64,000 bases of DNA from Polaribacter sp. IC066. GTDB taxonomy: Bacteria > Bacteroidota > Bacteroidia > Flavobacteriales > Flavobacteriaceae. Position 1 is the first letter of the stretch. Every line of letters starts with the position of its first letter. The translations under genes were made by a program, and so were the position numbers. The stretch covers positions 1-64,000 of the forward strand of contig NZ_VORR01000005.1 of assembly GCF_007997085.1 (NCBI RefSeq), read 5' to 3'. Positions 1 to 64,000 of this stretch are shown here, piece after piece. Below the pieces are notes generated by a model. The model ran no database searches, was not told the origin of the DNA, and saw only the letters and a list, made by a program, of their open reading frames with translations.

Positions 1-117
1 ATTGCTTTAAACTTACTGAAAAATGAAAACTCTAAAAAACTATCTGTAAAAAGTAAAAGGCTTGAAGCTGGATGGAATGAAGACTATTTGCTCAAAATAT
101 TAAATATAAAAGTATGA
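1..117 (+). CDS. C-terminal end of an unidentified gene (5' end outside window)
   Basis: An open frame runs from the first base to a TGA at 115-117 and encodes about 38 residues ending in EDYLLKILNIKV. I do not recognise it. It ends exactly where recognisable nicotinamide phosphoribosyltransferase sequence begins in another frame, so it may be the tail of an upstream gene fused to a deletion junction, or not coding at all. Confidence 0.3.
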   Translation: MALNLLKNENSKKLSVKSKRLEAGWNEDYLLKILNIKV

Positions 118-608
118 TTCTGCCCTGTGTGGTTGAGTTGCTTTGGGATGTTTTTGGCGGAACGATAAATGCACAAGGTTTTAAAATTTTAAATCCGAAA
201 ATTGGTGCTATTTATGGCGATAGTATCACCACAGAAAGAGCAGAAGAAATTTGTAAACGTTTGCACAATAAAGGTTTTGCATCTACCAATGTTGTTTTAG
301 GGATTGGTTCCTTTACCTATCAATTTAAAACGAGAGATACCTTTGGTTTTGCCATGAAAGCAATATCTGTAGTTGTAAACGGAGAAAGAAAAGAGATTTT
401 TAAAGATCCTGTAACTGATAACGGAATTAAGAAATCTGCAAAAGGTTTACTAAAAGTAGTTTTAATGAACGGGAAATATATTTTAAAAGATCAAGTTTCA
501 GAAAGAGAAGAAAATGAAGGGGAATTGCAAGTTATTTATGAGAATGGTGTATTTTTAAATACCATTAGCCTTGAAAAAATCAGAGAAAAAATCAATCAAA
601 ATATTTAA
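112..608 (+). pseudogene. 5'-truncated nicotinamide phosphoribosyltransferase (NAMPT/NadV) remnant
   Basis: The frame from about 126 encodes the C-terminal third of a NAMPT/NadV protein, which makes nicotinamide mononucleotide from nicotinamide and PRPP. Recognisable family stretches are LLWDVFGGTIN, IYGDSITTERAEEICKRL, GIGSFTYQFKTRDTFGFAMK and KDPVTDNGIKKS. Only about 160 residues remain of the usual 460-490, so the N-terminal two thirds is missing. At 113-127 the bases read like a damaged PDSGDPV codon run: TATGATTCTGCCCTGTG carries GATTCT and CCTGTG, but small indels break the frame. The ATG at 114 is therefore probably an accident of decay. The PRPP-synthetase-like gene follows 9 bp later, the usual partner of nadV. 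Whether the short protein is still made is unknown; activity is very unlikely. Confidence 0.75.
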
Positions 609-617
609 AAAATAAAG

Positions 618-1373
618 ATGAAATACGCAATAAAGAAATTTAAAGACCATCAAGTTGCTGCTACAATTATAGAAGAAGGAGATTTACATGTAAAAATGAG
701 AGGAAATACCTATGAAGATTTATTTAAAGCGGCGGCTATAAAAGAAGCTTGGGACGCAATTTTAGAAAATAAAAATAAGCTTGCTACTTTAACAATCTAT
801 TGCCTAATTGGGCAACGTTCAGACAGACGGTTTCATGAAAATGAATCTTTCGATTTAAAAGTAATCTCTAAATTTATCAATAGTATGAATTTTGATGTTG
901 TTAAAATTTTACATCCGCATAGTTCGGTTTCATTAGCGTTGATAGATAATTCATCAGAGATAAATAGTTTTGAATATGTACAAAAAGCCTTCCATAAAAT
1001 CAGAAATCCTGTCTTAATTAGTCCAGATGCAGGCGCTTATAAAACTACGCATGAGATGGCAGAAAAACTAAATGCAGATATTATTCCTTCCAATAAGGTT
1101 AGAATTAAGGGCGTTCCTCAAATTAAAATACAGGGTGATGTAAAAAATAAAGTGTGTTTGCTTGTGGATGATTTAGCCGATGGCGGCAGAACATTTAAAT
1201 TATTAGCAGAAGAATTAAAGAAACAAGGTGCTAATAAAGTGTTCTTATATGTTACACATGCACAATTTAATTATGGTTTTGAAGAGCTTAAAAAAAGTAT
1301 AGAACATATTTTTTGCACCAATAGTTATAAAGATATTCAAGATGATTTTGTAACGCAGTATAGAGTAATATAG
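618..1373 (+). CDS. Ribose-phosphate pyrophosphokinase-like protein (PRPP synthetase family)
   Basis: The 251-residue protein has the two-lobed phosphoribosyltransferase-like fold of PRPP synthetases. The best landmark is the PRPP-binding loop near residues 187-205, CLLVDDLADGGRTFKLLAEEL, preceded by a hydrophobic strand. LISPDAGAYKT near residue 137 corresponds to the PDAG segment of the family. It is shorter than the housekeeping enzyme (about 310 residues), as is typical of copies linked to nadV. It probably supplied PRPP to the upstream NAMPT for NAD salvage. The partner is now truncated, so this gene may be the intact survivor of a dying operon. Family assignment is good; the role is inferred from the neighbour. 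Confidence 0.8.
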   Translation: MKYAIKKFKDHQVAATIIEEGDLHVKMRGNTYEDLFKAAAIKEAWDAILENKNKLATLTIYCLIGQRSDRRFHENESFDLKVISKFINSMNFDVVKILHPHSSVSLALIDNSSEINSFEYVQKAFHKIRNPVLISPDAGAYKTTHEMAEKLNADIIPSNKVRIKGVPQIKIQGDVKNKVCLLVDDLADGGRTFKLLAEELKKQGANKVFLYVTHAQFNYGFEELKKSIEHIFCTNSYKDIQDDFVTQYRVI

Positions 1374-1451
1374 TTGTACCCACAAACGTTAGCGCGAGCG
1401 TCCCGCTCTTGCCGATAAATATTATTACCCTGTTTTTACTTAAAAAAAGTT

Positions 1452-1592
1452 ATGAGTAGAAAATATAAATTCAGAGAAAAGTCAGGAGCATACTTTATAA
1501 GTTTTGCAATTGTAAATTGGATTGATGTATTTACGAGAGAAATTTATTTTTCTTGTATTATAGAATCTTTAGACTTTTCTAAAAAGATTTGA
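1452..1592 (+). pseudogene. RAYT (REP-associated tyrosine transposase) N-terminal fragment, copy 1
   Basis: This frame encodes 46 residues starting MSRKYKFREKSGAYFISFA and continuing VNWIDVFTRE, the conserved N-terminus of Y1-family REP-associated transposases of Bacteroidota (normally about 180 residues). A TGA ends it, so the catalytic HUH and tyrosine motifs are absent. It cannot be an active transposase. It lies between two inverted REP-like palindromes. Confidence 0.8.
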
Positions 1593-1742
1593 ATTAGTTT
1601 ATGGTCACGAGCAAGATGCTCGCGTTAACGTCTATTATGTAATGCGTTATAATATAATCTGCTTTTTTATTTATTACCGCAAGCGCGAGCGTCCTGCTCG
1701 TGCCGATAAATATTATTACCCTGTTTTTACTTAAAAAAAGTT

Positions 1743-1883
1743 ATGAGTAGAAAATATAAATTCAGAGAAAAGTCAGGAGCATACTTTATAAGTTTTGCAA
1801 TTGTAAATTGGATTGATGTATTTACGAGAGAAATTTATTTTTCTTGTATTATAGAATCTTTAGACTTTTCTAAAAAGATTTGA
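1743..1883 (+). pseudogene. RAYT N-terminal fragment, copy 2
   Basis: This is essentially identical to copy 1 (46 codons, same TGA), 291 bp downstream. The near identity of the two units points to recent tandem duplication rather than independent insertion. Confidence 0.8.
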
Positions 1884-2033
1884 ATTAGTTTATGGTCACG
1901 AGCAAGATGCTCGCGTTAACGTCTATTATGTAATGCGTTATAATATAATCTGCTTTTTTATTTATTACCGCAAGCGCGAGCGTCCTGCTCGTGCCGATAA
2001 ATATTATTACCCTGTTTTTACTTAAAAAAAGTT

Positions 2034-2174
2034 ATGAGTAGAAAATATAAATTCAGAGAAAAGTCAGGAGCATACTTTATAAGTTTTGCAATTGTAAATT
2101 GGATTGATGTATTTACGAGAGAAATTTATTTTTCTTGTATTATAGAATCTTTAGCCTTTTGTAGAAATATTTGA
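2034..2174 (+). pseudogene. RAYT N-terminal fragment, copy 3
   Basis: The same 46-codon frame as copies 1 and 2, but the last codons differ (ESLAFCRNI instead of ESLDFSKKI). This third unit is thus slightly diverged and may be the oldest. It lacks all catalytic residues. Confidence 0.8.
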
Positions 2175-2263
2175 ATTTGTTTATGGTCACGAGCAAGATG
2201 CTCGCGTTAACGTGTATTATGTAATGCGGTATAATATAATCTGTTTTTTATTTATTACCGTGA

Positions 2264-2476
2264 GTGCGAGTTTCTAGCTCATGCAAAATTTATAAATTAT
2301 TAAAAGGAAAAGATTTTATATTTCTTGAGTCAAATAAAAAAATATCCTGTAATACTTATTTAAAAAGTTTGTCTGTCTTAACTAAAAATTTCAAAAATGA
2401 TGAAGTACTATTTCCATTCCTAGAAATTTCAAGAGATTTACAAGAAATTATCAAAGGTGAAAAAATAAAATCTTAA
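2264..2476 (+). CDS. Short hypothetical ORF starting inside the degenerate REP edge
   Basis: A 70-codon frame starts at a GTG within the degenerate REP-like palindrome and ends just before a terminator. The body, from KIYKLLKGKDF onward, is lysine-rich and looks protein-like, but I do not recognise it. Because the start lies in repeat DNA, it is probably the 3' part of a gene cut by the repeat array rather than a complete small protein. Confidence 0.35.
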   Translation: MRVSSSCKIYKLLKGKDFIFLESNKKISCNTYLKSLSVLTKNFKNDEVLFPFLEISRDLQEIIKGEKIKS

Positions 2477-2478
2477 TA

Positions 2479-2520
2479 AAAAATCCCAATCAAATTTTTG
2501 AGTGGGATTTTATTTTTTTT
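2479..2520. terminator. Bidirectional intrinsic terminator between convergent units
   Basis: The arms AAAATCCCA and TGGGATTTT enclose a partly paired centre. A T-run follows on the plus strand and an A-run lies on the other side, so it can serve both the plus-strand region and the minus-strand dehydrogenase gene ending at 2531. Confidence 0.75.
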
Positions 2521-2530
2521 ATTAAAAGAA

Positions 2531-4984
2531 CTAATACAAACTCTTAAATTTTTGCGGATTAAACTCATGCATAATCTCATATACTTTCTCAAATACATCT
2601 TCGGCAGAGGGTTTTGAGAAATAATCGCCATCTGTACCGTATGCTGTTCTGTGTTCTTTAGCAGTTAAAGTTGATGGTTTGCTATCTAAATGTTCATATG
2701 CGTTTTGATTTTCTAAAATTTCTTGCAAAAGATATGCAGAAGCGCCACCAGGAACATCTTCATCCACCACTAATAACTTATTTGTTTTGGCAACACTTTT
2801 TACCGTGTCGTGATTTAAATCAAAAGGCAGTAAACTTTGTGCATCAATAATTTCGATATCAATACCAACTTGATGCAAATCTTTTGCAGCTTCTTCAACA
2901 ATACGTAAAGTAGATCCATAAGAAATAATCGTTAAGTCTTTGCCTTCTTTAATGGTTTCTACAACGCCAATAGGTGTTTTGAAATCGCCTAAATTTGTTG
3001 GCAATTCTTCTTTTAAACGGTAACCGTTTAAACATTCTATAACGAGTGCAGGATCATCACCTTCTAGTAAAGTGTTATAAAAACCAGCAGCTTTGGTCAT
3101 GTTTCGGGGCACTAAAACATGCATTCCTCTTACATTATTTATAATGCCGCCCATTGGCGAGCCCGCATGCCAAATTCCTTCTAGTCTGTGGCCTCTGGTT
3201 CTAATAATTAAAGGTGCTTTTTGTTTGCCAAAAGTTCTGTAACGCAAAGTTGCTAAATCATCGCTCATAATTTGAAGTGCGTACAGCAAGTAATCTAAAT
3301 ATTGTATTTCTGCAATGGGTCTTAAACCTCTCATTGCTAATCCAATTCCTTGACCAATAATTGTTGCTTCTCTAATACCAGTGTCAGAAATTCTAATATC
3401 TCCGTACTTTTCTTGCAAGCCTTCTAAACCTTGATTTACATCACCAATAAAACCAGCATCTTCACCAAAAATAACCACATCTTGATGTTTAGAAAGAATA
3501 GCATCAAAGTTATCTCTCATTATAATTCTGGCATCTACAAGATTTTTATTTTGAGCATACATCGGTTTATCCTCTAAAACATTTAGAGCAGCTAATTCAG
3601 TTTCGCTTAATAAATGGGTCGAATATTTGCCTTGAGCTATAGTTGTCGAAGTTTTTATAAAGTTTTGAAGTGCTACTTTTTCACTAAAATGTTCATCTTT
3701 TACATAGCGCAAACATTTTCTTGCAGCCGATAAAATATCTTTTCTTGTGGGCTCTGTTATTGCCGATAAATCGTTTTTATATTTCGTAATAAATGTACCG
3801 TTATTGCTCTTTGCAGCAACATTTTCTAATAACTCAACTGCAACTAAAAGTTCAGATTTTATTTCATTTAAGAACGCGTTCCATGCATTTCGTTTTGCAT
3901 TGGTTACTTCTTTTTTTGCTTCTTTTTCTAAAATAATTAAGTCTTCTTCAGAATCTACAAAACGTAAAATATCGCCAGTTTCTGTTTCTAATTCAAAATC
4001 TAGAATCCACTCCCGAAATTTTGTATTACAATCGTGCTCTTTTTCCCATTGTAAACGTTCCTTGCCCTTATATCTCTCATGAGAACCAGAAGTAGAGTGC
4101 CCTTGAGGCTGTGTTAATTCTTTAACATGAATTAAAACAGGTACATGTTCTTCTCTTGCAATTTTTGCAGCGTTTTGATAGATATCACAAAGTTGCACAT
4201 AATCCCAACCATTGATAACAAAGATTTCGTAGCCATCTTTTTCATGATCTCTCTGAAAACCTTTTAAGATTTCTGAAATACTTTCTTTGGTAGTTTGATG
4301 TTTTGCATGCACAGAAATACCATATTCATCATCCCAAACACTCATAACCATTGGCACTTGTAAAACTCCTGCGGCATTTATGGTTTCAAAAAATAAGCCT
4401 TCACTTGTGCTAGCGTTTCCGATAGTTCCCCAAGCAACTTCATTTCCTTTGTTAGAAAACTTGGTTTTATGTTTTACACTTTTTTCGTTTCTATAAATCT
4501 TGGATGCTTGTGCTAATCCCAACAAACGAGGCATTTGGCCGGCTGTGGGAGAAATATCTGCACTAGAATTATATTGTTTTGTTAAATCTTTCCAACTACC
4601 ATCTTCATTTAAACTGTGGGTAGCAAAGTGCCCACCCATTTGTCTTCCTGCAGACATAGGGTCTGCTTTGATGTCTGTGTGTGCGTACAAACCCGCAAAA
4701 AATTGTTGCGCTGTAAGCTCACCAATAGCCATCATAAAAGTTTGATCTCTGTAATAACCAGATCTAAAATCGCCTTTTTTAAAGGCTTTGGCCATCGCCA
4801 GTTGCGGTATTTCTTTACCGTCACCAAAAATACCGAATTTTGCTTTTCCGGTAAGTACTTCACGCCTGCCTAATAAACTACATTCTCTGCTAATTTTTGC
4901 AATTTTATAATCATTTAAAACTTCTTTTTTAAAGTCGTTAAAAGAGATTTCTTGTTTGTTTAAAGTAACTGTTTTTTGCAACAT
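2531..4984 (-). CDS. Fused alpha/beta E1 component of a 2-oxoacid (probably branched-chain) dehydrogenase
   Basis: The 817-residue protein joins both subunits of a thiamine-diphosphate E1 decarboxylase. The alpha half (about 1-480) has the cofactor motif region GNASTSEG near residue 189 followed by SVWDDEYGIS. The beta half (about 490-817) has VVIFGEDAGF, the SDTGIREATIIGQGIGLA segment and PASAYLLQEI-like C-terminal features. E1 decarboxylates a 2-oxoacid and passes the acyl group to the lipoyl domain of E2. Alpha and beta are separate genes in most bacteria; the fusion is common in Flavobacteriia. In place of GDG the motif reads GNA. A promoter element (5007-5014) lies 23 bp upstream, supporting this ATG. 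Substrate is not certain: branched-chain versus pyruvate cannot be settled by eye. Confidence 0.85.
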   Translation of the reverse strand: MLQKTVTLNKQEISFNDFKKEVLNDYKIAKISRECSLLGRREVLTGKAKFGIFGDGKEIPQLAMAKAFKKGDFRSGYYRDQTFMMAIGELTAQQFFAGLYAHTDIKADPMSAGRQMGGHFATHSLNEDGSWKDLTKQYNSSADISPTAGQMPRLLGLAQASKIYRNEKSVKHKTKFSNKGNEVAWGTIGNASTSEGLFFETINAAGVLQVPMVMSVWDDEYGISVHAKHQTTKESISEILKGFQRDHEKDGYEIFVINGWDYVQLCDIYQNAAKIAREEHVPVLIHVKELTQPQGHSTSGSHERYKGKERLQWEKEHDCNTKFREWILDFELETETGDILRFVDSEEDLIILEKEAKKEVTNAKRNAWNAFLNEIKSELLVAVELLENVAAKSNNGTFITKYKNDLSAITEPTRKDILSAARKCLRYVKDEHFSEKVALQNFIKTSTTIAQGKYSTHLLSETELAALNVLEDKPMYAQNKNLVDARIIMRDNFDAILSKHQDVVIFGEDAGFIGDVNQGLEGLQEKYGDIRISDTGIREATIIGQGIGLAMRGLRPIAEIQYLDYLLYALQIMSDDLATLRYRTFGKQKAPLIIRTRGHRLEGIWHAGSPMGGIINNVRGMHVLVPRNMTKAAGFYNTLLEGDDPALVIECLNGYRLKEELPTNLGDFKTPIGVVETIKEGKDLTIISYGSTLRIVEEAAKDLHQVGIDIEIIDAQSLLPFDLNHDTVKSVAKTNKLLVVDEDVPGGASAYLLQEILENQNAYEHLDSKPSTLTAKEHRTAYGTDGDYFSKPSAEDVFEKVYEIMHEFNPQKFKSLY

Positions 4985-5006
4985 ATGTTTATCGTTTTTA
5001 CTTTTA

Positions 5007-5014
5007 CAAAGATA
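5007..5014 (-). promoter_or_regulatory. Bacteroidota -7 element of the E1 dehydrogenase gene
   Basis: On the minus strand the bases read TATCTTTG, an exact match to the TAnnTTTG consensus. A weak -33-like TTTC lies 20 bp further upstream. It would give a leader of roughly 15-20 bases before the ATG at 4984. Confidence 0.6.
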
Positions 5015-5129
5015 GTTTTTTTAATCGATATTTAGAAATATTTAGATTTGTTTAAGAATATGGTAAATTAACAAGGGTAAATATTGTTTTTGTTGAGAAT
5101 TATACAATGCATATTATTTTGTTATAATT

Positions 5130-7979
5130 TTACAAAAATCCTCTTCTAAAGAAATTATAAATTGAGCTTATATCTCCTGTTAATGTAAATCTAATTTTTT
5201 GGGGATAAGACTCTTGTGTTATTTCCCAACCGTTATTTGAATAGAGCGGAAAGTAAATTTCGAGTATATTATGGATAAAGTTAAGTCGAACTCCGTTATT
5301 ATAACCAAAGTAAACAGGGTTTTCTCTGCTTTTTAAAAAAGCAACATCATTATAGAATTCTACCCATCTCCAGATACCTATACTAGAGTTAAAAGATAGC
5401 ATAAATTGATTTGCAAATCTAACTGGTAGTGCAGATTTAAAGCCTCCTTCGGCAATAATATATTGTTGACTAAAAATGCCAGAATCTTCTGAACGACCAA
5501 AATAATTAAGCTGAAATAAATAATCATTTGCCCTGTCTAAACCAAAGCTAAAATAATCGCCAACAGAATTATTATGTAAAAACACACCTGCAAATACTCT
5601 AAAATCTAGCTGCGTATCTGAAGTTGATAGCGACCTAAAACGCAAGTCGGTTGCAATTTTAGAAAATTTTTCTGCATATTCAAAACTAAAATTATATCGA
5701 AATTCTTTTATAATATCGGGGTTAATAAAGTTATAGCTTGCACTAAAAACACTGTAATTATCTTCAGAAGTTTTAATTTGTCCTTCTGGTATTTCTTTAT
5801 CAATATGCAACAATCTTGCTCTAACAAATTCTTGCGTGGCATCTCTTAAATCTTTTCTTTTAAAAATAATATTTACAAAGGGTACAAATGATCTGTAAGA
5901 TAGATTGGGTGCATAATCTAACGTTTGACCACTAACACCGTACATAATTTTATAAATAGATGTTTTTTCAAAATACTGATTATAAAGCGCAGAAAAAGAA
6001 CCGATTACTGTATTGCTTTTTGTTGCGTAAGATGGGGCAAAAGAAAGTTCTAAATTTCTGGCTATTAGTGGTTTATTGTGTAGGCGCGCACCTAAAATTA
6101 AACCATTATAAAAATTATAACTTACGTTTGGTTGGTAAAAAATTTGATTGTAATAAGGATCTTCTATGTCTTTTATCAAACTGAACTTTAAAGGCTTATT
6201 AAATATTTTATCTTGTAAATCTCTCCAGTTATCTAACGTATTTATTTCTGGATATAAATTTTCATAATTTAAGGCTACCTTATTAATACCGTGTTTTGGT
6301 ATCGTTGTCGTTTTTAAATCTTCAACGTTCGTAATCCATTTTTTAAATTTTATTTCTTTGTCTTTTAAACCATACAATAAAACGGGCGTTGTAATATTTC
6401 TTTTATTTTTGATGGTTACTTCTAAACTGTCTTTTTTAATTACTACTTTATCTATAGTGTGGTCTATTTTTTTATTTGTTTTGATAAAATCATTAAAAAA
6501 CCAATCAATATTTTTAGTTGTTTTTGCTGACAAAATTTCTTGAAAATCAAGACTTGATACTATTTTATTTTGATTCTTTTGATAGAAATCTCTGATACTG
6601 TGATTTAAAATACTATCACCCAAAAAGCCTTTTAAATATCTAAAACCTAAACCGGCTTTGTATTTATTTGCAATTTTTCTATTAAAGTTTGATAAAGAAT
6701 CTGTAGAGGTATCTAAAGATTGATCTAGAAATTGGCGAGAAATAAATTGATAAACAAAAGGATATTTATCATTAAAGTCTAATTTAGAAAAATTAAAGCT
6801 TTTTATAAACCAGTAGTTTGATACGTCACCTAATAATTTTGTGTTAGGATAAAATTCTTCGATATATTCAATCATCAAATAATTTTGTAATCCCTCTAAA
6901 AACCAGTGATCTTGCCTCTTGTTTAAAAGTAGTGTATTTTCGATATATTTTCTGCTAACGGCTTTAAACATGGTTACATCCCATTTAAAAATATCAGAAA
7001 ACGGTCGTAAAAAATCTGGTAATTGACTCAAACCATAAATAGGATCTTTACTTTGGGTAACTTTATCTATATAAAGCTCTTTATGCGGATATTTACCTAA
7101 AAATGTTTCAATAAAATGCAACTCTCTACTTAATATATCTGTGGCTATAGAATCACGAACTTCTTCATTAAATACATCGGTAGAAACTGTTATGTTCTCT
7201 GTTTTAAAAGTTCTTAATACCTTACTTTTATTAACACCTAATATAATATCGGTTTTATTTTTTCCTGATAAAAAATAGCGATCAAAATCTGTATTATCAG
7301 TTTTATATTGATACAAATTGCTTTCTAAAATGTATTCTTTTGGGATGTCTAATTCTATGGTAAAATTGGTTGCTTTTTCATATAAATCATCAATATTTAG
7401 GTTGCTCATTAAATGCCAACTCTCATCGTAAACTGCGGGTGTAATGTACCAATAGCGTAAATGAAAACCTTCTTTAGTTTTGCCGTAACCCGTAAATTTA
7501 GCACTTGGTATTTTTACAGTGTAGGTTAAAGATATTTTTAAACTATCTTTTTGCACAAGAGGCTGTTTTAGAAATACTTGTAAAATGTCAGCATTATCTT
7601 CTAGCTCATCAAACTCGGTGTTCGCAAAGTTGATTGCAAGATTTTTTATGGTAGTTTTTCCTAAATTTTCTTCTTTAGCAAAGTATAAATCTTTACGAAA
7701 ATCTTTTATAAGTCTTTTAGATAAGGGAGTTTTTCGGTCTCTGAAACTATTAGCCCAATTATGTAAATAGATATTTGATAAAATAGAATCTGAAGTATTT
7801 ACAAAGGTAATTTCTTGTTTTATAAAGAGTGCGTTATCATCAATATTTAGTTTTGCTTCTATATGAATAGCGTTTTCTTGGGCTTTACAGAGCATGCAGC
7901 CAACAAGAAAAAAGAATAAGATGTTGAAAAATTTTTTAAAATGAAATTTTCTCAAATTTTGATATTTTATGATTTTCAA
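5130..7979 (-). CDS. M1-peptidase-like outer-membrane protein lacking the HExxH zinc motif
   Basis: The 949-residue protein begins with a basic stretch and a hydrophobic segment (about 18-33, FFFLVGCMLCKA), a likely signal peptide or lipoprotein-like leader. Residues 35-420 follow the M1 aminopeptidase layout: a beta-rich N-domain, then a helical domain with HWFLEGLQNYL at about 358-368, aligning with the WLNEGFA segment that supplies the third zinc ligand. Where HExxH should stand, about 20-25 residues earlier, the protein reads MFKAVSRKYIENTLL, so no catalytic site is present. The C-terminal 350 residues have alternating aromatic/polar strands and end in F-R-R-G-F-L, resembling an outer-membrane beta barrel. 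It is probably a non-catalytic surface protein. A close paralogue with an intact motif elsewhere cannot be excluded. Confidence 0.65.
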   Translation of the reverse strand: MKIIKYQNLRKFHFKKFFNILFFFLVGCMLCKAQENAIHIEAKLNIDDNALFIKQEITFVNTSDSILSNIYLHNWANSFRDRKTPLSKRLIKDFRKDLYFAKEENLGKTTIKNLAINFANTEFDELEDNADILQVFLKQPLVQKDSLKISLTYTVKIPSAKFTGYGKTKEGFHLRYWYITPAVYDESWHLMSNLNIDDLYEKATNFTIELDIPKEYILESNLYQYKTDNTDFDRYFLSGKNKTDIILGVNKSKVLRTFKTENITVSTDVFNEEVRDSIATDILSRELHFIETFLGKYPHKELYIDKVTQSKDPIYGLSQLPDFLRPFSDIFKWDVTMFKAVSRKYIENTLLLNKRQDHWFLEGLQNYLMIEYIEEFYPNTKLLGDVSNYWFIKSFNFSKLDFNDKYPFVYQFISRQFLDQSLDTSTDSLSNFNRKIANKYKAGLGFRYLKGFLGDSILNHSIRDFYQKNQNKIVSSLDFQEILSAKTTKNIDWFFNDFIKTNKKIDHTIDKVVIKKDSLEVTIKNKRNITTPVLLYGLKDKEIKFKKWITNVEDLKTTTIPKHGINKVALNYENLYPEINTLDNWRDLQDKIFNKPLKFSLIKDIEDPYYNQIFYQPNVSYNFYNGLILGARLHNKPLIARNLELSFAPSYATKSNTVIGSFSALYNQYFEKTSIYKIMYGVSGQTLDYAPNLSYRSFVPFVNIIFKRKDLRDATQEFVRARLLHIDKEIPEGQIKTSEDNYSVFSASYNFINPDIIKEFRYNFSFEYAEKFSKIATDLRFRSLSTSDTQLDFRVFAGVFLHNNSVGDYFSFGLDRANDYLFQLNYFGRSEDSGIFSQQYIIAEGGFKSALPVRFANQFMLSFNSSIGIWRWVEFYNDVAFLKSRENPVYFGYNNGVRLNFIHNILEIYFPLYSNNGWEITQESYPQKIRFTLTGDISSIYNFFRRGFL

Positions 7980-8187
7980 AGGGATTATGAGAAACTATTT
8001 TCTTTTAAACCAAAAAAATATGCATCAACCGCTTTTAATATTGTTTAAAATTGTTCTCACACACGAGCGATTATTTTTTGTAAACAGCTCTAATTAGTAT
8101 CGTATAATAGATTGTTTTTTTGCTGTAACTTGTTTCACTTTTTAGCGCACAAATAACAGCAAAAAAACATTCATTTCTTAAACATTC

Positions 8188-8895
8188 TTAAAAATTAGGT
8201 TTCAATTGATGTTTAGCGTAAAATTTATTAAAATGTTCTACGGTTTCATCTGCGGTATCTACCAGTCTAAAAAGATTTAAATCTGCTTCACTGATATTAC
8301 CCTCTTCTAAAAGTGTACTTTTTATCCAATCTAATAAACCACCCCAGAACTTTTTACCGACTAAAACAATAGGAAAACGACCAATTTTTTTAGTTTGAAT
8401 TAAGGTAATCGCTTCAAAAAGTTCATCCATTGTTCCAAAACCACCGGGCATTACTATAAAACCTTGCGAATATTTTACAAACATTACTTTACGCACAAAA
8501 AAGTAATCGAAATCTAAACTTTTACCTTGATCTATCCAAGGGTTGTCATGTTGTTCAAAAGGCAGTTCAATGTTTAAGCCTACAGAAAGTCCTTTTCCTC
8601 TATTGGCACCTTTATTTCCGGCTTCCATAATACCGGGTCCACCGCCAGTAATTACACCAAAACCATTTTGGGTTAATTTATAGCCAATCTCTTCGGCTAA
8701 TAGATAATAAGGATGGTCTGGTTTTGTTCTGGCAGAGCCAAAAATCGAGACACAGGGTCCAATTTTACTTAAACGTTCATAGCCATCTACAAACTCGGCC
8801 ATTATTTTAAAAATAGCCCAAGAATCGTTTGTTTTTATTTCGTTCCAAGTTTTTTGCTGCAAGCGTTCTCTTATTTTTCTATCGTCGTTTGTCAT
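8188..8895 (-). CDS. LOG family protein (TIGR00730; nucleoside monophosphate phosphoribohydrolase-like)
   Basis: The 235-residue protein carries the family signatures GGGPGIMEAGNKGA (near residue 85) and PGGFGTMDELFEA (near residue 150), which form the nucleotide-binding and catalytic loop of cytokinin-activating LOG enzymes. In bacteria these hydrolyse AMP-type nucleotides to base and ribose phosphate; the physiological role is usually nucleotide salvage. The N-terminal 40 residues extend beyond the minimal domain. It lies 30 bp downstream of uvrA and could be co-transcribed with it. Confidence 0.85.
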   Translation of the reverse strand: MTNDDRKIRERLQQKTWNEIKTNDSWAIFKIMAEFVDGYERLSKIGPCVSIFGSARTKPDHPYYLLAEEIGYKLTQNGFGVITGGGPGIMEAGNKGANRGKGLSVGLNIELPFEQHDNPWIDQGKSLDFDYFFVRKVMFVKYSQGFIVMPGGFGTMDELFEAITLIQTKKIGRFPIVLVGKKFWGGLLDWIKSTLLEEGNISEADLNLFRLVDTADETVEHFNKFYAKHQLKPNF

Positions 8896-8925
8896 TAGGG
8901 TTGTTTTATTTTTTTTAACAGTCTA

Positions 8926-11748
8926 CTAAATTAGTAATTTTTTCAAAAACTTTGCGGTATAACTTGTTTTATGTTTAGCAACTTGTTCTGGAGTTCCTGT
9001 AACTAAAATTTTTCCTCCTTTTTTTCCGCCTTCCATACCAACATCAATTACATAATCTGCCAATTTTACTACATCTAAATTATGTTCAATAATTAAAACA
9101 GTATTTCCTTTATCTGCTAATTTATTCAAAACTTCCATTAAAACTCTAATGTCTTCAAAATGAAGACCTGTTGTGGGCTCGTCTAAAATATAAAAAGTAT
9201 TACCAGTATCTTTTTTTGATAATTCTGCGGCTAATTTTATCCGCTGTGCTTCACCGCCCGATAGGGTAGTAGACCTTTGGCCAAGCGTTATATAACCAAG
9301 CCCAACATCTTTAATCGTTTTTACTTTTCGGTGTATTTTAGGAATCAATTTAAAGAAATCGGTAGCATCTTCAATCGTCATATTTAAAATATCTGAAATC
9401 GATTTTCCTTTATAACGAATTTCTAATGTTTCTCTATTAAAACGTTTTCCTTGGCAGGTTTCACATTCTACATGAACATCTGGTAAAAAGTTCATTTCTA
9501 TAACGCGAACCCCTCCTCCTTGACATGTTTCACAGCGACCTCCTTTTACATTAAAAGAAAATCTACCTGGTTTATAACCACGAATGGCAGCTTCTGGAGT
9601 TTTAGCAAACAGACTTCTAATTTCATCAAACGTTTTTGTGTACGTGGCAGGGTTAGAGCGCGGAGTTCTACCAATAGGAGATTGATCGATATCAATTACT
9701 TTGTCTACATGATCTAAACCTTCTATTTTCTTATAAGGCATTGGTTTTTTGACACCCCTATATATATGAGCATTTAAAATAGGATATAAAGTTTCGTTTA
9801 TTAAAGTCGATTTCCCACTTCCAGAAACTCCTGTTACACAGATCATTTTTCCCAGAGGAAATTCGACAGAAACATTTTTTAAATTATTGCCAGAAGCTCC
9901 TTTTAATTTGATCGTTTTACCGTTTCCTGCTCGTCTGCTTGTAGGAACTTCAATTTTTTTTCTTCCGGTTAAATAATCGGCCGTTAAGGTGTTTTCTTTT
10001 TTTATCGATTCAAAAGTACCTTGACTTACAATTTCTCCTCCATATTTTCCTGCACCAGGGCCAATATCTAAAACAAAATCGGCTTTTTTAATCATATCCT
10101 CATCATGCTCTACCACAATGACAGAGTTACCAACATCTCGTAGTTTAATTAAAGAATCTATTAATTTCTCGTTATCTCGCTGGTGTAAACCAATACTAGG
10201 TTCATCTAAAATATATAAAACGCCCACTAATTGCGAGCCAATTTGAGTTGCCAAACGAATTCTTTGAGCTTCGCCACCAGAAAGTGATTTAGAAGTTCTG
10301 TCTAAAGTTAAATAATCTAAACCTACATCTAATAAAAACTGAATTCTAGTGCTTATTTCTTTTAAAATTTCTGATGCAATTGTAAGCTGTTTTTCTGATA
10401 AATCTTTTTCTATATTCGCAAACCACTTTGCCAATTCAGTCACATCTAGTTGCGCTAAATCGCTAATATTTTTATCGGTTATTTTAAAATTAAGTGCTTC
10501 TTTTTTTAACCTTTTTCCTTGGCAACTAGAGCACGTAACTTCTTCCATAAAGTTTTTTGCCCAACGTTTTATAGAAGTACTTTCGGCATTGTCATACTGC
10601 CCAGTAATAAAAGCAACAATACCTTCAAAATCAATTTTATAATTTCTGGTGATGCCCACCGTTTTAGATTCTATTTCAAAAGATTCGTTGCCACCATGTA
10701 AGATGATTTCTAATGCTTCTTTCGGAATATCTTTAATAGCATCTGTTAATTTAAACTGATATCGTTCTGCAATATTTTGGACTTGTTTAAAAATCCAACT
10801 ATTTTTTTGTTCTCCTAAAGGAACAACACCGCCATTTTTTATGGAGATAGAAGTATCTGGAATTACCTTTTTTAGGTTAATTTCATTCGTGATTCCTAAA
10901 CCATTACAATTATCACAAGCACCTTTTGGCGAGTTAAAAGAAAAATTATTAGGTTCAGGGTTTGGATATGCAATTCCGGTTGTTGGGCACATTAATTCAC
11001 GGCTAAAATAACGAGGATGGTTGTCATCCACATCAATCACCATCATTATATTATTACCAGAATATAAAGCAGTTTTTATCGTTTCTTCTAATCTTTTTTC
11101 TGCAGATTCACTAATCGCTAGTCGATCTATAACCACTTCAATATCGTGGGTTTTATAACGATCTAGCTTCATGCCTTTTTCGATTTCCTTGATAACGCCG
11201 TCAACACGAACTCGTAAAAAACCTTGTTTAGAAATTTGTTCAAAAAGTTCCCGATAATGTCCTTTTCTAGACTTTACCAACGGCGCTAAAACGGCTATTT
11301 TTTTGCCATCAAAATCTTTTAAAATAAGTTGTCTAATTTGTTCATCAGAATAACTTACCATCTTCTCACCAGTATTGTAAGAGTAAGCATCTGAAGCTCT
11401 TGCAAACAACAATCGTAAAAAATCGTAAATTTCAGTGATGGTGCCAACTGTAGAACGCGGACTTTTATTAGTGGTTTTTTGTTCGATAGAAATTACTGGA
11501 GAAAGGCCATCAATTTTATCAACATCGGGTCTTTCTAATCCGCCTAAAAACTGACGAGCATAGGCAGAAAACGTCTCTATATAACGTCTTTGTCCTTCGG
11601 CATAAATGGTGTCAAAGGCTAAAGAAGATTTACCGCTTCCGCTCAAACCAGTGATGACCACTAGTTTTTCACGAGGAATTTTTACATCTATATTCTTTAA
11701 ATTATGAACTCTTGCTCCGTAAACTTCTATATATTCTTGGTCTTTCAA
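8926..11748 (-). CDS. uvrA: Excinuclease ABC subunit A
   Basis: UvrA recognises DNA damage and loads UvrB in nucleotide excision repair. The protein has two ABC ATPase modules with Walker A GLSGSGKSS and GVSGSGKST, signature motifs LSGGEAQRIRLA and LSGGEAQRIKLA, and a C-terminal zinc finger CETC..CQG..C..CQG. The first zinc module reads CPTTG with later CDNC, so it shows three rather than four cysteines. The open frame extends to a TTG at 11775, but that codon overlaps a -7 promoter element (11773-11780). I therefore choose the TTG at 11748, giving about 940 residues, the usual length, and starting KDQEYIEVYGARVHNLKN after the initiator. Confidence in function is very high; the start is inferred. 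Confidence 0.95.
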   Translation of the reverse strand: MKDQEYIEVYGARVHNLKNIDVKIPREKLVVITGLSGSGKSSLAFDTIYAEGQRRYIETFSAYARQFLGGLERPDVDKIDGLSPVISIEQKTTNKSPRSTVGTITEIYDFLRLLFARASDAYSYNTGEKMVSYSDEQIRQLILKDFDGKKIAVLAPLVKSRKGHYRELFEQISKQGFLRVRVDGVIKEIEKGMKLDRYKTHDIEVVIDRLAISESAEKRLEETIKTALYSGNNIMMVIDVDDNHPRYFSRELMCPTTGIAYPNPEPNNFSFNSPKGACDNCNGLGITNEINLKKVIPDTSISIKNGGVVPLGEQKNSWIFKQVQNIAERYQFKLTDAIKDIPKEALEIILHGGNESFEIESKTVGITRNYKIDFEGIVAFITGQYDNAESTSIKRWAKNFMEEVTCSSCQGKRLKKEALNFKITDKNISDLAQLDVTELAKWFANIEKDLSEKQLTIASEILKEISTRIQFLLDVGLDYLTLDRTSKSLSGGEAQRIRLATQIGSQLVGVLYILDEPSIGLHQRDNEKLIDSLIKLRDVGNSVIVVEHDEDMIKKADFVLDIGPGAGKYGGEIVSQGTFESIKKENTLTADYLTGRKKIEVPTSRRAGNGKTIKLKGASGNNLKNVSVEFPLGKMICVTGVSGSGKSTLINETLYPILNAHIYRGVKKPMPYKKIEGLDHVDKVIDIDQSPIGRTPRSNPATYTKTFDEIRSLFAKTPEAAIRGYKPGRFSFNVKGGRCETCQGGGVRVIEMNFLPDVHVECETCQGKRFNRETLEIRYKGKSISDILNMTIEDATDFFKLIPKIHRKVKTIKDVGLGYITLGQRSTTLSGGEAQRIKLAAELSKKDTGNTFYILDEPTTGLHFEDIRVLMEVLNKLADKGNTVLIIEHNLDVVKLADYVIDVGMEGGKKGGKILVTGTPEQVAKHKTSYTAKFLKKLLI

Positions 11749-11772
11749 AAAAGGGTGGTTTTTGCAAAAGCG

Positions 11773-11780
11773 CAAAGTTA
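11773..11780 (-). promoter_or_regulatory. -7 promoter element of uvrA
   Basis: The minus strand reads TAACTTTG, an exact TAnnTTTG match, about 25 bp before the proposed TTG start of uvrA. Its overlap with the more distal TTG argues against the longer protein. Confidence 0.6.
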
Positions 11781-11858
11781 ATCAATAGAAATCATTTTAG
11801 ATAAAAAAGAAGAGAACAAATAAAGAGATTATAGTATCTTGCAGGTAAAATTTTATTG

Positions 11859-12086
11859 ATGAAATTTATACATGCTATCCGTCATTTTTTTGAAAGACAT
11901 GGTTTTGGCGTTTTTTCTAGACTAGCCGATAGATTGGGCATGCATGCAAAAAATGTACGTATTTATTTTATTTATGTAACCTTTTTTACAGTAGGATTGT
12001 CTTTCGGGTTTTACTTAACCTTTGCCTTTTTAATGAAGTTAAAAGATTTGGTGTATACCAAAAGAAGCTCGGTTTTTGACTTATAA
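11859..12086 (+). CDS. Small PspC-domain membrane protein
   Basis: About 75 residues: an amphipathic N-terminal part with GVFSRLADRLGMHAKNVRIYFIY and a hydrophobic segment VTFFTVGLSFGFYLTFAFLM. This is the compact PspC fold, a membrane protein of the phage-shock envelope-stress network. The open frame begins with a TTG immediately before ATG; I use the ATG at 11859. The stop is 2 bp from the potassium channel start, so the two are translated from one message and may act together at the inner membrane. Confidence 0.7.
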   Translation: MKFIHAIRHFFERHGFGVFSRLADRLGMHAKNVRIYFIYVTFFTVGLSFGFYLTFAFLMKLKDLVYTKRSSVFDL

Positions 12087-12088
12087 AT

Positions 12089-13087
12089 ATGAAGGTTTTA
12101 GGTTCTAAAATAAATGTAATTCTTGGGTTAATTGCATCTGTAATGGCAATTGGTACAACAGGGTATATGTGGCTTTCGCATTACACTTTTATAGATGCTT
12201 TATATATGACTGTAATTACAGTTACTACGGTGGGTTTTGGGGAGTTAAGACCTTTTTCTCCAGAAGAAAAGGTGTTTACAATTTTTTTAATTTTAACAAG
12301 TATTACTATTTTTGGGTATGCAATATCTGCCTTTTCAGAATATTTGGTAAGCGGAAAATTATTTGATCATTTTAAACAAAGAAACGTGGAAAAACAAATA
12401 AATAGATTAGAAGGGCACACCATTGTTTGTGGGTACGGTAGAAATGGAAGACAGGCAATTATAAAGTTAAAAAATTATAATATCGATTTTGTAGTAATCG
12501 ATAATTGTAAAGAAGTGATTGATTTTTTAGACACCGAAGACATGTTAAATGTTCGGGGTGACGCTACTACAGATGAGATTTTAATGAATGCTGGTATTTT
12601 AACAGCATCAAATTTAATCACCACATTGCCCTCTGATGCAGATAATTTATTTGTGGTTTTAAGTGCAAGACAATTAAATAAAAAGTGTAAAATAATAAGC
12701 AGAGCCTCTAAAGAAAGCTCTTACAGCAAATTAAAAATTGCAGGTGCAGATAATGTAATTATGCCAGATAAGTTAGGCGGCAATCACATGGCATCTTTAA
12801 TAGCAACGCCAGATGTGATTGAATTTGTAGATCGGTTAACCATTGAAGGTGAAACCACCGCCAATTTAGAGGAAATTGCGGTAGATGATTTGCCAAAAGA
12901 ATATGTAAATAAAACAATTTTAGATCTCGATTTAAGAAAGAAAACGGGTTGTACCGTTATAGGGTACAGAAATCCTGATAAAGACTATATTATAAATCCA
13001 GCATCAAATTGTAAACTAATTTCAGGATCTCACTTAATTGTTTTGGGAAGACCAGAACAGATTTCTAAATTGAGAGAGATTTTTTAA
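12089..13087 (+). CDS. Two-TM potassium channel with RCK (TrkA-N/TrkA-C) domains
   Basis: The 332-residue protein has two membrane segments (about 8-28 and 66-90) around a pore loop with the selectivity filter TVGFG (residues 46-52, TVTTVGFGEL). A cytoplasmic RCK domain follows, with the Rossmann motif GYGRNGRQA near residue 114 and a TrkA-C-like end from about 250. This is the MthK-type layout: a tetrameric channel gated by ligand binding to the RCK ring. The filter reads GFG rather than GYG, common in bacterial RCK channels. It is coupled to the PspC-like gene upstream. Confidence 0.85.
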   Translation: MKVLGSKINVILGLIASVMAIGTTGYMWLSHYTFIDALYMTVITVTTVGFGELRPFSPEEKVFTIFLILTSITIFGYAISAFSEYLVSGKLFDHFKQRNVEKQINRLEGHTIVCGYGRNGRQAIIKLKNYNIDFVVIDNCKEVIDFLDTEDMLNVRGDATTDEILMNAGILTASNLITTLPSDADNLFVVLSARQLNKKCKIISRASKESSYSKLKIAGADNVIMPDKLGGNHMASLIATPDVIEFVDRLTIEGETTANLEEIAVDDLPKEYVNKTILDLDLRKKTGCTVIGYRNPDKDYIINPASNCKLISGSHLIVLGRPEQISKLREIF

Positions 13088-13098
13088 ATAAAAATAAC

Positions 13099-13221
13099 AT
13101 GCTGGTTGTAGACTTAAAAACCCAAATACAGGTGGTTAATCTTGTGGTTTATAAAAAACTTCAAGCTCTGCTTCTTACTGATTGGTATGTTTCAAAAAAA
13201 CACATAAATATTAATGAATAA
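13099..13221 (+). CDS. Possible 40-residue ORF overlapping the reductase start
   Basis: ATG at 13099 opens 40 codons (MLVVDLKTQIQVVNLVVYKK...) ending with TAA at 13219-13221, overlapping the start of the next gene by 8 bases. This arrangement would suit translational coupling. There is no homology I recognise and codon use gives no clear answer, so it may be chance. Confidence 0.3.
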   Translation: MLVVDLKTQIQVVNLVVYKKLQALLLTDWYVSKKHININE

Positions 13222-14113
13222 AGTAGTCATTACAGGTAGTAACGGTTTATTGGGTCAATCTTTAGTAAGTTTATTGTTAAAAGAAAAAGAAAAGTATCAA
13301 GTTTTTGGACTTTCAAGGGGCATTAATAGAAGCGGTAGAAATGATTTTTCTTATATTTCTATTGATTTAACAGACGAAAGAAGTCTTAAAAAAGAACTTC
13401 AAGAAATACAGCCTCATGTTATTATCAATACTGCTGCCATGACTTTGGTTGATGTTTGCGAAGATCAAAAAAAAGCCTGCGATGTGTTAAATGTTTCGGT
13501 GGTAAAATGGTTGTCTGAAGTTTCTGAAGAATTAAAAGCCCATGTAATTCATCTCTCTACAGACTTTGTTTTTGACGGATTAAAAGGTGTTTATAAAGAG
13601 ACAGATTCTACAAATCCGATTAGTTATTATGGGATGTCAAAACTAAAATCTGAAGAAGTTCTGCTAAAATCTAAAATTGATTTTACAATTTTAAGAACAA
13701 TTTTGGTGTACGGTAAGGTATTTGATATGAGTAGAAGTAACATTGTTCTTTGGGTAAAACAAATGCTAGAAGAAGGAAAAGAAATGACCATTGTAGAGGA
13801 TCAATATAGAATGCCAACGTTCGTAGAAGATTTGGCAATGGCTTGCAAGATTTCTATGGATAAAAAAGCAACGGGTATCTATCATATTTCATCGAACGAG
13901 TTGTTAAGTGTTTATCAAATTGCGCAACAAGTCGCAGAGGTTTTTCAATTAGATAAAAGTCTCATAAAACCCATCTCATCGGCTACTTTAAATCAAAGAG
14001 CACAAAGACCACCAAAGACGGGTTTCGATGTATCAAAAACAAATAAAGAACTAGGTTTTTATCCAAAATCATTCAAAGAAGATTTGTATAGATTTAAGGC
14101 AACTATGAGTTAA
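13214..14113 (+). CDS. NAD(P)-dependent sugar reductase, RmlD/extended SDR family
   Basis: The 299-residue protein has the N-terminal nucleotide-binding motif TGSNGLLGQSL, the STDFVFDG segment and the catalytic YYGMSK (YxxxK) near residue 139, all typical of RmlD-like dTDP-4-dehydrorhamnose reductases. The family reduces a 4-keto-deoxysugar nucleotide for surface polysaccharides. No other rml gene is nearby, so the actual substrate is unknown and a stand-alone SDR role is equally possible. Confidence 0.75.
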   Translation: MNKVVITGSNGLLGQSLVSLLLKEKEKYQVFGLSRGINRSGRNDFSYISIDLTDERSLKKELQEIQPHVIINTAAMTLVDVCEDQKKACDVLNVSVVKWLSEVSEELKAHVIHLSTDFVFDGLKGVYKETDSTNPISYYGMSKLKSEEVLLKSKIDFTILRTILVYGKVFDMSRSNIVLWVKQMLEEGKEMTIVEDQYRMPTFVEDLAMACKISMDKKATGIYHISSNELLSVYQIAQQVAEVFQLDKSLIKPISSATLNQRAQRPPKTGFDVSKTNKELGFYPKSFKEDLYRFKATMS

Positions 14114-14200
14114 AAACACTTTTAACGCATAAAAAGTCGTTAAACCTTCTATTTTTCATCATATTGCAAGTCTTTAAATAAACATAAATCAAAATATATT

Positions 14201-15823
14201 ATGATCAAAAAACTTCTTTCGTTGTTATTTCTAGCAGCACCCCTCTTTACGCATGCAGAAGAATTAACAATAGACGAACAAATAGAAGAAAAATTTAAAC
14301 CTTTTGCGGATGCTGTGAGTTCAGTGGTTTTCTATCCAATTTCAATTGTTGGTATAGATGTTCCTATTGTTGTTATTCTTTTGTTATCGGGGGCTTTATT
14401 TTTTACATTATACTTTAAGTTTGCTAATATTAGACTGTTAGGTGTTGCCATTAGAGCAACTAATGGAAAATATGACGATGTTGACCATAATTCAGTTGAT
14501 GAAATGGCAGGAGATCCAACGCCAGGGGGTGATATTTTTGAAACTGTAAAATCAGATGGGGTTATTGGAGAGGTCACACATTTTCAAGCTTTAACAGCCG
14601 CACTATCTGCAACGGTAGGTTTAGGTAATATTGCTGGGGTTGCAGTTGCCATTGCAATTGGAGGTCCTGGAGCAGTTATATGGATGGTTTTAGCCGGTTT
14701 TTTAGGAATGTCTACAAAATTAGTCGAAGCTACTTTAGGTGTTAAATATAGAGAAGTTGGTGAAGACGGTAAAATATACGGAGGCCCAATGTATTACTTA
14801 AAAAAAGGGCTAAAAGAAAAGAATTTAGCTGGTTTAGGAAAAGTTTTGGCTGGTTTGTATGCTGTTTTTGTAATTGGAGGTTCTTTTGGAGGTGGAAATA
14901 TGTTTCAAGCCAACCAAGCCGCTGCACAATTTAAGCAACTTTTTGATATTGAATCTGGATTTATATTCGGAATTGTAATGGCAATATTAGTAGGTGTCGT
15001 AATTATTGGCGGAATTAAAAGAATAGGCCGAGTAACCGAAAAAATAGTTCCGTTTATGGCAATTATGTTCGTGGGCGCTTCTTTAATTATCATTGTTATG
15101 AATTACGCAATAATTCCAGAGGCTATGGTTCAAATTTGGGACGGTGCTTTTAATCAAACATCTATTGTAGGAGGTTTAATAGGGGTAATGATTGTTGGGT
15201 TTCAAAGAGCTGCTTTTTCAAATGAAGCGGGTGTAGGGTCTGCGTCGATTGCACATGCAGCTGTTAAAACTAAATTTCCGGCAAGTGAAGGAATTGTAGC
15301 TTCAATAGGCCCGTTTGTAGATACGGTAGTTATTTGTTCAATGACCGCTTTGGTCATTGTAGTAACAAATTTAAGGAACAACTTATTTACCTATGGTAAT
15401 TTAGATTCTAAAAGTAATGTGCTGTTAAATGCAACGAATGAACCTATAAACGGTGTCGATTTAACATCAGTTGCTTTTGAGTCTGCCATTCCGCATTTTT
15501 CTATTTTATTAACAGTGGCAGTTATTTTATTTGCTTTTTCATCGATGCTTTCTTGGTCTTATTACGGCATACAAGGATGGACGTATTTATTTGGTAAAGG
15601 CAAAATAGCAGATATCACGTATAAAGCATTATTTTTAGTCTTTGTGGTAATCGGTGCCTCGTCTACCTTGGGTTCTGTAATTGAATTTTCAGATGCTATG
15701 ATATTTGCAATGGTATTTCCTAATATTATAGGGTTACTATTATTAGCTCCCAAAGTAAAAGTTGAGCTAGCAAGGTACTTAAACGCAATTGGTCATAAAA
15801 AATCAACACCAAAACAAGAATAA
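14201..15823 (+). CDS. Sodium/alanine (glycine) symporter, AGCS family, copy 1
   Basis: The 540-residue protein begins with a signal-peptide-like segment (MIKKLLSLLFLAAPLFTHA) and then about ten membrane spans. Family landmarks are TAALSATVGLGNIAGVAVA (near 135), GGPMYYLKKGL, GGSFGGGNMFQANQ, and FSNEAGVGSASIAHAAVKT. AGCS carriers import alanine or glycine with Na+. The insert between the first helices (YDDVDHNSVDEMAG...) is typical of flavobacterial members. A paralogue follows directly (15971). Confidence 0.92.
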   Translation: MIKKLLSLLFLAAPLFTHAEELTIDEQIEEKFKPFADAVSSVVFYPISIVGIDVPIVVILLLSGALFFTLYFKFANIRLLGVAIRATNGKYDDVDHNSVDEMAGDPTPGGDIFETVKSDGVIGEVTHFQALTAALSATVGLGNIAGVAVAIAIGGPGAVIWMVLAGFLGMSTKLVEATLGVKYREVGEDGKIYGGPMYYLKKGLKEKNLAGLGKVLAGLYAVFVIGGSFGGGNMFQANQAAAQFKQLFDIESGFIFGIVMAILVGVVIIGGIKRIGRVTEKIVPFMAIMFVGASLIIIVMNYAIIPEAMVQIWDGAFNQTSIVGGLIGVMIVGFQRAAFSNEAGVGSASIAHAAVKTKFPASEGIVASIGPFVDTVVICSMTALVIVVTNLRNNLFTYGNLDSKSNVLLNATNEPINGVDLTSVAFESAIPHFSILLTVAVILFAFSSMLSWSYYGIQGWTYLFGKGKIADITYKALFLVFVVIGASSTLGSVIEFSDAMIFAMVFPNIIGLLLLAPKVKVELARYLNAIGHKKSTPKQE

Positions 15824-15970
15824 GTTTTGAGCGTATAAATATTAAAAATTCTATTTTTCAATTTTTAAAAGTCAAAGAAGTTTAATTTTATTTTTGATTT
15901 TATTTTATAATTCTTCAAGTTTTTTTTATAATATTGTAAATCAATAATTAAAATTTAATAGCTAGTTCTT

Positions 15971-17563
15971 ATGAATAAGAAACTTTTATCGTTACTTTTT
16001 TTAGTAGTTCCATTTTTAACATTTGCCCAAGAAAAAGGATTAGACCAACAGATTGATGAAGTGTTTGGTAATCTTACAGGTTGGTTCGTTGAGTTTATAT
16101 TTTATCAAATTCCGTTTACAGATACCGTTAGCATTTATTGGGTTCTATTTCCGTTAATTTTAGGAGCAACTTATTTTACAATTTATTTTAGATTTATCAA
16201 TTTTAGAGGTTTTATTACTTCTATAAATATTGTGAGAGGTAAATTTGACGATTTAGAAGGTAGAGAAGATCATAAAGTAGAACTAGAGAAATCGAAATTT
16301 ACAGATGATGGCGATAATCCAGACACAATTAGAATAGAAGGTCATGAGGGCGAAGTTTCTCACTTTCAGGCATTAACAGCCGCATTATCTGCAACGGTAG
16401 GTTTGGGTAATATTGCAGGTGTTGCTATTGCAGTTTCTATTGGTGGCGCCGGCGCTACTTTTTGGATGATTGTTGCAGGATTTTTAGGAATGGCATCAAA
16501 ATTTGTAGAATGTACGTTGGGGGTAAAGTATAGAGATATTGAAGCTGACGGAACGGTGTATGGCGGACCGATGTATTATTTAACAAAAGGTTTAAAAAAT
16601 AAAACTTTAGGTAAAATTTTAGCAGCATTATTCGCAATTTTTGTCATTGGAGGTTCTTTTGGTGGTGGAAATATGTTTCAAGTAAATCAAGCTTTTCAAT
16701 TGGTAGAGAGCATTACAACGCCCGTTGGTGGTGTTTCATTTTTACACGGAAAGGGTTGGGCTTTTGGTCTGGTAATGGCAGTTCTAGTTGGAATTGTAAT
16801 TATTGGAGGCATCAAAAAAATAGCAAAAGTAACCGATAAAATTGTTCCTTTTATGGTGGCAATTTATGTGGCAGCTTCTTTATTTGTGATTTTTGCGAAT
16901 TACGATATGATTGGCGACGCTTTTATGCAAATATTTAATGGCGCATTTAGTCCAGTTGGTATGGCCGGTGGTGCGGTTGGAGTATTAGTACAAGGTTTTA
17001 GAAGAGCAGCTTTTTCTAATGAAGCAGGTATTGGTTCTGCATCTATTGCGCATTCTGCCGTAAAAACCAAATATGCCGCAAGTGAAGGTATGGTGGCGTT
17101 GTTAGAACCTTTTATTGATACGGTTGTAGTGTGTACAATGACGGCTTTAGTGTTAATTATAACAGGAAATGTAACGGCAGAAAACGCCTCTTTAAACGAT
17201 GCACAAGCAATCTTATTAACATCAGGGGCTTTTGAATCTGCAATTTCTTGGTTTCCTTATGTATTAACGGTAGCTGTGGTTTTATTCGCATTTAGCTCTA
17301 TGATTTCTTGGTCTTATTACGGGTTTCAAGGGTGGTCTTATTTATTTGGTAGAACAAAAAAAGCAGAATACACATACAAAGTAATTTTCTGTATATTCGT
17401 AGTGATTGGTGCAGCAGCAAGTTTAAACTCTGTGATTGGTTTTTCTGATGCTATGGTTTTCGCAATGATGGTTCCCAATATGATTGGTTTAATACTTCTT
17501 GCACCAAAAGTAAAAGAAGAATTAGTGAGGTTTACAGACGCAATAAAGGCTAATAAAGCATAA
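15971..17563 (+). CDS. Sodium/alanine (glycine) symporter, AGCS family, copy 2
   Basis: The 530-residue paralogue has the same layout as copy 1: a cleavable-looking N-terminus (LLSLLFLVVPFLTFAQ), TAALSATVGLGNIAGVAIA, GGPMYYLTKGL, GGSFGGGNMFQVNQ and FSNEAGIGSASIAHSAVKT. The soluble insert differs strongly (DDLEGREDHKVELEKSK...), suggesting an old duplication and perhaps different substrates or affinities. A weak -7-like TAATATTG lies upstream, so it may have its own promoter. The HHH protein gene follows 9 bp later. Confidence 0.92.
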   Translation: MNKKLLSLLFLVVPFLTFAQEKGLDQQIDEVFGNLTGWFVEFIFYQIPFTDTVSIYWVLFPLILGATYFTIYFRFINFRGFITSINIVRGKFDDLEGREDHKVELEKSKFTDDGDNPDTIRIEGHEGEVSHFQALTAALSATVGLGNIAGVAIAVSIGGAGATFWMIVAGFLGMASKFVECTLGVKYRDIEADGTVYGGPMYYLTKGLKNKTLGKILAALFAIFVIGGSFGGGNMFQVNQAFQLVESITTPVGGVSFLHGKGWAFGLVMAVLVGIVIIGGIKKIAKVTDKIVPFMVAIYVAASLFVIFANYDMIGDAFMQIFNGAFSPVGMAGGAVGVLVQGFRRAAFSNEAGIGSASIAHSAVKTKYAASEGMVALLEPFIDTVVVCTMTALVLIITGNVTAENASLNDAQAILLTSGAFESAISWFPYVLTVAVVLFAFSSMISWSYYGFQGWSYLFGRTKKAEYTYKVIFCIFVVIGAAASLNSVIGFSDAMVFAMMVPNMIGLILLAPKVKEELVRFTDAIKANKA

Positions 17564-17572
17564 ACAAATTTT

Positions 17573-18481
17573 ATGAAAATATTTAAATCCCATTTCTGGT
17601 ATACTAAAAGCCAAAGAAATGGGATTTTTCTTTTAGCGGTGCTCATTATATTATTTCAGTGCAGTATTGTTTTTGACCTTTTCTCTTCCGATAAAGAAAT
17701 TGCGCTAAATCAAACAGAGGTTGTAGCCTTTCAACAGCAAATAGATAGTTTAAAGGCGATTGAAATTGAAAATAGAAAACCTAAAACGTATCCTTTTAAT
17801 CCAAATTATATTACAGATTCTAAAGGAGAACAATTAGGGATGTCTTTAGATGAAATTAATAGACTACTTGCTTTTAGAAAAACAACTAAATTTATCAACT
17901 CAAAAAAAGAATTTCAACAAATCACCAAAGTTTCTGATTCTTTATTGCATCAAATATCTCCGTATTTTAAATTTCCAGATTGGGTGGTAAAACAAAATCA
18001 ATCTTCTAATTCCGCATTCAGAGGTATAAAACAAACTTTTTCTAAAAAATCTTATCAGAAGAAAGAAATAAAACCAATATCAACAGCAGACATCAATAGT
18101 GCAACTGCAAAAGACTTGCAAACAATAAGCGGAATAGGGCCAGCTTTTTCAGAAAGAATTATTAAGTATCGTTCTAAATTACAGGGTTTTTCTTTCAACA
18201 ATCAATTGTATGAAGTTTGGGGGTTAGAAAAAGAAGTAGCAGATAAAGTGCTTTTGGTTTTTAAAATTAGCCAAAAACCAATTATTGCAAAAGTAAATGT
18301 AAACACAGTAACGTTTAAGGAGCTATTGAAAAATCCATATATCGATTATGATTTGTGTAGCAAGATTTTTAAGTATCGAGATGAAGTTGCAGAGCTTCAA
18401 AACATATCAGAATTAAAAAACATCGAAGGTTTTCCAATAGATAAGTATGATCAAATAGTCTTATATTTGTTAGCTCAATAA
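17573..18481 (+). CDS. Helix-hairpin-helix (ComEA-like) membrane-anchored protein
   Basis: The 302-residue protein has one N-terminal membrane segment (about 16-37, GIFLLAVLIILFQCSIVFDLF). Two or three helix-hairpin-helix repeats follow: INSATAKDLQTISGIGPAFSERIIKYR (about 179-205) is classic, and KVNVNTVTFKELLKNPYIDYDL is a second. HHH repeats bind DNA non-specifically; ComEA uses them in DNA uptake. The membrane anchor suits a periplasmic DNA-binding role. No other competence gene is next to it, so the function is inferred only from the fold. Confidence 0.8.
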   Translation: MKIFKSHFWYTKSQRNGIFLLAVLIILFQCSIVFDLFSSDKEIALNQTEVVAFQQQIDSLKAIEIENRKPKTYPFNPNYITDSKGEQLGMSLDEINRLLAFRKTTKFINSKKEFQQITKVSDSLLHQISPYFKFPDWVVKQNQSSNSAFRGIKQTFSKKSYQKKEIKPISTADINSATAKDLQTISGIGPAFSERIIKYRSKLQGFSFNNQLYEVWGLEKEVADKVLLVFKISQKPIIAKVNVNTVTFKELLKNPYIDYDLCSKIFKYRDEVAELQNISELKNIEGFPIDKYDQIVLYLLAQ

Positions 18482-18501
18482 ACAACTCAAATTCGCAACA
18501 A

Positions 18502-19668
18502 ATGAACAGCATGTATTTTACTGAAGAGCATGAAGCATTTCGTCAAAGTTTTAAAGATTTTTTACAAAAAGAAGTAGTTCCACACATCGAAAAATGGGAG
18601 AAAACAGGTACTATCGAACGTTTTATCTGGAAAAAATTCGGTGAAATGGGATATTTCGGTTTATCAACTCCAGAAGAACATGGAGGTATGGATCTAGATC
18701 TTTTTTACACCGTTATCTTTTTAGAAGAATTACAGAAAATTAATTCTGGCGGATTTGCAGCGGCAATGTGGGCGCATGAATATTTAGCAATGACGCACCT
18801 AAATAAAGAAGGTGATGATTTTATCAAAAATAAATATTTAGTGCCAAGTGTAGAAGGAGATATGATTGGTTGTCTTTGTATTACAGAACCTTTTGGTGGC
18901 TCTGACGTTGCCGGAATGCGTTCTACGGCAATTAAACAAGGAGACAAATACATCTTAAATGGTTCTAAAACCTTTATTACAAACGGTGTTTATTCAGATT
19001 ATTTAATTGTTGCTGCAAAAACAGATCCTTCAGATAAATACAAAGGAATCAGTATTTTTGTAGTGGATAGAAGCTCAAAAGGAGTTTCTGCAACAAAATT
19101 AGATAAATTAGGATGGAAAGCTAGTGATACAGGAGAAATAGCTTTTGACAATGTAGAAATTCCGATTTCTAATTTATTAGGTGAAGAGGGTAAAGGTTTT
19201 GCCTATATTATGCAACATTTTGCATCCGAACGATTAATCATGGGCGTAAATGCGCACGCAAGAGCAGAATTTGCTTTAGAATATGCGATTAATTACATGC
19301 AAGAACGAACTGCTTTTGGTAAATCTTTAGATAAATTTCAAGCATTAAGACATAAAATTGCAGAAATGGCAAGTAGGGTAGATATGTGTAAAGAATATAA
19401 TTATTCTATTGCAAAACGTTTAAATGACGGTCACTACGTTGTAAAAGAAGCAAGCATGTCTAAATTATTATCAACTAAAATGGCAGATGAAGTAATCTAT
19501 GATGCTCTGCAAATGTTGGGTGGTTACGGTTATATGGAAGAGTACCCGATGGCACGTTTGTTAAGAGATAGTAGATTAGGTCCTATTGGAGGCGGAACAT
19601 CAGAAATCTTAAAAGAGATTATTGCAAAGATGGTGATTGATAAAAAAGAATATAAACCTGCTACGTAG
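18502..19668 (+). CDS. Acyl-CoA dehydrogenase
   Basis: The 388-residue flavoprotein oxidises acyl-CoA to 2-enoyl-CoA. Signatures are CITEPFGGSDVAGMRSTA, the FAD region FITNGVYSDYLIVAAKT, the RTAFGKSLDKFQALRHKIAEMA segment, and a C-terminal LGGYGYMEEYPMARLLRDSR with IGGGTSEI. Length and motif order are normal. It could belong to fatty acid or branched-chain amino acid breakdown. A second in-frame ATG nine bases into the gene is a possible alternative start. Confidence 0.92.
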   Translation: MNSMYFTEEHEAFRQSFKDFLQKEVVPHIEKWEKTGTIERFIWKKFGEMGYFGLSTPEEHGGMDLDLFYTVIFLEELQKINSGGFAAAMWAHEYLAMTHLNKEGDDFIKNKYLVPSVEGDMIGCLCITEPFGGSDVAGMRSTAIKQGDKYILNGSKTFITNGVYSDYLIVAAKTDPSDKYKGISIFVVDRSSKGVSATKLDKLGWKASDTGEIAFDNVEIPISNLLGEEGKGFAYIMQHFASERLIMGVNAHARAEFALEYAINYMQERTAFGKSLDKFQALRHKIAEMASRVDMCKEYNYSIAKRLNDGHYVVKEASMSKLLSTKMADEVIYDALQMLGGYGYMEEYPMARLLRDSRLGPIGGGTSEILKEIIAKMVIDKKEYKPAT

Positions 19669-19824
19669 GTTTAAAAATACTAATTTTAAAATATTTTATC
19701 ATCTTACAGGGTTCTTATACTAACTTTATTTTAGTCACAAACCTTGTAAGATTTTTTGTTTTTAACCAAGAACCACGGATCACAAACCACAAACCACACC
19801 ACAAACCGCGAATTACGATTATTT
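19669..19824. other. Intergenic region with degenerate 7-9 bp direct repeats
   Basis: No gene is visible here. The stretch 19771-19811 contains repeated short words (ACCACGGATCAC, AAACCACAAACCACACCACAAACCGCG). Similar short repeats recur in other spacers of this window. The hairpin-like pair around 19706-19758 (ACAGGGTTCT and CCTTGTAAGATTTTTTG) could be a weak terminator for the acyl-CoA dehydrogenase gene. Confidence 0.4.
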
Positions 19825-19912
19825 GGGCGTTTCCTAAAAAGGTCGGGCTTTCACTGCTCGCTTCACGCTAAAAAGCGTGAGAGCTCAAACAAACCGTTCA
19901 ATCCCTAACGCA
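19825..19912. repeat. Candidate dispersed intergenic element with GGGCGT...CCCTAACG ends
   Basis: The block starts GGGCGTTTCCTAAAAAGGTC, contains GGGCTTTC and a central hairpin TCACGCT-AAAA-AGCGTGA (19863-19880), and ends CAATCCCTAACGC. It is far more GC-rich than its surroundings. I recall similar GGGCG...GGTCGGGCTTTC...CAATCCC elements in intergenic DNA of many Flavobacteriaceae, but only one copy is in this window, so the repeat status is from memory, not shown here. Confidence 0.5.
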
Positions 19913-19945
19913 AAATGATTGTAGAAAATAAATTGTAAATTTTAA

Positions 19946-19975
19946 TTTGTAGTACGTATTTAATAATTACATTTG
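19946..19975 (+). promoter_or_regulatory. Promoter of rpsU
   Basis: TTTG at 19946-19949 and TACATTTG at 19968-19975 (exact TAnnTTTG) with an 18-bp spacer. The leader to the ATG at 20050 would be about 70 bases, longer than usual for this genome, and includes the strong ribosome-binding site. Confidence 0.65.
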
Positions 19976-20033
19976 CAGTCCAAAAAATAAACCAATAGTT
20001 TTAAGAACTATACAAAATATAAAGATACGATGA

Positions 20034-20042
20034 AGGGAGGTG
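20034..20042 (+). promoter_or_regulatory. Unusually strong Shine-Dalgarno sequence of rpsU
   Basis: AGGGAGGTG lies 7-9 bases before the ATG. No other gene in the window has such a site; most starts are preceded by A-rich sequence. In Flavobacteriia the anti-Shine-Dalgarno tail of 16S rRNA is sequestered by ribosomal proteins including bS21, and strong SD on rpsU is the known basis of autoregulation. Confidence 0.85.
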
Positions 20043-20049
20043 CCAACAT

Positions 20050-20247
20050 ATGTTAATTATACCCATTAAAGAAGGAGAGAATATCGATAGAGCTTTAAAG
20101 CGTTACAAGAGAAAATTTGATCGAACAAAAACGATGAAAAACTTGCGTGCAAGAAAGAACTTTACAAAGCCGTCAGTAGCTAATAGAGCTCAAAGAATTA
20201 AAGCCTCTTACGTTCAGCATTTAAGAACAAAAGAAGAAGTAGGTTAA
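20050..20247 (+). CDS. rpsU: 30S ribosomal protein S21 (bS21)
   Basis: The 65-residue basic protein starts LIIPIKEGENIDRALKRYKRKFDRT, the bS21 consensus. It sits near the 3' end of 16S rRNA. In Flavobacteriia it helps hold the anti-Shine-Dalgarno tail so that ordinary messages do not use SD pairing. The start is fixed by the strong SD nine bases upstream. Two hairpins follow (20303-20323 and 20351-20387), so it is probably monocistronic. Confidence 0.97.
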   Translation: MLIIPIKEGENIDRALKRYKRKFDRTKTMKNLRARKNFTKPSVANRAQRIKASYVQHLRTKEEVG

Positions 20248-20302
20248 TGAAACTCAATTTTGAGAAGGCTGTAAGACGCACTCAAAATTTTAAGTTGAAT
20301 TA

Positions 20303-20323
20303 ATCCCGCTTTTGTAGCGGGAT
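20303..20323 (+). terminator. Hairpin downstream of rpsU
   Basis: ATCCCGCT and AGCGGGAT form an 8-bp stem with a 5-base loop, 55 bp after the rpsU stop. The T-tract after it is short (CTTT), so it could pause or process the message as well as terminate. Confidence 0.6.
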
Positions 20324-20350
20324 CTTTACTGAAAATTTGCTTAATAAATT

Positions 20351-20387
20351 AATCTCGTAACACATAATCTTGTGTTACGAGATTTTT
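20351..20387 (+). terminator. Strong intrinsic terminator between rpsU and xerC
   Basis: AATCTCGTAACACA pairs perfectly with TGTGTTACGAGATT (14 bp), followed by TTTT. It insulates rpsU from xerC, and it would lie inside the coding region if xerC were translated from the ATG at 20370, an argument against that start. Confidence 0.85.
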
Positions 20388-20410
20388 TATGCGTTAAGTT
20401 TTGTAAATTT

Positions 20411-20491
20411 ACCATCAACCATCAACCATCAACCATCAACCATCAACCATCAACGAAAAACGAAAAACCAACAACCAACAACCAACAACCA
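20411..20491 (+). repeat. Two heptanucleotide tandem repeats before xerC
   Basis: Six perfect copies of ACCATCA occupy 20411-20452; three copies of ACCAACA plus a partial fourth occupy 20467-20491. They stand between the rpsU terminator and the proposed xerC start. Period-7 repeats also occur at 61265-61312 and near 63152. Confidence 0.9.
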
Positions 20492-20504
20492 AACAACGCT
20501 AACT

Positions 20505-21392
20505 TTGATCGATTCATTCCTAGACTATGTATCATTTGAAAAAAAATATTCTGTACACACGGTTGCAGCGTATAAAACCGATTTAATATCGTTTAGAGAT
20601 TTTGTGAGTACAACATACCAGCAAGAAGAGTTATTGGAGGTTCATTATGCTCAAATAAGAAGTTGGATTGTTTCTTTAGTAGATGCAAAAATGTCTAATA
20701 GAAGTATTAACAGAAAGGTAAGTTCCCTAAAATCGTTCTATAAATTTCTTCAAAAAAGCGAACAGGTAAAAGTTAATCCACTTTCAAAACATAAAGCACT
20801 CAAAGTTGCTAAAAAAGTGCAAGTACCGTTTACCGCTAAAGAAATCAATACTGTTATTGAAAATTTGAATCAAGAAAAAGACTTTATATCGGTAAGGAAT
20901 AAATTAATGGTCGAACTATTTTACTCTACAGGAATTAGAAGGGCAGAATTGATAAATATTAAAGAAAAAAACATAAGTCTTTCAGATGGCACAATTAAAG
21001 TATTGGGCAAAAGAAATAAAGAACGTTTTGTACCTCTTTTACAATCTGTTGCAGCTACCTTAAACGAATATGTAATCTTAAAAAAAGAATACTCTAAAGA
21101 TATAGAAGAGCTTTTTATTACAAATAAAGGAAATAAAATTTACGAAACACTTGTCTACAGAACTATAAATTCATACTTTAGGCACGTTTCTACGAAGGTA
21201 AAAAAGAGTCCGCATATATTAAGACATTCTTTTGCCACGCATTTGTTAAATGAAGGAGCAAATTTAAATTCGGTTAAAGAGTTGCTAGGGCATTCTAGTT
21301 TAGCCTCCACTCAAGTCTATACTCACAATAGTCTTGATGCTATAAAAAAAGTATATAACCAAGCTCACCCTAGGAGCACTAAAAAAGAATAA
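20505..21392 (+). CDS. xerC: Tyrosine recombinase XerC-like
   Basis: The protein is a tyrosine recombinase: N-terminal SAM-like domain (SFLDYVSFEKKYSVHTVAAYK) and a catalytic domain with Arg in STGIRRAELINI, the HILRHSFATHLLNEGA box, the LGHSSLASTQVYTH box and its tyrosine. XerC/D resolve chromosome dimers at dif. The open frame extends back to 20370 but the first 45 codons are made of terminator and heptamer repeats. The TTG at 20505, directly before LIDSFLDYV, gives 296 residues, the normal family size. The location between rpsU and hpf is the usual flavobacterial order, so this is the housekeeping enzyme, not an island integrase. Confidence 0.9.
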   Translation: MIDSFLDYVSFEKKYSVHTVAAYKTDLISFRDFVSTTYQQEELLEVHYAQIRSWIVSLVDAKMSNRSINRKVSSLKSFYKFLQKSEQVKVNPLSKHKALKVAKKVQVPFTAKEINTVIENLNQEKDFISVRNKLMVELFYSTGIRRAELINIKEKNISLSDGTIKVLGKRNKERFVPLLQSVAATLNEYVILKKEYSKDIEELFITNKGNKIYETLVYRTINSYFRHVSTKVKKSPHILRHSFATHLLNEGANLNSVKELLGHSSLASTQVYTHNSLDAIKKVYNQAHPRSTKKE

Positions 21393-21395
21393 TTT

Positions 21396-21704
21396 ATGAA
21401 AGTATTCACACAGTCAGTTAATTTCAATGCAGACAAAGAGTTAATGGTGTTTGTAGAAAAGAAAGTTGGTGCATTAGTAAAATTTCATGATAAAATTGTA
21501 GATGCAGAGGTGTTTTTGAAAGTTCAAAATACAAGTGACAAAGAAAATAAGATTACAGAGGTCAAAATTAATATTCCGGGAAGCGAGTTGATTGTAAAAA
21601 GAGAAACAAAAACCTTCGAAGAAGGCGTTAATGCTGCTGTAGACAACTTAAAAAGACAGCTAAAAAGATCAAAAGAGAAGCAGCGAGACGCTATGATTTC
21701 ATAA
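21396..21704 (+). CDS. hpf: Ribosome hibernation promoting factor (HPF/RaiA family, short form)
   Basis: The 102-residue protein has the beta-alpha-beta-beta-beta-alpha pattern of HPF/YfiA proteins, with VKINIPGSELIVKRETKTFEEGVNAAVDNLKRQLKR near the C-terminus. These proteins bind the 30S decoding site and silence ribosomes in stationary phase. It starts 3 bp after xerC and is probably co-transcribed. No C-terminal dimerisation domain is present. Confidence 0.9.
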   Translation: MKVFTQSVNFNADKELMVFVEKKVGALVKFHDKIVDAEVFLKVQNTSDKENKITEVKINIPGSELIVKRETKTFEEGVNAAVDNLKRQLKRSKEKQRDAMIS

Positions 21705-21740
21705 AAAGTAAAAAAAAAGTAAAAAAACTATGATAAAATG

Positions 21741-21772
21741 TTTTAGAATATAAAAAAACTTTATACATTTGC
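21741..21772 (+). promoter_or_regulatory. Promoter of the tRNA-tuf operon
   Basis: GTTTT at 21741-21745 and TACATTTG at 21765-21772 (exact -7 consensus), separated by about 20 bp. The first tRNA starts 39 bp downstream. It likely drives the four tRNAs and tuf and may read into secE-nusG. Confidence 0.7.
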
Positions 21773-21810
21773 AATCCGTTAGAAATAGCGGATTGTTTTT
21801 GCAACAAAAA

Positions 21811-21884
21811 GCCGATGTAGCTCAGCTGGCTAGAGCAGCTGATTTGTAATCAGCAGGTCGTGGGTTCGAGTCCCTCCATCGGCT
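21811..21884 (+). tRNA. tRNA-Thr (anticodon TGT)
   Basis: The acceptor arms GCCGATG and CATCGGC pair. The D-arm AGCTCAGCTGGCTAGAGC, the anticodon loop with TGT and the T-arm GGGTTCGAGTCCC are all intact. CCA is not encoded. Confidence 0.97.
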
Positions 21885-21927
21885 CAAAAGCAAAAAAATT
21901 GTAGTTCATTGAAATCATAAATTTAGA

Positions 21928-22009
21928 GGGGAGATACTCAAGCGGCCAACGAGGACGGACTGTAACTCCGTTGACTACGTCTTCGCAGGTTCGAATCCTG
22001 CTCTCCCCA
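21928..22009 (+). tRNA. tRNA-Tyr (anticodon GTA)
   Basis: The acceptor arms GGGGAGA and TCTCCCC pair. The anticodon loop reads CTGTAAC, and a long variable arm marks a class II tRNA. The T-arm AGGTTCGAATCCT is intact. Confidence 0.97.
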
Positions 22010-22024
22010 CAAAATTTATATATT

Positions 22025-22097
22025 GCGAAAGTAGCTCAGTTGGTAGAGCGTCAGCCTTCCAAGCTGAATGTCGCCGGTTCGAACCCGGTCTTTCGCT
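22025..22097 (+). tRNA. tRNA-Gly (anticodon TCC)
   Basis: The acceptor arms GCGAAAG and CTTTCGC pair. The anticodon loop reads CTTCCAA and the T-arm CCGGTTCGAACCCGG is intact. Confidence 0.97.
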
Positions 22098-22183
22098 CAA
22101 AGAGTTTTTGTTTTAAGTAGAAGTATCGTTAATAGTACGTTACTTTTGTTAAAGCAAAAGGCAAGTTGATAGTTTTTCAACAA

Positions 22184-22256
22184 GCCGGTGTAGCTCAGTC
22201 GGTAGAGCGCATCCTTGGTAGGGATGAGGTCGTGGGTTCAAGTCCCATCGCTGGCT
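22184..22256 (+). tRNA. tRNA-Thr (anticodon GGT)
   Basis: The acceptor arms GCCGGTG and CGCTGGC pair with two wobbles. The anticodon loop reads TTGGTAG and the T-arm GGGTTCAAGTCCC is intact. Together with the TGT tRNA it gives two threonine isoacceptors in one operon. Confidence 0.97.
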
Positions 22257-22317
22257 CATTTTAAAACGTATTATTGGACACTAAATATATTTAAACTAAG
22301 AATTAAAATTAATAATC

Positions 22318-23505
22318 ATGGCAAAAGCAAATTTTGACCGTTCGAAACCACACTTAAACATTGGTACTATCGGACACGTAGATCACGGTAAGACTACATT
22401 AACTGCGGCTATTACTAAAGTATTGTCTGATGCAGGTTTTTGTGACGCAAAATCTTTCGATCAGATTGATAACGCACCAGAGGAAAAAGAAAGAGGTATT
22501 ACAATTAATACATCTCATGTTGAATATCAAACAGCAAATCGTCACTATGCGCACGTAGATTGTCCAGGTCACGCGGATTACGTTAAAAACATGGTTACAG
22601 GTGCTGCCCAAATGGACGGCGCAATTTTAGTTGTTGCAGCAACAGATGGACCAATGCCACAAACTCGTGAACACATTTTATTAGGACGCCAGGTTGGTAT
22701 TCCTCGTATGGTTGTTTTTATGAACAAGGTAGATATGGTTGATGATGAAGAATTAATCGAATTAGTAGATATGGAAGTAAGAGAATTACTTTCTTTCTAT
22801 GAGTACGATGGAGATAATGGACCTGTTATTGCTGGTTCAGCATTGGGTGCTTTAAACGGAGATCCTAAATGGGTTGAAACTGTTTTAGAATTAATGGAAG
22901 CTGTTGATGTTTGGATTGAAGAGCCTTTGAGAGAAATCGATAAGCCTTTCTTAATGCCAGTTGAAGACGTGTTTTCTATTACAGGTCGTGGTACAGTAGC
23001 AACTGGGCGTATCGAAACTGGAATTGCAAATACAGGGGATGTAGTTGATATTATTGGTATGGGAGCTGTGAAAATGACTTCTACTATTACTGGTATTGAA
23101 ATGTTTCGTCAAATCTTAAACAGAGGAGAAGCAGGAGATAATGCAGGTATCTTATTAAGAGGTATTGCAAAAGAAGATATTAAAAGAGGTATGGTAATCT
23201 GTAAGCCAGGTTCAGTAACACCACACGCTAAATTCAAAGCAGAAGTTTATGTTTTGAAGAAAGAAGAAGGTGGTCGTCATACTCCATTTCATAACAACTA
23301 TCGTCCACAGTTCTATGTAAGAACTACGGATGTTACAGGTACTATTAATTTACCAGATGGTGTAGAAATGGTGATGCCTGGAGATAACTTAACAATTACT
23401 GTAGATTTAATTCAAGCAATTGCATTAAATGTAGGTTTACGTTTCGCAATCCGTGAGGGTGGTAGAACTGTAGGTGCAGGTCAGGTAACTGAATTATTAG
23501 ATTAA
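22318..23505 (+). CDS. tuf: Elongation factor Tu
   Basis: The 395-residue GTPase delivers aminoacyl-tRNA to the ribosome. G motifs are GHVDHGKTT, the [12 protein letters not shown] switch, DCPGH and NKVD, followed by domains 2 and 3 ending QVTELLD. The start is preceded by A-rich sequence and no SD. It lies 61 bp after tRNA-Thr(GGT), the standard tRNA-tuf arrangement. Confidence 0.99.
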
Positions 23506-23537
23506 TATTTAATTAGTTTATTAATTGATAAATATAA

Positions 23538-23568
23538 AAAGGTATTCCGTTTCTAACGGGATGCCTTT
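23538..23568 (+). other. Hairpin between tuf and tRNA-Trp
   Basis: AAAGGTATTCCGTT and AACGGGATGCCTTT form a 14-bp stem (two G-T pairs) with a TCT loop. There is no T-tract behind it, so it may stabilise or process the tuf 3' end rather than stop transcription into tRNA-Trp and secE. Confidence 0.65.
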
Positions 23569-23583
23569 ATCAATGAATAAGAA

Positions 23584-23655
23584 ACGGGCGTAGTTCAGCG
23601 GTAGAGCACTGGTCTCCAAAACCAGCTGTCGGGAGTTCGAATCTCTCCGCCCGTG
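23584..23655 (+). tRNA. tRNA-Trp (anticodon CCA)
   Basis: The acceptor arms ACGGGCG and CGCCCGT pair. The anticodon loop reads TCTCCAAAA and the T-arm GGAGTTCGAATCTCT is intact. It is placed between tuf and secE as in most Bacteroidota. Confidence 0.97.
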
Positions 23656-23675
23656 CAATAAAACATAAAAGTAAG

Positions 23676-23873
23676 ATGAACTTTATACAATATATCAAAG
23701 ATTCTTTTGATGAGTTAAGTAACCACATGACTTGGATTTCAAAGGAGGATGCTCAAAAAACGACGGTAACGGTAGCTGTTTTTACAATTCTGTTTGCGTT
23801 GGCGGTAGCGGGTATAGACTATGTTTTTCAATCTGGACTAGATAATTTTTTCGAAATGTTTAAATCTAACTAA
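23676..23873 (+). CDS. secE: Preprotein translocase subunit SecE
   Basis: The 65-residue protein is the short single-span form: an amphipathic helix (FDELSNHMTWISKEDAQKTTV) followed by one membrane segment (about 30-50). SecE clamps SecY in the Sec translocon. The position between tRNA-Trp and nusG is canonical, with only 2 bp to nusG. Confidence 0.95.
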   Translation: MNFIQYIKDSFDELSNHMTWISKEDAQKTTVTVAVFTILFALAVAGIDYVFQSGLDNFFEMFKSN

Positions 23874-23875
23874 TA

Positions 23876-24427
23876 ATGGCAACTGATTCAGTAATGAAAT
23901 GGTATGTTGTTAGAGCCATTGGAGGACAAGAAAATAAAGTAAAAGCTTACATAGAAACTGAAATTTCTAGAGTAGGATTGTCTGATTATGTAAGTCAGGT
24001 AATTGTACCTACAGAGAAAGTTATTCAGATACGAAACGGTAAAAAGGTGAATAGAGAAAGAGCTTTTTTTCCTGGATACATAATGGTAGAGGCAAATCTT
24101 TCGGGTGAAGTACCGCACGTTATTAAAGGAATAACAGGTGTTATTGGTTTTTTAGGGGAAGTAAAAGGAGGAGAACCTGTACCGATGCGAAAATCAGAGG
24201 TAAATAGAATGCTAGGTAAAGTTGATGAGCTTTCAGTTCAAGATGAAAACATGGCAATTCCTTTTAATATCGGTGAAACTGTTAAGGTTGTAGATGGTCC
24301 ATTTAATGGATTTGATGGAACTATAGAAAAAGTAAATGAAGAAAAGCGTAAACTTGAGGTAATGGTAAAGATTTTCGGAAGAAAAACACCATTAGAATTA
24401 AGTTATATGCAAGTAGAAAAGATATAA
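23876..24427 (+). CDS. nusG: Transcription termination/antitermination factor NusG
   Basis: The 183-residue protein has the NGN domain (KWYVVRAIGGQENKVKAYIE, FFPGYIMVEA) and a C-terminal KOW domain (GETVKVVDGPFNGFDGTIEKV). NusG binds the RNA polymerase clamp and affects pausing and coupling to ribosomes. It follows secE and precedes rplK. Confidence 0.97.
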   Translation: MATDSVMKWYVVRAIGGQENKVKAYIETEISRVGLSDYVSQVIVPTEKVIQIRNGKKVNRERAFFPGYIMVEANLSGEVPHVIKGITGVIGFLGEVKGGEPVPMRKSEVNRMLGKVDELSVQDENMAIPFNIGETVKVVDGPFNGFDGTIEKVNEEKRKLEVMVKIFGRKTPLELSYMQVEKI

Positions 24428-24498
24428 TTGTTACACAAATATATAGATCGATTTGTTTTTAGCTTCTAAATAAAAGCAAATCATTAAACATTTTTAAA

Positions 24499-24936
24499 AT
24501 GGCAAAAGAAGTTAGTAAAGTAGTTAAGTTACAAGTAAAGGGAGGCGCAGCGAATCCATCGCCGCCGGTTGGACCTGCTTTAGGTGCTGCTGGTGTTAAC
24601 ATTATGGAGTTCTGTAAACAGTTTAATGCAAGAACGCAAGACAAACAGGGTAAAGTTTTACCCGTTGTTATTACTGTTTTCAAAGATAAATCGTTCGATT
24701 TTCTTGTAAAAACTCCACCTGCAGCAGTTCAGTTACTAGAAGTGGCCAAAATTAAAAAGGGTTCAGGAGAACCAAACAGAAAGAAAGTAGCAGCAGTTAC
24801 TTGGGATCAGATTAAAGTTATTGCAGAAGACAAAATGGTAGATTTAAATGCCTTTGAAATGTCTTCAGCAATGCGTATGATTGCAGGTACAGCACGTTCT
24901 ATGGGTTTAACAGTTAAAGGTGATGCACCAGCATAA
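24499..24936 (+). CDS. rplK: 50S ribosomal protein L11
   Basis: The 145-residue protein has the L11 signature [26 protein letters not shown] and the C-terminal rRNA-binding domain with [13 protein letters not shown]11 forms the GTPase-associated centre with 23S rRNA. It lies in the fixed order rplK-rplA-rplJ-rplL. Confidence 0.98.
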
Positions 24937-24956
24937 GCTTTATAAAAAGTAGTAAA

Positions 24957-25646
24957 ATGGCAAAATTAACAAAAAAGCAAAAAGAATCGCACGCAAAACT
25001 AGATCGTTCTCAATCGTATGATTTAGCGGCGGCTTCAGTGCTAGTCAAAGAGATTACTAACGTAAAGTTTGATGCATCAGTAGATTTAGCAATACGTTTA
25101 GGAGTAGATCCTCGAAAAGCAAATCAAATGGTTAGAGGTGTGGTAACACTACCACACGGAACTGGTAAAGATGTAAAAGTTTTAGCATTAGTAACTCCGG
25201 ATAAGGAAGCAGAAGCTACAGAAGCTGGTGCAGATTATGTAGGATTAGATGAATATCTTCAGAAAATTAAAGGAGGATGGACAGATGTAGACGTAATTAT
25301 CACAATGCCAAGTGTAATGGGTAAATTAGGTCCTTTAGGAAGAATTTTAGGTCCAAGAGGTTTAATGCCTAATCCAAAAACAGGTACTGTAACGATGGAT
25401 GTTGCAAAAGCTGTACAGGATGTGAAAGCTGGTAAAATTGACTTTAAAGTTGATAAAACAGGTATTATACATGCTGCAATTGGAAAAGTATCTTTTGATG
25501 CTATAAAGATTGAGGAGAATGCAAACGAGCTAATACAAACAATTATTAAATTGAAACCAACAACTGCAAAGGGAACGTATGTAAAAAGCGTTTTTATGTC
25601 TAGTACTATGAGTCCTAGTATTGCTCTTGAGGTGAAAACTGTTTAA
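24957..25646 (+). CDS. rplA: 50S ribosomal protein L1
   Basis: The 229-residue protein has the L1 segments [32 protein letters not shown] and the conserved [22 protein letters not shown]1 forms the mobile stalk at the E site and in many bacteria represses its own operon. It starts 20 bp after rplK. Confidence 0.98.
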
Positions 25647-25665
25647 TACGTTAAAACTTATAATT

Positions 25666-26181
25666 ATGACTAGAGAAGAGAAATCACAAGTAATACAAGA
25701 TTTAACAGCAGTATTAGCAGGAACGAACACACTATATTTAGCAGATATTTCAGGATTAAATGCACAAGCTACCTCTAATTTACGTAGAGCATGTTATAGA
25801 GCAGATGTTCAGTTATCAGTTGTAAAGAATACATTACTTGCAAAAGCAATGGAGGCATCAGACAAAGATTTTGGTGAGCTTCCAACAGTATTAAAAGGTA
25901 ATACATCAATGATGATTGCTGAAGCCGCTAATGCTCCAGCAAAACTAATTAAAGACTTTAGAAAAAAATCTAAAAAACCCTTATTAAAAGGTGCTTTTGC
26001 AGAAGAGTCTATATATATTGGTGATGAGCAATTAGACGCTTTAGTAAATATTAAATCTAGAGAAGAGTTAATTGGAGATATCATCGGATTATTACAATCG
26101 CCAGCTAAGAATGTTATTTCAGCATTACAATCTGGTGGTCAGACACTTTCAGGTATTCTTAAAACTTTATCTGAAAAATAA
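25666..26181 (+). CDS. rplJ: 50S ribosomal protein L10
   Basis: The 171-residue protein anchors the L7/L12 dimers of the ribosomal stalk. The N-terminus (LTAVLAGTNTLYLADISGLNA, TSNLRRACYRADVQLSVVKNT) is the rRNA-binding domain, and the C-terminal helix ending TLSGILKTLSEK is the L12-binding helix. It lies 19 bp after rplA; I see no long leader, so no classic L10 attenuator. Confidence 0.97.
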   Translation: MTREEKSQVIQDLTAVLAGTNTLYLADISGLNAQATSNLRRACYRADVQLSVVKNTLLAKAMEASDKDFGELPTVLKGNTSMMIAEAANAPAKLIKDFRKKSKKPLLKGAFAEESIYIGDEQLDALVNIKSREELIGDIIGLLQSPAKNVISALQSGGQTLSGILKTLSEK

Positions 26182-26231
26182 GTACGCGCACAAATAAACT
26201 ATAATAAACAAAATTTTTAAAAACAATTTAA

Positions 26232-26603
26232 ATGGCAGATTTAAAAGATTTCGCAGAGCAATTAGTTAACTTAACAGTAAAAGAAGTTAATGAATTAGCG
26301 ACTATATTAAAAGATGAGTACGGTATCGAACCAGCAGCAGCGGCAGTAACAGTAGCAGGACCAGCAGCAGCAGGTGAAGAGGTAGAAGAGCAAACTGAAT
26401 TCGACGTAATTTTAGTAGCAGCAGGTGGTTCTAAACTTGCAGTAGTAAAATTAGTTAAAGAATTAACTGGTTTAGGTTTAAAAGAAGCTAAAGGTATCGT
26501 AGATAGCGCTCCTGCAGCAGTAAAAGAAGGTGTATCTAAAGATGAGGCAGAAGGTCTTAAAAAATCTTTAGAAGAAGCTGGAGCTGAAGTAGAGCTTAAA
26601 TAA
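26232..26603 (+). CDS. rplL: 50S ribosomal protein L7/L12
   Basis: The 123-residue acidic protein has the N-terminal dimer helix, an alanine-rich hinge ([17 protein letters not shown]) and the C-terminal factor-binding domain ([40 protein letters not shown]). It recruits translation GTPases. The long spacer to rpoB holds a hairpin. Confidence 0.98.
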
Positions 26604-26648
26604 GCTTTCAATCCTGACTACGCCTCGCGTGGCGGGACAACAAATTTA

Positions 26649-26687
26649 GGTTTAGGTACTGGAAATTCATATTTCTGGTCCTAAACC
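26649..26687 (+). promoter_or_regulatory. Hairpin in the rplL-rpoB spacer
   Basis: GGTTTAGG and CCTAAACC form the base of a stem-loop, with an inner AAAT/ATTT helix. A smaller GC-rich hairpin (CGCC-TCGCGT-GGCG) lies near 26622. The position suits partial termination or RNA processing that lowers rpoBC expression relative to ribosomal proteins, as known for E. coli; that role is inferred here. Confidence 0.55.
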
Positions 26688-26748
26688 ATTTTGTGTATAT
26701 ATTCGTTCTTTATTTTAATTCAGATTTTAATCAAAAAAATATTCTCTT

Positions 26749-29700
26749 TTGGCAACGAAAAACACTACTGAAAGAATCAATTTCGCCACTTCTCAAATGA
26801 TTAAGGAGTATCCAGACTTTTTGGATATTCAGGTAAAGTCTTTTCAAGATTTTTTCCAACTTCAAACTAAGGCAGAAGAAAGAGGTGAAGAAGGTTTGTA
26901 TAAAACCTTCATGGATAACTTTCCTATTACAGATACAAGAAATCAGTTTGTATTAGAATTTTTAGATTACTTTGTAGATCCACCAAGATATTCAATTCAA
27001 GAATGTATTGAGAGAGGTCTAACACACAGTGTGCCTTTAAAAGCACGGCTAAAACTATATTGTACAGACCCAGAACACGAAGATTTTGAAACTATTGTTC
27101 AAGATGTTTACCTAGGTACAATTCCTTATATGACAAACTCTGGTACCTTTGTAATTAATGGTGCAGAGCGTGTTGTTGTTTCTCAATTACACAGATCACC
27201 TGGTGTATTTTTTGGGCAATCTTTCCATGCAAACGGTACAAAGTTATATTCTGCAAGAGTTATTCCTTTTAAAGGATCTTGGATTGAATTTGCTACCGAT
27301 ATCAATCAGGTAATGTATGCTTATATTGATAGAAAGAAAAAATTACCAGTAACAACATTATTTAGAGCCATTGGTTTTGAAAGAGATAAAGATATTTTAG
27401 AAATTTTTGATCTTGCAGAAGAGATTAAGGTTTCTAAAGCTGGATTAAAAAAGGTACTAGGTCGCAAATTAGCTGCTAGAGTTTTAAAAACTTGGCATGA
27501 AGATTTTGTAGATGAAGATACTGGTGAGGTTGTGTCTATCGAAAGAAATGAAATTATTTTTGATCGTGATACTATTTTAGATAAAGAACATATAGATGAA
27601 ATAATAGAGGCAGGTGCTAAAACCGTTTTACTTCATAAAGAGGACAACGATATGGCAGATTATGCTATTATACATAATACGTTACAAAAAGATCCTACAA
27701 ATTCAGAAAAAGAAGCTGTAGAACATATTTATAGACAATTACGTAATGCAGAACCGCCAGATGAGGAGACTGCAAGAGGTATTATAGATAAGTTATTCTT
27801 TTCAGAACAACGTTATAATTTAGGGGAAGTGGGGCGTTTTAGAATGAACACTAAACTACAATTAAACGAGCCGATTGATCAGAAAGTCTTAACAAAATTA
27901 GATATCATAACGATTATTAAGTATTTGATTGAACTAATCAACTCTAAAGCAGAGGTTGATGATATTGATCACTTATCAAATAGACGTGTAAGAACGGTTG
28001 GTGAACAATTAGCAGGTCAGTTTGGTGTTGGTTTAGCGCGTATGGCAAGAACAATTCGTGAACGTATGAATGTGCGTGATAACGAAGTGTTTACTCCTAT
28101 CGATTTAATTAATGCAAAAACATTATCATCTGTAATTAATTCATTTTTTGGTACCAACCAGTTATCTCAATTCATGGATCAAACAAATCCATTAGCAGAG
28201 ATCACACACAAGCGTAGGTTATCTGCACTTGGACCTGGTGGTTTGTCTAGAGAAAGAGCAGGTTTTGAGGTGCGTGATGTTCATTATACACATTACGGAC
28301 GTTTATGTCCTATTGAAACTCCAGAGGGACCAAATATTGGTTTAATTTCTTCACTTGCAGTGTTTGCAAAGGTGAATAATTTAGGTTTTATTGAAACGCC
28401 TTATAGAAGAGTAGAGAATGGTGTAGTATCAAAAGACGAGCCCGTTTACTTAAGTGCTGAAGAAGAGGAAGGTATGAAAACTGCCCAATCTAATTTAGAG
28501 TTAAAAGAAGATGGTACTATTGTTTTAGATAGAGTTATTGCGCGTGAGGAAGGCGATTTTCCTGTGGTTACTCCAGATAAGATAAACTTGATGGATGTTG
28601 CGCCAAATCAAATTGCTTCTATTTCGGCGTCTTTAATTCCTTTCTTGGAACATGATGATGCCAATCGTGCATTGATGGGATCTAACATGATGCGTCAAGC
28701 AGTCCCTTTATTACGTCCTGAATCTCCGATTGTTGGTACAGGTTTAGAGCGCAGAGTTGCAAAGGATTCTAGAATTTTGATTAATGCAGAGGGTGCAGGA
28801 GAGGTTACGTATGTAGATGCGAACATGATCACAATCAAATATGATAGAACTGAAGAGGAAAAAATGGTTAGTTTTGATTCTGATGAAGTTTCTTATAACT
28901 TAATCAAGTTCAGAAAAACAAACCAAGGTACTTCTATTAACTTAAAGCCGATTGTTGAAAAAGGTGATAGAGTAGAAGAAGGTCAAGTTCTTTGTGAAGG
29001 GTATGCAACACAAAAAGGAGAACTAGCTTTAGGTAGAAATATGAAAGTAGCCTTTATGCCTTGGAAAGGGTATAACTTTGAGGATGCAATCGTAATTTCC
29101 GAAAAAGTTGTTCGTGAAGATATATTTACATCGATTCATATTGACGAGTATTCTTTGGACGTAAGAGATACAAAATTAGGAACTGAAGAGTTAACTAATG
29201 ATATTCCGAACGTTTCTGAAGAGGCTACCAAAGATTTAGATGAAAATGGAATGATCAGAATTGGAGCAGAAGTAAATCCTGGGGATATCTTAATTGGTAA
29301 GATTACACCAAAAGGAGAATCTGATCCAACTCCTGAAGAAAAATTATTACGTGCTATTTTTGGTGATAAAGCAGGCGATGTAAAAGATGCATCTTTAAAA
29401 GCTTCGCCATCATTAAGAGGTGTGGTAATTGATAAAAAACTATTTAGAAGAGCTGTTAAAGATAAAAATAAGAGATTAAGAGATAAAGAGGCGGTTGCTA
29501 CTTTAGAGTCTTCTTTTATTGGAAAATTTGAAAGCTTAAAAGACGAATTAATAGATAAGTTATTTACTTTAATTAGTGGAAAAACTTCTCAAGGAGTATT
29601 TAATGATTTAGGCGAGGAAGTTTTACCAAAAGGTAAAAAGTATACCCTTAAAATGTTAAATTCTGTTGATGATTATGTGCATTTAACAGGTTCTTGGACT

Positions 29701-30558
29701 ACAGATAAAGAGCTTAATGAGTTAGTAGGTGAACTAGTTCACAACTATAAAATTAAGGTAAATGATTTGCAAGGTTCTTTACGTCGTCAAAAATTTACAA
29801 TTTCTGTAGGTGATGAGTTACCAGCTGGAATTTTAAAATTAGCAAAAGTTTATATTGCTAAAAAACGTAAGTTAAAAGTAGGTGATAAAATGGCTGGGCG
29901 TCACGGAAACAAAGGTATTGTTGCTCGTATTGTTAGAGCAGAAGACATGCCTTTCTTAGCAGACGGAACTCCTGTAGATATCGTTTTAAATCCATTAGGT
30001 GTACCTTCTCGTATGAACATTGGTCAAATTTATGAAACTGTTCTTGGTTGGGCAGGTCAAAAATTAGGAACTAAATATGCAACGCCAATTTTTGATGGAG
30101 CATCTTTAGATCAAATTAATGAGATTACTGATAAAGCTGGAGTACCTAGATTTGGACATACTTATTTATATGATGGTGGAACGGGTAAACGTTTCGATCA
30201 GCCCGCAACGGTTGGAATTATCTATATGATTAAGTTAGGGCACATGATTGAAGATAAAATGCACGCGCGTTCTATAGGTCCTTACTCATTAATTACGCAA
30301 CAACCTTTAGGAGGTAAAGCGCAATTTGGTGGTCAACGTTTTGGAGAGATGGAAGTTTGGGCATTGGAGGCTTATGGAGCATCAAGTATCTTAAGAGAAA
30401 TCTTAACCGTAAAATCTGATGATGTGATGGGAAGAGCTAAAACATACGAAAGTATTGTAAAAGGTGAAGCGATGCCAGAACCAGGTTTACCAGAATCATT
30501 TAACGTATTAATGCATGAATTGAAAGGTTTAGGTTTAGACGTTAGATTAGAAGAATAA
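26749..30558 (+). CDS. rpoB: DNA-directed RNA polymerase subunit beta
   Basis: The 1269-residue beta subunit starts at a TTG codon (residues after it [15 protein letters not shown] match the flavobacterial N-terminus; no ATG fits). The rifampicin-pocket segment reads [46 protein letters not shown], wild-type in appearance. The C-terminal clamp region [10 protein letters not shown] and [24 protein letters not shown] are intact. It is followed by rpoC after a 96-bp spacer with a hairpin-forming repeat. Confidence 0.99.
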
Positions 30559-30575
30559 TTTTAGTATACAGTTAT

Positions 30576-30640
30576 CAGTATTCAGTGAGCAGTCTGCTTC
30601 TGAATACTGGATACTGAATACTGCCAACTGAATATTGAAT
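30576..30640. repeat. Hairpin-forming repeat in the rpoB-rpoC spacer
   Basis: CAGTATTCAG (30576-30585) and CTGAATACTG (30600-30609) are perfect inverted repeats, with a further AGCAG/CTGCT pair inside. The word CTGAATA(C/T)T recurs twice more downstream to 30640. The spacer is thus filled by a short palindromic repeat rather than the few bases seen in many genomes. Confidence 0.8.
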
Positions 30641-30654
30641 ACTCATTAAAAGAC

Positions 30655-33600
30655 ATGGCAAGAAAACAAGAAAAGTACACTGTAAAAAAGTTTAACAAAA
30701 TATCGATTGGTTTATCGTCACCAGAAGCTATTCTAGAAATATCTAAAGGTGAGGTGTTAAAGCCAGAGACTATAAATTACCGTACGCACAAACCAGAAAG
30801 AGATGGCTTGTTTTGTGAGCGTATTTTTGGTCCTGTAAAGGATTATGAATGTGCTTGTGGAAAGTACAAAAGAATTCGCTACAAAGGAATCGTTTGTGAC
30901 CGATGTGGTGTAGAAGTAACTGAAAAGAAGGTACGTAGAGACAGAGTGGGGCACATTAATTTAGTGGTTCCTGTTGCTCATATTTGGTACTTTAGGTCAT
31001 TGCCTAACAAAATGGGGTACCTTTTAGGTTTGCCATCTAAAAAGTTAGACATGATTATTTACTATGAGAGATACGTAGTAATACAACCAGGTATTGCAAA
31101 AAATGTAGAAGGAGAGCCATTACAAAAAATGGATTTCTTAACAGAAGAAGAATATTTGGACATTGTGGATGAAATTCCACAAGAAAATCAGTACCTAGAA
31201 GATGCAGACCCAAACAAGTTTATTGCAAAAATGGGAGCTGAATGTTTAATTGATTTATTAGCGCGTATCGATTTAGATGCGTTGTCTTTTGAGTTAAGAC
31301 ACAAAGCAAATACTGAAACTTCTAAACAACGTAAAACGGAAGCTTTAAAACGTTTAAATGTTGTTGAGGCGTTTAGAGATTCTCAAAAGAATAGAGAGAA
31401 CAAGCCAGAATGGATGATTATGAAGGCTGTTCCCGTAATTCCACCAGAATTACGTCCTTTGGTTCCTTTAGATGGTGGTCGTTTCGCGACTTCAGATTTA
31501 AATGATTTATACAGAAGAGTTATTATCAGAAACAATCGTTTAAAAAGATTGGTTGAGATAAAAGCTCCTGAAGTAATCTTACGTAATGAAAAACGTATGT
31601 TGCAAGAATCTGTAGATTCATTATTTGATAACACACGTAAATCATCAGCAGTAAAAACGGAATCTAACAGACCTTTAAAATCTTTATCAGATTCTTTAAA
31701 AGGGAAGCAAGGACGTTTCCGTCAGAATTTGTTAGGAAAACGTGTTGATTATTCCGCACGTTCTGTAATTGTTGTTGGTCCAGAATTAAAACTTTCAGAG
31801 TGTGGTATTCCGAAAGAAATGGCAGCTGAACTTTACAAGCCTTTTGTAATTAGAAAATTAATTGAGAGAGGAATTGTAAAAACGGTTAAATCTGCAAAGA
31901 AAATAATAGATAGAAAAGAACCAGTTGTTTGGGACATTTTAGAAAATGTAATTAAAGGGCATCCTGTTTTATTAAACAGAGCACCTACTTTACACAGACT
32001 TGGTATACAAGCATTCCAACCAAAATTAATTGAAGGTAAAGCAATACAATTACACCCACTAGTGTGTACTGCCTTTAATGCCGATTTTGATGGAGATCAA
32101 ATGGCCGTTCATTTACCATTAGGACCAGAAGCTATTTTAGAAGCACAAATATTAATGTTGGCTTCTCATAGTATTTTAAATCCTGCAAATGGGGCACCAG
32201 TAACTGTTCCTTCACAGGATATGGTACTTGGCTTATACTATATGACCAAAGAAAGAATTTCTACACCAGAAGTTCCTATTAAAGGAGAAGGTTTAACGTT
32301 CTATTCGCCAGAAGAAGTAACGATTGCTTTTAACGAAGAAATGGTTGACTTAAATGCAGGAATAAAAGTTAGAACTCAAGATTTAAATGAAGAAGGAGAA
32401 ATCATAACTAGAATTATAAAAACTACTGTTGGTAGAGTTTTATTTAATGAAGTTGTGCCTCCTGCGGCAGGATATATAAATGAAGTTTTAACTAAAAAGA
32501 ATTTGCGTGGAATTATTGGTGCTATTTTAAAAGCAACAGATATTCCTACAACCGGAGACTTTTTAGATGAAATTAAAAATATGGGATATAAATTTGCTTT
32601 TCAAGGTGGTTTATCTTTCTCATTAGGAGATATTATTATTCCAGATGAAAAACAATCAATGATTGATGCTGCTAATAAAGAAGTAGATATCATTGTAGGA
32701 AACTATAATATGGGTATGTTAACGCAAAAAGAGCGGTACAATCAGGTAATTGATGTTTGGGGTTCTACCAACAACAGATTGACTGAATTATCTATGAAAA
32801 ACTTGCGTGAAGACCAACAAGGGTTTAACTCGGTTTATATGATGCTAGATTCTGGAGCGAGGGGTTCTAAAGAGCAAATTCGTCAGTTAACTGGTATGCG
32901 TGGATTAATGGCAAAGCCTAAAAAATCTACAGCTGGTGGTGGTGAAATTATTGAGAATCCGATTCTTTCTAACTTTAAGGAAGGATTATCAATTCTTGAA
33001 TATTTTATTTCTACACACGGTGCGCGTAAAGGATTAGCAGATACCGCTTTAAAAACTGCAGATGCAGGTTATTTAACGCGTCGATTAGTGGATGTCTCTC
33101 AAGATGTTATCGTAAACGAAGAAGATTGTGGTACATTAAGAGGATTAGAGGTTGCACCCCTAAAGAAGAATGATGAGATTGTAGAATCTTTATCAGACAG
33201 AATTGAAGGCAGAATTTCTTTACAAGACGTTTATCACCCATTAACAGAAGAAATTCTTTTAGAGGCAAATCAATCGATTACTTCTAAATTAGCAGACGCT
33301 GTTCAAAGATCTGGCATTGATAGTGTAGAAGTAAGATCTGCATTAACATGTGAATCTACAAAAGGTATTTGTGCAAAATGTTACGGTTTAAGTTTATCTA
33401 CTCGTAATAAAGTACAAATTGGTGAAGCAGTTGGAGTAATTGCGGCGCAATCTATTGGAGAGCCAGGTACACAGTTAACATTACGTACATTCCACGTTGG
33501 TGGGGTTGCGGGTAACATTTCTGAAGAGAATAAGTTAATTGCAAAATTTGATGGTAATGTTGTTATCGAAGACCTACGAACAGTACAAGGTAAAGATAAT

Positions 33601-34929
33601 GATGGTAAAACAACAGATATTGTAATTTCTAGAACAGCAGAAATTAAGATTAAAGATAAGAAAACAGGAATTACACAGAGTACAAACATTATTCCTTACG
33701 GTTCTGTAATTTTCGATAAGGAAAGAAAGACCATCAAAAAAGGTGATGTTATTGTTCAATGGGATCCATTTAACGGTGTAATTGTTTCTGAATTTGGAGG
33801 AAAAGTGAAGTTTGACAACTTACAACAAGGTATTAACTACTCTGTAGAAGTTGATGAGCAAACTGGTTTTCAAGAGAAGGTAATGACCGACTCTAAAAAT
33901 AAGAAAATTATCGCTTCTTTAATCATTGAAGATAAAGATGGTAATGCTTTACGTTCTTATAGTTTACCTGTAGGAGCACACTTAATGATTGATGATGGTC
34001 AGATGGTAGAATCTGGTCATACATTAGTAAAAATACCAAGAAAATCTGGTAAAGCAGGAGATATTACTGGAGGTTTACCACGTGTAACAGAATTGTTTGA
34101 AGCACGTAATCCTTCTAATCCTTCTGTAGTTTCAGAAATTGATGGTGTTGTTTCCTTTGGGAAAATTAAGCGTGGTAATAGAGAAATTATCGTTGAGTCT
34201 AAAACAGGAGATATTAGTAAGTATTTAGTAAAACTTTCTAACCAAATTTTAGTTCAAGAGAATGACTTTATTAAAGCGGGTATGCCTTTATCAGACGGAG
34301 CAACAACTCCTTCAGATATATTAAGAATTAAAGGGCCATCTGCAGTGCAGCAGTATCTAGTAAATGAAATACAAGAAGTATATCGTTTACAAGGTGTAAA
34401 AATTAATGACAAGCATTTCGAAGTTGTAGTTCGTCAAATGATGCGTAAAGTTAAAATTATTGATTCTGGAGACACTTTATTGTTAGAGAATCAATTAATT
34501 CATAAAATTGACTTTATTCAGGACAACGATGCTATCTACGGAATGAAAGTTGTTGAAAGTGCTGGAGATTCTGAAAACTTGAAAGAAGGTCAAATTATTT
34601 CGGCTCGTCAATTAAGAGATGAAAATTCTTTGTTGAGAAGAAATGATAAAAATCTAGTAGAAGCAAGGGATGCAAAGCCTGCAACTGCGGAACAAGTTTT
34701 ACAAGGTATTACAAGAGCATCACTGCAAACAAAATCGTTTATTTCGGCAGCTTCTTTCCAAGAAACTACAAAAGTATTAAACGAGGCTGCGGTTAGTGGT
34801 AAGATAGATACATTAGAGGGCTTAAAAGAAAATGTAATTGTTGGTAAGAGAATTCCGGCAGGTACAGGAATGAGAGCTTACGACAATATAATTGTTGGAT
34901 CTAAAGATGAAATGGAACAAGGTTTCTAA
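30655..34929 (+). CDS. rpoC: DNA-directed RNA polymerase subunit beta'
   Basis: The 1424-residue beta' subunit has the N-terminal zinc-binding [23 protein letters not shown], the active-site [12 protein letters not shown] (three Mg-binding Asp), the bridge-helix/trigger-loop region ([51 protein letters not shown]) and the second zinc site with [14 protein letters not shown] 12-bp terminator follows at 34956. Confidence 0.99.
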
Positions 34930-34955
34930 ATAAGCGTTTAAGCGTTTAAAATTTA

Positions 34956-35010
34956 AAAGTTGAATTGTTTATTGTAACTTCTTTACACTATTCAATTCAG
35001 CTTTTTTTTT
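34956..35010 (+). terminator. Intrinsic terminator after rpoC
   Basis: AAAGTTGAATTG pairs with CAATTCAGCTTT over 12 bp (one G-T), followed by a run of nine or ten T. The loop is long (about 24 bases). It ends the tuf-rpoC supercluster. Confidence 0.75.
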
Positions 35011-35061
35011 GTTTATCTAACTTTTATAGAACAAACGATTACGAATTTAAAGATATACATT

Positions 35062-35373
35062 ATGGAAGAAAATAAAAACAAAGACGGACAATTAAACATC
35101 GAATTAGACCAAGAGATTGCCGAGGGAACGTATTCTAATTTGGCTATAATTAATCATTCGGTATCAGAATTTATTGTCGATTTTATCAATATTATGCCCG
35201 GTGTGCCGAAAGCAAAAGTAAAGTCTAGAATTATCTTAACGCCTCAACATGCTAAAAGATTATCAAAAGCATTAGCGGATAATGTTCGAAAGTTTGAACA
35301 ACAAAACGGAGAAATTAAAGATTATGAGCAACCTCCAGTTCCGATGAATTTCGGACCAACCGGTCAGGCTTAA
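35062..35373 (+). CDS. DUF3467 family protein
   Basis: The 103-residue protein reads QLNIELDQEIAEGTYSNLAIINHSVSEFIVDFINIMPGVPKAKVKSRIILTPQHAKRLSKALADN in outline, the DUF3467 pattern; its biochemical role is unknown. In Bacteroidota it almost always follows rpoC, suggesting a link with transcription, but no mechanism can be read from sequence. It sits between two terminators and so has its own transcript. Confidence 0.85.
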   Translation: MEENKNKDGQLNIELDQEIAEGTYSNLAIINHSVSEFIVDFINIMPGVPKAKVKSRIILTPQHAKRLSKALADNVRKFEQQNGEIKDYEQPPVPMNFGPTGQA

Positions 35374-35376
35374 CAC

Positions 35377-35411
35377 AAAAAACCCCAAACTTTAAAGTTT
35401 GGGGTTTTTTG
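35377..35411 (+). terminator. Strong intrinsic terminator after the DUF3467 gene
   Basis: AAAAAACCCCAAACTTT pairs perfectly with AAAGTTTGGGGTTTTTT. It is symmetrical enough to work in both directions. Confidence 0.9.
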
Positions 35412-35678
35412 TATTTCTGCGATGTATTCATTTTATGCACTAAAAGTTTAGAAAGAAAATACTTGCAATTAGTAAAAGTGCTTACCTTATTGTACATTTA
35501 AATTAGCCTTTTTTTTTGATATCCTATTTATCATTTATCACTATTTAATGCAAATACTTAAAGGGGATGAGCGGTTTTATATGCGGTTAATTTTTAGTAA
35601 GAATGCAGTTTTAAATTTTTAAAGATAAAAATACATGTGAAATTATATGACGTAAATAAATGAACCATAATGAGTTAT
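35412..35678. other. AT-rich intergenic spacer
   Basis: I see no gene, RNA or convincing promoter between the terminator and the broken serine hydrolase gene. Confidence 0.5.
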
Positions 35679-37137
35679 TTATTTTAAATATAGAATTGCC
35701 TCGAGTTGTACTGCTTTATTTTTTGAAGAGGTTAGGGTGCTATCCACTTCAAAGCTTTGTTTAAATTTTTTAAGAGCTGCAATCGAATCTCCTTTTGCAA
35801 GCAATGCATCACCATAACTGTCGTACGTATTTGCAGATTTTTGGTACTCGTCCATAGTTAATTTAAAAACAACCAAAGCTTCATCATTTTATTAGCCGCA
35901 AATAATCGATAACCTAAAGTATTCATTGCTGTTTCAAATGTGGAGTAATTTACGGTGTCTAATTTCAATTCCTTATAGATTATAATTGCCGTACTCATAT
36001 CTTCTTCATAAATTTTTTTTTGACATTAGACTTTCTATTTGTAGTTTAGGGATGTGATAAGGTTTATTTGCCATGATATTAGATAATCCATTCTCTATAC
36101 TTCCGTAATTTTCGTCTGAATTATTTGTAAGTAAAATAAAGCTATATTGAGCATCAACTGCAGTATGCAGATAAGTGTCAAAACTAACCCAGCCACCTGA
36201 ATGATTTAGAACTTTTGGTTCTTTTAATTTTGATTGAATTACCCATCCAAATCCATAATTAGTTAGTTTTCCATTGGTCAAAACGCCAAATGTCCATGTT
36301 TCTTCTAAATAACTTTTTGGAATAATTGTATAATTTGCTAATGCTTGATTCCATTTAAATAAATCGTTTAATGTAGAATAAGTACCACCATCTCCTCTTA
36401 CATCATTAACTAAATTATAATCATTTTCTACAAAATCAACTTGATTTAAAGCTCTTTTATATCCGAAGACACGATTTGTCATGTTGCGGTCTGGGGCAAT
36501 TTGATAGTTTTAAAGTAGGGTTTTATACATTTGTAAAGGTTCAAAAATAGTATTTTTTAAAAATCTCTAAAATGCATCCCAGAAACTTTTTCAACAATAG
36601 ATGCTAAAAATAAATAACCGGTATTACTGCATGCCCATTGTTCTCCAGGTTTAAAATTAAGAGGAGGGTTTGCATGATAGAAACTTCTATAACTTCATTA
36701 TTCCCTAAAATATATGTCTTAGTGCTATCTAACGGTCTTCAATTTTTATCTAATAATTGTTCATAATCTGCAATTCAAGAAGTATGATGTAAAAGCTGTT
36801 TCACTGCGATCGTCGGATAAGGAAATTTTGGAAGAATAGAGACAACTGTTTGATTGTACTCTAGTTTTTTCATTTGCTTTAATTTCATAATGCTCATTCC
36901 GGTAAATTGCTTGCTAACCGAGGCTAATCTAAATTGAGCATCTACAGTTAAAGAATCCATTGTATGGATGTCCCTTAAGCCAACGGCATTTTTATAAATT
37001 ATTTTGCCATTTTTATAAACTAAAATATTACCTATAGTGATGGCTTTTTTATTCATTTTATGAATAAATTCAGCATAGATAATATCAACTGTTTTAGTCT
37101 CTTTATGACGAGACAATAGGCAGATCATAATAACCAA
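35679..37137 (-). pseudogene. Broken serine hydrolase (class C beta-lactamase-like) with C-terminal TPR-like tail
   Basis: Pieces of one protein lie in order on the minus strand in different frames. 37137-36775 gives the N-terminal half with the catalytic SVSK (SxxK) motif and KQLLHHTS. Untranslated-frame sequence near 36640 reads EQWACSNTGYLFLASIVEKVSG, where the expected Tyr of the YSN motif is Cys. 36482-36006 has GDGGTYSTLNDLFKW and the HSGG motif. 35876-35679 has YDSYGDALLAKGDSIAALKKFKQSFEVD, the TPR-like end usual for flavobacterial members. At least three frame breaks separate them, so the gene is dead. The original would be about 480 residues and periplasmic. Confidence 0.85.
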
Positions 37138-37601
37138 TAATAAGGTAAGTTTAATAAATTATCACATAACTAATTTATTAATTGACTTTTATAGATGTAC
37201 ATCATTAAAGTTTGGTCTTCTAATTTAAAGAGTATTTATTTTGTATTTAATAGAGAAACTGCTATTTGCTTTAGGTACTAACGAATAAGATAAAGTTGAT
37301 TGCGGCCAGAAATTTATTCATTAAATGACAGAATTTGTAAGAAACTTTTTTGTTATAAAATCATTTTAAATTGAATTTAAATGGAGTTTTGGTAAGCATC
37401 GTTTATAATAATGTTTGTCTTTTATGAGTGTGTATAAATGTTTATTTCATTAGCTAGCAAATAATATTTGTTACTATCTTAAAAACCATCAAACAAAAAA
37501 AAATGAATAAAAGTCGAAATAATTTTTATAAATAATTTGTTTTTATTAGCGATGTTGCGCTGTAATTTGTACATTTATAGCATACTAACTAAAAATATAT
37601 C
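37138..37601. other. AT-rich intergenic region before the M16 peptidase gene
   Basis: No gene is visible. The last 60 bases contain TTTG and TAATTTG words that could form a Bacteroidota-type promoter for the peptidase gene, but the spacing is not a clean match, so I do not place one. Confidence 0.4.
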
Positions 37602-40373
37602 ATGAGAAGACTAATTTATTCCTTAAAAAGTATGGTACTCTGCACATTTATTTTTGCATTGTCAGTACCATCAAACGCACAAATTACAAAAACAGCAAGT
37701 GTAGAAGGTATTACCGAATACATGCTAGATAATGGTCTAAAAGTACTATTATTTCCAGACAATTCTGCACAAACTATCACGGTGAATATCACTTACAAGG
37801 TAGGTTCAAGGCATGAAGGTTATGGTGAAAAAGGGATGGCTCATTTATTAGAGCATATGGTGTTTAAAGGTACACCTAACCACCCAAACATTACAGAAGA
37901 GTTAACATCTCATGGGGCAAGACCCAACGGAACAACCTATTATGACCGTACCAACTATTTTGAAACCTTTAATGCAACCGAAGAAAATCTAGATTGGGCT
38001 TTAGATTTAGAGTCAGATAGAATGATGAATTCTTATATTTCAAATGACGATTTACAATCAGAATTTACGGTAGTACGAAACGAGTTTGAAAGCGGAGAGA
38101 ATTCTCCATCGCGTGTTTTATCACAAAACGTTATTAGTGCCGCTTTTTTATGGCATAATTACGGACAATCTACTATTGGAAATCGTTCTGATATTATGCG
38201 GGTACCCATTGAAAATTTAAAAGCTTTTTATAAAAAATATTACAGACCTAGTAATGCCGTATTAATGGTAACTGGTAAAATTGATGTTGAAGCGACATTA
38301 AAGTTAATTGTTGAAAAATTTGGGGTGTTAAAAAATCCAGATGTGCCACTTAAAGATGTGCCTACTATCGAGCCAGCTCAAGACGGAGAGAGAACAGTTG
38401 TTTTAAATCGAGTTGGTGATTTACAAATTGTAGCTGCCTTATATCATATTCCAGCAGTTTCGCACATAGATTTTACAGCAATGGCTATTGCAGAACAAGT
38501 ATTAACAGATGAACCTTCAGGAAGATTGTATAAAGCTTTAGTTGAAGGTAAAAAGGCTTCTAGTCTTTATTCTTATACGCCATTTACAAAAGAGCCATCA
38601 TTTCTGTATATCAATGTAGATGTGCCTTCGGATAAGTCTTTAGAGGCGGCTAAAGAAACATTATTAAATGTTTTAGACAACCTATCTAAAGAACCAGTAA
38701 CAGCAGATGAATTAAAGCGTGCGAAGGCAAATATGTTAAAGCAAATGGATCAAATTTCTCGTAATTCTTCTTATTTAGCAACGTATACGAGTGAGTTTAT
38801 TGGAGCCGGAGATTGGAGATTAATGTTTATTTACCGCGATTTTATTGAGTCTATGACTTTAGACCAAGTAAATACTGCTGTAAAACGGTATTTAATAAAA
38901 ACAAATAGAACTGTTGGTTTATTTGTACCTACAGAAAACCCTGTAACGGTTGCCATAGATCATACAGAAGGTTTAGAAGAACTTGTTGCAAATTATAAAG
39001 GAAGAGAAGGTTTAGACGCTGGTGACGCTTTTGATGTGTCTCATGATAATATTCAGAACAATTTAAGTACGGGTATGTTACAGAAAGCACCTATTGAATA
39101 CGGATTTATAAAAAAGAATAATCGTGGTGAGACCGTAACTTTAGATTTTACGATTAGAAATGGTACTGTTGATGATTTTATGAATAAAGGTAAAATTGCG
39201 AGTTATACAGGGCGTATGTTAAACAAAGGAACCACCACTAAATCTAGACAAGATATTGAAGATGCCTTGAGTGCTTTAAAATCTTCTACTTTTGTGAGTA
39301 GTTCTAACGGACAAATAAACGCCACGGTTAGCTCTACAGAAGAAAACTTAATGGCAACGCTAGATGTGATGACAGACATGTTGAAAAATCCTGTTTTTGA
39401 TGCAACAGAATTAGAAAAGCTAAAAACACAAGATTTAGCAGGTTTAGAACAAAGTAAAACAGATCCGCAGGCAATAGCCATCCGTAAAATGAGCTCAATA
39501 ATGAGTGAAATTTATCCGAAAGGGCATCCTAATCATGCTATGACTTTAGATGAAGAAATAGAGGCAATTAAAGCTGTAACTGTGGCAGATTTAAAAGCAT
39601 ATCATAAAGAGTTCTACGGTATTTCTGATAATGCTAGTGTAGTTTCAATTGGTAATTTAAATGAGCAAAAATTAAAAGATTATTTTGAAACAAATTTTAG
39701 CGATTTTAGAAATAATCGTGCATTTAAAAATATACAGAAACCTTACCTTGCCAATACAGCAACCAATGAAAGTACTAATACACCAGACAAAAAGAATGCG
39801 ATTTCTTTTGGTGTATTGAGTATGGAAGTTAGCACAGATGATAAAGATTATGCTGCTTTGCAGGTTGCCGGAGAAATTTTAGGAGGTGGTTTTATATCCT
39901 CTAGAATCGCGAATAGATTGCGTCAGAAAGATGGTATTAGTTACGGAGCAGGTGGCAGAGTAAGTGTAGATAATGATCGTAAAGATAAAAGCTCTTCAGC
40001 TTTTGTGTATGCAATTTATGCACCTGAAAATGCTGCTAAAGTACAGCAAGGTTTTAAGGAAGAAATTGCACTATTTATTAAAGATGGTATTACAAAAGAA
40101 GAACTGGAATCTACCGTTAATGGTTGGGTGCAAGCTCAAAGTGTTGCGCGTGCAAAAGATGATGAGTTGGCAGGTTTAATAGAGACTAATTTATATTATG
40201 ACCGCGATTTAACATTTCAAAAAAATATAGAAGAGCAGGTAAAAAGTTTAACTGTAGATCAGGTAAATGCAGCGATTAAAAAATACTTTAAAACTTTTGA
40301 TAAATGGACAGTATCTAATGCTGGAGATTTTAAAGAATTAGAAGTTCAAAAAGAAGGTAAAAAGATTGATTAA
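37602..40373 (+). CDS. M16 family zinc metallopeptidase (two tandem insulinase-like halves)
   Basis: The 923-residue protein starts with a signal peptide (MRRLIYSLKSMVLCTFIFALSVPSNAQ). The first half has the inverted zinc motif HLLEH at residues 81-85 (GMAHLLEHMVFKGT), with a downstream glutamate region (ATEENLDWALDLESDRM). The second half, from about 480, repeats the fold without HxxEH, as in pitrilysin-type and processing-peptidase-like enzymes. Such periplasmic peptidases degrade peptides in a closed chamber. A terminator follows at 40396-40430. Confidence 0.93.
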   Translation: MRRLIYSLKSMVLCTFIFALSVPSNAQITKTASVEGITEYMLDNGLKVLLFPDNSAQTITVNITYKVGSRHEGYGEKGMAHLLEHMVFKGTPNHPNITEELTSHGARPNGTTYYDRTNYFETFNATEENLDWALDLESDRMMNSYISNDDLQSEFTVVRNEFESGENSPSRVLSQNVISAAFLWHNYGQSTIGNRSDIMRVPIENLKAFYKKYYRPSNAVLMVTGKIDVEATLKLIVEKFGVLKNPDVPLKDVPTIEPAQDGERTVVLNRVGDLQIVAALYHIPAVSHIDFTAMAIAEQVLTDEPSGRLYKALVEGKKASSLYSYTPFTKEPSFLYINVDVPSDKSLEAAKETLLNVLDNLSKEPVTADELKRAKANMLKQMDQISRNSSYLATYTSEFIGAGDWRLMFIYRDFIESMTLDQVNTAVKRYLIKTNRTVGLFVPTENPVTVAIDHTEGLEELVANYKGREGLDAGDAFDVSHDNIQNNLSTGMLQKAPIEYGFIKKNNRGETVTLDFTIRNGTVDDFMNKGKIASYTGRMLNKGTTTKSRQDIEDALSALKSSTFVSSSNGQINATVSSTEENLMATLDVMTDMLKNPVFDATELEKLKTQDLAGLEQSKTDPQAIAIRKMSSIMSEIYPKGHPNHAMTLDEEIEAIKAVTVADLKAYHKEFYGISDNASVVSIGNLNEQKLKDYFETNFSDFRNNRAFKNIQKPYLANTATNESTNTPDKKNAISFGVLSMEVSTDDKDYAALQVAGEILGGGFISSRIANRLRQKDGISYGAGGRVSVDNDRKDKSSSAFVYAIYAPENAAKVQQGFKEEIALFIKDGITKEELESTVNGWVQAQSVARAKDDELAGLIETNLYYDRDLTFQKNIEEQVKSLTVDQVNAAIKKYFKTFDKWTVSNAGDFKELEVQKEGKKID

Positions 40374-40395
40374 TTTTTTTAAAAACCTAAAGTAA

Positions 40396-40430
40396 AAGCC
40401 AATTTGTATTTTCAAATTGGCTTTTTTTTG
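40396..40430 (+). terminator. Intrinsic terminator after the M16 peptidase gene
   Basis: AAGCCAATTTG and CAAATTGGCTT form an 11-bp stem with a TATTTT loop, followed by a T-run. Confidence 0.85.
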
Positions 40431-41008
40431 ATTTTAAGATTGACTGTTGTATTTCTAATTCATCATTGTTCGCTAAAGAAACAAGCCGATTCACTTTTAA
40501 AACGAACTGCAGTTTCAGAACCAAGACTTGATGATAACCAACTTAAAATAAGAGAAAAAAAGATGATTTTTTTTAAAATTAATTCAAAATATAAGGTATT
40601 ATTAAAAAAAAAAAGTGAAATCTCTTCATTTTAAAACGATTTATGAACCTAAATATTTTTAATCGGACACTATTAATTCTAATTATAGAGCCTCAACACT
40701 AGTAGAATTTTAAGGATTAGAAGTGTTTTTTTTGGTGATACTTTTTAAAAGTAAAATAATTTTGACTTTTTTTTAAAATAATTGTCGAACTTTTTTAGCT
40801 ATATTTTTCGAGGATTTTTAAATTATTTGAGGTTATTTTAAAAGAAATAAATCGGATGTTTCGATTTTTTATCGCGATAAATCAATGGTATTATATGTAA
40901 TTATTTAGATTTTATTTTCTAAATTTATAGAATAAACCAACTTTATACATAAGTATTGTTTATGTTTATTATAAAAAACATAAATAAAAAGTTATGATTA
41001 ATTTTTTT
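40431..41008. other. AT-rich intergenic region, no convincing gene
   Basis: About 580 bases with homopolymer A and T runs. A 76-codon frame crosses the terminator and has low-complexity lysine-rich sequence, so I do not call it. No RNA fold stands out. Confidence 0.45.
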
Positions 41009-41016
41009 GATATTTG
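41009..41016 (+). promoter_or_regulatory. Probable -7 element of the isocitrate dehydrogenase gene
   Basis: GATATTTG differs from TAnnTTTG only at the first base and lies 21 bp before the chosen ATG (41037). No clear -33 box is seen. Confidence 0.4.
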
Positions 41017-41036
41017 CCCCATCAAAAAATATAAAG

Positions 41037-42548
41037 ATGGAAAATATTCAAATAAAGCAAAAAGAAAAAAATGTTAGTAAAAGTACTATTACTAGAGTTG
41101 CAGTAGCACATGGTGATGGAATTGGTCCAGAAATTATGGATGCTACTTTAAGAATTCTAGAAGCTGCAGGAGCAAATATTGAAGCTGAAAAAATTGAAGT
41201 TGGTGAAAAAGTATACTTGTCTGGCAATTCTGCCGGAATAGAAAAAAGTGCTTGGGAAGTAATCAACAGAAATAAATTAATTTTAAAAGCACCTATTACA
41301 ACACCGCAAGGAAAAGGTTATAAAAGTTTAAATGTAACCTTGCGTAAATCTTTAGGATTGTTTGCCAATGTAAGACCTGTAAATGCGTATGCGCCTTATG
41401 TAAAAACTAATTTTGCAGGAATGGATGTTGTTATTGTAAGAGAAAATGAAGAAGATTTATATGCAGGTATAGAACACCAACAAACACAAGATGTAGTACA
41501 ATGTTTAAAATTGATTACGAGACCCGGTTGCGAAAAGATAGTACGATATGCTTTTGAGTATGCCCAAGCTTATGGAAGAAAGAAGGTTACTTGTATGGTA
41601 AAAGATAATATTATGAAATTAACGGATGGTTTATTTCACAGTGTTTTTAAAGAGATAGCTGCAGAGTATCCTAACATAGAGAGTAATTCTCAAATTATAG
41701 ATATCGGCTCTGCAAAATTAGCAGCTAATCCAGAAAATTATGATGTTATTGTAACTTCTAATTTATACGGAGATATTATTTCTGATATTGCAGCAGAGAT
41801 CGCAGGTTCTGTGGGTATGGCTGGTTCTGCTAATATCGGCACCAATATAGCAATGTTTGAGGCTATTCACGGTTCTGCACCAGATATTGCTGGAAAAAAA
41901 ATAGCAAATCCTTCTGGATTACTAAATGCCGCAGTAATGATGCTGTCTCATGTAGGTAAAACAGAAATTGCATACACTATTAAAAATGCTTGGTTAACCA
42001 CTTTAGAAAAAGGCTATCATACGGCAGACGTGTATCAAGAGTCAATTTCTAAAGAATTAGTTTCTACAAGTGAGTTTGCTTCTAAAGTCATTGAAAATCT
42101 AGGAAACCAACCAACAACTTTACCGATAAGTAATTTAGCAGCAGGTAACGGCGAAATTGTGATTCCTGTTTATAAAAGAAAAGAACAAAAGCAAGTTTTA
42201 GTGGGTGTGGATGTTTTTATCAACTGGCAAGGTACCGATGCTACTATTATAGGCGATATTTTATCTGGTATCGATTCTTTTAAAATGAAGTTAAAAATGA
42301 TAACCAACAGAGGGGTAAAAGTATATCCCGAAGGGATGAAAGAAACCTATTGCACAGATCATTGGAGATGTAGATTTGTAGATATACACTCTAAAATAGA
42401 AGGAAATTTGGTGTACAATCCGGTAGATTTTGAAAAAATAATAGCTTTATTATCAAAATTAAATAATGAAGGTTTTCAAGTGATTAAAATTGAAAACTTA
42501 TATGAGTTTGACGGAAAAAGAGGGTTTTCTTTAGGACAAGGAGAGTAG
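41037..42548 (+). CDS. icd: NADP-dependent isocitrate dehydrogenase (long, Thermus-like form)
   Basis: The protein has the isocitrate/isopropylmalate dehydrogenase fold: AVAHGDGIGPEIMD at the N-terminus, TLRKSLGLFANVRPV and VIVRENEEDLYAGIEH for substrate binding, and FEAIHGSAPDIAGKKIANPSGLLNAAVMML for cofactor and metal. About 140 extra residues form a C-terminal domain (from VYKRKEQKQVLVGVDVFINW), as in Thermus and many Bacteroidota enzymes. It converts isocitrate to 2-oxoglutarate in the TCA cycle. The open frame extends to a TTG at 41007, but the promoter-like element overlaps there, so the ATG at 41037 is preferred (503 residues). Confidence 0.93.
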   Translation: MENIQIKQKEKNVSKSTITRVAVAHGDGIGPEIMDATLRILEAAGANIEAEKIEVGEKVYLSGNSAGIEKSAWEVINRNKLILKAPITTPQGKGYKSLNVTLRKSLGLFANVRPVNAYAPYVKTNFAGMDVVIVRENEEDLYAGIEHQQTQDVVQCLKLITRPGCEKIVRYAFEYAQAYGRKKVTCMVKDNIMKLTDGLFHSVFKEIAAEYPNIESNSQIIDIGSAKLAANPENYDVIVTSNLYGDIISDIAAEIAGSVGMAGSANIGTNIAMFEAIHGSAPDIAGKKIANPSGLLNAAVMMLSHVGKTEIAYTIKNAWLTTLEKGYHTADVYQESISKELVSTSEFASKVIENLGNQPTTLPISNLAAGNGEIVIPVYKRKEQKQVLVGVDVFINWQGTDATIIGDILSGIDSFKMKLKMITNRGVKVYPEGMKETYCTDHWRCRFVDIHSKIEGNLVYNPVDFEKIIALLSKLNNEGFQVIKIENLYEFDGKRGFSLGQGE

Positions 42549-42569
42549 GTATTAGTTATTTTATATAAT

Positions 42570-42603
42570 AAGCAGTTGTATTTTTGTACAGCTGCTTTTT
42601 TTG
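42570..42603 (+). terminator. Intrinsic terminator after icd
   Basis: AAGCAGTTGTA and TGTACAGCTGCTT form an imperfect stem around a short T-rich loop, followed by seven T. Confidence 0.75.
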
Positions 42604-42887
42604 TATTGATAAAATAAAAAATATTCACGAAAATGAATTATTTGAATCATTCTTGTCCGATAAAAGACTCAAGATTGCATCGTTTTTAGAATCAAGAATT
42701 AAGACTTGATTTTAACTACTTAACAAACACCTATAATTTAAAATAAAATCTGCTACTTTATTTTGATGAGGTTATTTCTAAAAAAGAAAGGTATCATTTA
42801 AAAAACTTACAGAATCCTTTCTTTTGAGAGAGATGATCAGACTAAAAATATTTTTAATCTTACACTAATGTCTTTTAATTAAATCTA
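42604..42887. other. Intergenic DNA between convergent genes, no feature seen
   Basis: I find no coding or RNA signal. The stretch is AT-rich with several in-frame stops in all frames. Confidence 0.45.
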
Positions 42888-43988
42888 TCATCCCTGAATT
42901 TTTTTATTCTTGGCGGTATCAAAAAAGTTTCTTAAATTTTTATAGACAAAAGCATTTGTTTTCACGTAATAAAAAGAAATAAAACAGACACAAGTAATAA
43001 ATGAGATGGCACCAAAAACGGCTTGCCATGGTGCAAGGGTTTTGCCTATTAATTTTAGACCAATTCCTGTAAAGCTGCCGTAAATAAGAATAAAGTGAAT
43101 TACATAAATAGACAATGTTTTTTGTCCGATTTTTAAAAGTAAAGGAAATTTTAAATATTTTTCGAATGCATAGAAAAAAGCAAAATAAAGAAAAACATTG
43201 CCCAATCTAGTAAATAAGTAGTTATAACTAGCGGAGTCCATAAATAATTGAATGTTGGTTGCTTTTGATATTTCAGCCAAAAGATAAGAAGAATAAAATA
43301 TCAAAATAGCACCAGTAAAGATAAAAGAACTCACAGCAATTGCCTTAAAATTTCTTTTTTGCAAATTAGTATAAAATAAAGTAGCTAAAAAAGCACCAAA
43401 AGAGAAGTAACCAAACCAAGGGATAATGGTAAATATAGAGCCTCTATTTTTGGAGATATAATTGCGTAAAATAAGAGGAACACTTTCAAAATTTACCACA
43501 CGATACAAGGGTTCGGTAAGAAAAATTAAAACACCTACAAACAAAGTAACACATGAAAAAAGCACTAACTTTTTTGCGGATAAAAAGTAAAGAACAATAA
43601 TACAAATTAAACTTAAACCGATGCATTGTAAAACATCAACAACTAAAAAATAAGTATTAAAGCTGCCAGATAACCATTGCAAAATAGGAATTCTTATAAG
43701 ATATCCCACAAAAATTAAAAAGAAACCTCGAATAATTCCTTTTCGCATTCGCTGTTTCTCATCATCTTTTTCTTTCGCTTTTAGTAATAAATAGGTGAAG
43801 ATTAGTCCTGAAATCGTAAAAAACGTAGGCGCTGTAATTCCTCTAAAATAAGACCATACAGCAAACGGAATTAAATTTAAATCTCTGTAAGTTGTATTTA
43901 AAAGTGTGTCTATAAAATGACCTTGCAGCATCATTATAATGGCAAAAGCACGAATGATATCAATAAAATATAATCTTTTAGATTCCAA
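42888..43988 (-). CDS. DUF1624/heparan-alpha-glucosaminide acetyltransferase-like membrane protein
   Basis: The 366-residue protein has about ten membrane segments. The N-terminus LYFIDIIRAFAIIMMLQGHFIDTLL is the diagnostic first helix with R-x-x-A and a histidine, used in the transmembrane acyltransferase superfamily. FTISGLIFTYLLLKAKE and the late SIYVIHFILIYGSF also fit. Eukaryotic relatives transfer acetyl groups across a membrane to sugars; the bacterial substrate is unknown. It stands alone on the minus strand. Confidence 0.75.
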   Translation of the reverse strand: MESKRLYFIDIIRAFAIIMMLQGHFIDTLLNTTYRDLNLIPFAVWSYFRGITAPTFFTISGLIFTYLLLKAKEKDDEKQRMRKGIIRGFFLIFVGYLIRIPILQWLSGSFNTYFLVVDVLQCIGLSLICIIVLYFLSAKKLVLFSCVTLFVGVLIFLTEPLYRVVNFESVPLILRNYISKNRGSIFTIIPWFGYFSFGAFLATLFYTNLQKRNFKAIAVSSFIFTGAILIFYSSYLLAEISKATNIQLFMDSASYNYLFTRLGNVFLYFAFFYAFEKYLKFPLLLKIGQKTLSIYVIHFILIYGSFTGIGLKLIGKTLAPWQAVFGAISFITCVCFISFYYVKTNAFVYKNLRNFFDTAKNKKIQG

Positions 43989-44177
43989 GGGATAAAATTA
44001 AATCTTAAATGTAAGCATATATTTTATTGAATCTACACAATTCATTTAGAATTGTAATAATAGATTAGAATCTTAACGTTTAGATTTCCTCAAAGACGCC
44101 TAGTGGACCATAAATTCCAAAAAAAAATAATGACTTTAGCAGAAATTTAAAATAGCTATTTTATGAATAATTTTAGG

Positions 44178-45242
44178 TTAAATTTTTCTAGTTTTATTAA
44201 TTAACCAGAAATCAGCTAACACTAAAGCTGTCATCGCCTCTATAATTGGTACTGCTCTTGGCACAACACAAGGATCATGTCTTCCTTTCCCTGTTATTTC
44301 TGTTAGCTCATTTTCAGAATTAATGGTTTGTTGTGAACTCATAATGGTTGCCACAGGTTTAAAGGCAACTCTAAAATAGATATCCATTCCGTTACTAATT
44401 CCACCTTGAATACCGCCAGATAGATTAGACTGTGTAGAACCATCTTCGTTAAAAATATCATTATGTTCAGAACCTTTCATTTTTGCGCCACAAAATCCGC
44501 TGCCAAATTCAAAACCTTTTACAGCATTAATAGAAAGCATTGCTTTACCTAACTCTGCATGTAATTTATTAAAAATAGGTTCACCAAGGCCAACGGGCAT
44601 ATTTTGTGCAACACAGGTTATGGTTCCTCCAATAGTATCGCCAGCCTTTCTAATTTCTTTAATTCGAGTAATCATTTTTTCGGCAGAAGCTTCATCGGGG
44701 CAGCGCACAATATTACTTTCTGTTTTAGAAAAATCTAAATCTTGATATGGTTTGTCTATAAAAATATCGCCAACAGAAGAGGTAAACGCATTAATTTTTA
44801 TGCTAGCAATTAATTGTTTTGCCAAAGCACCAGCAACAACCCAGTTTGCAGTTTCACGAGCAGAACTTCTTCCGCCACCTTTATAATCTCTAATTCCGTA
44901 TTTTTGGTCGTAGGTATAATCCGCATGCGAAGGTCTGTACACGTTTGTGTTGTGGTTGTAATCTTTACTTTTCTGATTTGTATTTTTGATGATAAAACCA
45001 ATAGAAGTTCCTGTAGTTTTTCCTTCAAAAATGCCTGATAAGAATTCAACGGTATCAGGTTCCTTACGCTGCGTTACAATTTTAGATTGCCCGGGTTTAC
45101 GTCTATTTAGTTCTTCTTGAATTGCTTCAAAATTTAAGGCTAAACCCGCGGGAAATCCGTCGATAACACCACCAATTGCAGTACCATGAGATTCTCCGTA
45201 GGTAGTTACTTTTAATAAATTTCCGAAAGAGTTAAAAGACAT
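44178..45242 (-). CDS. aroC: Chorismate synthase
   Basis: AroC converts EPSP to chorismate with reduced FMN, the last shared step of aromatic amino-acid synthesis. Signatures: [15 protein letters not shown] at the N-terminus, [19 protein letters not shown], and the C-terminal [18 protein letters not shown]. The open frame extends to a GTG at 45263 but the ATG at 45242 ([11 protein letters not shown]) is the normal start, giving 354 residues. Confidence 0.97.
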
Positions 45243-45411
45243 AAGTAGATATAATTTTAGCACAAATATACGAATCTACTTAAAAAGTAAGTTCATTAGA
45301 CGTTGTTTAATTATGATTCCTAAATTATTTATTTTCTTGTGATGGTTTGATAATTAGAGGGATATCTTTTATATTTTGAGATATTCAAAATAAATAAAAA
45401 TTAATAGTTTT

Positions 45412-45446
45412 TTTGTTTCAAATAATGAAAAAGGTTTCTATATTTG
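45412..45446 (+). promoter_or_regulatory. Promoter of tRNA-Ser
   Basis: TATATTTG at 45439-45446 is an exact -7 match. TTTG/TTTC at 45412-45419 lies 19-23 bp upstream. The tRNA begins 36 bp downstream. Confidence 0.65.
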
Positions 45447-45481
45447 CACCCGCAATCAGAGTATATCTGATGAGACGCACT

Positions 45482-45566
45482 GGAGAAATGGCAGAGCGGT
45501 CGAATGCGGCAGTCTTGAAAACTGTTGACTGTAACAGGTCCGGGGGTTCGAATCCCTCTTTCTCCG
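45482..45566 (+). tRNA. tRNA-Ser (anticodon TGA)
   Basis: The acceptor arms GGAGAAA and TTTCTCC pair. The anticodon loop reads CTTGAAA, a long variable arm is present, and the T-arm GGGGTTCGAATCCCT is intact. It forms the left border of the accessory region, a common integration target. Confidence 0.97.
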
Positions 45567-45568
45567 CA

Positions 45569-45607
45569 AAACCCTTGTTAATCAATTGATTTTCAAGGGT
45601 TTTTTAT
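45569..45607 (+). terminator. Terminator after tRNA-Ser
   Basis: AAACCCTTG and CAAGGGTTT form a stem with an inner AATCAATTGATT palindrome as loop, then TTTT. Confidence 0.8.
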
Positions 45608-45786
45608 TGGAATTGATCTTTGTTTCTTTTAATTATTTTCAATTTCACTTCAGCTTTCAATGTTTTTTTAAGTTTAATAGTTCTGAAAAATACATTTTTT
45701 CATTTTTATTTGTTTTTATAGTTATCTAATTTCTCTCTTCATACAAGAATTTTAACAAGAAATAAAATAAACTTAAAATAATAACT

Positions 45787-46122
45787 ATGGAAAATCCTTT
45801 CGAAATTATCAACAACAGATTAGAGCGCATTGAAAAATTACTGGAAAATATCTATTCAGATATGCAAGAAAATAGAGGGAATCCTACTTCTCCCAAAATA
45901 ATGAATTTAAAACAACTGGCAAACTATTTGAGTATCTCAACATCGAATATTTATAAATTGACAGGTTCTCGTAATATTCCTCATTCAAAAAATGGTAAAA
46001 AACTGTATTTTGAAAAATCAATACTTGATGCTTGGTTTTTAAAAAATACTATAATGACAAATGATGATCTTGAGCAAGAGGCTTTGAAATACACATTAAA
46101 AAGGAAGTTTAAACGTAGGTAA
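45787..46122 (+). CDS. Helix-turn-helix DNA-binding (excisionase-like) protein
   Basis: The 111-residue protein has an N-terminal coiled-coil stretch (IINNRLERIEKLLENIYSDMQ) and a MerR/Xis-type wHTH: MNLKQLANYLSISTSNIYKLTGSRNIPHSKNGKKLYF, then DAWFLKN. Proteins of this type are found in Bacteroidota integrative elements, where they act as excisionases or mobilisation regulators. It is the first gene after tRNA-Ser. No integrase accompanies it in the window, so it may be a relic of a decayed element. Confidence 0.8.
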   Translation: MENPFEIINNRLERIEKLLENIYSDMQENRGNPTSPKIMNLKQLANYLSISTSNIYKLTGSRNIPHSKNGKKLYFEKSILDAWFLKNTIMTNDDLEQEALKYTLKRKFKRR

Positions 46123-46240
46123 TCATAAAAGAGTTTCAAAAGTGAGTTTAATGAAAAAAACACCAATATAAATTCTTTTAAAAGCTACAATAACCTTTCC
46201 ATAACAATTTTTCCACCTCTCAATGATGTTCATTTTATTT

Positions 46241-46978
46241 TTAAAACAAACCTCGTTGAAAGGGGACTTCATTTAAAATACTAGGTATGTTGCTATCTTT
46301 TTTAGTCGAAAATAAATCTGGAGAAACAGGGTAAGTCGATAGTTCTTGGGATGTAAAAGTATTTAGTAATTCTTTAATTTTATCTTCTTCTGAAGTTTGC
46401 AGCCAATCCTTATAATCTGTAGGATCTAAAATTAAAGGCATTCTGTAACTACCTAATTTATTTGGTGTGTTATGTATTTCTTTAAACATTGAATTTGCTT
46501 CTGTAGTAATGATAGAAGCTGAATAAACAGGCTTGGTACAACTATTCTTTAGAACAGAATAAACACCTGCAAAAGCAATTAAAGCATGATTTTTTTCTTT
46601 AAAATAATAAGGTATTTTATTTTTTATTCCAATAGCTGAATGAGGTTCAAAGAAACCATCTGCAAATAGTAAACATCGCTGCTTTCTAATGAATTGATTA
46701 AAAAAATTACTTTCAAATAAACGCTCTCTGGTAGCGTTTAGAGTATTCGTTTTTATTAAAAACTCTTTTCTTTTTAATACATCATATTTTGTTGGTAATA
46801 CACCCCAAGTTGAATTTACTATCGATGTTGGATCATCTTGTTTTACGATGGCTAAATTCTTTGTTTCCCATCCATTAAAATGATAATAAGGCTTAAATGA
46901 CAAAGGATCATTGAATATCATTTTAGACTGAATTTCTATATCTTTTATGGATTTGGTTAAGGAAATATGGAAACACAT
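46241..46978 (-). CDS. SRAP domain protein (SOS response-associated peptidase, HMCES/YedK family)
   Basis: The 245-residue protein starts MCFH, exposing the catalytic Cys2 after Met removal, which forms a thiazolidine crosslink with abasic sites in single-stranded DNA. Other family residues are the Asn in NTLNATRE (about 78), the Glu in DGFFEPH (about 111) and the His in KEIHNTPNKLGSYRMPLIL. The usual HNRMP core carries an insert of about nine residues, as in other Bacteroidota members. It protects abasic sites. A degraded second copy lies at 60430-60860 in the same orientation. Confidence 0.88.
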   Translation of the reverse strand: MCFHISLTKSIKDIEIQSKMIFNDPLSFKPYYHFNGWETKNLAIVKQDDPTSIVNSTWGVLPTKYDVLKRKEFLIKTNTLNATRERLFESNFFNQFIRKQRCLLFADGFFEPHSAIGIKNKIPYYFKEKNHALIAFAGVYSVLKNSCTKPVYSASIITTEANSMFKEIHNTPNKLGSYRMPLILDPTDYKDWLQTSEEDKIKELLNTFTSQELSTYPVSPDLFSTKKDSNIPSILNEVPFQRGLF

Positions 46979-47029
46979 GATTTTTTTTTTGATTAAAGAT
47001 ACATTATTACTTTAAAGAATCTTTAATGG

Positions 47030-47145
47030 CACTAATTAAAGCGTCTTTTGTCTTCAAGGTTTAATTCACTCCATATTTCTTTGGGTAAATTAGTGTTGGA
47101 TTTATGCTTTTGTTAAAACCTCAATAGCCTGCAAATTATACGCTA
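47030..47145 (-). pseudogene. Remnant of a second copy of the 47995-48378 gene (DUF6979-like)
   Basis: Read on the minus strand, pieces in two frames give AYNLQAIEVLTKA and LPKEIWSELNLEDKRRFN. These align with EYALQAVEILKWAE and TPKELWAALNPGDKRSNS of the intact gene at 47995. A frameshift and missing ends show decay. Confidence 0.7.
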
Positions 47146-47870
47146 TTATTCCTTTTTATTCTCTAATAAACTTAAACAGACTTTACCTGCTTCAGTGGTG
47201 TAATATTTTTGAAACTTACTGGTAGGTTTATTTGGTAATGTTCTTCTTAATAATTCTTGTCTCAATAGTTTATCTGTATGATACTTGAAATTTTTTGTCT
47301 GATTACTGATATGTAAACAATCTTCTAATATTTCCTTTTTCTTTTTAGGATTGTAGGTGAATTTTAAAATTTTAATTTCATGGTTTGTCAGCCCATTAGC
47401 AATTACTTTGTATTTATTAATAATTGTTTGGGTATCGCTCTTGCTGCCTTTATCTAATACTTCTGAAACTAACTTAACGTACCTTTCTAATTCGTGACTA
47501 CTTAATTTGAATAGAGCCGTTTTATCTTGGTTACCTTCTTGGTTACTATCTTGGTTACTTGTAGTTTTAGGTAACACAATTCTTAAAAAATTATCTGAAA
47601 ACTGAAAACAGTCTTTTGGATAATACGCACTAATTCTAGGAATACCAGAACCTAACTGCTCCACCAGTTCTAAATCTTTAAAAACCCGAATCAACTCTTT
47701 ATTTCTAGGAATTGAATAGCCTTCAAAAAATTCTTTTTCACTTAAACCATCAGGCAGGGAACCTGTAGATGTAATTTCTATACGATCGCTAAAAATGCAA
47801 TCACTTCCTTTGCTAAATCTACTTTTTTAGAAAGTTCTCGTTTGTATTCGATATGGTTGGTTTCGCTCAT
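47146..47870 (-). pseudogene. AlbA_2/Schlafen-type ATP-binding (RecG-like) protein with internal deletion
   Basis: The minus strand starts at 47870 with MSETNHIEYKRELSKKVDLAKEVIAF, the N-terminus of AlbA_2 (divergent AAA_4) proteins. It jumps, with a frameshift, to SDRIEITSTGSLPDGLSEKEFFEGYSIPRNKELIRVFKDLELVEQLGSGIPRI, the HATPase-like C-terminal core; about 200 residues between them are missing. The wHTH tail continues to the stop at 47146. Intact relatives (about 450-550 residues) are putative transcriptional regulators or defence proteins. This copy is a deletion derivative. Confidence 0.8.
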
Positions 47871-47994
47871 GACTTTATAGTAACTGTTTTACTGTCGGAT
47901 TGTGAAGGTCTTAAATTTTATGAAAAGAACGTATCGTACTCTCTTAATTGACTCCATACTAATTTTGACGCTTTCATTTGTACTATTCGTTTTT

Positions 47995-48378
47995 TTACTC
48001 CACAATCAAACCCTCATTCCAAAGTGCCAAAACCACCTCCATTTGAGAATTAGATCTTTTGTCTCCGGGGTTTAATGCTGCCCATAATTCTTTTGGTGTA
48101 AATGTTTTTGTTTCAGCCCACTTTAAGATCTCAACAGCCTGCAGAGCATATTCTTTATTTTTAACAGATTTCGTATAATTTCCTTTTGGAATTCCTTTTA
48201 CTAAGCCCAATTCACAGAGGCCTAAAAAAGTGTTTTTTGGACAACTTTTTTCTTGTGAGCTTTTAGTTTCAAAAATAGCTGTTGCAGCTCTAGCATATAC
48301 CTCTGTTATTGAATAAAGTTCTTTAAAATTTTGTGCATTTTTTAGAGGGGTTAAGCCGTATTTATTTAAGTCGAACAT
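47995..48378 (-). CDS. Small conserved protein (probably DUF6979 family)
   Basis: The 127-residue protein (MFDLNKYGLTPLKNA...) contains KSCPKNTFLGLCELGLVKGIPKGNYTKS, NKEYALQAVEIL and TPKELWAALNPGDKRSNSQMEVVLALWNEGLI. This looks like the DUF6979 family, which has no known function; the name is from memory. The open frame extends to 48411 but the ATG at 48378 starts the conserved part. A degenerate second copy lies about 850 bp away (47030-47145). Confidence 0.6.
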   Translation of the reverse strand: MFDLNKYGLTPLKNAQNFKELYSITEVYARAATAIFETKSSQEKSCPKNTFLGLCELGLVKGIPKGNYTKSVKNKEYALQAVEILKWAETKTFTPKELWAALNPGDKRSNSQMEVVLALWNEGLIVE

Positions 48379-48522
48379 AATATTTAATGAACTACCTCGA
48401 GGCAGAGCCATAGAGGTATCAAGCGGAAAAAAAACTATATTTTTAGTTTGATGAAAACCCAGGTTTTCAAACTCTCCTCTTGACCACCGACGCAGAGCGT
48501 CGGGGAATTCTAACGATTAAAA

Positions 48523-49680
48523 TTACTTTTCTAACAATTTAATTTTCTGATCTAAAGAGGTTTTTAATTCCTTTAATTTGATTAAACTTTTACTTTCATT
48601 TGCAAATAACATTGCATGTCTTTCTTCATTGTTTGTAGCAAAATAGATACAATCATTTTTTAATAACCATATTTCTTTTCTAATAGATGATACTTGAGTC
48701 ACTATTTCTTCGATACCAAAATTATCAAAACCAATTTCTTTTTTTATAGCCATGCATTTAGTGAGAAAATCATATAATAAATTTTGAGAAAGATCATCAA
48801 AATCTGTCTCCTCTTTTGTGTCTTGATATTTTTGTAAATATTCATAGTATTTAGGAACAAATTCATTTATCACTTCTGCAAAAGGATACGCAAGGTAAGT
48901 GTCGTTAAGTTCTTGTCTATATCTATTTAGTAATCTTGATGATTCATCCATTAAGGTTTTCAATTCTTCTCCAATTTTTTTCTTTCTTGAATATTTATCA
49001 GTTTTATGGTAATCATAATTTGCTCTTAATTCTAAAAGGGCATCATTATAAAAACCAACAGAATTAAAAAGAACTTGATAGTTTATAATCCAATCTTTTT
49101 CATCTTTAAAAAATAATTCAAAACTTTTAAAGATTGACAAGTGATCCATTTCTATCAATTTACTAGTACTTTTATTTACTAAAAAGAAAAGCATATTCAT
49201 TTTAAGTGGATTCTCCTTTTCGGCTTTAATGAATTTAAATAATTCATCTCCAGTTTCTTATATGTGTTTAATAATTGAATCAAGAAAAACGGAAATTAAT
49301 TTTATAAGCGAAAACTTACTTGATCTTTCCTTATTTTCTGCTATTAACTTTTCGCTATCAAATTGTTTTTTCTGAAGTGCATGTTGTTTTTTAAATCTTT
49401 TTTTCTGTTTTTTGGACTCTGCGCTTTGTAGATAAATTGTGTAAACTAAAAGAATAATTGAAATAGAGCTTAAAATAGCGCCAAGTAATGCACTATATCC
49501 AGAAATTATATTTTCTTTATTAATAAAGTCAATATCAAAGAACTTCCAATTTTCAGTTTCTACAATTGCTTGGACTGTTATAAAGACTAAAAGACAAAGG
49601 ATAAAAAAACATGCCACTAAAATAGTTGATATAACCTTGTTTTTTTTTATGCGATTTATCCAAAATGAAATTAATTTCAT
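48523..49680 (-). pseudogene. Two-TM coiled-coil protein interrupted by one in-frame TAA stop
   Basis: Two open frames, 49680-49258 (140 residues) and 49200-48523 (225 residues), are in the same frame. Only a TAA at 49258-49260 separates them; the sequence between reads ETGDELFKFIKAEKENPLK and continues without a break. The joined protein would be 384 residues plus the stop position. It has two membrane segments (about 15-38 and 66-86), a lysine/glutamine coiled coil (SAESKKQKKRFKKQHALQKKQ), and a soluble helical domain of about 230 residues. The layout resembles putative phage abortive-infection proteins with two TM helices and a coiled coil, but I cannot assign a family. The stop may be a recent nonsense mutation or a sequencing error. 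Confidence 0.7.
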
Positions 49681-49692
49681 ATGTAATTTCTT

Positions 49693-51585
49693 TTATTGAT
49701 TATTTAACTCATTATGATTTTTAAATGCCTTCTTTTTTAATTTTATTTTTATTGATTTCCAGCTAAGTAGACTTGATAATAGAGAAATTCCTGAAATTGC
49801 AAAAACGATAACAGAAAGAGTAGAGTCAGTTTCTTGTTTTATTATGTAGCCAACAAAAGCAATTAAAATTATTAAACTACTAATTGACAACTTTGCCGAA
49901 ATTATGTAAACACCATAAATTCTATTAGCATCTTTTGAGGAGTTCTCAATTAATTTTTGTTGAATTTCTCGGGTTTCTTCTTCTTTTATTTTTGATGCTG
50001 CTTCCAATTCTTCAACTTTTTGTTTACGCCATTTTAATGCAGACTTTTCGGCAGATCTATTTCTCAAATAATTTTCTAAATCATCATCATCATAAATAAA
50101 GTCTATTTGACCTTCTAGAGATTCAGAAATAATATTTTCTGGACTAAATGTATTAGATCTTAATCTTAGGTAATATTCTTCGAGTTCTTCACTCGTTCTA
50201 GCTCCAGCAGCAATTTCTCTTTCAAGTAAATTAAACCTCTTTCTAACAGATGAATTAATTTGACTTGATATGATCACTCTAGCTTTGTTCACGACATTTA
50301 AAGTGGATGGCAAAGGAGATGTAAAGCCTAAACCTCTATTGAGTTTAAACCATAATTTCTGGGTTATATAATAGACATCTGTTGCAAAAGAAAAATCACT
50401 ACCTATAATTTTTAAGTCATTATCAAAACTCATAGAACGGGTAACTCTATCTCCTGTCATTATAATGTGACCTATTTTATCAAAACCAGTATTGTTTTTT
50501 CCGTTTCTTAATATATTTATATAAGTAAATTCTTCTAAAATTTTATTTATTTGTTCTTCATTTTTTTCTGTGGAATATTTTATAAATGCTTTTTTATCAA
50601 CAATATTATATTCTGGGTTTTCAAAAAGATCAATTTCATCGGCTTCAGTTATTCCCATATTTCTTAACGAAGAGAAAAATTCACTTACTTTTCTTGTAAT
50701 ATCTGATGGTTCTGAACAACCGTCTACAATTTTTTTAACTGCAGTTTTACCGGGCTGTAATGCTGCTTTTCCCCTAATAATTAATTTAGCTACATAAAAA
50801 AGCTTCTCAATCTCTTCTTTTGCATTTTTTGTGTATTGCAGTTTAATTAATTTATCACCCTTTGACTTTGTTTTCGTGTTAATATCTCTTACTAAATTAT
50901 AAAAGTCCATTAGCATAAGCGTAAATGTTTCTCCGTTAAGACCACTTAAGCTCAAAAGATGTTCAGTATCTAAGTATATTGTGAGTTTATCTTTCCAAAC
51001 ATTTATGTCGTTAAAATCAGAAGTATAGTATATTCCTTTAAGAATAGTAGAGCCTTCTCTAATTAAATTAAGTTCTTTAAGAAACTCTGTATCGTGATCG
51101 TTTTTTACTATAAATGCACTTATTAAAGTGGAATATTTATCTTCTACTGTGTTGTCAAATAAATATTCTACAAAGCTACTTTCAAGTGATTTTTCATCTC
51201 CATTGATCAACGGACCTTTTTGCAAAATAACATAAGCAGATAGATTTTTAAAAATTTCTAACTGTATGTCTTTTTTAATATTTACATCATCATTAACATA
51301 TTTTCGACTCTCCCTGTGTTTGGGGTTAATAATAAATTGACTGTCAATTTGTTCAACAACATTGTCTTTTTTGAGTCTTTTAAGCTGCGTTCTAACAATA
51401 GCTTCTGGTATGTCGATGTCAAAATGTTCAATTAATTCACTCCTTATTTCTGAAGTGTTTTGAGAGTATGTGTTATTAAGTATATAGGTATTAATAATAA
51501 ATTCATTTATTATTTTTTGAAGATCTATATTATTATTTGCCATTTCTGCAAAGACAGAAGTAGATGCTAAAAATTCTTTATTCAT
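49693..51585 (-). CDS. Putative wHTH - PIN-like - two-TM protein linked to the type I R-M operon
   Basis: The 630-residue protein is unfamiliar as a whole. Residues 45-85 (SEIRSELIEHFDIDIPEAIVRTQLKRLKKDNVVE) look like a winged helix. Residues 200-410 resemble a PIN-like nuclease: YLDTEHLLSLSGL with Asp206, acidic helix near Glu259, IIMTGDR at 375-380, and ATDVYYITQKLWFKL at 401-414. A charged coiled coil (520-548) and two membrane segments (about 565-583 and 589-609) end the protein. It lies 60 bp after hsdS, same strand, and 12 bp before the next gene. A membrane-tethered, DNA- or RNA-sensing nuclease used in phage defence is my inference; the PIN call is by eye only. Confidence 0.55.
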   Translation of the reverse strand: MNKEFLASTSVFAEMANNNIDLQKIINEFIINTYILNNTYSQNTSEIRSELIEHFDIDIPEAIVRTQLKRLKKDNVVEQIDSQFIINPKHRESRKYVNDDVNIKKDIQLEIFKNLSAYVILQKGPLINGDEKSLESSFVEYLFDNTVEDKYSTLISAFIVKNDHDTEFLKELNLIREGSTILKGIYYTSDFNDINVWKDKLTIYLDTEHLLSLSGLNGETFTLMLMDFYNLVRDINTKTKSKGDKLIKLQYTKNAKEEIEKLFYVAKLIIRGKAALQPGKTAVKKIVDGCSEPSDITRKVSEFFSSLRNMGITEADEIDLFENPEYNIVDKKAFIKYSTEKNEEQINKILEEFTYINILRNGKNNTGFDKIGHIIMTGDRVTRSMSFDNDLKIIGSDFSFATDVYYITQKLWFKLNRGLGFTSPLPSTLNVVNKARVIISSQINSSVRKRFNLLEREIAAGARTSEELEEYYLRLRSNTFSPENIISESLEGQIDFIYDDDDLENYLRNRSAEKSALKWRKQKVEELEAASKIKEEETREIQQKLIENSSKDANRIYGVYIISAKLSISSLIILIAFVGYIIKQETDSTLSVIVFAISGISLLSSLLSWKSIKIKLKKKAFKNHNELNNQ

Positions 51586-51645
51586 ATTTATTTTCTTTTT
51601 TCTTTTCTATAAATAGAAAAAGTAAATAGTTTCCTAGCAATAAAT

Positions 51646-52938
51646 CTATTTATATTCTTCTCCTCCCTCAGCAACCAACCCCAAACTCTTCATTTCTTTT
51701 TCTGCACCACCAACTGTAATTTGCCCATTCATTAACATAGGCAATAACCAATCTCTTAATTCGGAAAGTTTTTGATTTTGTTTTAGGTTTAATAAAATAT
51801 TATCGAAATTAGATTTTACTTTATTATGAAAAGTTGAAATCAAAGATTCTTCGGGTATTATTATATTTAACTCTTTAATTTTATCTTGTGATAAATTATC
51901 TCTTGCAGAACCAGTGCTTAAATTAATTAAGTATTGATATAAATCCTCTAATGAGAACTTTGTATAATATTTAAATTTTTCATCATTAGTATTGATTCCA
52001 CAAATTGCTTGATTTGTGCAAGCCTCAAGATCAATTAAACTTACTTGTCCTGCTGTTGCTCCATACATAGCCATCAGTATAGTTCCTTTTTTAAATAATT
52101 TAGCACTAGATTTTTCTAAACCTAATTGTGAAATATGCTTTTTTGCAGAAATAATAAATGAAGCGTTTACTTCACCACTATTAATCCACGGAACATTTCC
52201 ATTTTCATAATATTCTTTCTTAGATTTTAAAGGTGTTGACCCAGAACCAGTTTTAGCAATTTCTTTAATTTTTTTCACCTCCCAACCAACTGGAATGACA
52301 CGTTTCAACTCCTCATTAAAAACCATTTGACCACCAGAAGATTTATAAGGTTTCCAAGCCTGTCCAGAGCTTGACGAAGGAGCAGGAAAATCGAACTGTA
52401 CAAACCAATAATCATACAACGTTTTTGCCATTGCTTCTAATTCTTGGTTTATCTTATTGTTGAGTTCTATTTTGGCATCTAAATCTGATAAAACTTTGGC
52501 TATTTGTTTTTGTCGATTAATACTAAAATCAGGAATAGTGAAATCTAAAACTTGTGTTTTATCTCCACGAGGCATTTTTGTTCCTTTTGAACCATTCATC
52601 ATATGTTCAAAGAAGTCATCACGAAATAGCGAATAATAAACAAAAGTTGAATTAAAATTTTCTTTAATTTTTAATGTTAATACATCTGAAGAACTACCAC
52701 CTGTGTAATTGGCTAACCATATCTTTTTTAAATAAGGACGAATGTTACCTATTAAAATATCTCCTTTGTCAAATCTAGTAACGTTATTTACTGTTTGTGT
52801 TGGCATTTTGACAGCATTAACTTTTCCTTGTTTATTTTGAAGTAAGTTATCTGTTGATATATATGTATCAATATCTATTTCATCCAAAGAAATTCTATGT
52901 TTAGAGTAATCGGCAACAATTCTTAATCTATTGCTCAT
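51646..52938 (-). CDS. hsdS: Type I restriction-modification specificity subunit
   Basis: The 430-residue protein has two target-recognition domains separated by a conserved helix region: QKQIAKVLSDLDAKIELNNKINQELEAMAKTLYDYWFVQFDFP (about 145-190), and a second TRD starting VIPVGWEVKKIKEIAKTGSGSTPLKSK. HsdS gives the DNA specificity of the methylase and restriction complex. It overlaps the end of hsdM by 11 bases, which indicates translational coupling. The sequence recognised cannot be read from the protein. Confidence 0.95.
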   Translation of the reverse strand: MSNRLRIVADYSKHRISLDEIDIDTYISTDNLLQNKQGKVNAVKMPTQTVNNVTRFDKGDILIGNIRPYLKKIWLANYTGGSSSDVLTLKIKENFNSTFVYYSLFRDDFFEHMMNGSKGTKMPRGDKTQVLDFTIPDFSINRQKQIAKVLSDLDAKIELNNKINQELEAMAKTLYDYWFVQFDFPAPSSSSGQAWKPYKSSGGQMVFNEELKRVIPVGWEVKKIKEIAKTGSGSTPLKSKKEYYENGNVPWINSGEVNASFIISAKKHISQLGLEKSSAKLFKKGTILMAMYGATAGQVSLIDLEACTNQAICGINTNDEKFKYYTKFSLEDLYQYLINLSTGSARDNLSQDKIKELNIIIPEESLISTFHNKVKSNFDNILLNLKQNQKLSELRDWLLPMLMNGQITVGGAEKEMKSLGLVAEGGEEYK

Positions 52939-54553
52939 ACTTTAAACTTTTTAAATTAGTTTGAATCTCCTTTTCCAGCGCTTTAGATTCTGCAAATAAG
53001 GTTACTAAATTACTTTCAAAGTTATTTATTTTAGTTGAAAAATCCTCTGCAGAAATATCTGTGTATTCAATTTTTACTTCAAAATATTGTCCCGCACTTA
53101 AACTGTAATTTTTTGCTTTTATATCATCATAAGAAACCACTACAGAAAAATCTTCTTTAATTTCTTTGATGTTAAAAACATCAATAATTTGTTGTTCTTC
53201 AGTTTCGCTTAAAACCGTTTTTTGGTTTTTCCCATCTTTTACTTTGGTGCCTAAATTAGACGCATCAATTAATACTACATCTTTGGTATTTGCTTTGTCT
53301 AAAAACAAAATACTAACATTGGTACCTGTGGTTGCAAAAATATTAGAAGGCATAGAAACAACTCCTGCCAACATTTTACTTTCTACTAGTTTTTCTCGGA
53401 TTTTTTTATCAATACCAGATTGTGCTGTTATAAAACCTGTAGGCACCACAATGGCTGCTTTTCCTTTTGCCGATAAAGTGTGCATAATATGTTGAATAAA
53501 CAACAAATAAATTGCCATCGAATCTTTCTTGGTTTTCGGAATATTTGGAATTCCTGCAAAAAAGCGATCTTTGTTGGCTTTAGAATCTAAAGTAGCACTG
53601 TAATCAGAAAAGTCTAATTTAAAAGGTGGATTCGAAACAATATAATCGAAGGTTTCTAACTGTCCAGATTCTTGTTTATGATACGGACTCAAAATTGTAT
53701 TCCCTTGAATTATGTTTTGTATAGAATGTACTAAATTGTTTAAAATTAAATTTAAACGCAATAGGGCAGAAGACTTTTGCGAAATATCTTGCGAGTAAAT
53801 CGTACACTTATCTTCGCCAATGGCGTGTGCTAAATTCATTAACAAGGTTCCAGAACCTGCACTTGGGTCGTAACAAGTTGCATTATTGATCTCTTTGTCT
53901 GTTACCAAACAAGCTGCCATGATTTTTGCCACGGCATGTGGTGTAAAATACTCGGCATATTTACCACCACTATTAGAATTATAGTCTTTTATTAAATACT
54001 CGAAAATGGTGGCAAAAAAGTCGAATTTCTGCTCAAAAATCTGCTCGAAACTAAAGCTTACTAATTTGTTTATTAATGCTTTGCAAAACGAATCTCTATT
54101 ATCGGTTACATATTTGCTAATATTTTCAAACAAGACAATTTTTTCTCCGCCTTGGGTGAGTACAGAAAAAATATCATTATTGGCGCTGGCAACTTCTAAA
54201 AAGGTTTCATCAAAAATTTCTGAAAACTTATCTTTGTTTTGTTGTTCAAACAAGCGAGATAATAAATTTTTAGGGGCAAAAACAGCGGTGTCCTGGCTAA
54301 TTTGCATGCTTAATAATTCTAAATCATCTTCAGAATAGCTTTTTAAAGCAGCATCAAAATCCTCGGCTTCGGCCAATGCAGGTGCTATTTGTTTAATTTC
54401 ATACACATATTTATCATTCAAGAATTTGTATAAAAATACTTGGGTGATAATTTTAAATTCGTTCCCGTCATTTCCTAAACCATAATTGGCACAGACGCTT
54501 TTAAGGTCGTCTATTAATGCTTTGGTTTTGGTTTCAAATTGTGCTGTGTTCAT
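52928..54553 (-). CDS. hsdM: Type I restriction-modification DNA methyltransferase subunit
   Basis: The 541-residue N6-adenine methylase has the SAM motif YDPSAGSGTLL (228-238) and the catalytic NPPF (308-311). GGKYAEYFTPHAVAKIMA at 197-213 and the N-terminal helical domain (GLGNDGNEFKIITQVFLYKFLNDKY) are also typical of HsdM. With HsdS it methylates the recognition site and protects host DNA. It begins 278 bp after the RhuM-Fic gene; that spacer carries an inverted repeat. Confidence 0.97.
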   Translation of the reverse strand: MNTAQFETKTKALIDDLKSVCANYGLGNDGNEFKIITQVFLYKFLNDKYVYEIKQIAPALAEAEDFDAALKSYSEDDLELLSMQISQDTAVFAPKNLLSRLFEQQNKDKFSEIFDETFLEVASANNDIFSVLTQGGEKIVLFENISKYVTDNRDSFCKALINKLVSFSFEQIFEQKFDFFATIFEYLIKDYNSNSGGKYAEYFTPHAVAKIMAACLVTDKEINNATCYDPSAGSGTLLMNLAHAIGEDKCTIYSQDISQKSSALLRLNLILNNLVHSIQNIIQGNTILSPYHKQESGQLETFDYIVSNPPFKLDFSDYSATLDSKANKDRFFAGIPNIPKTKKDSMAIYLLFIQHIMHTLSAKGKAAIVVPTGFITAQSGIDKKIREKLVESKMLAGVVSMPSNIFATTGTNVSILFLDKANTKDVVLIDASNLGTKVKDGKNQKTVLSETEEQQIIDVFNIKEIKEDFSVVVSYDDIKAKNYSLSAGQYFEVKIEYTDISAEDFSTKINNFESNLVTLFAESKALEKEIQTNLKSLKYEQ

Positions 54554-54610
54554 GGTACTTTATGTAATTTATAGTTCACTTTATTTTTTCAGTAATATCT
54601 AATTAAAAAA

Positions 54611-54732
54611 CATCTCGATACAATTTTGCAAAAAGCAAAATCACTCGATGTGACAGATTGAAAACTAGATTTATAAGGTGCATGCTGTCAGTTCGAGTGA
54701 AATTTCTTTTTCAGAAATTTTGTATCGAGAAC
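54611..54732. repeat. Inverted-repeat element between hsdM and the RhuM-Fic gene
   Basis: The left arm (54611-54656) reads ATCTCGATACAATTTTGC...CACTCGATGTGACAG; the right arm (54684-54732) is its inverted counterpart, CTGTCAGTTCGAGTGAAAT...TTTTGTATCGAGA. Each arm has an internal small palindrome (TTTTGCAAAAAGCAAAA, AAATTTC-TTTTTC-AGAAATTT). Such TCTCGATACA...ACTCGAACTGACAG elements look like the dispersed intergenic repeats of Flavobacteriaceae. The pair makes a large cruciform or MITE-like unit. Confidence 0.75.
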
Positions 54733-54831
54733 ATTTCATTTATAAATATACAATTTACATGCTCATTTCCGCTTGATAATTTCTTTATCTGATGTTTCGA
54801 ACAGCTATTCGTAATTCCTAATTCGTAACTC

Positions 54832-55809
54832 TCAATTCATTTCATTTCTATTCAGCACACTAATTACGAGTCGTTTTACGGTTTCCATTTCTTCTGGTTT
54901 ACTAGAAGCGATAAAAAGTGTTAAACTGGCTAATGTATCGTTGCTAATTATTGGTTGATTTTGGCTATTAAATAGCATTTCATTTTGCTGTAAAAACTTT
55001 AAAAAACAAGCTGCTGCAATCCGCTTATTGCCATCTACAAAAGAATGATTTTTTACAACAAGATATAAAAGCATTGCTGCTTTTTCTTCAATGGTTGGGT
55101 AAAAATCAGTTGTTCCAAAGCCTTTTCCAATTTGAGCAATAGAGCTCAAAAAACTTTTATCTTTTTCTTTACCAAAAACGTCAGAATCAAATTCAGTGAG
55201 CATCTGGTTGATTAATTTTTGATAGTCGGTTACACTTGGATAGTCTGCTTCTTTTGTAGTTAGCCCTTTTGCATCTAGCGCTTCATGGTCATAATCATCT
55301 AACAAACGTAAACCTTTTGCAAAAACGGCAAGCCATTGATGGTCTTCTGTTTTTTCTTCAATAACCCTGCTTAAAATTTGAATTCCGTTTTTTAATATAT
55401 GAATTTCTTGTTCTTTTTGCGCTAAACGTTTTTCGTTTATTGTATATCCTTTTACTAGATATTCTTTAAGTCTTTGAGTAGCCCATTGCCTAAATTTTGT
55501 AGCTTGTAAAGATCTTACTCGGTAGCCAACAGATATGATAACATCTAAATTATAATGTTTTACATCTTTTAATTGACTTTTACCTTCTATAGCACCATGT
55601 TTAGTGGTGTGTGCAAAATTTGCACACACCACTTTTTCGTCTAATTCTTGTTCTTTAAATATATTACGAATATGTCTTCCAATAACCGTTCTATCTCTTT
55701 CGAATAAAACAGCTAATTGCTCTTGATTAAGCCAAACTGTTTCCTTTTCAAATTGAATGTTTACTTCAATTTGATTTTTGCTAGATTCGTATATAATTAT
55801 TTCATTCAT
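54832..55809 (-). CDS. RhuM family protein with C-terminal Fic/Doc domain
   Basis: The 325-residue protein has an N-terminal RhuM (virulence-protein) domain, about 1-130: VWLNQEQLAVLFERDRTVIGRHIRNIF, then YNLDVIISVGYRVRSLQATKFRQWA. The C-terminal part has a Fic-type motif HSFVDGNKR (255-263), matching HxFx(D/E)GNxR, with Ser in place of the usual Pro after His. Fic proteins AMPylate or phosphorylate targets. Such RhuM-Fic genes often lie inside type I R-M operons; whether they protect, regulate or kill is unknown. It lies between hsdR and hsdM on the same strand, 53 bp from hsdR. Confidence 0.85.
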   Translation of the reverse strand: MNEIIIYESSKNQIEVNIQFEKETVWLNQEQLAVLFERDRTVIGRHIRNIFKEQELDEKVVCANFAHTTKHGAIEGKSQLKDVKHYNLDVIISVGYRVRSLQATKFRQWATQRLKEYLVKGYTINEKRLAQKEQEIHILKNGIQILSRVIEEKTEDHQWLAVFAKGLRLLDDYDHEALDAKGLTTKEADYPSVTDYQKLINQMLTEFDSDVFGKEKDKSFLSSIAQIGKGFGTTDFYPTIEEKAAMLLYLVVKNHSFVDGNKRIAAACFLKFLQQNEMLFNSQNQPIISNDTLASLTLFIASSKPEEMETVKRLVISVLNRNEMN

Positions 55810-55862
55810 TCTAGATCCTTTTGAACTTGCGCTATTTTTGCACTAGTTACCTTTCATTTACA

Positions 55863-58800
55863 TCAAGCAACATTGCCATTATATTCGTTGATATATTCTT
55901 TTACCAATATGTTGTTAATCCGTTTTACATCGGTTGCATTGATGTTGATGTTTTGTTTGTTCTTAAATTGATTGATGACCAAACGCATGATCATTTTTTC
56001 TACATACCGCTCGTTTTCTAGTATTTTAGAGTTTTGTAGAATTTCACTATCTACATCGGCTTTTAATCCTTTTAAGGCTTCAAAAAGTTTTCGTTCATTG
56101 TCTGTTAGCGGATTTTTTTCTAACAATCTTTTATGAATACGTGCATATTTTGCATCATAACCATACTTTGCACTTAATAGCTGATTCTCTCTTTCTAGTT
56201 TTTTTGCTTGATCGTAAATTTCATTCAATGCCTTAATATTGGCTTCCATGTCTTCTTTAGAAACTTCGCTTAAATTTTTCTTTTTGAACAAACGTTCTAA
56301 TTCTTCTCGTAATGAAACAAAAACAGGATCTTTGGGATCGAAATTTCCACCTAACATTTCACGTGTTTTTTGCAAGGTATCTTTCAATTCATCTGCCAAT
56401 ACCATTTCCTCTTCCTTTATTTTGGTAAAAGCAAAAATGACATCTTCTAAAGCGGTATTTAAAATATTGTTCGTTTCTAAATTAGTTTCTAATGCAATTT
56501 TGGTGTTGATTAAAGCCAATCGATCATTGGTCATTCTAGATAAAACGACTAACTTTCTAAAGTCTAATTGTTCTAATAATTCAAAGTTACCAGACAATCT
56601 AATTAAGTTGTAAAGTTCTTTAGAATTGTTTAAAACCTTGGCAATTTGTCTAATTTCTGTACGATCGTTTATTTCTGAAATTTGCCGACTAAAGACTTCC
56701 GCGTTCCCCGTATCAAATCGAAAAAGGACATCTTTTATTTCTTCTATTTCCTGTTCAATTTCTTCTGCAGATTTAAATAAATTCGAATAATGTTGCAGTT
56801 CATCACCTAATTCAGATTGTAGCTCGTTAAAATAATCTTGGTTTGTTTTGTCAAATTCTTTTTGAATATCAGCAAAATCGACGACAAAACCGTATTTGTG
56901 ATTTTTATAAGTTCTATTTACTCTGGTAAGTGTTTGTAATAAATTATGTGCTTTTATTTTACGCCCGATGTATAATTTCTTTAATCGCTTAGCATCAAAA
57001 CCAGTCTGTAACATATTGTAGACAAATAGCAAATCGATATTTCCTGCTTTAAAATCATCAATCCAATCTTTCCGTTCCTGCTTTGTGCCAACATCATGCA
57101 AAATTACTTGCGCCTTTTTTACTTTACGATGTTCTAATTTCTTTTTTCCATAAGGTGCTGGATCTTCTGCAGCTTCTGAAAAATAAGATTCGGCTTTGAT
57201 AGCGTATTTATCTTGAAAAATGGTTTGCATCATTTTTGCCTGATCCGAAGAATCACAAACCACCATGCCGCCAATAGAAGCGTCATTCATAGCAATTCTT
57301 GCTTGTTCTAGATCTTGAACGATATAAGTGAGCATCGGCTCTACAAATTTATGATGTGCAAATATTTTCTTTTTATCCGCATCGCCCTCTAAAACTTTAA
57401 TTTTTTCTAAAGTTTCTTGCAATGTCAGTTTAAATTTCGTTTCAATTTCTTCACGAATTAAACGCAAGGTATAGCCATCTTTAATAGATAGATTATAATA
57501 GTACTTATGAATGTAATCGCCAAATAAGGTTTTAGAATTGTATTCCTTTCCTAAAAGCGGTGTTCCTGTCAATCCAATTTTTATAGAATGTTTGTCTGCC
57601 AATTCTAAATTTGCTAAAAAGCTTCCTTTGGGGTTGTAACTTCTGTGCACTTCATCCAAGAAAAAAACACGTTGTACACTTAAATTGTAATCGTTGTTTT
57701 TGATTACATCAGGATCGTCTTTAAACTTCTGAATGTTAACCACCGTAATTTCTGCTTTTCCAGAACTATTGTGAATTACTTTGGTCGATTTTATATCTCT
57801 TGTAAAAGCTTCTCGGCTATCTACTTTATGTACCACTAGACCCCGAGCATTAAATTCTTTTGCTGCTTGATTTAATAAATCGATTCTATCTACAATAAAA
57901 TAAAATTTAGGAATGATATTTTTTTGCTGATAAAAGTCTGTGAGATGTTTTACATTAAAATAGGCGAGGGCTGTTTTTCCAGATCCTTGGGTGTGCCAAA
58001 TAATCCCTTTTTTAATTCCGTTTTCTAGTTTATTGGCAATTGCTTTTGTGGCAAAAATTTGGGGATAGCGCATTACGTGTTTCTCCAAACCATTTTCTTC
58101 TTCCACATAGGCAAAGGCATATTGCAAAATGAATTTTAATCTGTCTTTTTGGAACAGCGAAGTAGCAATTGTGTTGGTTGCCGAATTTGGGTTTTTATTA
58201 GAAGCAAACTCATCAGAATTTTTAATACTGATTAAATTGGTATCCTTTAAAACAACGTTTTCTGTTTCATCGGAAACTGGCGTTAGCAACTCTTCTATAT
58301 CGAATTTTTCTTCTTCTCTAAAATAATTAAATATAGGTTTTCTGTAATTTGTTGTGCTGTAAAATGCACCTTCTAACATCTGCTTATCGGTATCACTATA
58401 CGCCATATTGTTAGAAAAAACCATTAACTGTGTTAAGTTGATGAACTTTCTAAACTTCTTATTTTGAAAACGTCTTTGCATGCGGTCATGCTCGTCTTTT
58501 ATTCCATTTCTATTATTTGGTTTTTTAACTTCGATAAAAATAAGCGGCATTCCGTTTATTAAAAGGATGATGTCGGGTCTAAAGGTATCATCATCTTTTT
58601 CATAGGGTAATTCTGTAACGACATGAAACGAATTATTCTCGAAATTTTCGAAATCAATCAATTTAATCCCTGACTGATCTACTAGCTTCTTGTAAAAGGC
58701 TCTTCCTAGATCTTCGTTTTCTAGTGAAAGAGAAACTTCTGTAAAAATTTTTTCAGCTTCTTTTTGAGTAAGATTTTGGTTGATTTTTTTTAGCTGATTA

Positions 58801-58931
58801 TAAAATATATCGGTAAAAATATTTGTATCTACATCCCAACTATTTTGTTTCAAAGAAAGATAGGTGTATCCTAATTTGATTAAGTGGAGTATTGAAGGTA
58901 TTTTGACTCGGGAGTCTTCGTTGAATTTCAT
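55863..58931 (-). CDS. hsdR: Type I restriction endonuclease motor/nuclease subunit
   Basis: The 1022-residue protein has the PD-(D/E)xK nuclease (RPDIILLINGMPLIFIEVKKP, Asp120, Glu134, Lys136), Walker A (QGSGKT, 315-320), DEVH helicase motif (426-429) and TGTPLL, then the helicase lobe 2 with LLQTLTRVNR near the expected motif VI. It translocates DNA and cuts unmethylated foreign DNA with HsdM and HsdS. It is the first gene of the operon on the minus strand. All catalytic residues look intact. Confidence 0.96.
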   Translation of the reverse strand: MKFNEDSRVKIPSILHLIKLGYTYLSLKQNSWDVDTNIFTDIFYNQLKKINQNLTQKEAEKIFTEVSLSLENEDLGRAFYKKLVDQSGIKLIDFENFENNSFHVVTELPYEKDDDTFRPDIILLINGMPLIFIEVKKPNNRNGIKDEHDRMQRRFQNKKFRKFINLTQLMVFSNNMAYSDTDKQMLEGAFYSTTNYRKPIFNYFREEEKFDIEELLTPVSDETENVVLKDTNLISIKNSDEFASNKNPNSATNTIATSLFQKDRLKFILQYAFAYVEEENGLEKHVMRYPQIFATKAIANKLENGIKKGIIWHTQGSGKTALAYFNVKHLTDFYQQKNIIPKFYFIVDRIDLLNQAAKEFNARGLVVHKVDSREAFTRDIKSTKVIHNSSGKAEITVVNIQKFKDDPDVIKNNDYNLSVQRVFFLDEVHRSYNPKGSFLANLELADKHSIKIGLTGTPLLGKEYNSKTLFGDYIHKYYYNLSIKDGYTLRLIREEIETKFKLTLQETLEKIKVLEGDADKKKIFAHHKFVEPMLTYIVQDLEQARIAMNDASIGGMVVCDSSDQAKMMQTIFQDKYAIKAESYFSEAAEDPAPYGKKKLEHRKVKKAQVILHDVGTKQERKDWIDDFKAGNIDLLFVYNMLQTGFDAKRLKKLYIGRKIKAHNLLQTLTRVNRTYKNHKYGFVVDFADIQKEFDKTNQDYFNELQSELGDELQHYSNLFKSAEEIEQEIEEIKDVLFRFDTGNAEVFSRQISEINDRTEIRQIAKVLNNSKELYNLIRLSGNFELLEQLDFRKLVVLSRMTNDRLALINTKIALETNLETNNILNTALEDVIFAFTKIKEEEMVLADELKDTLQKTREMLGGNFDPKDPVFVSLREELERLFKKKNLSEVSKEDMEANIKALNEIYDQAKKLERENQLLSAKYGYDAKYARIHKRLLEKNPLTDNERKLFEALKGLKADVDSEILQNSKILENERYVEKMIMRLVINQFKNKQNININATDVKRINNILVKEYINEYNGNVA

Positions 58932-59564
58932 AGCACATGCATAATGGACTAAAGTAGTGAAATCGATTGAAATATTGTCAAGAAAAACCTTAATTATGTA
59001 CTTAAATCGAGTAAAAACACTTGAAATATTCTACTTGTGTTGGTGATTCTTGGTGTTTTGGCTAATTTCTCTATTTTGATAGTTGAAAATATCCAAGGCA
59101 AACATCTTCTAGAAATTGATGATTATAAAAAGTTTATTACGAGTAGTTTTGCGCTTATTAGTTTGAATTATAGTTTGATGAAAATTGTTGCTTTTAAAAT
59201 AGTCTTAAATGCATTTATTTTTCGATTATATCTATAAGATAAAAGTAGTTTTTTGGTTGTTTTTTTTGTTCGATTTCGATTCATGAACTACGCCTTTTGT
59301 CATTTTTCTAAAATTATCTGTAGGATAAAGGCACTTGGTTTTAACGGTTATTTTAAACCGTGTTTTATTCTGTTATTGAGGTGAAATTAACACTTAATTG
59401 ATATTATTTATTTTTTAAAAAATAAGAGTTACCTTAATAAAAGCATTGTGAAAACATAAAGCACGAAAATTTTATGATGTCATTTTTTATGATATAATTA
59501 AGTTTTGACTTAAAAATATTTGATTACATAAATAACAGAATAGATAGATTACAATACAACTGTG
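58932..59564. other. AT-rich region upstream of hsdR
   Basis: About 630 bases without a clear gene. A 66-codon plus-strand frame (59037-59237) is hydrophobic but has no start context I trust. The hsdR promoter should lie just above 58931, though I cannot identify a clean TAnnTTTG there. Confidence 0.4.
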
Positions 59565-60342
59565 TTACATTTCAATGCCAACACAGTATATGAGAATCGC
59601 TTTTTGTTTAATTTCGTTTTCGTGATTTTTAATAATTTCCTCAAGTTTTTCTTTTTTAACTTTTGGGAGTATTTTTATAATCTCCTTTCTTGTCAGTTCT
59701 TTTGGCTCTCTTTTTTCTATCATTATTTTTACTTTCTGACCTAGGGTCAGGTATTGCAAGTAATTTTGTGTTTTACATTCAGTATGTACGCTAATATTCT
59801 TATTATAATCGAGCTCCAATCTTTTAGAACCTCCGTTTCCAACAACAAGGGCATTAATAGATTGAGTTAAATGATTTGTTTTTTTCCATAATAAAGATGA
59901 ATAGTTTTCAAAAGGTGTAAAATTGTAGTACGCATTCTTGATATTATTTGTTTTACTTTCTTTTTGTTTATTAAGTTTAATAATATATTCTATCGCATTA
60001 TTTTTTGTTATTATCGTACCATTAAATTTTATGCTGTCTTGTTCCATCTCGAATAAATAAGTTGGCCTTAACATTTTAGCGACCCATTCAGAACATAATT
60101 TATATTTCATTTGTTCTAATTCACTTAAATAAATTTCTTGGTTCGTTTCAATACAATCGTTTAATAGGTCTTCTGTATCAAAAGCGTTTCTTATTAGTGC
60201 TAGTTTTTTAATATTTTTTGAGAAGGATGCGTTAAGGTTTAACAAAAGTTTTCGCGCTGCATTTGTTTGTTTTCGTGTTGCGTTTTCTTCTGTTCTAGAA
60301 TCAATATGTCTTTGATCATAATCTGCGGCATAATTATTAAGT
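59565..60342 (-). CDS. Unidentified protein, possibly 5'-truncated
   Basis: The open frame called from a TTG at 60245 gives 226 residues (LNLNASFSKNIKKLALIRNAFDTEDLLND...). Upstream the frame stays open to 60342 and encodes NNYAADYDQRHIDSRTEENATRKQTNAARKLL without any ATG, so the true start may have been lost. The C-terminus is rich in Lys/Glu helices (TRKEIIKILPKVKKEKLEEIIKNHENEIKQK). I recognise no family. It is the last gene of the island before the SRAP remnant. Confidence 0.5.
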
Positions 60343-60429
60343 TAATTATTTTAAGTTATTGAATAAATCATTTTTTAATAGTGACAAAAATATTAGAAAC
60401 TATGGAATTAAGGGTATTTCGCTTTTTAT

Positions 60430-60860
60430 GGAAGCGCAATCTCATTTAAAATACTTGGTTTCTTAATATCCAATTTATCAGAAAACAAATCTTTAGAAAC
60501 AAAATAAATAACTAGTTTTTGATTTGTAAAAGTAGGGGGTAATTTTTTAAGTGTATTTTTTCGAAAGTTTGCAACCAATCTTTATAACTTGTTGGTTTTA
60601 GAATTAAAGGTATTCTATAACTACATGATTTATGTTGTTTTACATTTAGTTAAATATTGAATATGCTTTTATCGTAATTATAGAAGCTGAATAAACGTTC
60701 TTGTAGAATTATTGTATAACATAGAATAAACACCTGTAAAAGCAATTAAATTGTTGTTTTTCGACTTAAAAGAATAAGGTGGTTTATTTTAAATCTAGGA
60801 TTCGAAAGATGTTTAAAGAATACCAATCTAACAGCACTCCTTGCGCATTTTAACGAATAC
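60430..60860 (-). pseudogene. Degraded second SRAP gene copy
   Basis: The minus-strand sequence aligns in nucleotides with the C-terminal half of the SRAP gene at 46241. Shared words include CATTTAAAATACT(A/T)GG, AAGTTTGCA(G/A)CCAATC(C/T)TTATAA, AGAATTAAAGG-like stretches, TAGAAGCTGAATAAAC and ACACCTG(C/T)AAAAGCAATTAAA. Numerous indels and stops destroy the frame. Orientation is the same as the intact copy, about 14 kb away. Confidence 0.8.
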
Positions 60861-61264
60861 TAATTTTAATATTATTGATAAATTGAACCGTTTTTAATGC
60901 TGCTACTTTTCGAAGGACTTTGGCTTTAGATCTTTCAAAAAAATTTACTTAATTACGCCTTATCAAATGTTAATCAAATTAGTTGCGAAAATGAAGTCTC
61001 TATTTTTTGCAACTAGTTTAACTGATTTTATAAATTTATTAGTGAGTTCTCTCAAATGATTGTTTTTTTAGGAATTATCTAAACAAAGAAACGCATTAAG
61101 TTTTTTTATATTTGGTTTTATATTGGAAATAGGAGGCTTTGTAGTGCTAAAAATACTAGCAGAAATGACTTGAGAAGAGTCCGCAAAAAATGTATCAGAA
61201 ATTAAAATAGTTAGAATATTTATTGCTGATAGTATTTCTAAACGTACAGATTTTTTTAATTTTT
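60861..61264. other. Non-coding remainder of the island edge
   Basis: No gene is convincing. A 78-codon minus-strand frame (61068-61304) consists partly of translated heptamer repeats and is rejected. Confidence 0.45.
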
Positions 61265-61312
61265 GCCAAAAGCCAAAAGCTAAAAGCCAAAAGCCAAAAG
61301 CCAAAAGCCAAG
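61265..61312. repeat. Heptanucleotide tandem repeat (GCCAAAA)n
   Basis: Six copies (one GCTAAAA variant) plus a partial seventh lie directly downstream of the hemJ stop codon. The unit length matches the repeats in front of xerC though the sequence differs. Confidence 0.9.
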
Positions 61313-61314
61313 TA

Positions 61315-61866
61315 TCAATTTTTATCCCAGCTTCTTTTTTGAAGAATTTTCTTGTAAAGTTTAATCCCTAGCATAATTAAAATTCCGAAAAGAATAATTC
61401 CGACAACGCCCCAAATCCAGTTGATAGCACTTTTTACGGTTACTAAAAAGACAACTGCAAATAAAATGATTGTAGAAACTTCATTAAATATTCGCAATTT
61501 GAAAGCAGAATATTTTATAATGTCGTTTTGCAGTTTTTTGTAAATATGTTGGCAAAATCCGTGGTAAAAGTATAAGGCGAAAACAAAGGCGAGTTTTACC
61601 AACATCCAAGGTTCTGATAAATAGTATGGACTTTGATATAGCATCCAAAAACCGAATATGCTTGATAAAATTGCTGATGGCCACGTTATAATATACCATA
61701 GCCGTTTAGTCATTAATTTGTATTGCGTTTGCAAAATTTCTTTAGCCGGTTCTAATTTTGTTTCCGCTTCTGTTTGATAAATAAACAACCTCGGAATGTA
61801 AAATAACCCAGCGAACCAAGTAACCACAAAAATAATGTGTAATGCTTTTACGTATAAAAAATCCAT
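61315..61866 (-). CDS. hemJ: Protoporphyrinogen IX oxidase HemJ (TIGR00701)
   Basis: The 183-residue protein has about five membrane segments. The N-terminal KALHIIFVVTWFAGLFYIPRLFIY with its conserved His10 and LMTKRLWYIITWPS are HemJ landmarks. It oxidises protoporphyrinogen IX to protoporphyrin IX. The ferrochelatase gene next to it supports this assignment: HemJ product is the HemH substrate. Confidence 0.88.
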   Translation of the reverse strand: MDFLYVKALHIIFVVTWFAGLFYIPRLFIYQTEAETKLEPAKEILQTQYKLMTKRLWYIITWPSAILSSIFGFWMLYQSPYYLSEPWMLVKLAFVFALYFYHGFCQHIYKKLQNDIIKYSAFKLRIFNEVSTIILFAVVFLVTVKSAINWIWGVVGIILFGILIMLGIKLYKKILQKRSWDKN

Positions 61867-62023
61867 AGTTTTAAATTAATCTAATGGAGCGCAGTCAAAA
61901 TTTAATTAAACTTTTCGATTGCGCTCTCGCAGATACTTTTTAATTTAACAACACAATTCCTGAATTTTAACAATTGTAAAATTCAGTAAAAAAATATATT
62001 TTAGCCAATAGCCAACAGTAAAT

Positions 62024-63040
62024 TTAAGCTTCAATCCAATCTACTAAAACATCTACCCAATCGTCATTATCATTGATACATGGAATTGCATAAAATTCTT
62101 CTCCACCAGCTTTTAAAAACTCTTCTTTACCCTCCATGGCAATTTCTTCTAAAGTTTCTAAACAGTCAGATACAAATGCGGGCGTAACAACCGCTAATTT
62201 TTTAACACCTTCATTCGGGTATTTTTCAAGCATTTTATCTGTATAAGGCTGTAACCATGGGTCGCCGGCTAGTCTAGATTGAAACGAAACAAAATATTGA
62301 TGTGGCTCTATACCTAAATATTCAACAACTTGTCTCGTGGTTTCATAACATTGATGTTTGTAACAAAACTCATGTGCTGGTGAGGCGGTTTTACAGCATT
62401 CAAAGTTTACGCTATCATTCGGTTTACAGTGGCTTTTTGTGATATCAGATTTCCGAACATGTCTTTCTGGAATTCCGTGATAAGAGAACAAAATTTTGTC
62501 CCATTCTTTGCCTTCTAAAGAGTTTTTAATACTGTCTCCTAAAACCTTTATGTATTCTTTTTTGTGATAAAAAGCAGGGATGTCTGTAAACTTCATTTGT
62601 GGAAAAAACTCCTTTCTTAATTCCTCTGCTAACACCAAAATCGTGTCGGTAGTTGCCATTGCATGTTGTGGATATAAAGGAACAATTAAAACGTCTGTAA
62701 TGCCTTTATCGTTTAATTCTTGCAATCCATCTTTTATAGACGGACTCCCATATCGCATAGCTAAAGCAACAGGCAATGCTGTTTTTGCTTGTACTTTGTC
62801 AAGTAATCTTTCTGACAAAACAATTAACGGCGAACCTTCATCCCACCAAATTTTCTTGTATGCTTTTGCAGATTTTTTTGGTCTTGTGTTTAAAATAATT
62901 CCTTTAACAAGTATTGCTCGAAGCCAGTATGGGGCGTCAATAACGCGCTCATCCATTAAAAACTGGTCTAAATACTTGCGTACATCTTTGGTAGATGTAC
63001 TCGCTGGTGACCCTAAATTAACTAATAAAACTCCTTTCAT
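62024..63040 (-). CDS. hemH: Ferrochelatase
   Basis: The 338-residue enzyme inserts Fe2+ into protoporphyrin IX. Landmarks: GVLLVNLGSPAS at the N-terminus, LMDERVIDAPYWLRA, LFSYHGIPERHVRKSD with the catalytic His near 190, YFVSFQSRLAGDPWLQPYTD, and FVSDCLETLEEI with the metal-site Glu. Length is normal. It lies upstream of hemJ on the same strand with 157 bp between. Confidence 0.97.
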   Translation of the reverse strand: MKGVLLVNLGSPASTSTKDVRKYLDQFLMDERVIDAPYWLRAILVKGIILNTRPKKSAKAYKKIWWDEGSPLIVLSERLLDKVQAKTALPVALAMRYGSPSIKDGLQELNDKGITDVLIVPLYPQHAMATTDTILVLAEELRKEFFPQMKFTDIPAFYHKKEYIKVLGDSIKNSLEGKEWDKILFSYHGIPERHVRKSDITKSHCKPNDSVNFECCKTASPAHEFCYKHQCYETTRQVVEYLGIEPHQYFVSFQSRLAGDPWLQPYTDKMLEKYPNEGVKKLAVVTPAFVSDCLETLEEIAMEGKEEFLKAGGEEFYAIPCINDNDDWVDVLVDWIEA

Positions 63041-63150
63041 AATTAAAGCCCATCTTAATCTTCCTTGCAGAAAGAAATTGTTATGGGTATTTTAGTTTGT
63101 TTATATTCCTGTTATTCTGAATTCTGTATCAGAATTAATTTTATTTTTAG

Positions 63151-63660
63151 CTAACCGCTAACCGCTAACTGCTTCGTGATTTCATAGAGCGTAATTGCTA
63201 AGCTATGTATTACATTCATACTAGAATTTCTGCCAAACATAGGTATTGATACTGTAAAGTCCATTAAATTGATGTCTTTAATGCCATTGCGCTCACTTCC
63301 CAAAATTAACACTATTTTTTCGTTATTTTTAAAATCGAAATCTTGAATATTGATACTTTTATCAGTAATTTCTATGCCGATAATTGTATTTCCTTCGGCT
63401 TTTAGTTGTTCAATAATTTGATTAAAATTGTTGTAATACCCATGCTCAATTTGAGTAATTGTATTTCTTGCAGTATTGATTACTCTTCTGTTTTCTGTAG
63501 ATGGTGAATCTTCATGAAAATAGATTTTATGAACCCCAAAACTTTCAGAAACTCTAAAACACATGCCAATGTTTTCTGGTGTTCTAATCGCATCACAAAC
63601 AATAGTTATTGGAAACTGTTTCTGGTTATTTTTGATGTCGTAGTGTGTTAATTGTTCCAA
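63151..63660 (-). CDS. SpoU/TrmH-type RNA 2'-O-methyltransferase
   Basis: The 169-residue protein has the three SPOUT motifs: CDAIRTPENIGMCFRVSESFGV (motif 1), KIVLILGSERNGI (motif 2) and MFGRNSSMNVIHSLAITLYEI (motif 3, forming the knot). Short SpoU proteins modify tRNA or rRNA ribose; which site cannot be told. The final codons overlap a heptamer-type repeat (CTAACCG x2-3 at about 63150-63170). Confidence 0.88.
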   Translation of the reverse strand: MEQLTHYDIKNNQKQFPITIVCDAIRTPENIGMCFRVSESFGVHKIYFHEDSPSTENRRVINTARNTITQIEHGYYNNFNQIIEQLKAEGNTIIGIEITDKSINIQDFDFKNNEKIVLILGSERNGIKDINLMDFTVSIPMFGRNSSMNVIHSLAITLYEITKQLAVSG

Positions 63661-63692
63661 AGTCTTGGTTCTTGTTTCTAAAAATCTTGATT

Positions 63693-64000
63693 CTAATTAT
63701 TCAAACTCATCACATATTTTTTCGGGGTCGTTCCGAATTTCTTTTTAAAAGCGGCTATAAAATGACTTGCGGTGCTATACCCAACTTGCAAACCAACTTC
63801 ATTTACATTGTATTGATTGGTTTCTAACAATCTTCTAGAATGTTCCATTTTATAATCGAACAAAAAACTAAAAACGGTATCGCCATAAATTTGCTTAAAA
63901 CCTTCTTTTAATTTTTTAATATTCAAACCAATCTCATTTGCTAACTCTTGCAAGCTTGGTGGTTCTGCCATATTGGCAATGATAATTTCTTTTGCCTTTC
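63693..64000 (-). CDS. AraC family transcriptional regulator (C-terminal part; 5' end beyond window)
   Basis: The frame stays open to the window edge and reads KAKEIIIANMAEPPSLQELANEIGLNIKKLKEGFKQIYGDTVFSFLFDYKMEHSRRLL, then a second HTH, VNEVGLQVGYSTASHFIAAFKKKFGTTPKKY. This is the double-HTH DNA-binding domain of AraC regulators. In Flavobacteriaceae such a gene often adjoins heme-synthesis genes, so control of the hem genes is possible. The ligand domain is not in the window. Confidence 0.9.
   Translation of the reverse strand, partial: KAKEIIIANMAEPPSLQELANEIGLNIKKLKEGFKQIYGDTVFSFLFDYKMEHSRRLLETNQYNVNEVGLQVGYSTASHFIAAFKKKFGTTPKKYVMSLNN

Follow-up and report, generated by a model that had tools for sequence, protein, structure and literature searches.

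How did three copies of one fragment of a REP-associated transposase (RAYT) gene, each framed by opposed palindromes, come to stand in tandem in Polaribacter sp. IC066, and did they multiply by transposition or by duplication in place? The window, i.e. the whole stretch of 64,000 nucleotides that was analysed, presented a tandem array at 1391-2260 with a period of 291 bp, 3.0 copies and 98 % matches (TRF); a direct-repeat search placed three repeats of exactly 291 bp at 1391-1681 (unit 1), 1682-1972 (unit 2) and 1973-2263 (unit 3), all on the plus strand. Each unit consists, in this order, of a left palindrome GCGCGAGCGTCCYGCTC, a leader of about 40 bp, an open reading frame of 46 codons from the ATG (46 aa, starting with MSRKYKFREKSGAYFISFAIVNWIDVFTREIYFSCIIESL), an inverted right palindrome CACGAGCAAGATGCTCGCG and a spacer of about 60 bp. 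The left palindromes, treated below as REPs, occupy 1388-1412, 1679-1703 and 1970-1994 on the plus strand, the right ones 1606-1629, 1897-1920 and 2188-2211 on the minus strand, and the reading frames 1452-1592, 1743-1883 and 2034-2174 on the plus strand. The first-pass annotation had described three such units with 46 RAYT codons and two opposed palindromes each, and this was confirmed; a fourth, degenerate left palindrome, GCGAGTTTCTAGCTCATGC, which was not counted there, closes the array at 2260-2284 (palindrome proper 2264-2284, plus strand). The array sits between the convergent ends, at 1373 and 2531, of a gene with a phosphoribosyltransferase domain (618-1373, plus strand) and a gene of the 2-oxoacid dehydrogenase E1 type (2531-4984, minus strand), and its palindromes are intergenic. 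The space between convergent genes is a usual location of REPs. Between array and E1 gene, at 2285-2476, lies a small reading frame; the listed matches of the E1 region start at 2458 at the earliest. Elsewhere in the window three heptamer repeats were noted as possible phase-variation tracts, ACCATCA (11.6 copies, 20411-20491), GCCAAAA (6.7 copies, 61265-61311) and CTGAATA (6.3 copies, 30600-30643), and two reading frames of 949 aa were compared as potential duplicates and rejected as such.

The affiliation of the reading frames to the RAYT family is supported through relatives. The N-terminus of all three units was 84-86 % identical over 44-45 aa to a full-length RAYT in a congener, genome G405, which matched the family model NF047646 (REP_Tyr_transpos) with 99.5 bits at a cut-off of 80. 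The remnants themselves are not recognized by such models: a Pfam scan of two of the 46-aa frames found nothing, and two of the three tested against NF047646 gave no match and 12.3 bits, respectively. The G405 protein matched weakly (E 0.0011) the solved TnpAREP structure 4er8, presumably the E. coli protein, and its Tyr144 aligned to position 115 of that structure. The Y115F variant of the E. coli protein has been called a catalytic mutant (PMC8266576). The HUH motif of the G405 protein is H60-I-H62 and its catalytic tyrosine Y144, all located beyond codon 46, and both the HIH of codons 60-62 and the tyrosine of codon 144 are missing from the units of the window.

The claim that each unit carried nothing of the RAYT gene beyond its first 46 codons had to be modified. 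In unit 3, the stretch between reading frame and right REP aligned to the 3' end of the full-length gene (GAAATA..TTAAATTAGATTAAAGC) with a score of 20, which was equalled in 2 of 500 shuffles for the gene of genome G513 and in 1 of 500 for that of G405; the alignment was anchored at the end, as aligning the units jointly with the full-length genes left the 3' ends unaligned. This probable trace of the last five or so codons and the stop region lies at 2164-2187 on the plus strand and adjoins a right REP that is identical to the right REP of G405 over its 19 bases, which indicates that the gene was internally deleted and not merely beheaded. A unit is probably a RAYT gene without its middle, with about 42 codons of the 5' end and a trace of the 3' end retained. 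At the deletion junction, where G405 has the motif SLDFCRK, unit 3 keeps the C and the R while units 1 and 2 keep the D, thus neither version is simply the older one.

The identification of the palindromes as REPs held as well. With up to three mismatches, the left-type pattern GCGCGAGCGTCNYGCTC had 6 matches in the window and the right-type pattern, given above, 5, all within the array; shuffled sequence gave expectations of 0.02 and 0.00. A foot of the type GYTR was counted over 64 sites in 11 stretches of 8 genomes, including the 7 sites of the window: G was present in 63, C or T in 61, T in 59 and A or G in all 64. Within the window, the foot is GTTA at left REP 1 and, read on the minus strand, at all three right REPs, GCAA at left REPs 2 and 3 and GTGA at the terminal REP. 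In contrast to the GYTR of most sites, canonical REPs carry GT[AG]G, from which subclass 2.6, mostly found in Bacteroidetes, is described to depart; subclasses 2.4 and 2.6 are the RAYT types of Bacteroidetes in that classification (PMC6006769). As single-stranded DNA, four hairpin stretches folded with -5.1 to -8.6 kcal/mol, and 23, 18, 3 and 13 of 200 shuffles folded equally well; the terminal hairpin at 2264 has decayed (-2.1 kcal/mol, equalled by 97 of 200 shuffles). The folding suggested by the first-pass annotation thus separated single hairpins mildly from chance, and the case for REPs rests on sequence, foot and relatives. Matches of the REP patterns on both strands numbered 43 in genome G429, 23 in G432, 3 in G405 and 4 in G513, some sites being counted on both strands. 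In short, the palindromes of the window are short, imperfect and intergenic with a conserved tetranucleotide 5' foot, as expected of REPs, but the many dispersed copies of a REP family were not found in the own genome.

This lack extended to the entire unit. No other copy of the 291-bp unit was detected in the 169 contigs of the assembly; a fourth, weak DNA match (contig C74, 27291) was located inside the frame of another gene and was taken as chance. All six genomic matches of the hairpin pattern with at most one mismatch were within the array, and the reversed pattern had none. As for a hidden cognate transposase of full length, seven Y1_Tnp matches were read as protein and none had the N-terminus of the array. 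None of four NF047646 matches reached the cut-off of 80 bits; the best one (58.9 bits, contig C158) suggests that the genome may hold a RAYT-like gene of a different type. A search for the REP and a full-length RAYT, named in the first-pass annotation as a check, was thus negative in the own genome, while both exist in relatives. Multiplication of a non-autonomous unit by transposition was not demonstrated here, as the unit was found nowhere else in this genome.

The differences among the units tell more about their origin. Of the 291 sites, only two, 14 and 19, distinguish unit 1 from unit 2, and at both unit 2 has the state of unit 3. Units 2 and 3 differ at 17 sites, all from position 183 onwards and with a tail that is partly out of register by an indel of one nucleotide, and at all 17 unit 2 has the state of unit 1. 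Seven clean substitutions separate units 2 and 3, all of them at positions 183-257 of the 271 compared, thus in the last third; a difference-free end of such length has a chance of 0.0003 for one end or 0.0007 for either end, in a test picked after the pattern had been seen. From its site pattern, unit 2 is best read as a recombinant of the 5' part of unit 3 and the 3' part of unit 1. This argues for unequal exchange or slippage rather than for three insertions, and independent transpositions of units 1-3 were rejected on this basis. The mosaic could alternatively reflect two later point mutations in unit 1 together with a gene conversion that affected the 5' parts. On their left side, REPs 2 and 3 share the sequence context of the terminal REP, and on their right side that of REP 1; an exchange between REP 1 and the terminal REP, which point in the same direction and flank the deleted gene, would produce this arrangement. 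The recent origin proposed earlier for units 1 and 2 is consistent with these data, and the mosaic points to local exchange; of the two explanations offered then, repeated slippage fits best.

An ancestral state of the locus was sought in the relatives. A search of 166 congeners with the complete RAYT of G405 gave matches at E <= 0.01 in 47 of them. Genomes G405 and G513 each have a RAYT of 182 aa (96 % identity between the two) 3' of the E1 gene that also adjoins the array, in the order REP (decayed in G405), RAYT, REP, spacer, REP', REP. The REP' sequence, GCGAGTTTCAAACTCGTGC, lies downstream of the RAYT in both genomes, and the terminal REP of the window is of the REP' type. An intact RAYT flanked by cognate REPs, the hallmark of a REPtron, is thus present in G513 and, with a decayed left REP, in G405, but not in the window. 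E1 had a match in 160 genomes, and the 30 that matched best were placed in a tree of this gene; there the window was nearest to G458, and G405 and G513 belonged to another clade. At the E1 locus of G458 neither a RAYT nor a REP was seen; in G499, on a different branch, E1 is accompanied by a REP and the decayed start of a RAYT. With this placement, several losses or a transfer of the block between species must be assumed. At 91 % over 44 aa, the N-terminal peptide resembled Flavobacterium pokkalii more closely than G405, and DNA identity over 135 nt was highest, at 0.84, with G405, two other congeners and one Flavobacterium.

Several loci in these genomes showed duplications of their own. In G499 (locus L107, contig C1), the end of the E1 gene with its terminator is present twice, on both sides of the REP and the decayed RAYT start. 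Contig C1 of G451 (L164, L165) has four RAYT copies of equal score, and two that were compared belong to a repeat that extends over 3.28 kb or more at 99.6 % identity. In G409 (C1:2211500-2229500, L080) a RAYT is part of a tandem repeat of 7312 bp, with three copies in the stretch and 99.97-99.99 % identity where compared. Ribosomal RNA repeats as the cause of these multicopy RAYTs in G409 and G451 were dismissed, as two loci tested had no Rfam match.

We consider it probable that the array is a vestigial REPtron, which lost the core of its RAYT and then multiplied in place, bounded by its REPs, to an array of the BIME/REPIN kind. In the ancestor, a RAYT gene between two opposed REPs would have adjoined the E1 gene, and another left-type REP would have followed downstream. 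About 400 bp would then have been deleted from the middle of the gene, between roughly codon 43 and its final few codons, and with them the HUH motif and the tyrosine. The same-direction left REPs bounding the deleted unit could subsequently have provided the homology for duplicating it in tandem, through either unequal exchange or slippage during replication, and the REP hairpins would favour polymerase switching. The block of REP, deleted RAYT, REP and spacer would thus have been doubled and later tripled, the last step being an exchange inside the units, with a BIME/REPIN-like array as outcome in which a dead transposase gene forms the linker. We infer that the deletion occurred at the window locus and preceded the duplication, and that the array has no present function; the duplication itself may have proceeded by slippage or by crossover. 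Besides the placement of E1 in the tree, the closeness of the peptide to F. pokkalii, the possible later mutations in unit 1 and the conflicting residues at the deletion junction, three observations count against a vestigial REPtron: the upstream neighbours of the E1-side RAYT block differ between the window and G405/G513, the leader from left REP to ATG measures about 40 bp in the window versus about 200 bp in G513, and the 3' trace comprises just about 24 AT-rich bases. The first interpretation of this locus is thus supported in part: RAYT, REP, recency and slippage were retained, and transposition of the unit was not demonstrated.

Comparable arrays were present in relatives, in stretches chosen for repeated REP matches or the presence of a RAYT. 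Tandem arrays bounded by REPs were found in G435 (206 bp, 3.0 copies), G429 (218 bp, 6.1 copies), G432 (206 bp, 2.7 copies), G472 (352 bp, 2.2 copies) and G433 (310 bp, 2.0 copies), and the RAYT of G429 showed three overlapping arrays (206 bp, 2.6 copies; 449 bp, 2.3 copies; 249 bp, 3.0 copies). The array of G472 comprises a full-length RAYT followed by two copies in which about codons 1-27 are joined to codons 153-182, and G435 has one deleted copy of this type. Directly after the 206-bp array of G435 (L161, 1194-1364), the heptamer TGCTTAC is repeated 24.4 times with 100 % matches. Among 78 loci compared, out of the best 80 of 132, Epilithonimonas hispanica (NZ_QNUG01000003.1; L217, 3337-4084) carries 3.0 copies of a 166-bp unit with two opposed REPs and 19 RAYT codons that runs into an intact RAYT, with an older copy of 37 codons upstream of the array, and in Flavobacterium rivuli (L177) and Flavobacterium sp. 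CF108 (L187) the 3' end of the RAYT is repeated together with its REP. Part copies near a full-length RAYT were also seen at four loci (L185, L199, L222, L232). The array of the window appears therewith ordinary in mechanism, a local duplication bounded by REPs, and unusual in content, since a dead RAYT serves as the linker; relatives offer parallels.

Deleted RAYTs with both gene ends were observed in nine genomes: G000 and G423 (three each), G472 and G346 (two each), and G435, G033, G353, G329 and G157 (one each), the copy of G157 and one of G423 being judged by eye from translations. The sample consisted of chosen stretches, 20 from matches and 40 picked mostly for short frames, thus the count of nine genomes is not a rate. 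Deleted copies were sought mainly with the N-terminal query and short frames, by which fragments containing the N-terminus are over-represented; fragments of the C-terminus alone were found in G415, G456 and G518. A hairpin scan (stems of at least 6 bp) detected REP-type hairpins next to deleted RAYTs in the window, G472 and G435; next to the deleted RAYTs of G033, G353, G346, G157 and G423 it detected no hairpins or hairpins of another kind (G329 was outside the scan). Outside the close relatives, many deleted RAYTs may accordingly be plain pseudogenes.

One pair among these copies raises the possibility of movement. Two deleted RAYTs in G423 (L071, C1:567000-573000, at 1580 and 3548) share a common deletion and lie 1968 bp apart; they are 89 % identical over 315 bp with 15 gap positions, from a REP-like hairpin (recognized by eye) to shortly past the RAYT end, and their flanks are unrelated. 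The G405 query matched no full-length RAYT in that genome, and a distant type could be missed. Such elements may therefore move, and we keep as a rival that the unit of the window is a mobile miniature REPtron: a REP-bounded deleted RAYT moved in trans by a RAYT now lost, with the tandem copies as insertions beside an existing REP foot. The unit borders at the REP foot are in line with it. We regard this as rather unlikely, since neither the unit nor a REP was found dispersed in the own genome, unit 2 is a composite rather than the copy of a single source, the deleted copies found in G472 and G435 adjoin the full-length gene, and REP-type hairpins at deleted copies were confined in the scan to these two genomes and the window. 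A wider proposal, to which we assign little probability, has internally deleted RAYTs with both gene edges and REPs as recurring, RAYT-dependent miniature elements (mini-REPtrons) in Flavobacteriales, whose stepwise shortening would give birth to REPIN families from a RAYT locus; the array of the window would be an intermediate frozen after the loss of the RAYT.

Simple decay, in which the RAYT rotted in place and was then caught in a tandem duplication unrelated to REPs, has in its favour that N-only, C-only and frameshifted RAYT fragments occur in genus and family, several of them without REP-type hairpins in the scan. It seems improbable for the array of the window, where, as in G472, the array edges coincide with REPs, and relatives have REP-bounded tandem arrays also away from a RAYT gene. 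Extra units made by the assembler are very improbable even in a draft of 169 contigs with the array 1.4 kb from a contig end, because many sites distinguish unit 2 from unit 3, a single contig spans the array with unique flanks on both sides, and a collapse would drop units, not add them.

A vestigial REPtron also finds its place among known systems. Tandem clusters of BIMEs or REPINs including flanking sequence are known (PMC3116915, PMC2817692): in P. fluorescens SBW25, three higher-order tandem clusters of opposed REP pairs are situated next to RAYT genes, and the spacing of REP doublets peaks at 71 and 110 bp (PMC3116915). The array of the window resembles such a BIME-2 or tandem REPIN cluster in its opposed REP pairs repeated in tandem with a linker, and differs in that the linker is a deleted RAYT and the unit measures 291 bp. 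Tandem REPINs are gained and lost locally, e.g., five of six were lost in one mutation-accumulation line of E. coli (PMC8049555). A survey has covered RAYT genes with REPs, or longer inverted repeats, on their flanks (PMC3733652); the unit shares with a REPtron the order left REP, RAYT start, trace of the RAYT end and right REP, but the array lacks HUH motif and tyrosine, has three copies and is without a genomic REP population. RAYT pseudogenes with nonsense mutations, frameshifts and deletions were reported from pseudomonads and stenotrophomonads; the tandem multiplication after deletion that is present in the window is not mentioned in the account given there of such genes (PMC3686654). A search by title and start of abstract, with most subscription journals outside it, gave no report on arrays with RAYT edges in the unit. 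MITEs can derive from IS elements by internal deletion, with both ends kept and the transposase core lost. The unit of the window likewise keeps both ends without the core, but dispersed copies with similarity bounded by the element were absent from the own genome and present as a single pair in G423, thus a MITE-like mobility is not demonstrated here.

Loci in which RAYT edges and REPs are repeated together, in forms that vary among species, could be intermediates in the origin of REPINs from the ends of RAYT genes. They suggest that REPs border local amplification even where no cognate transposase gene remains. For the annotation of Flavobacteriaceae genomes they also advise caution, as short reading frames annotated as RAYT can be the debris of such arrays.
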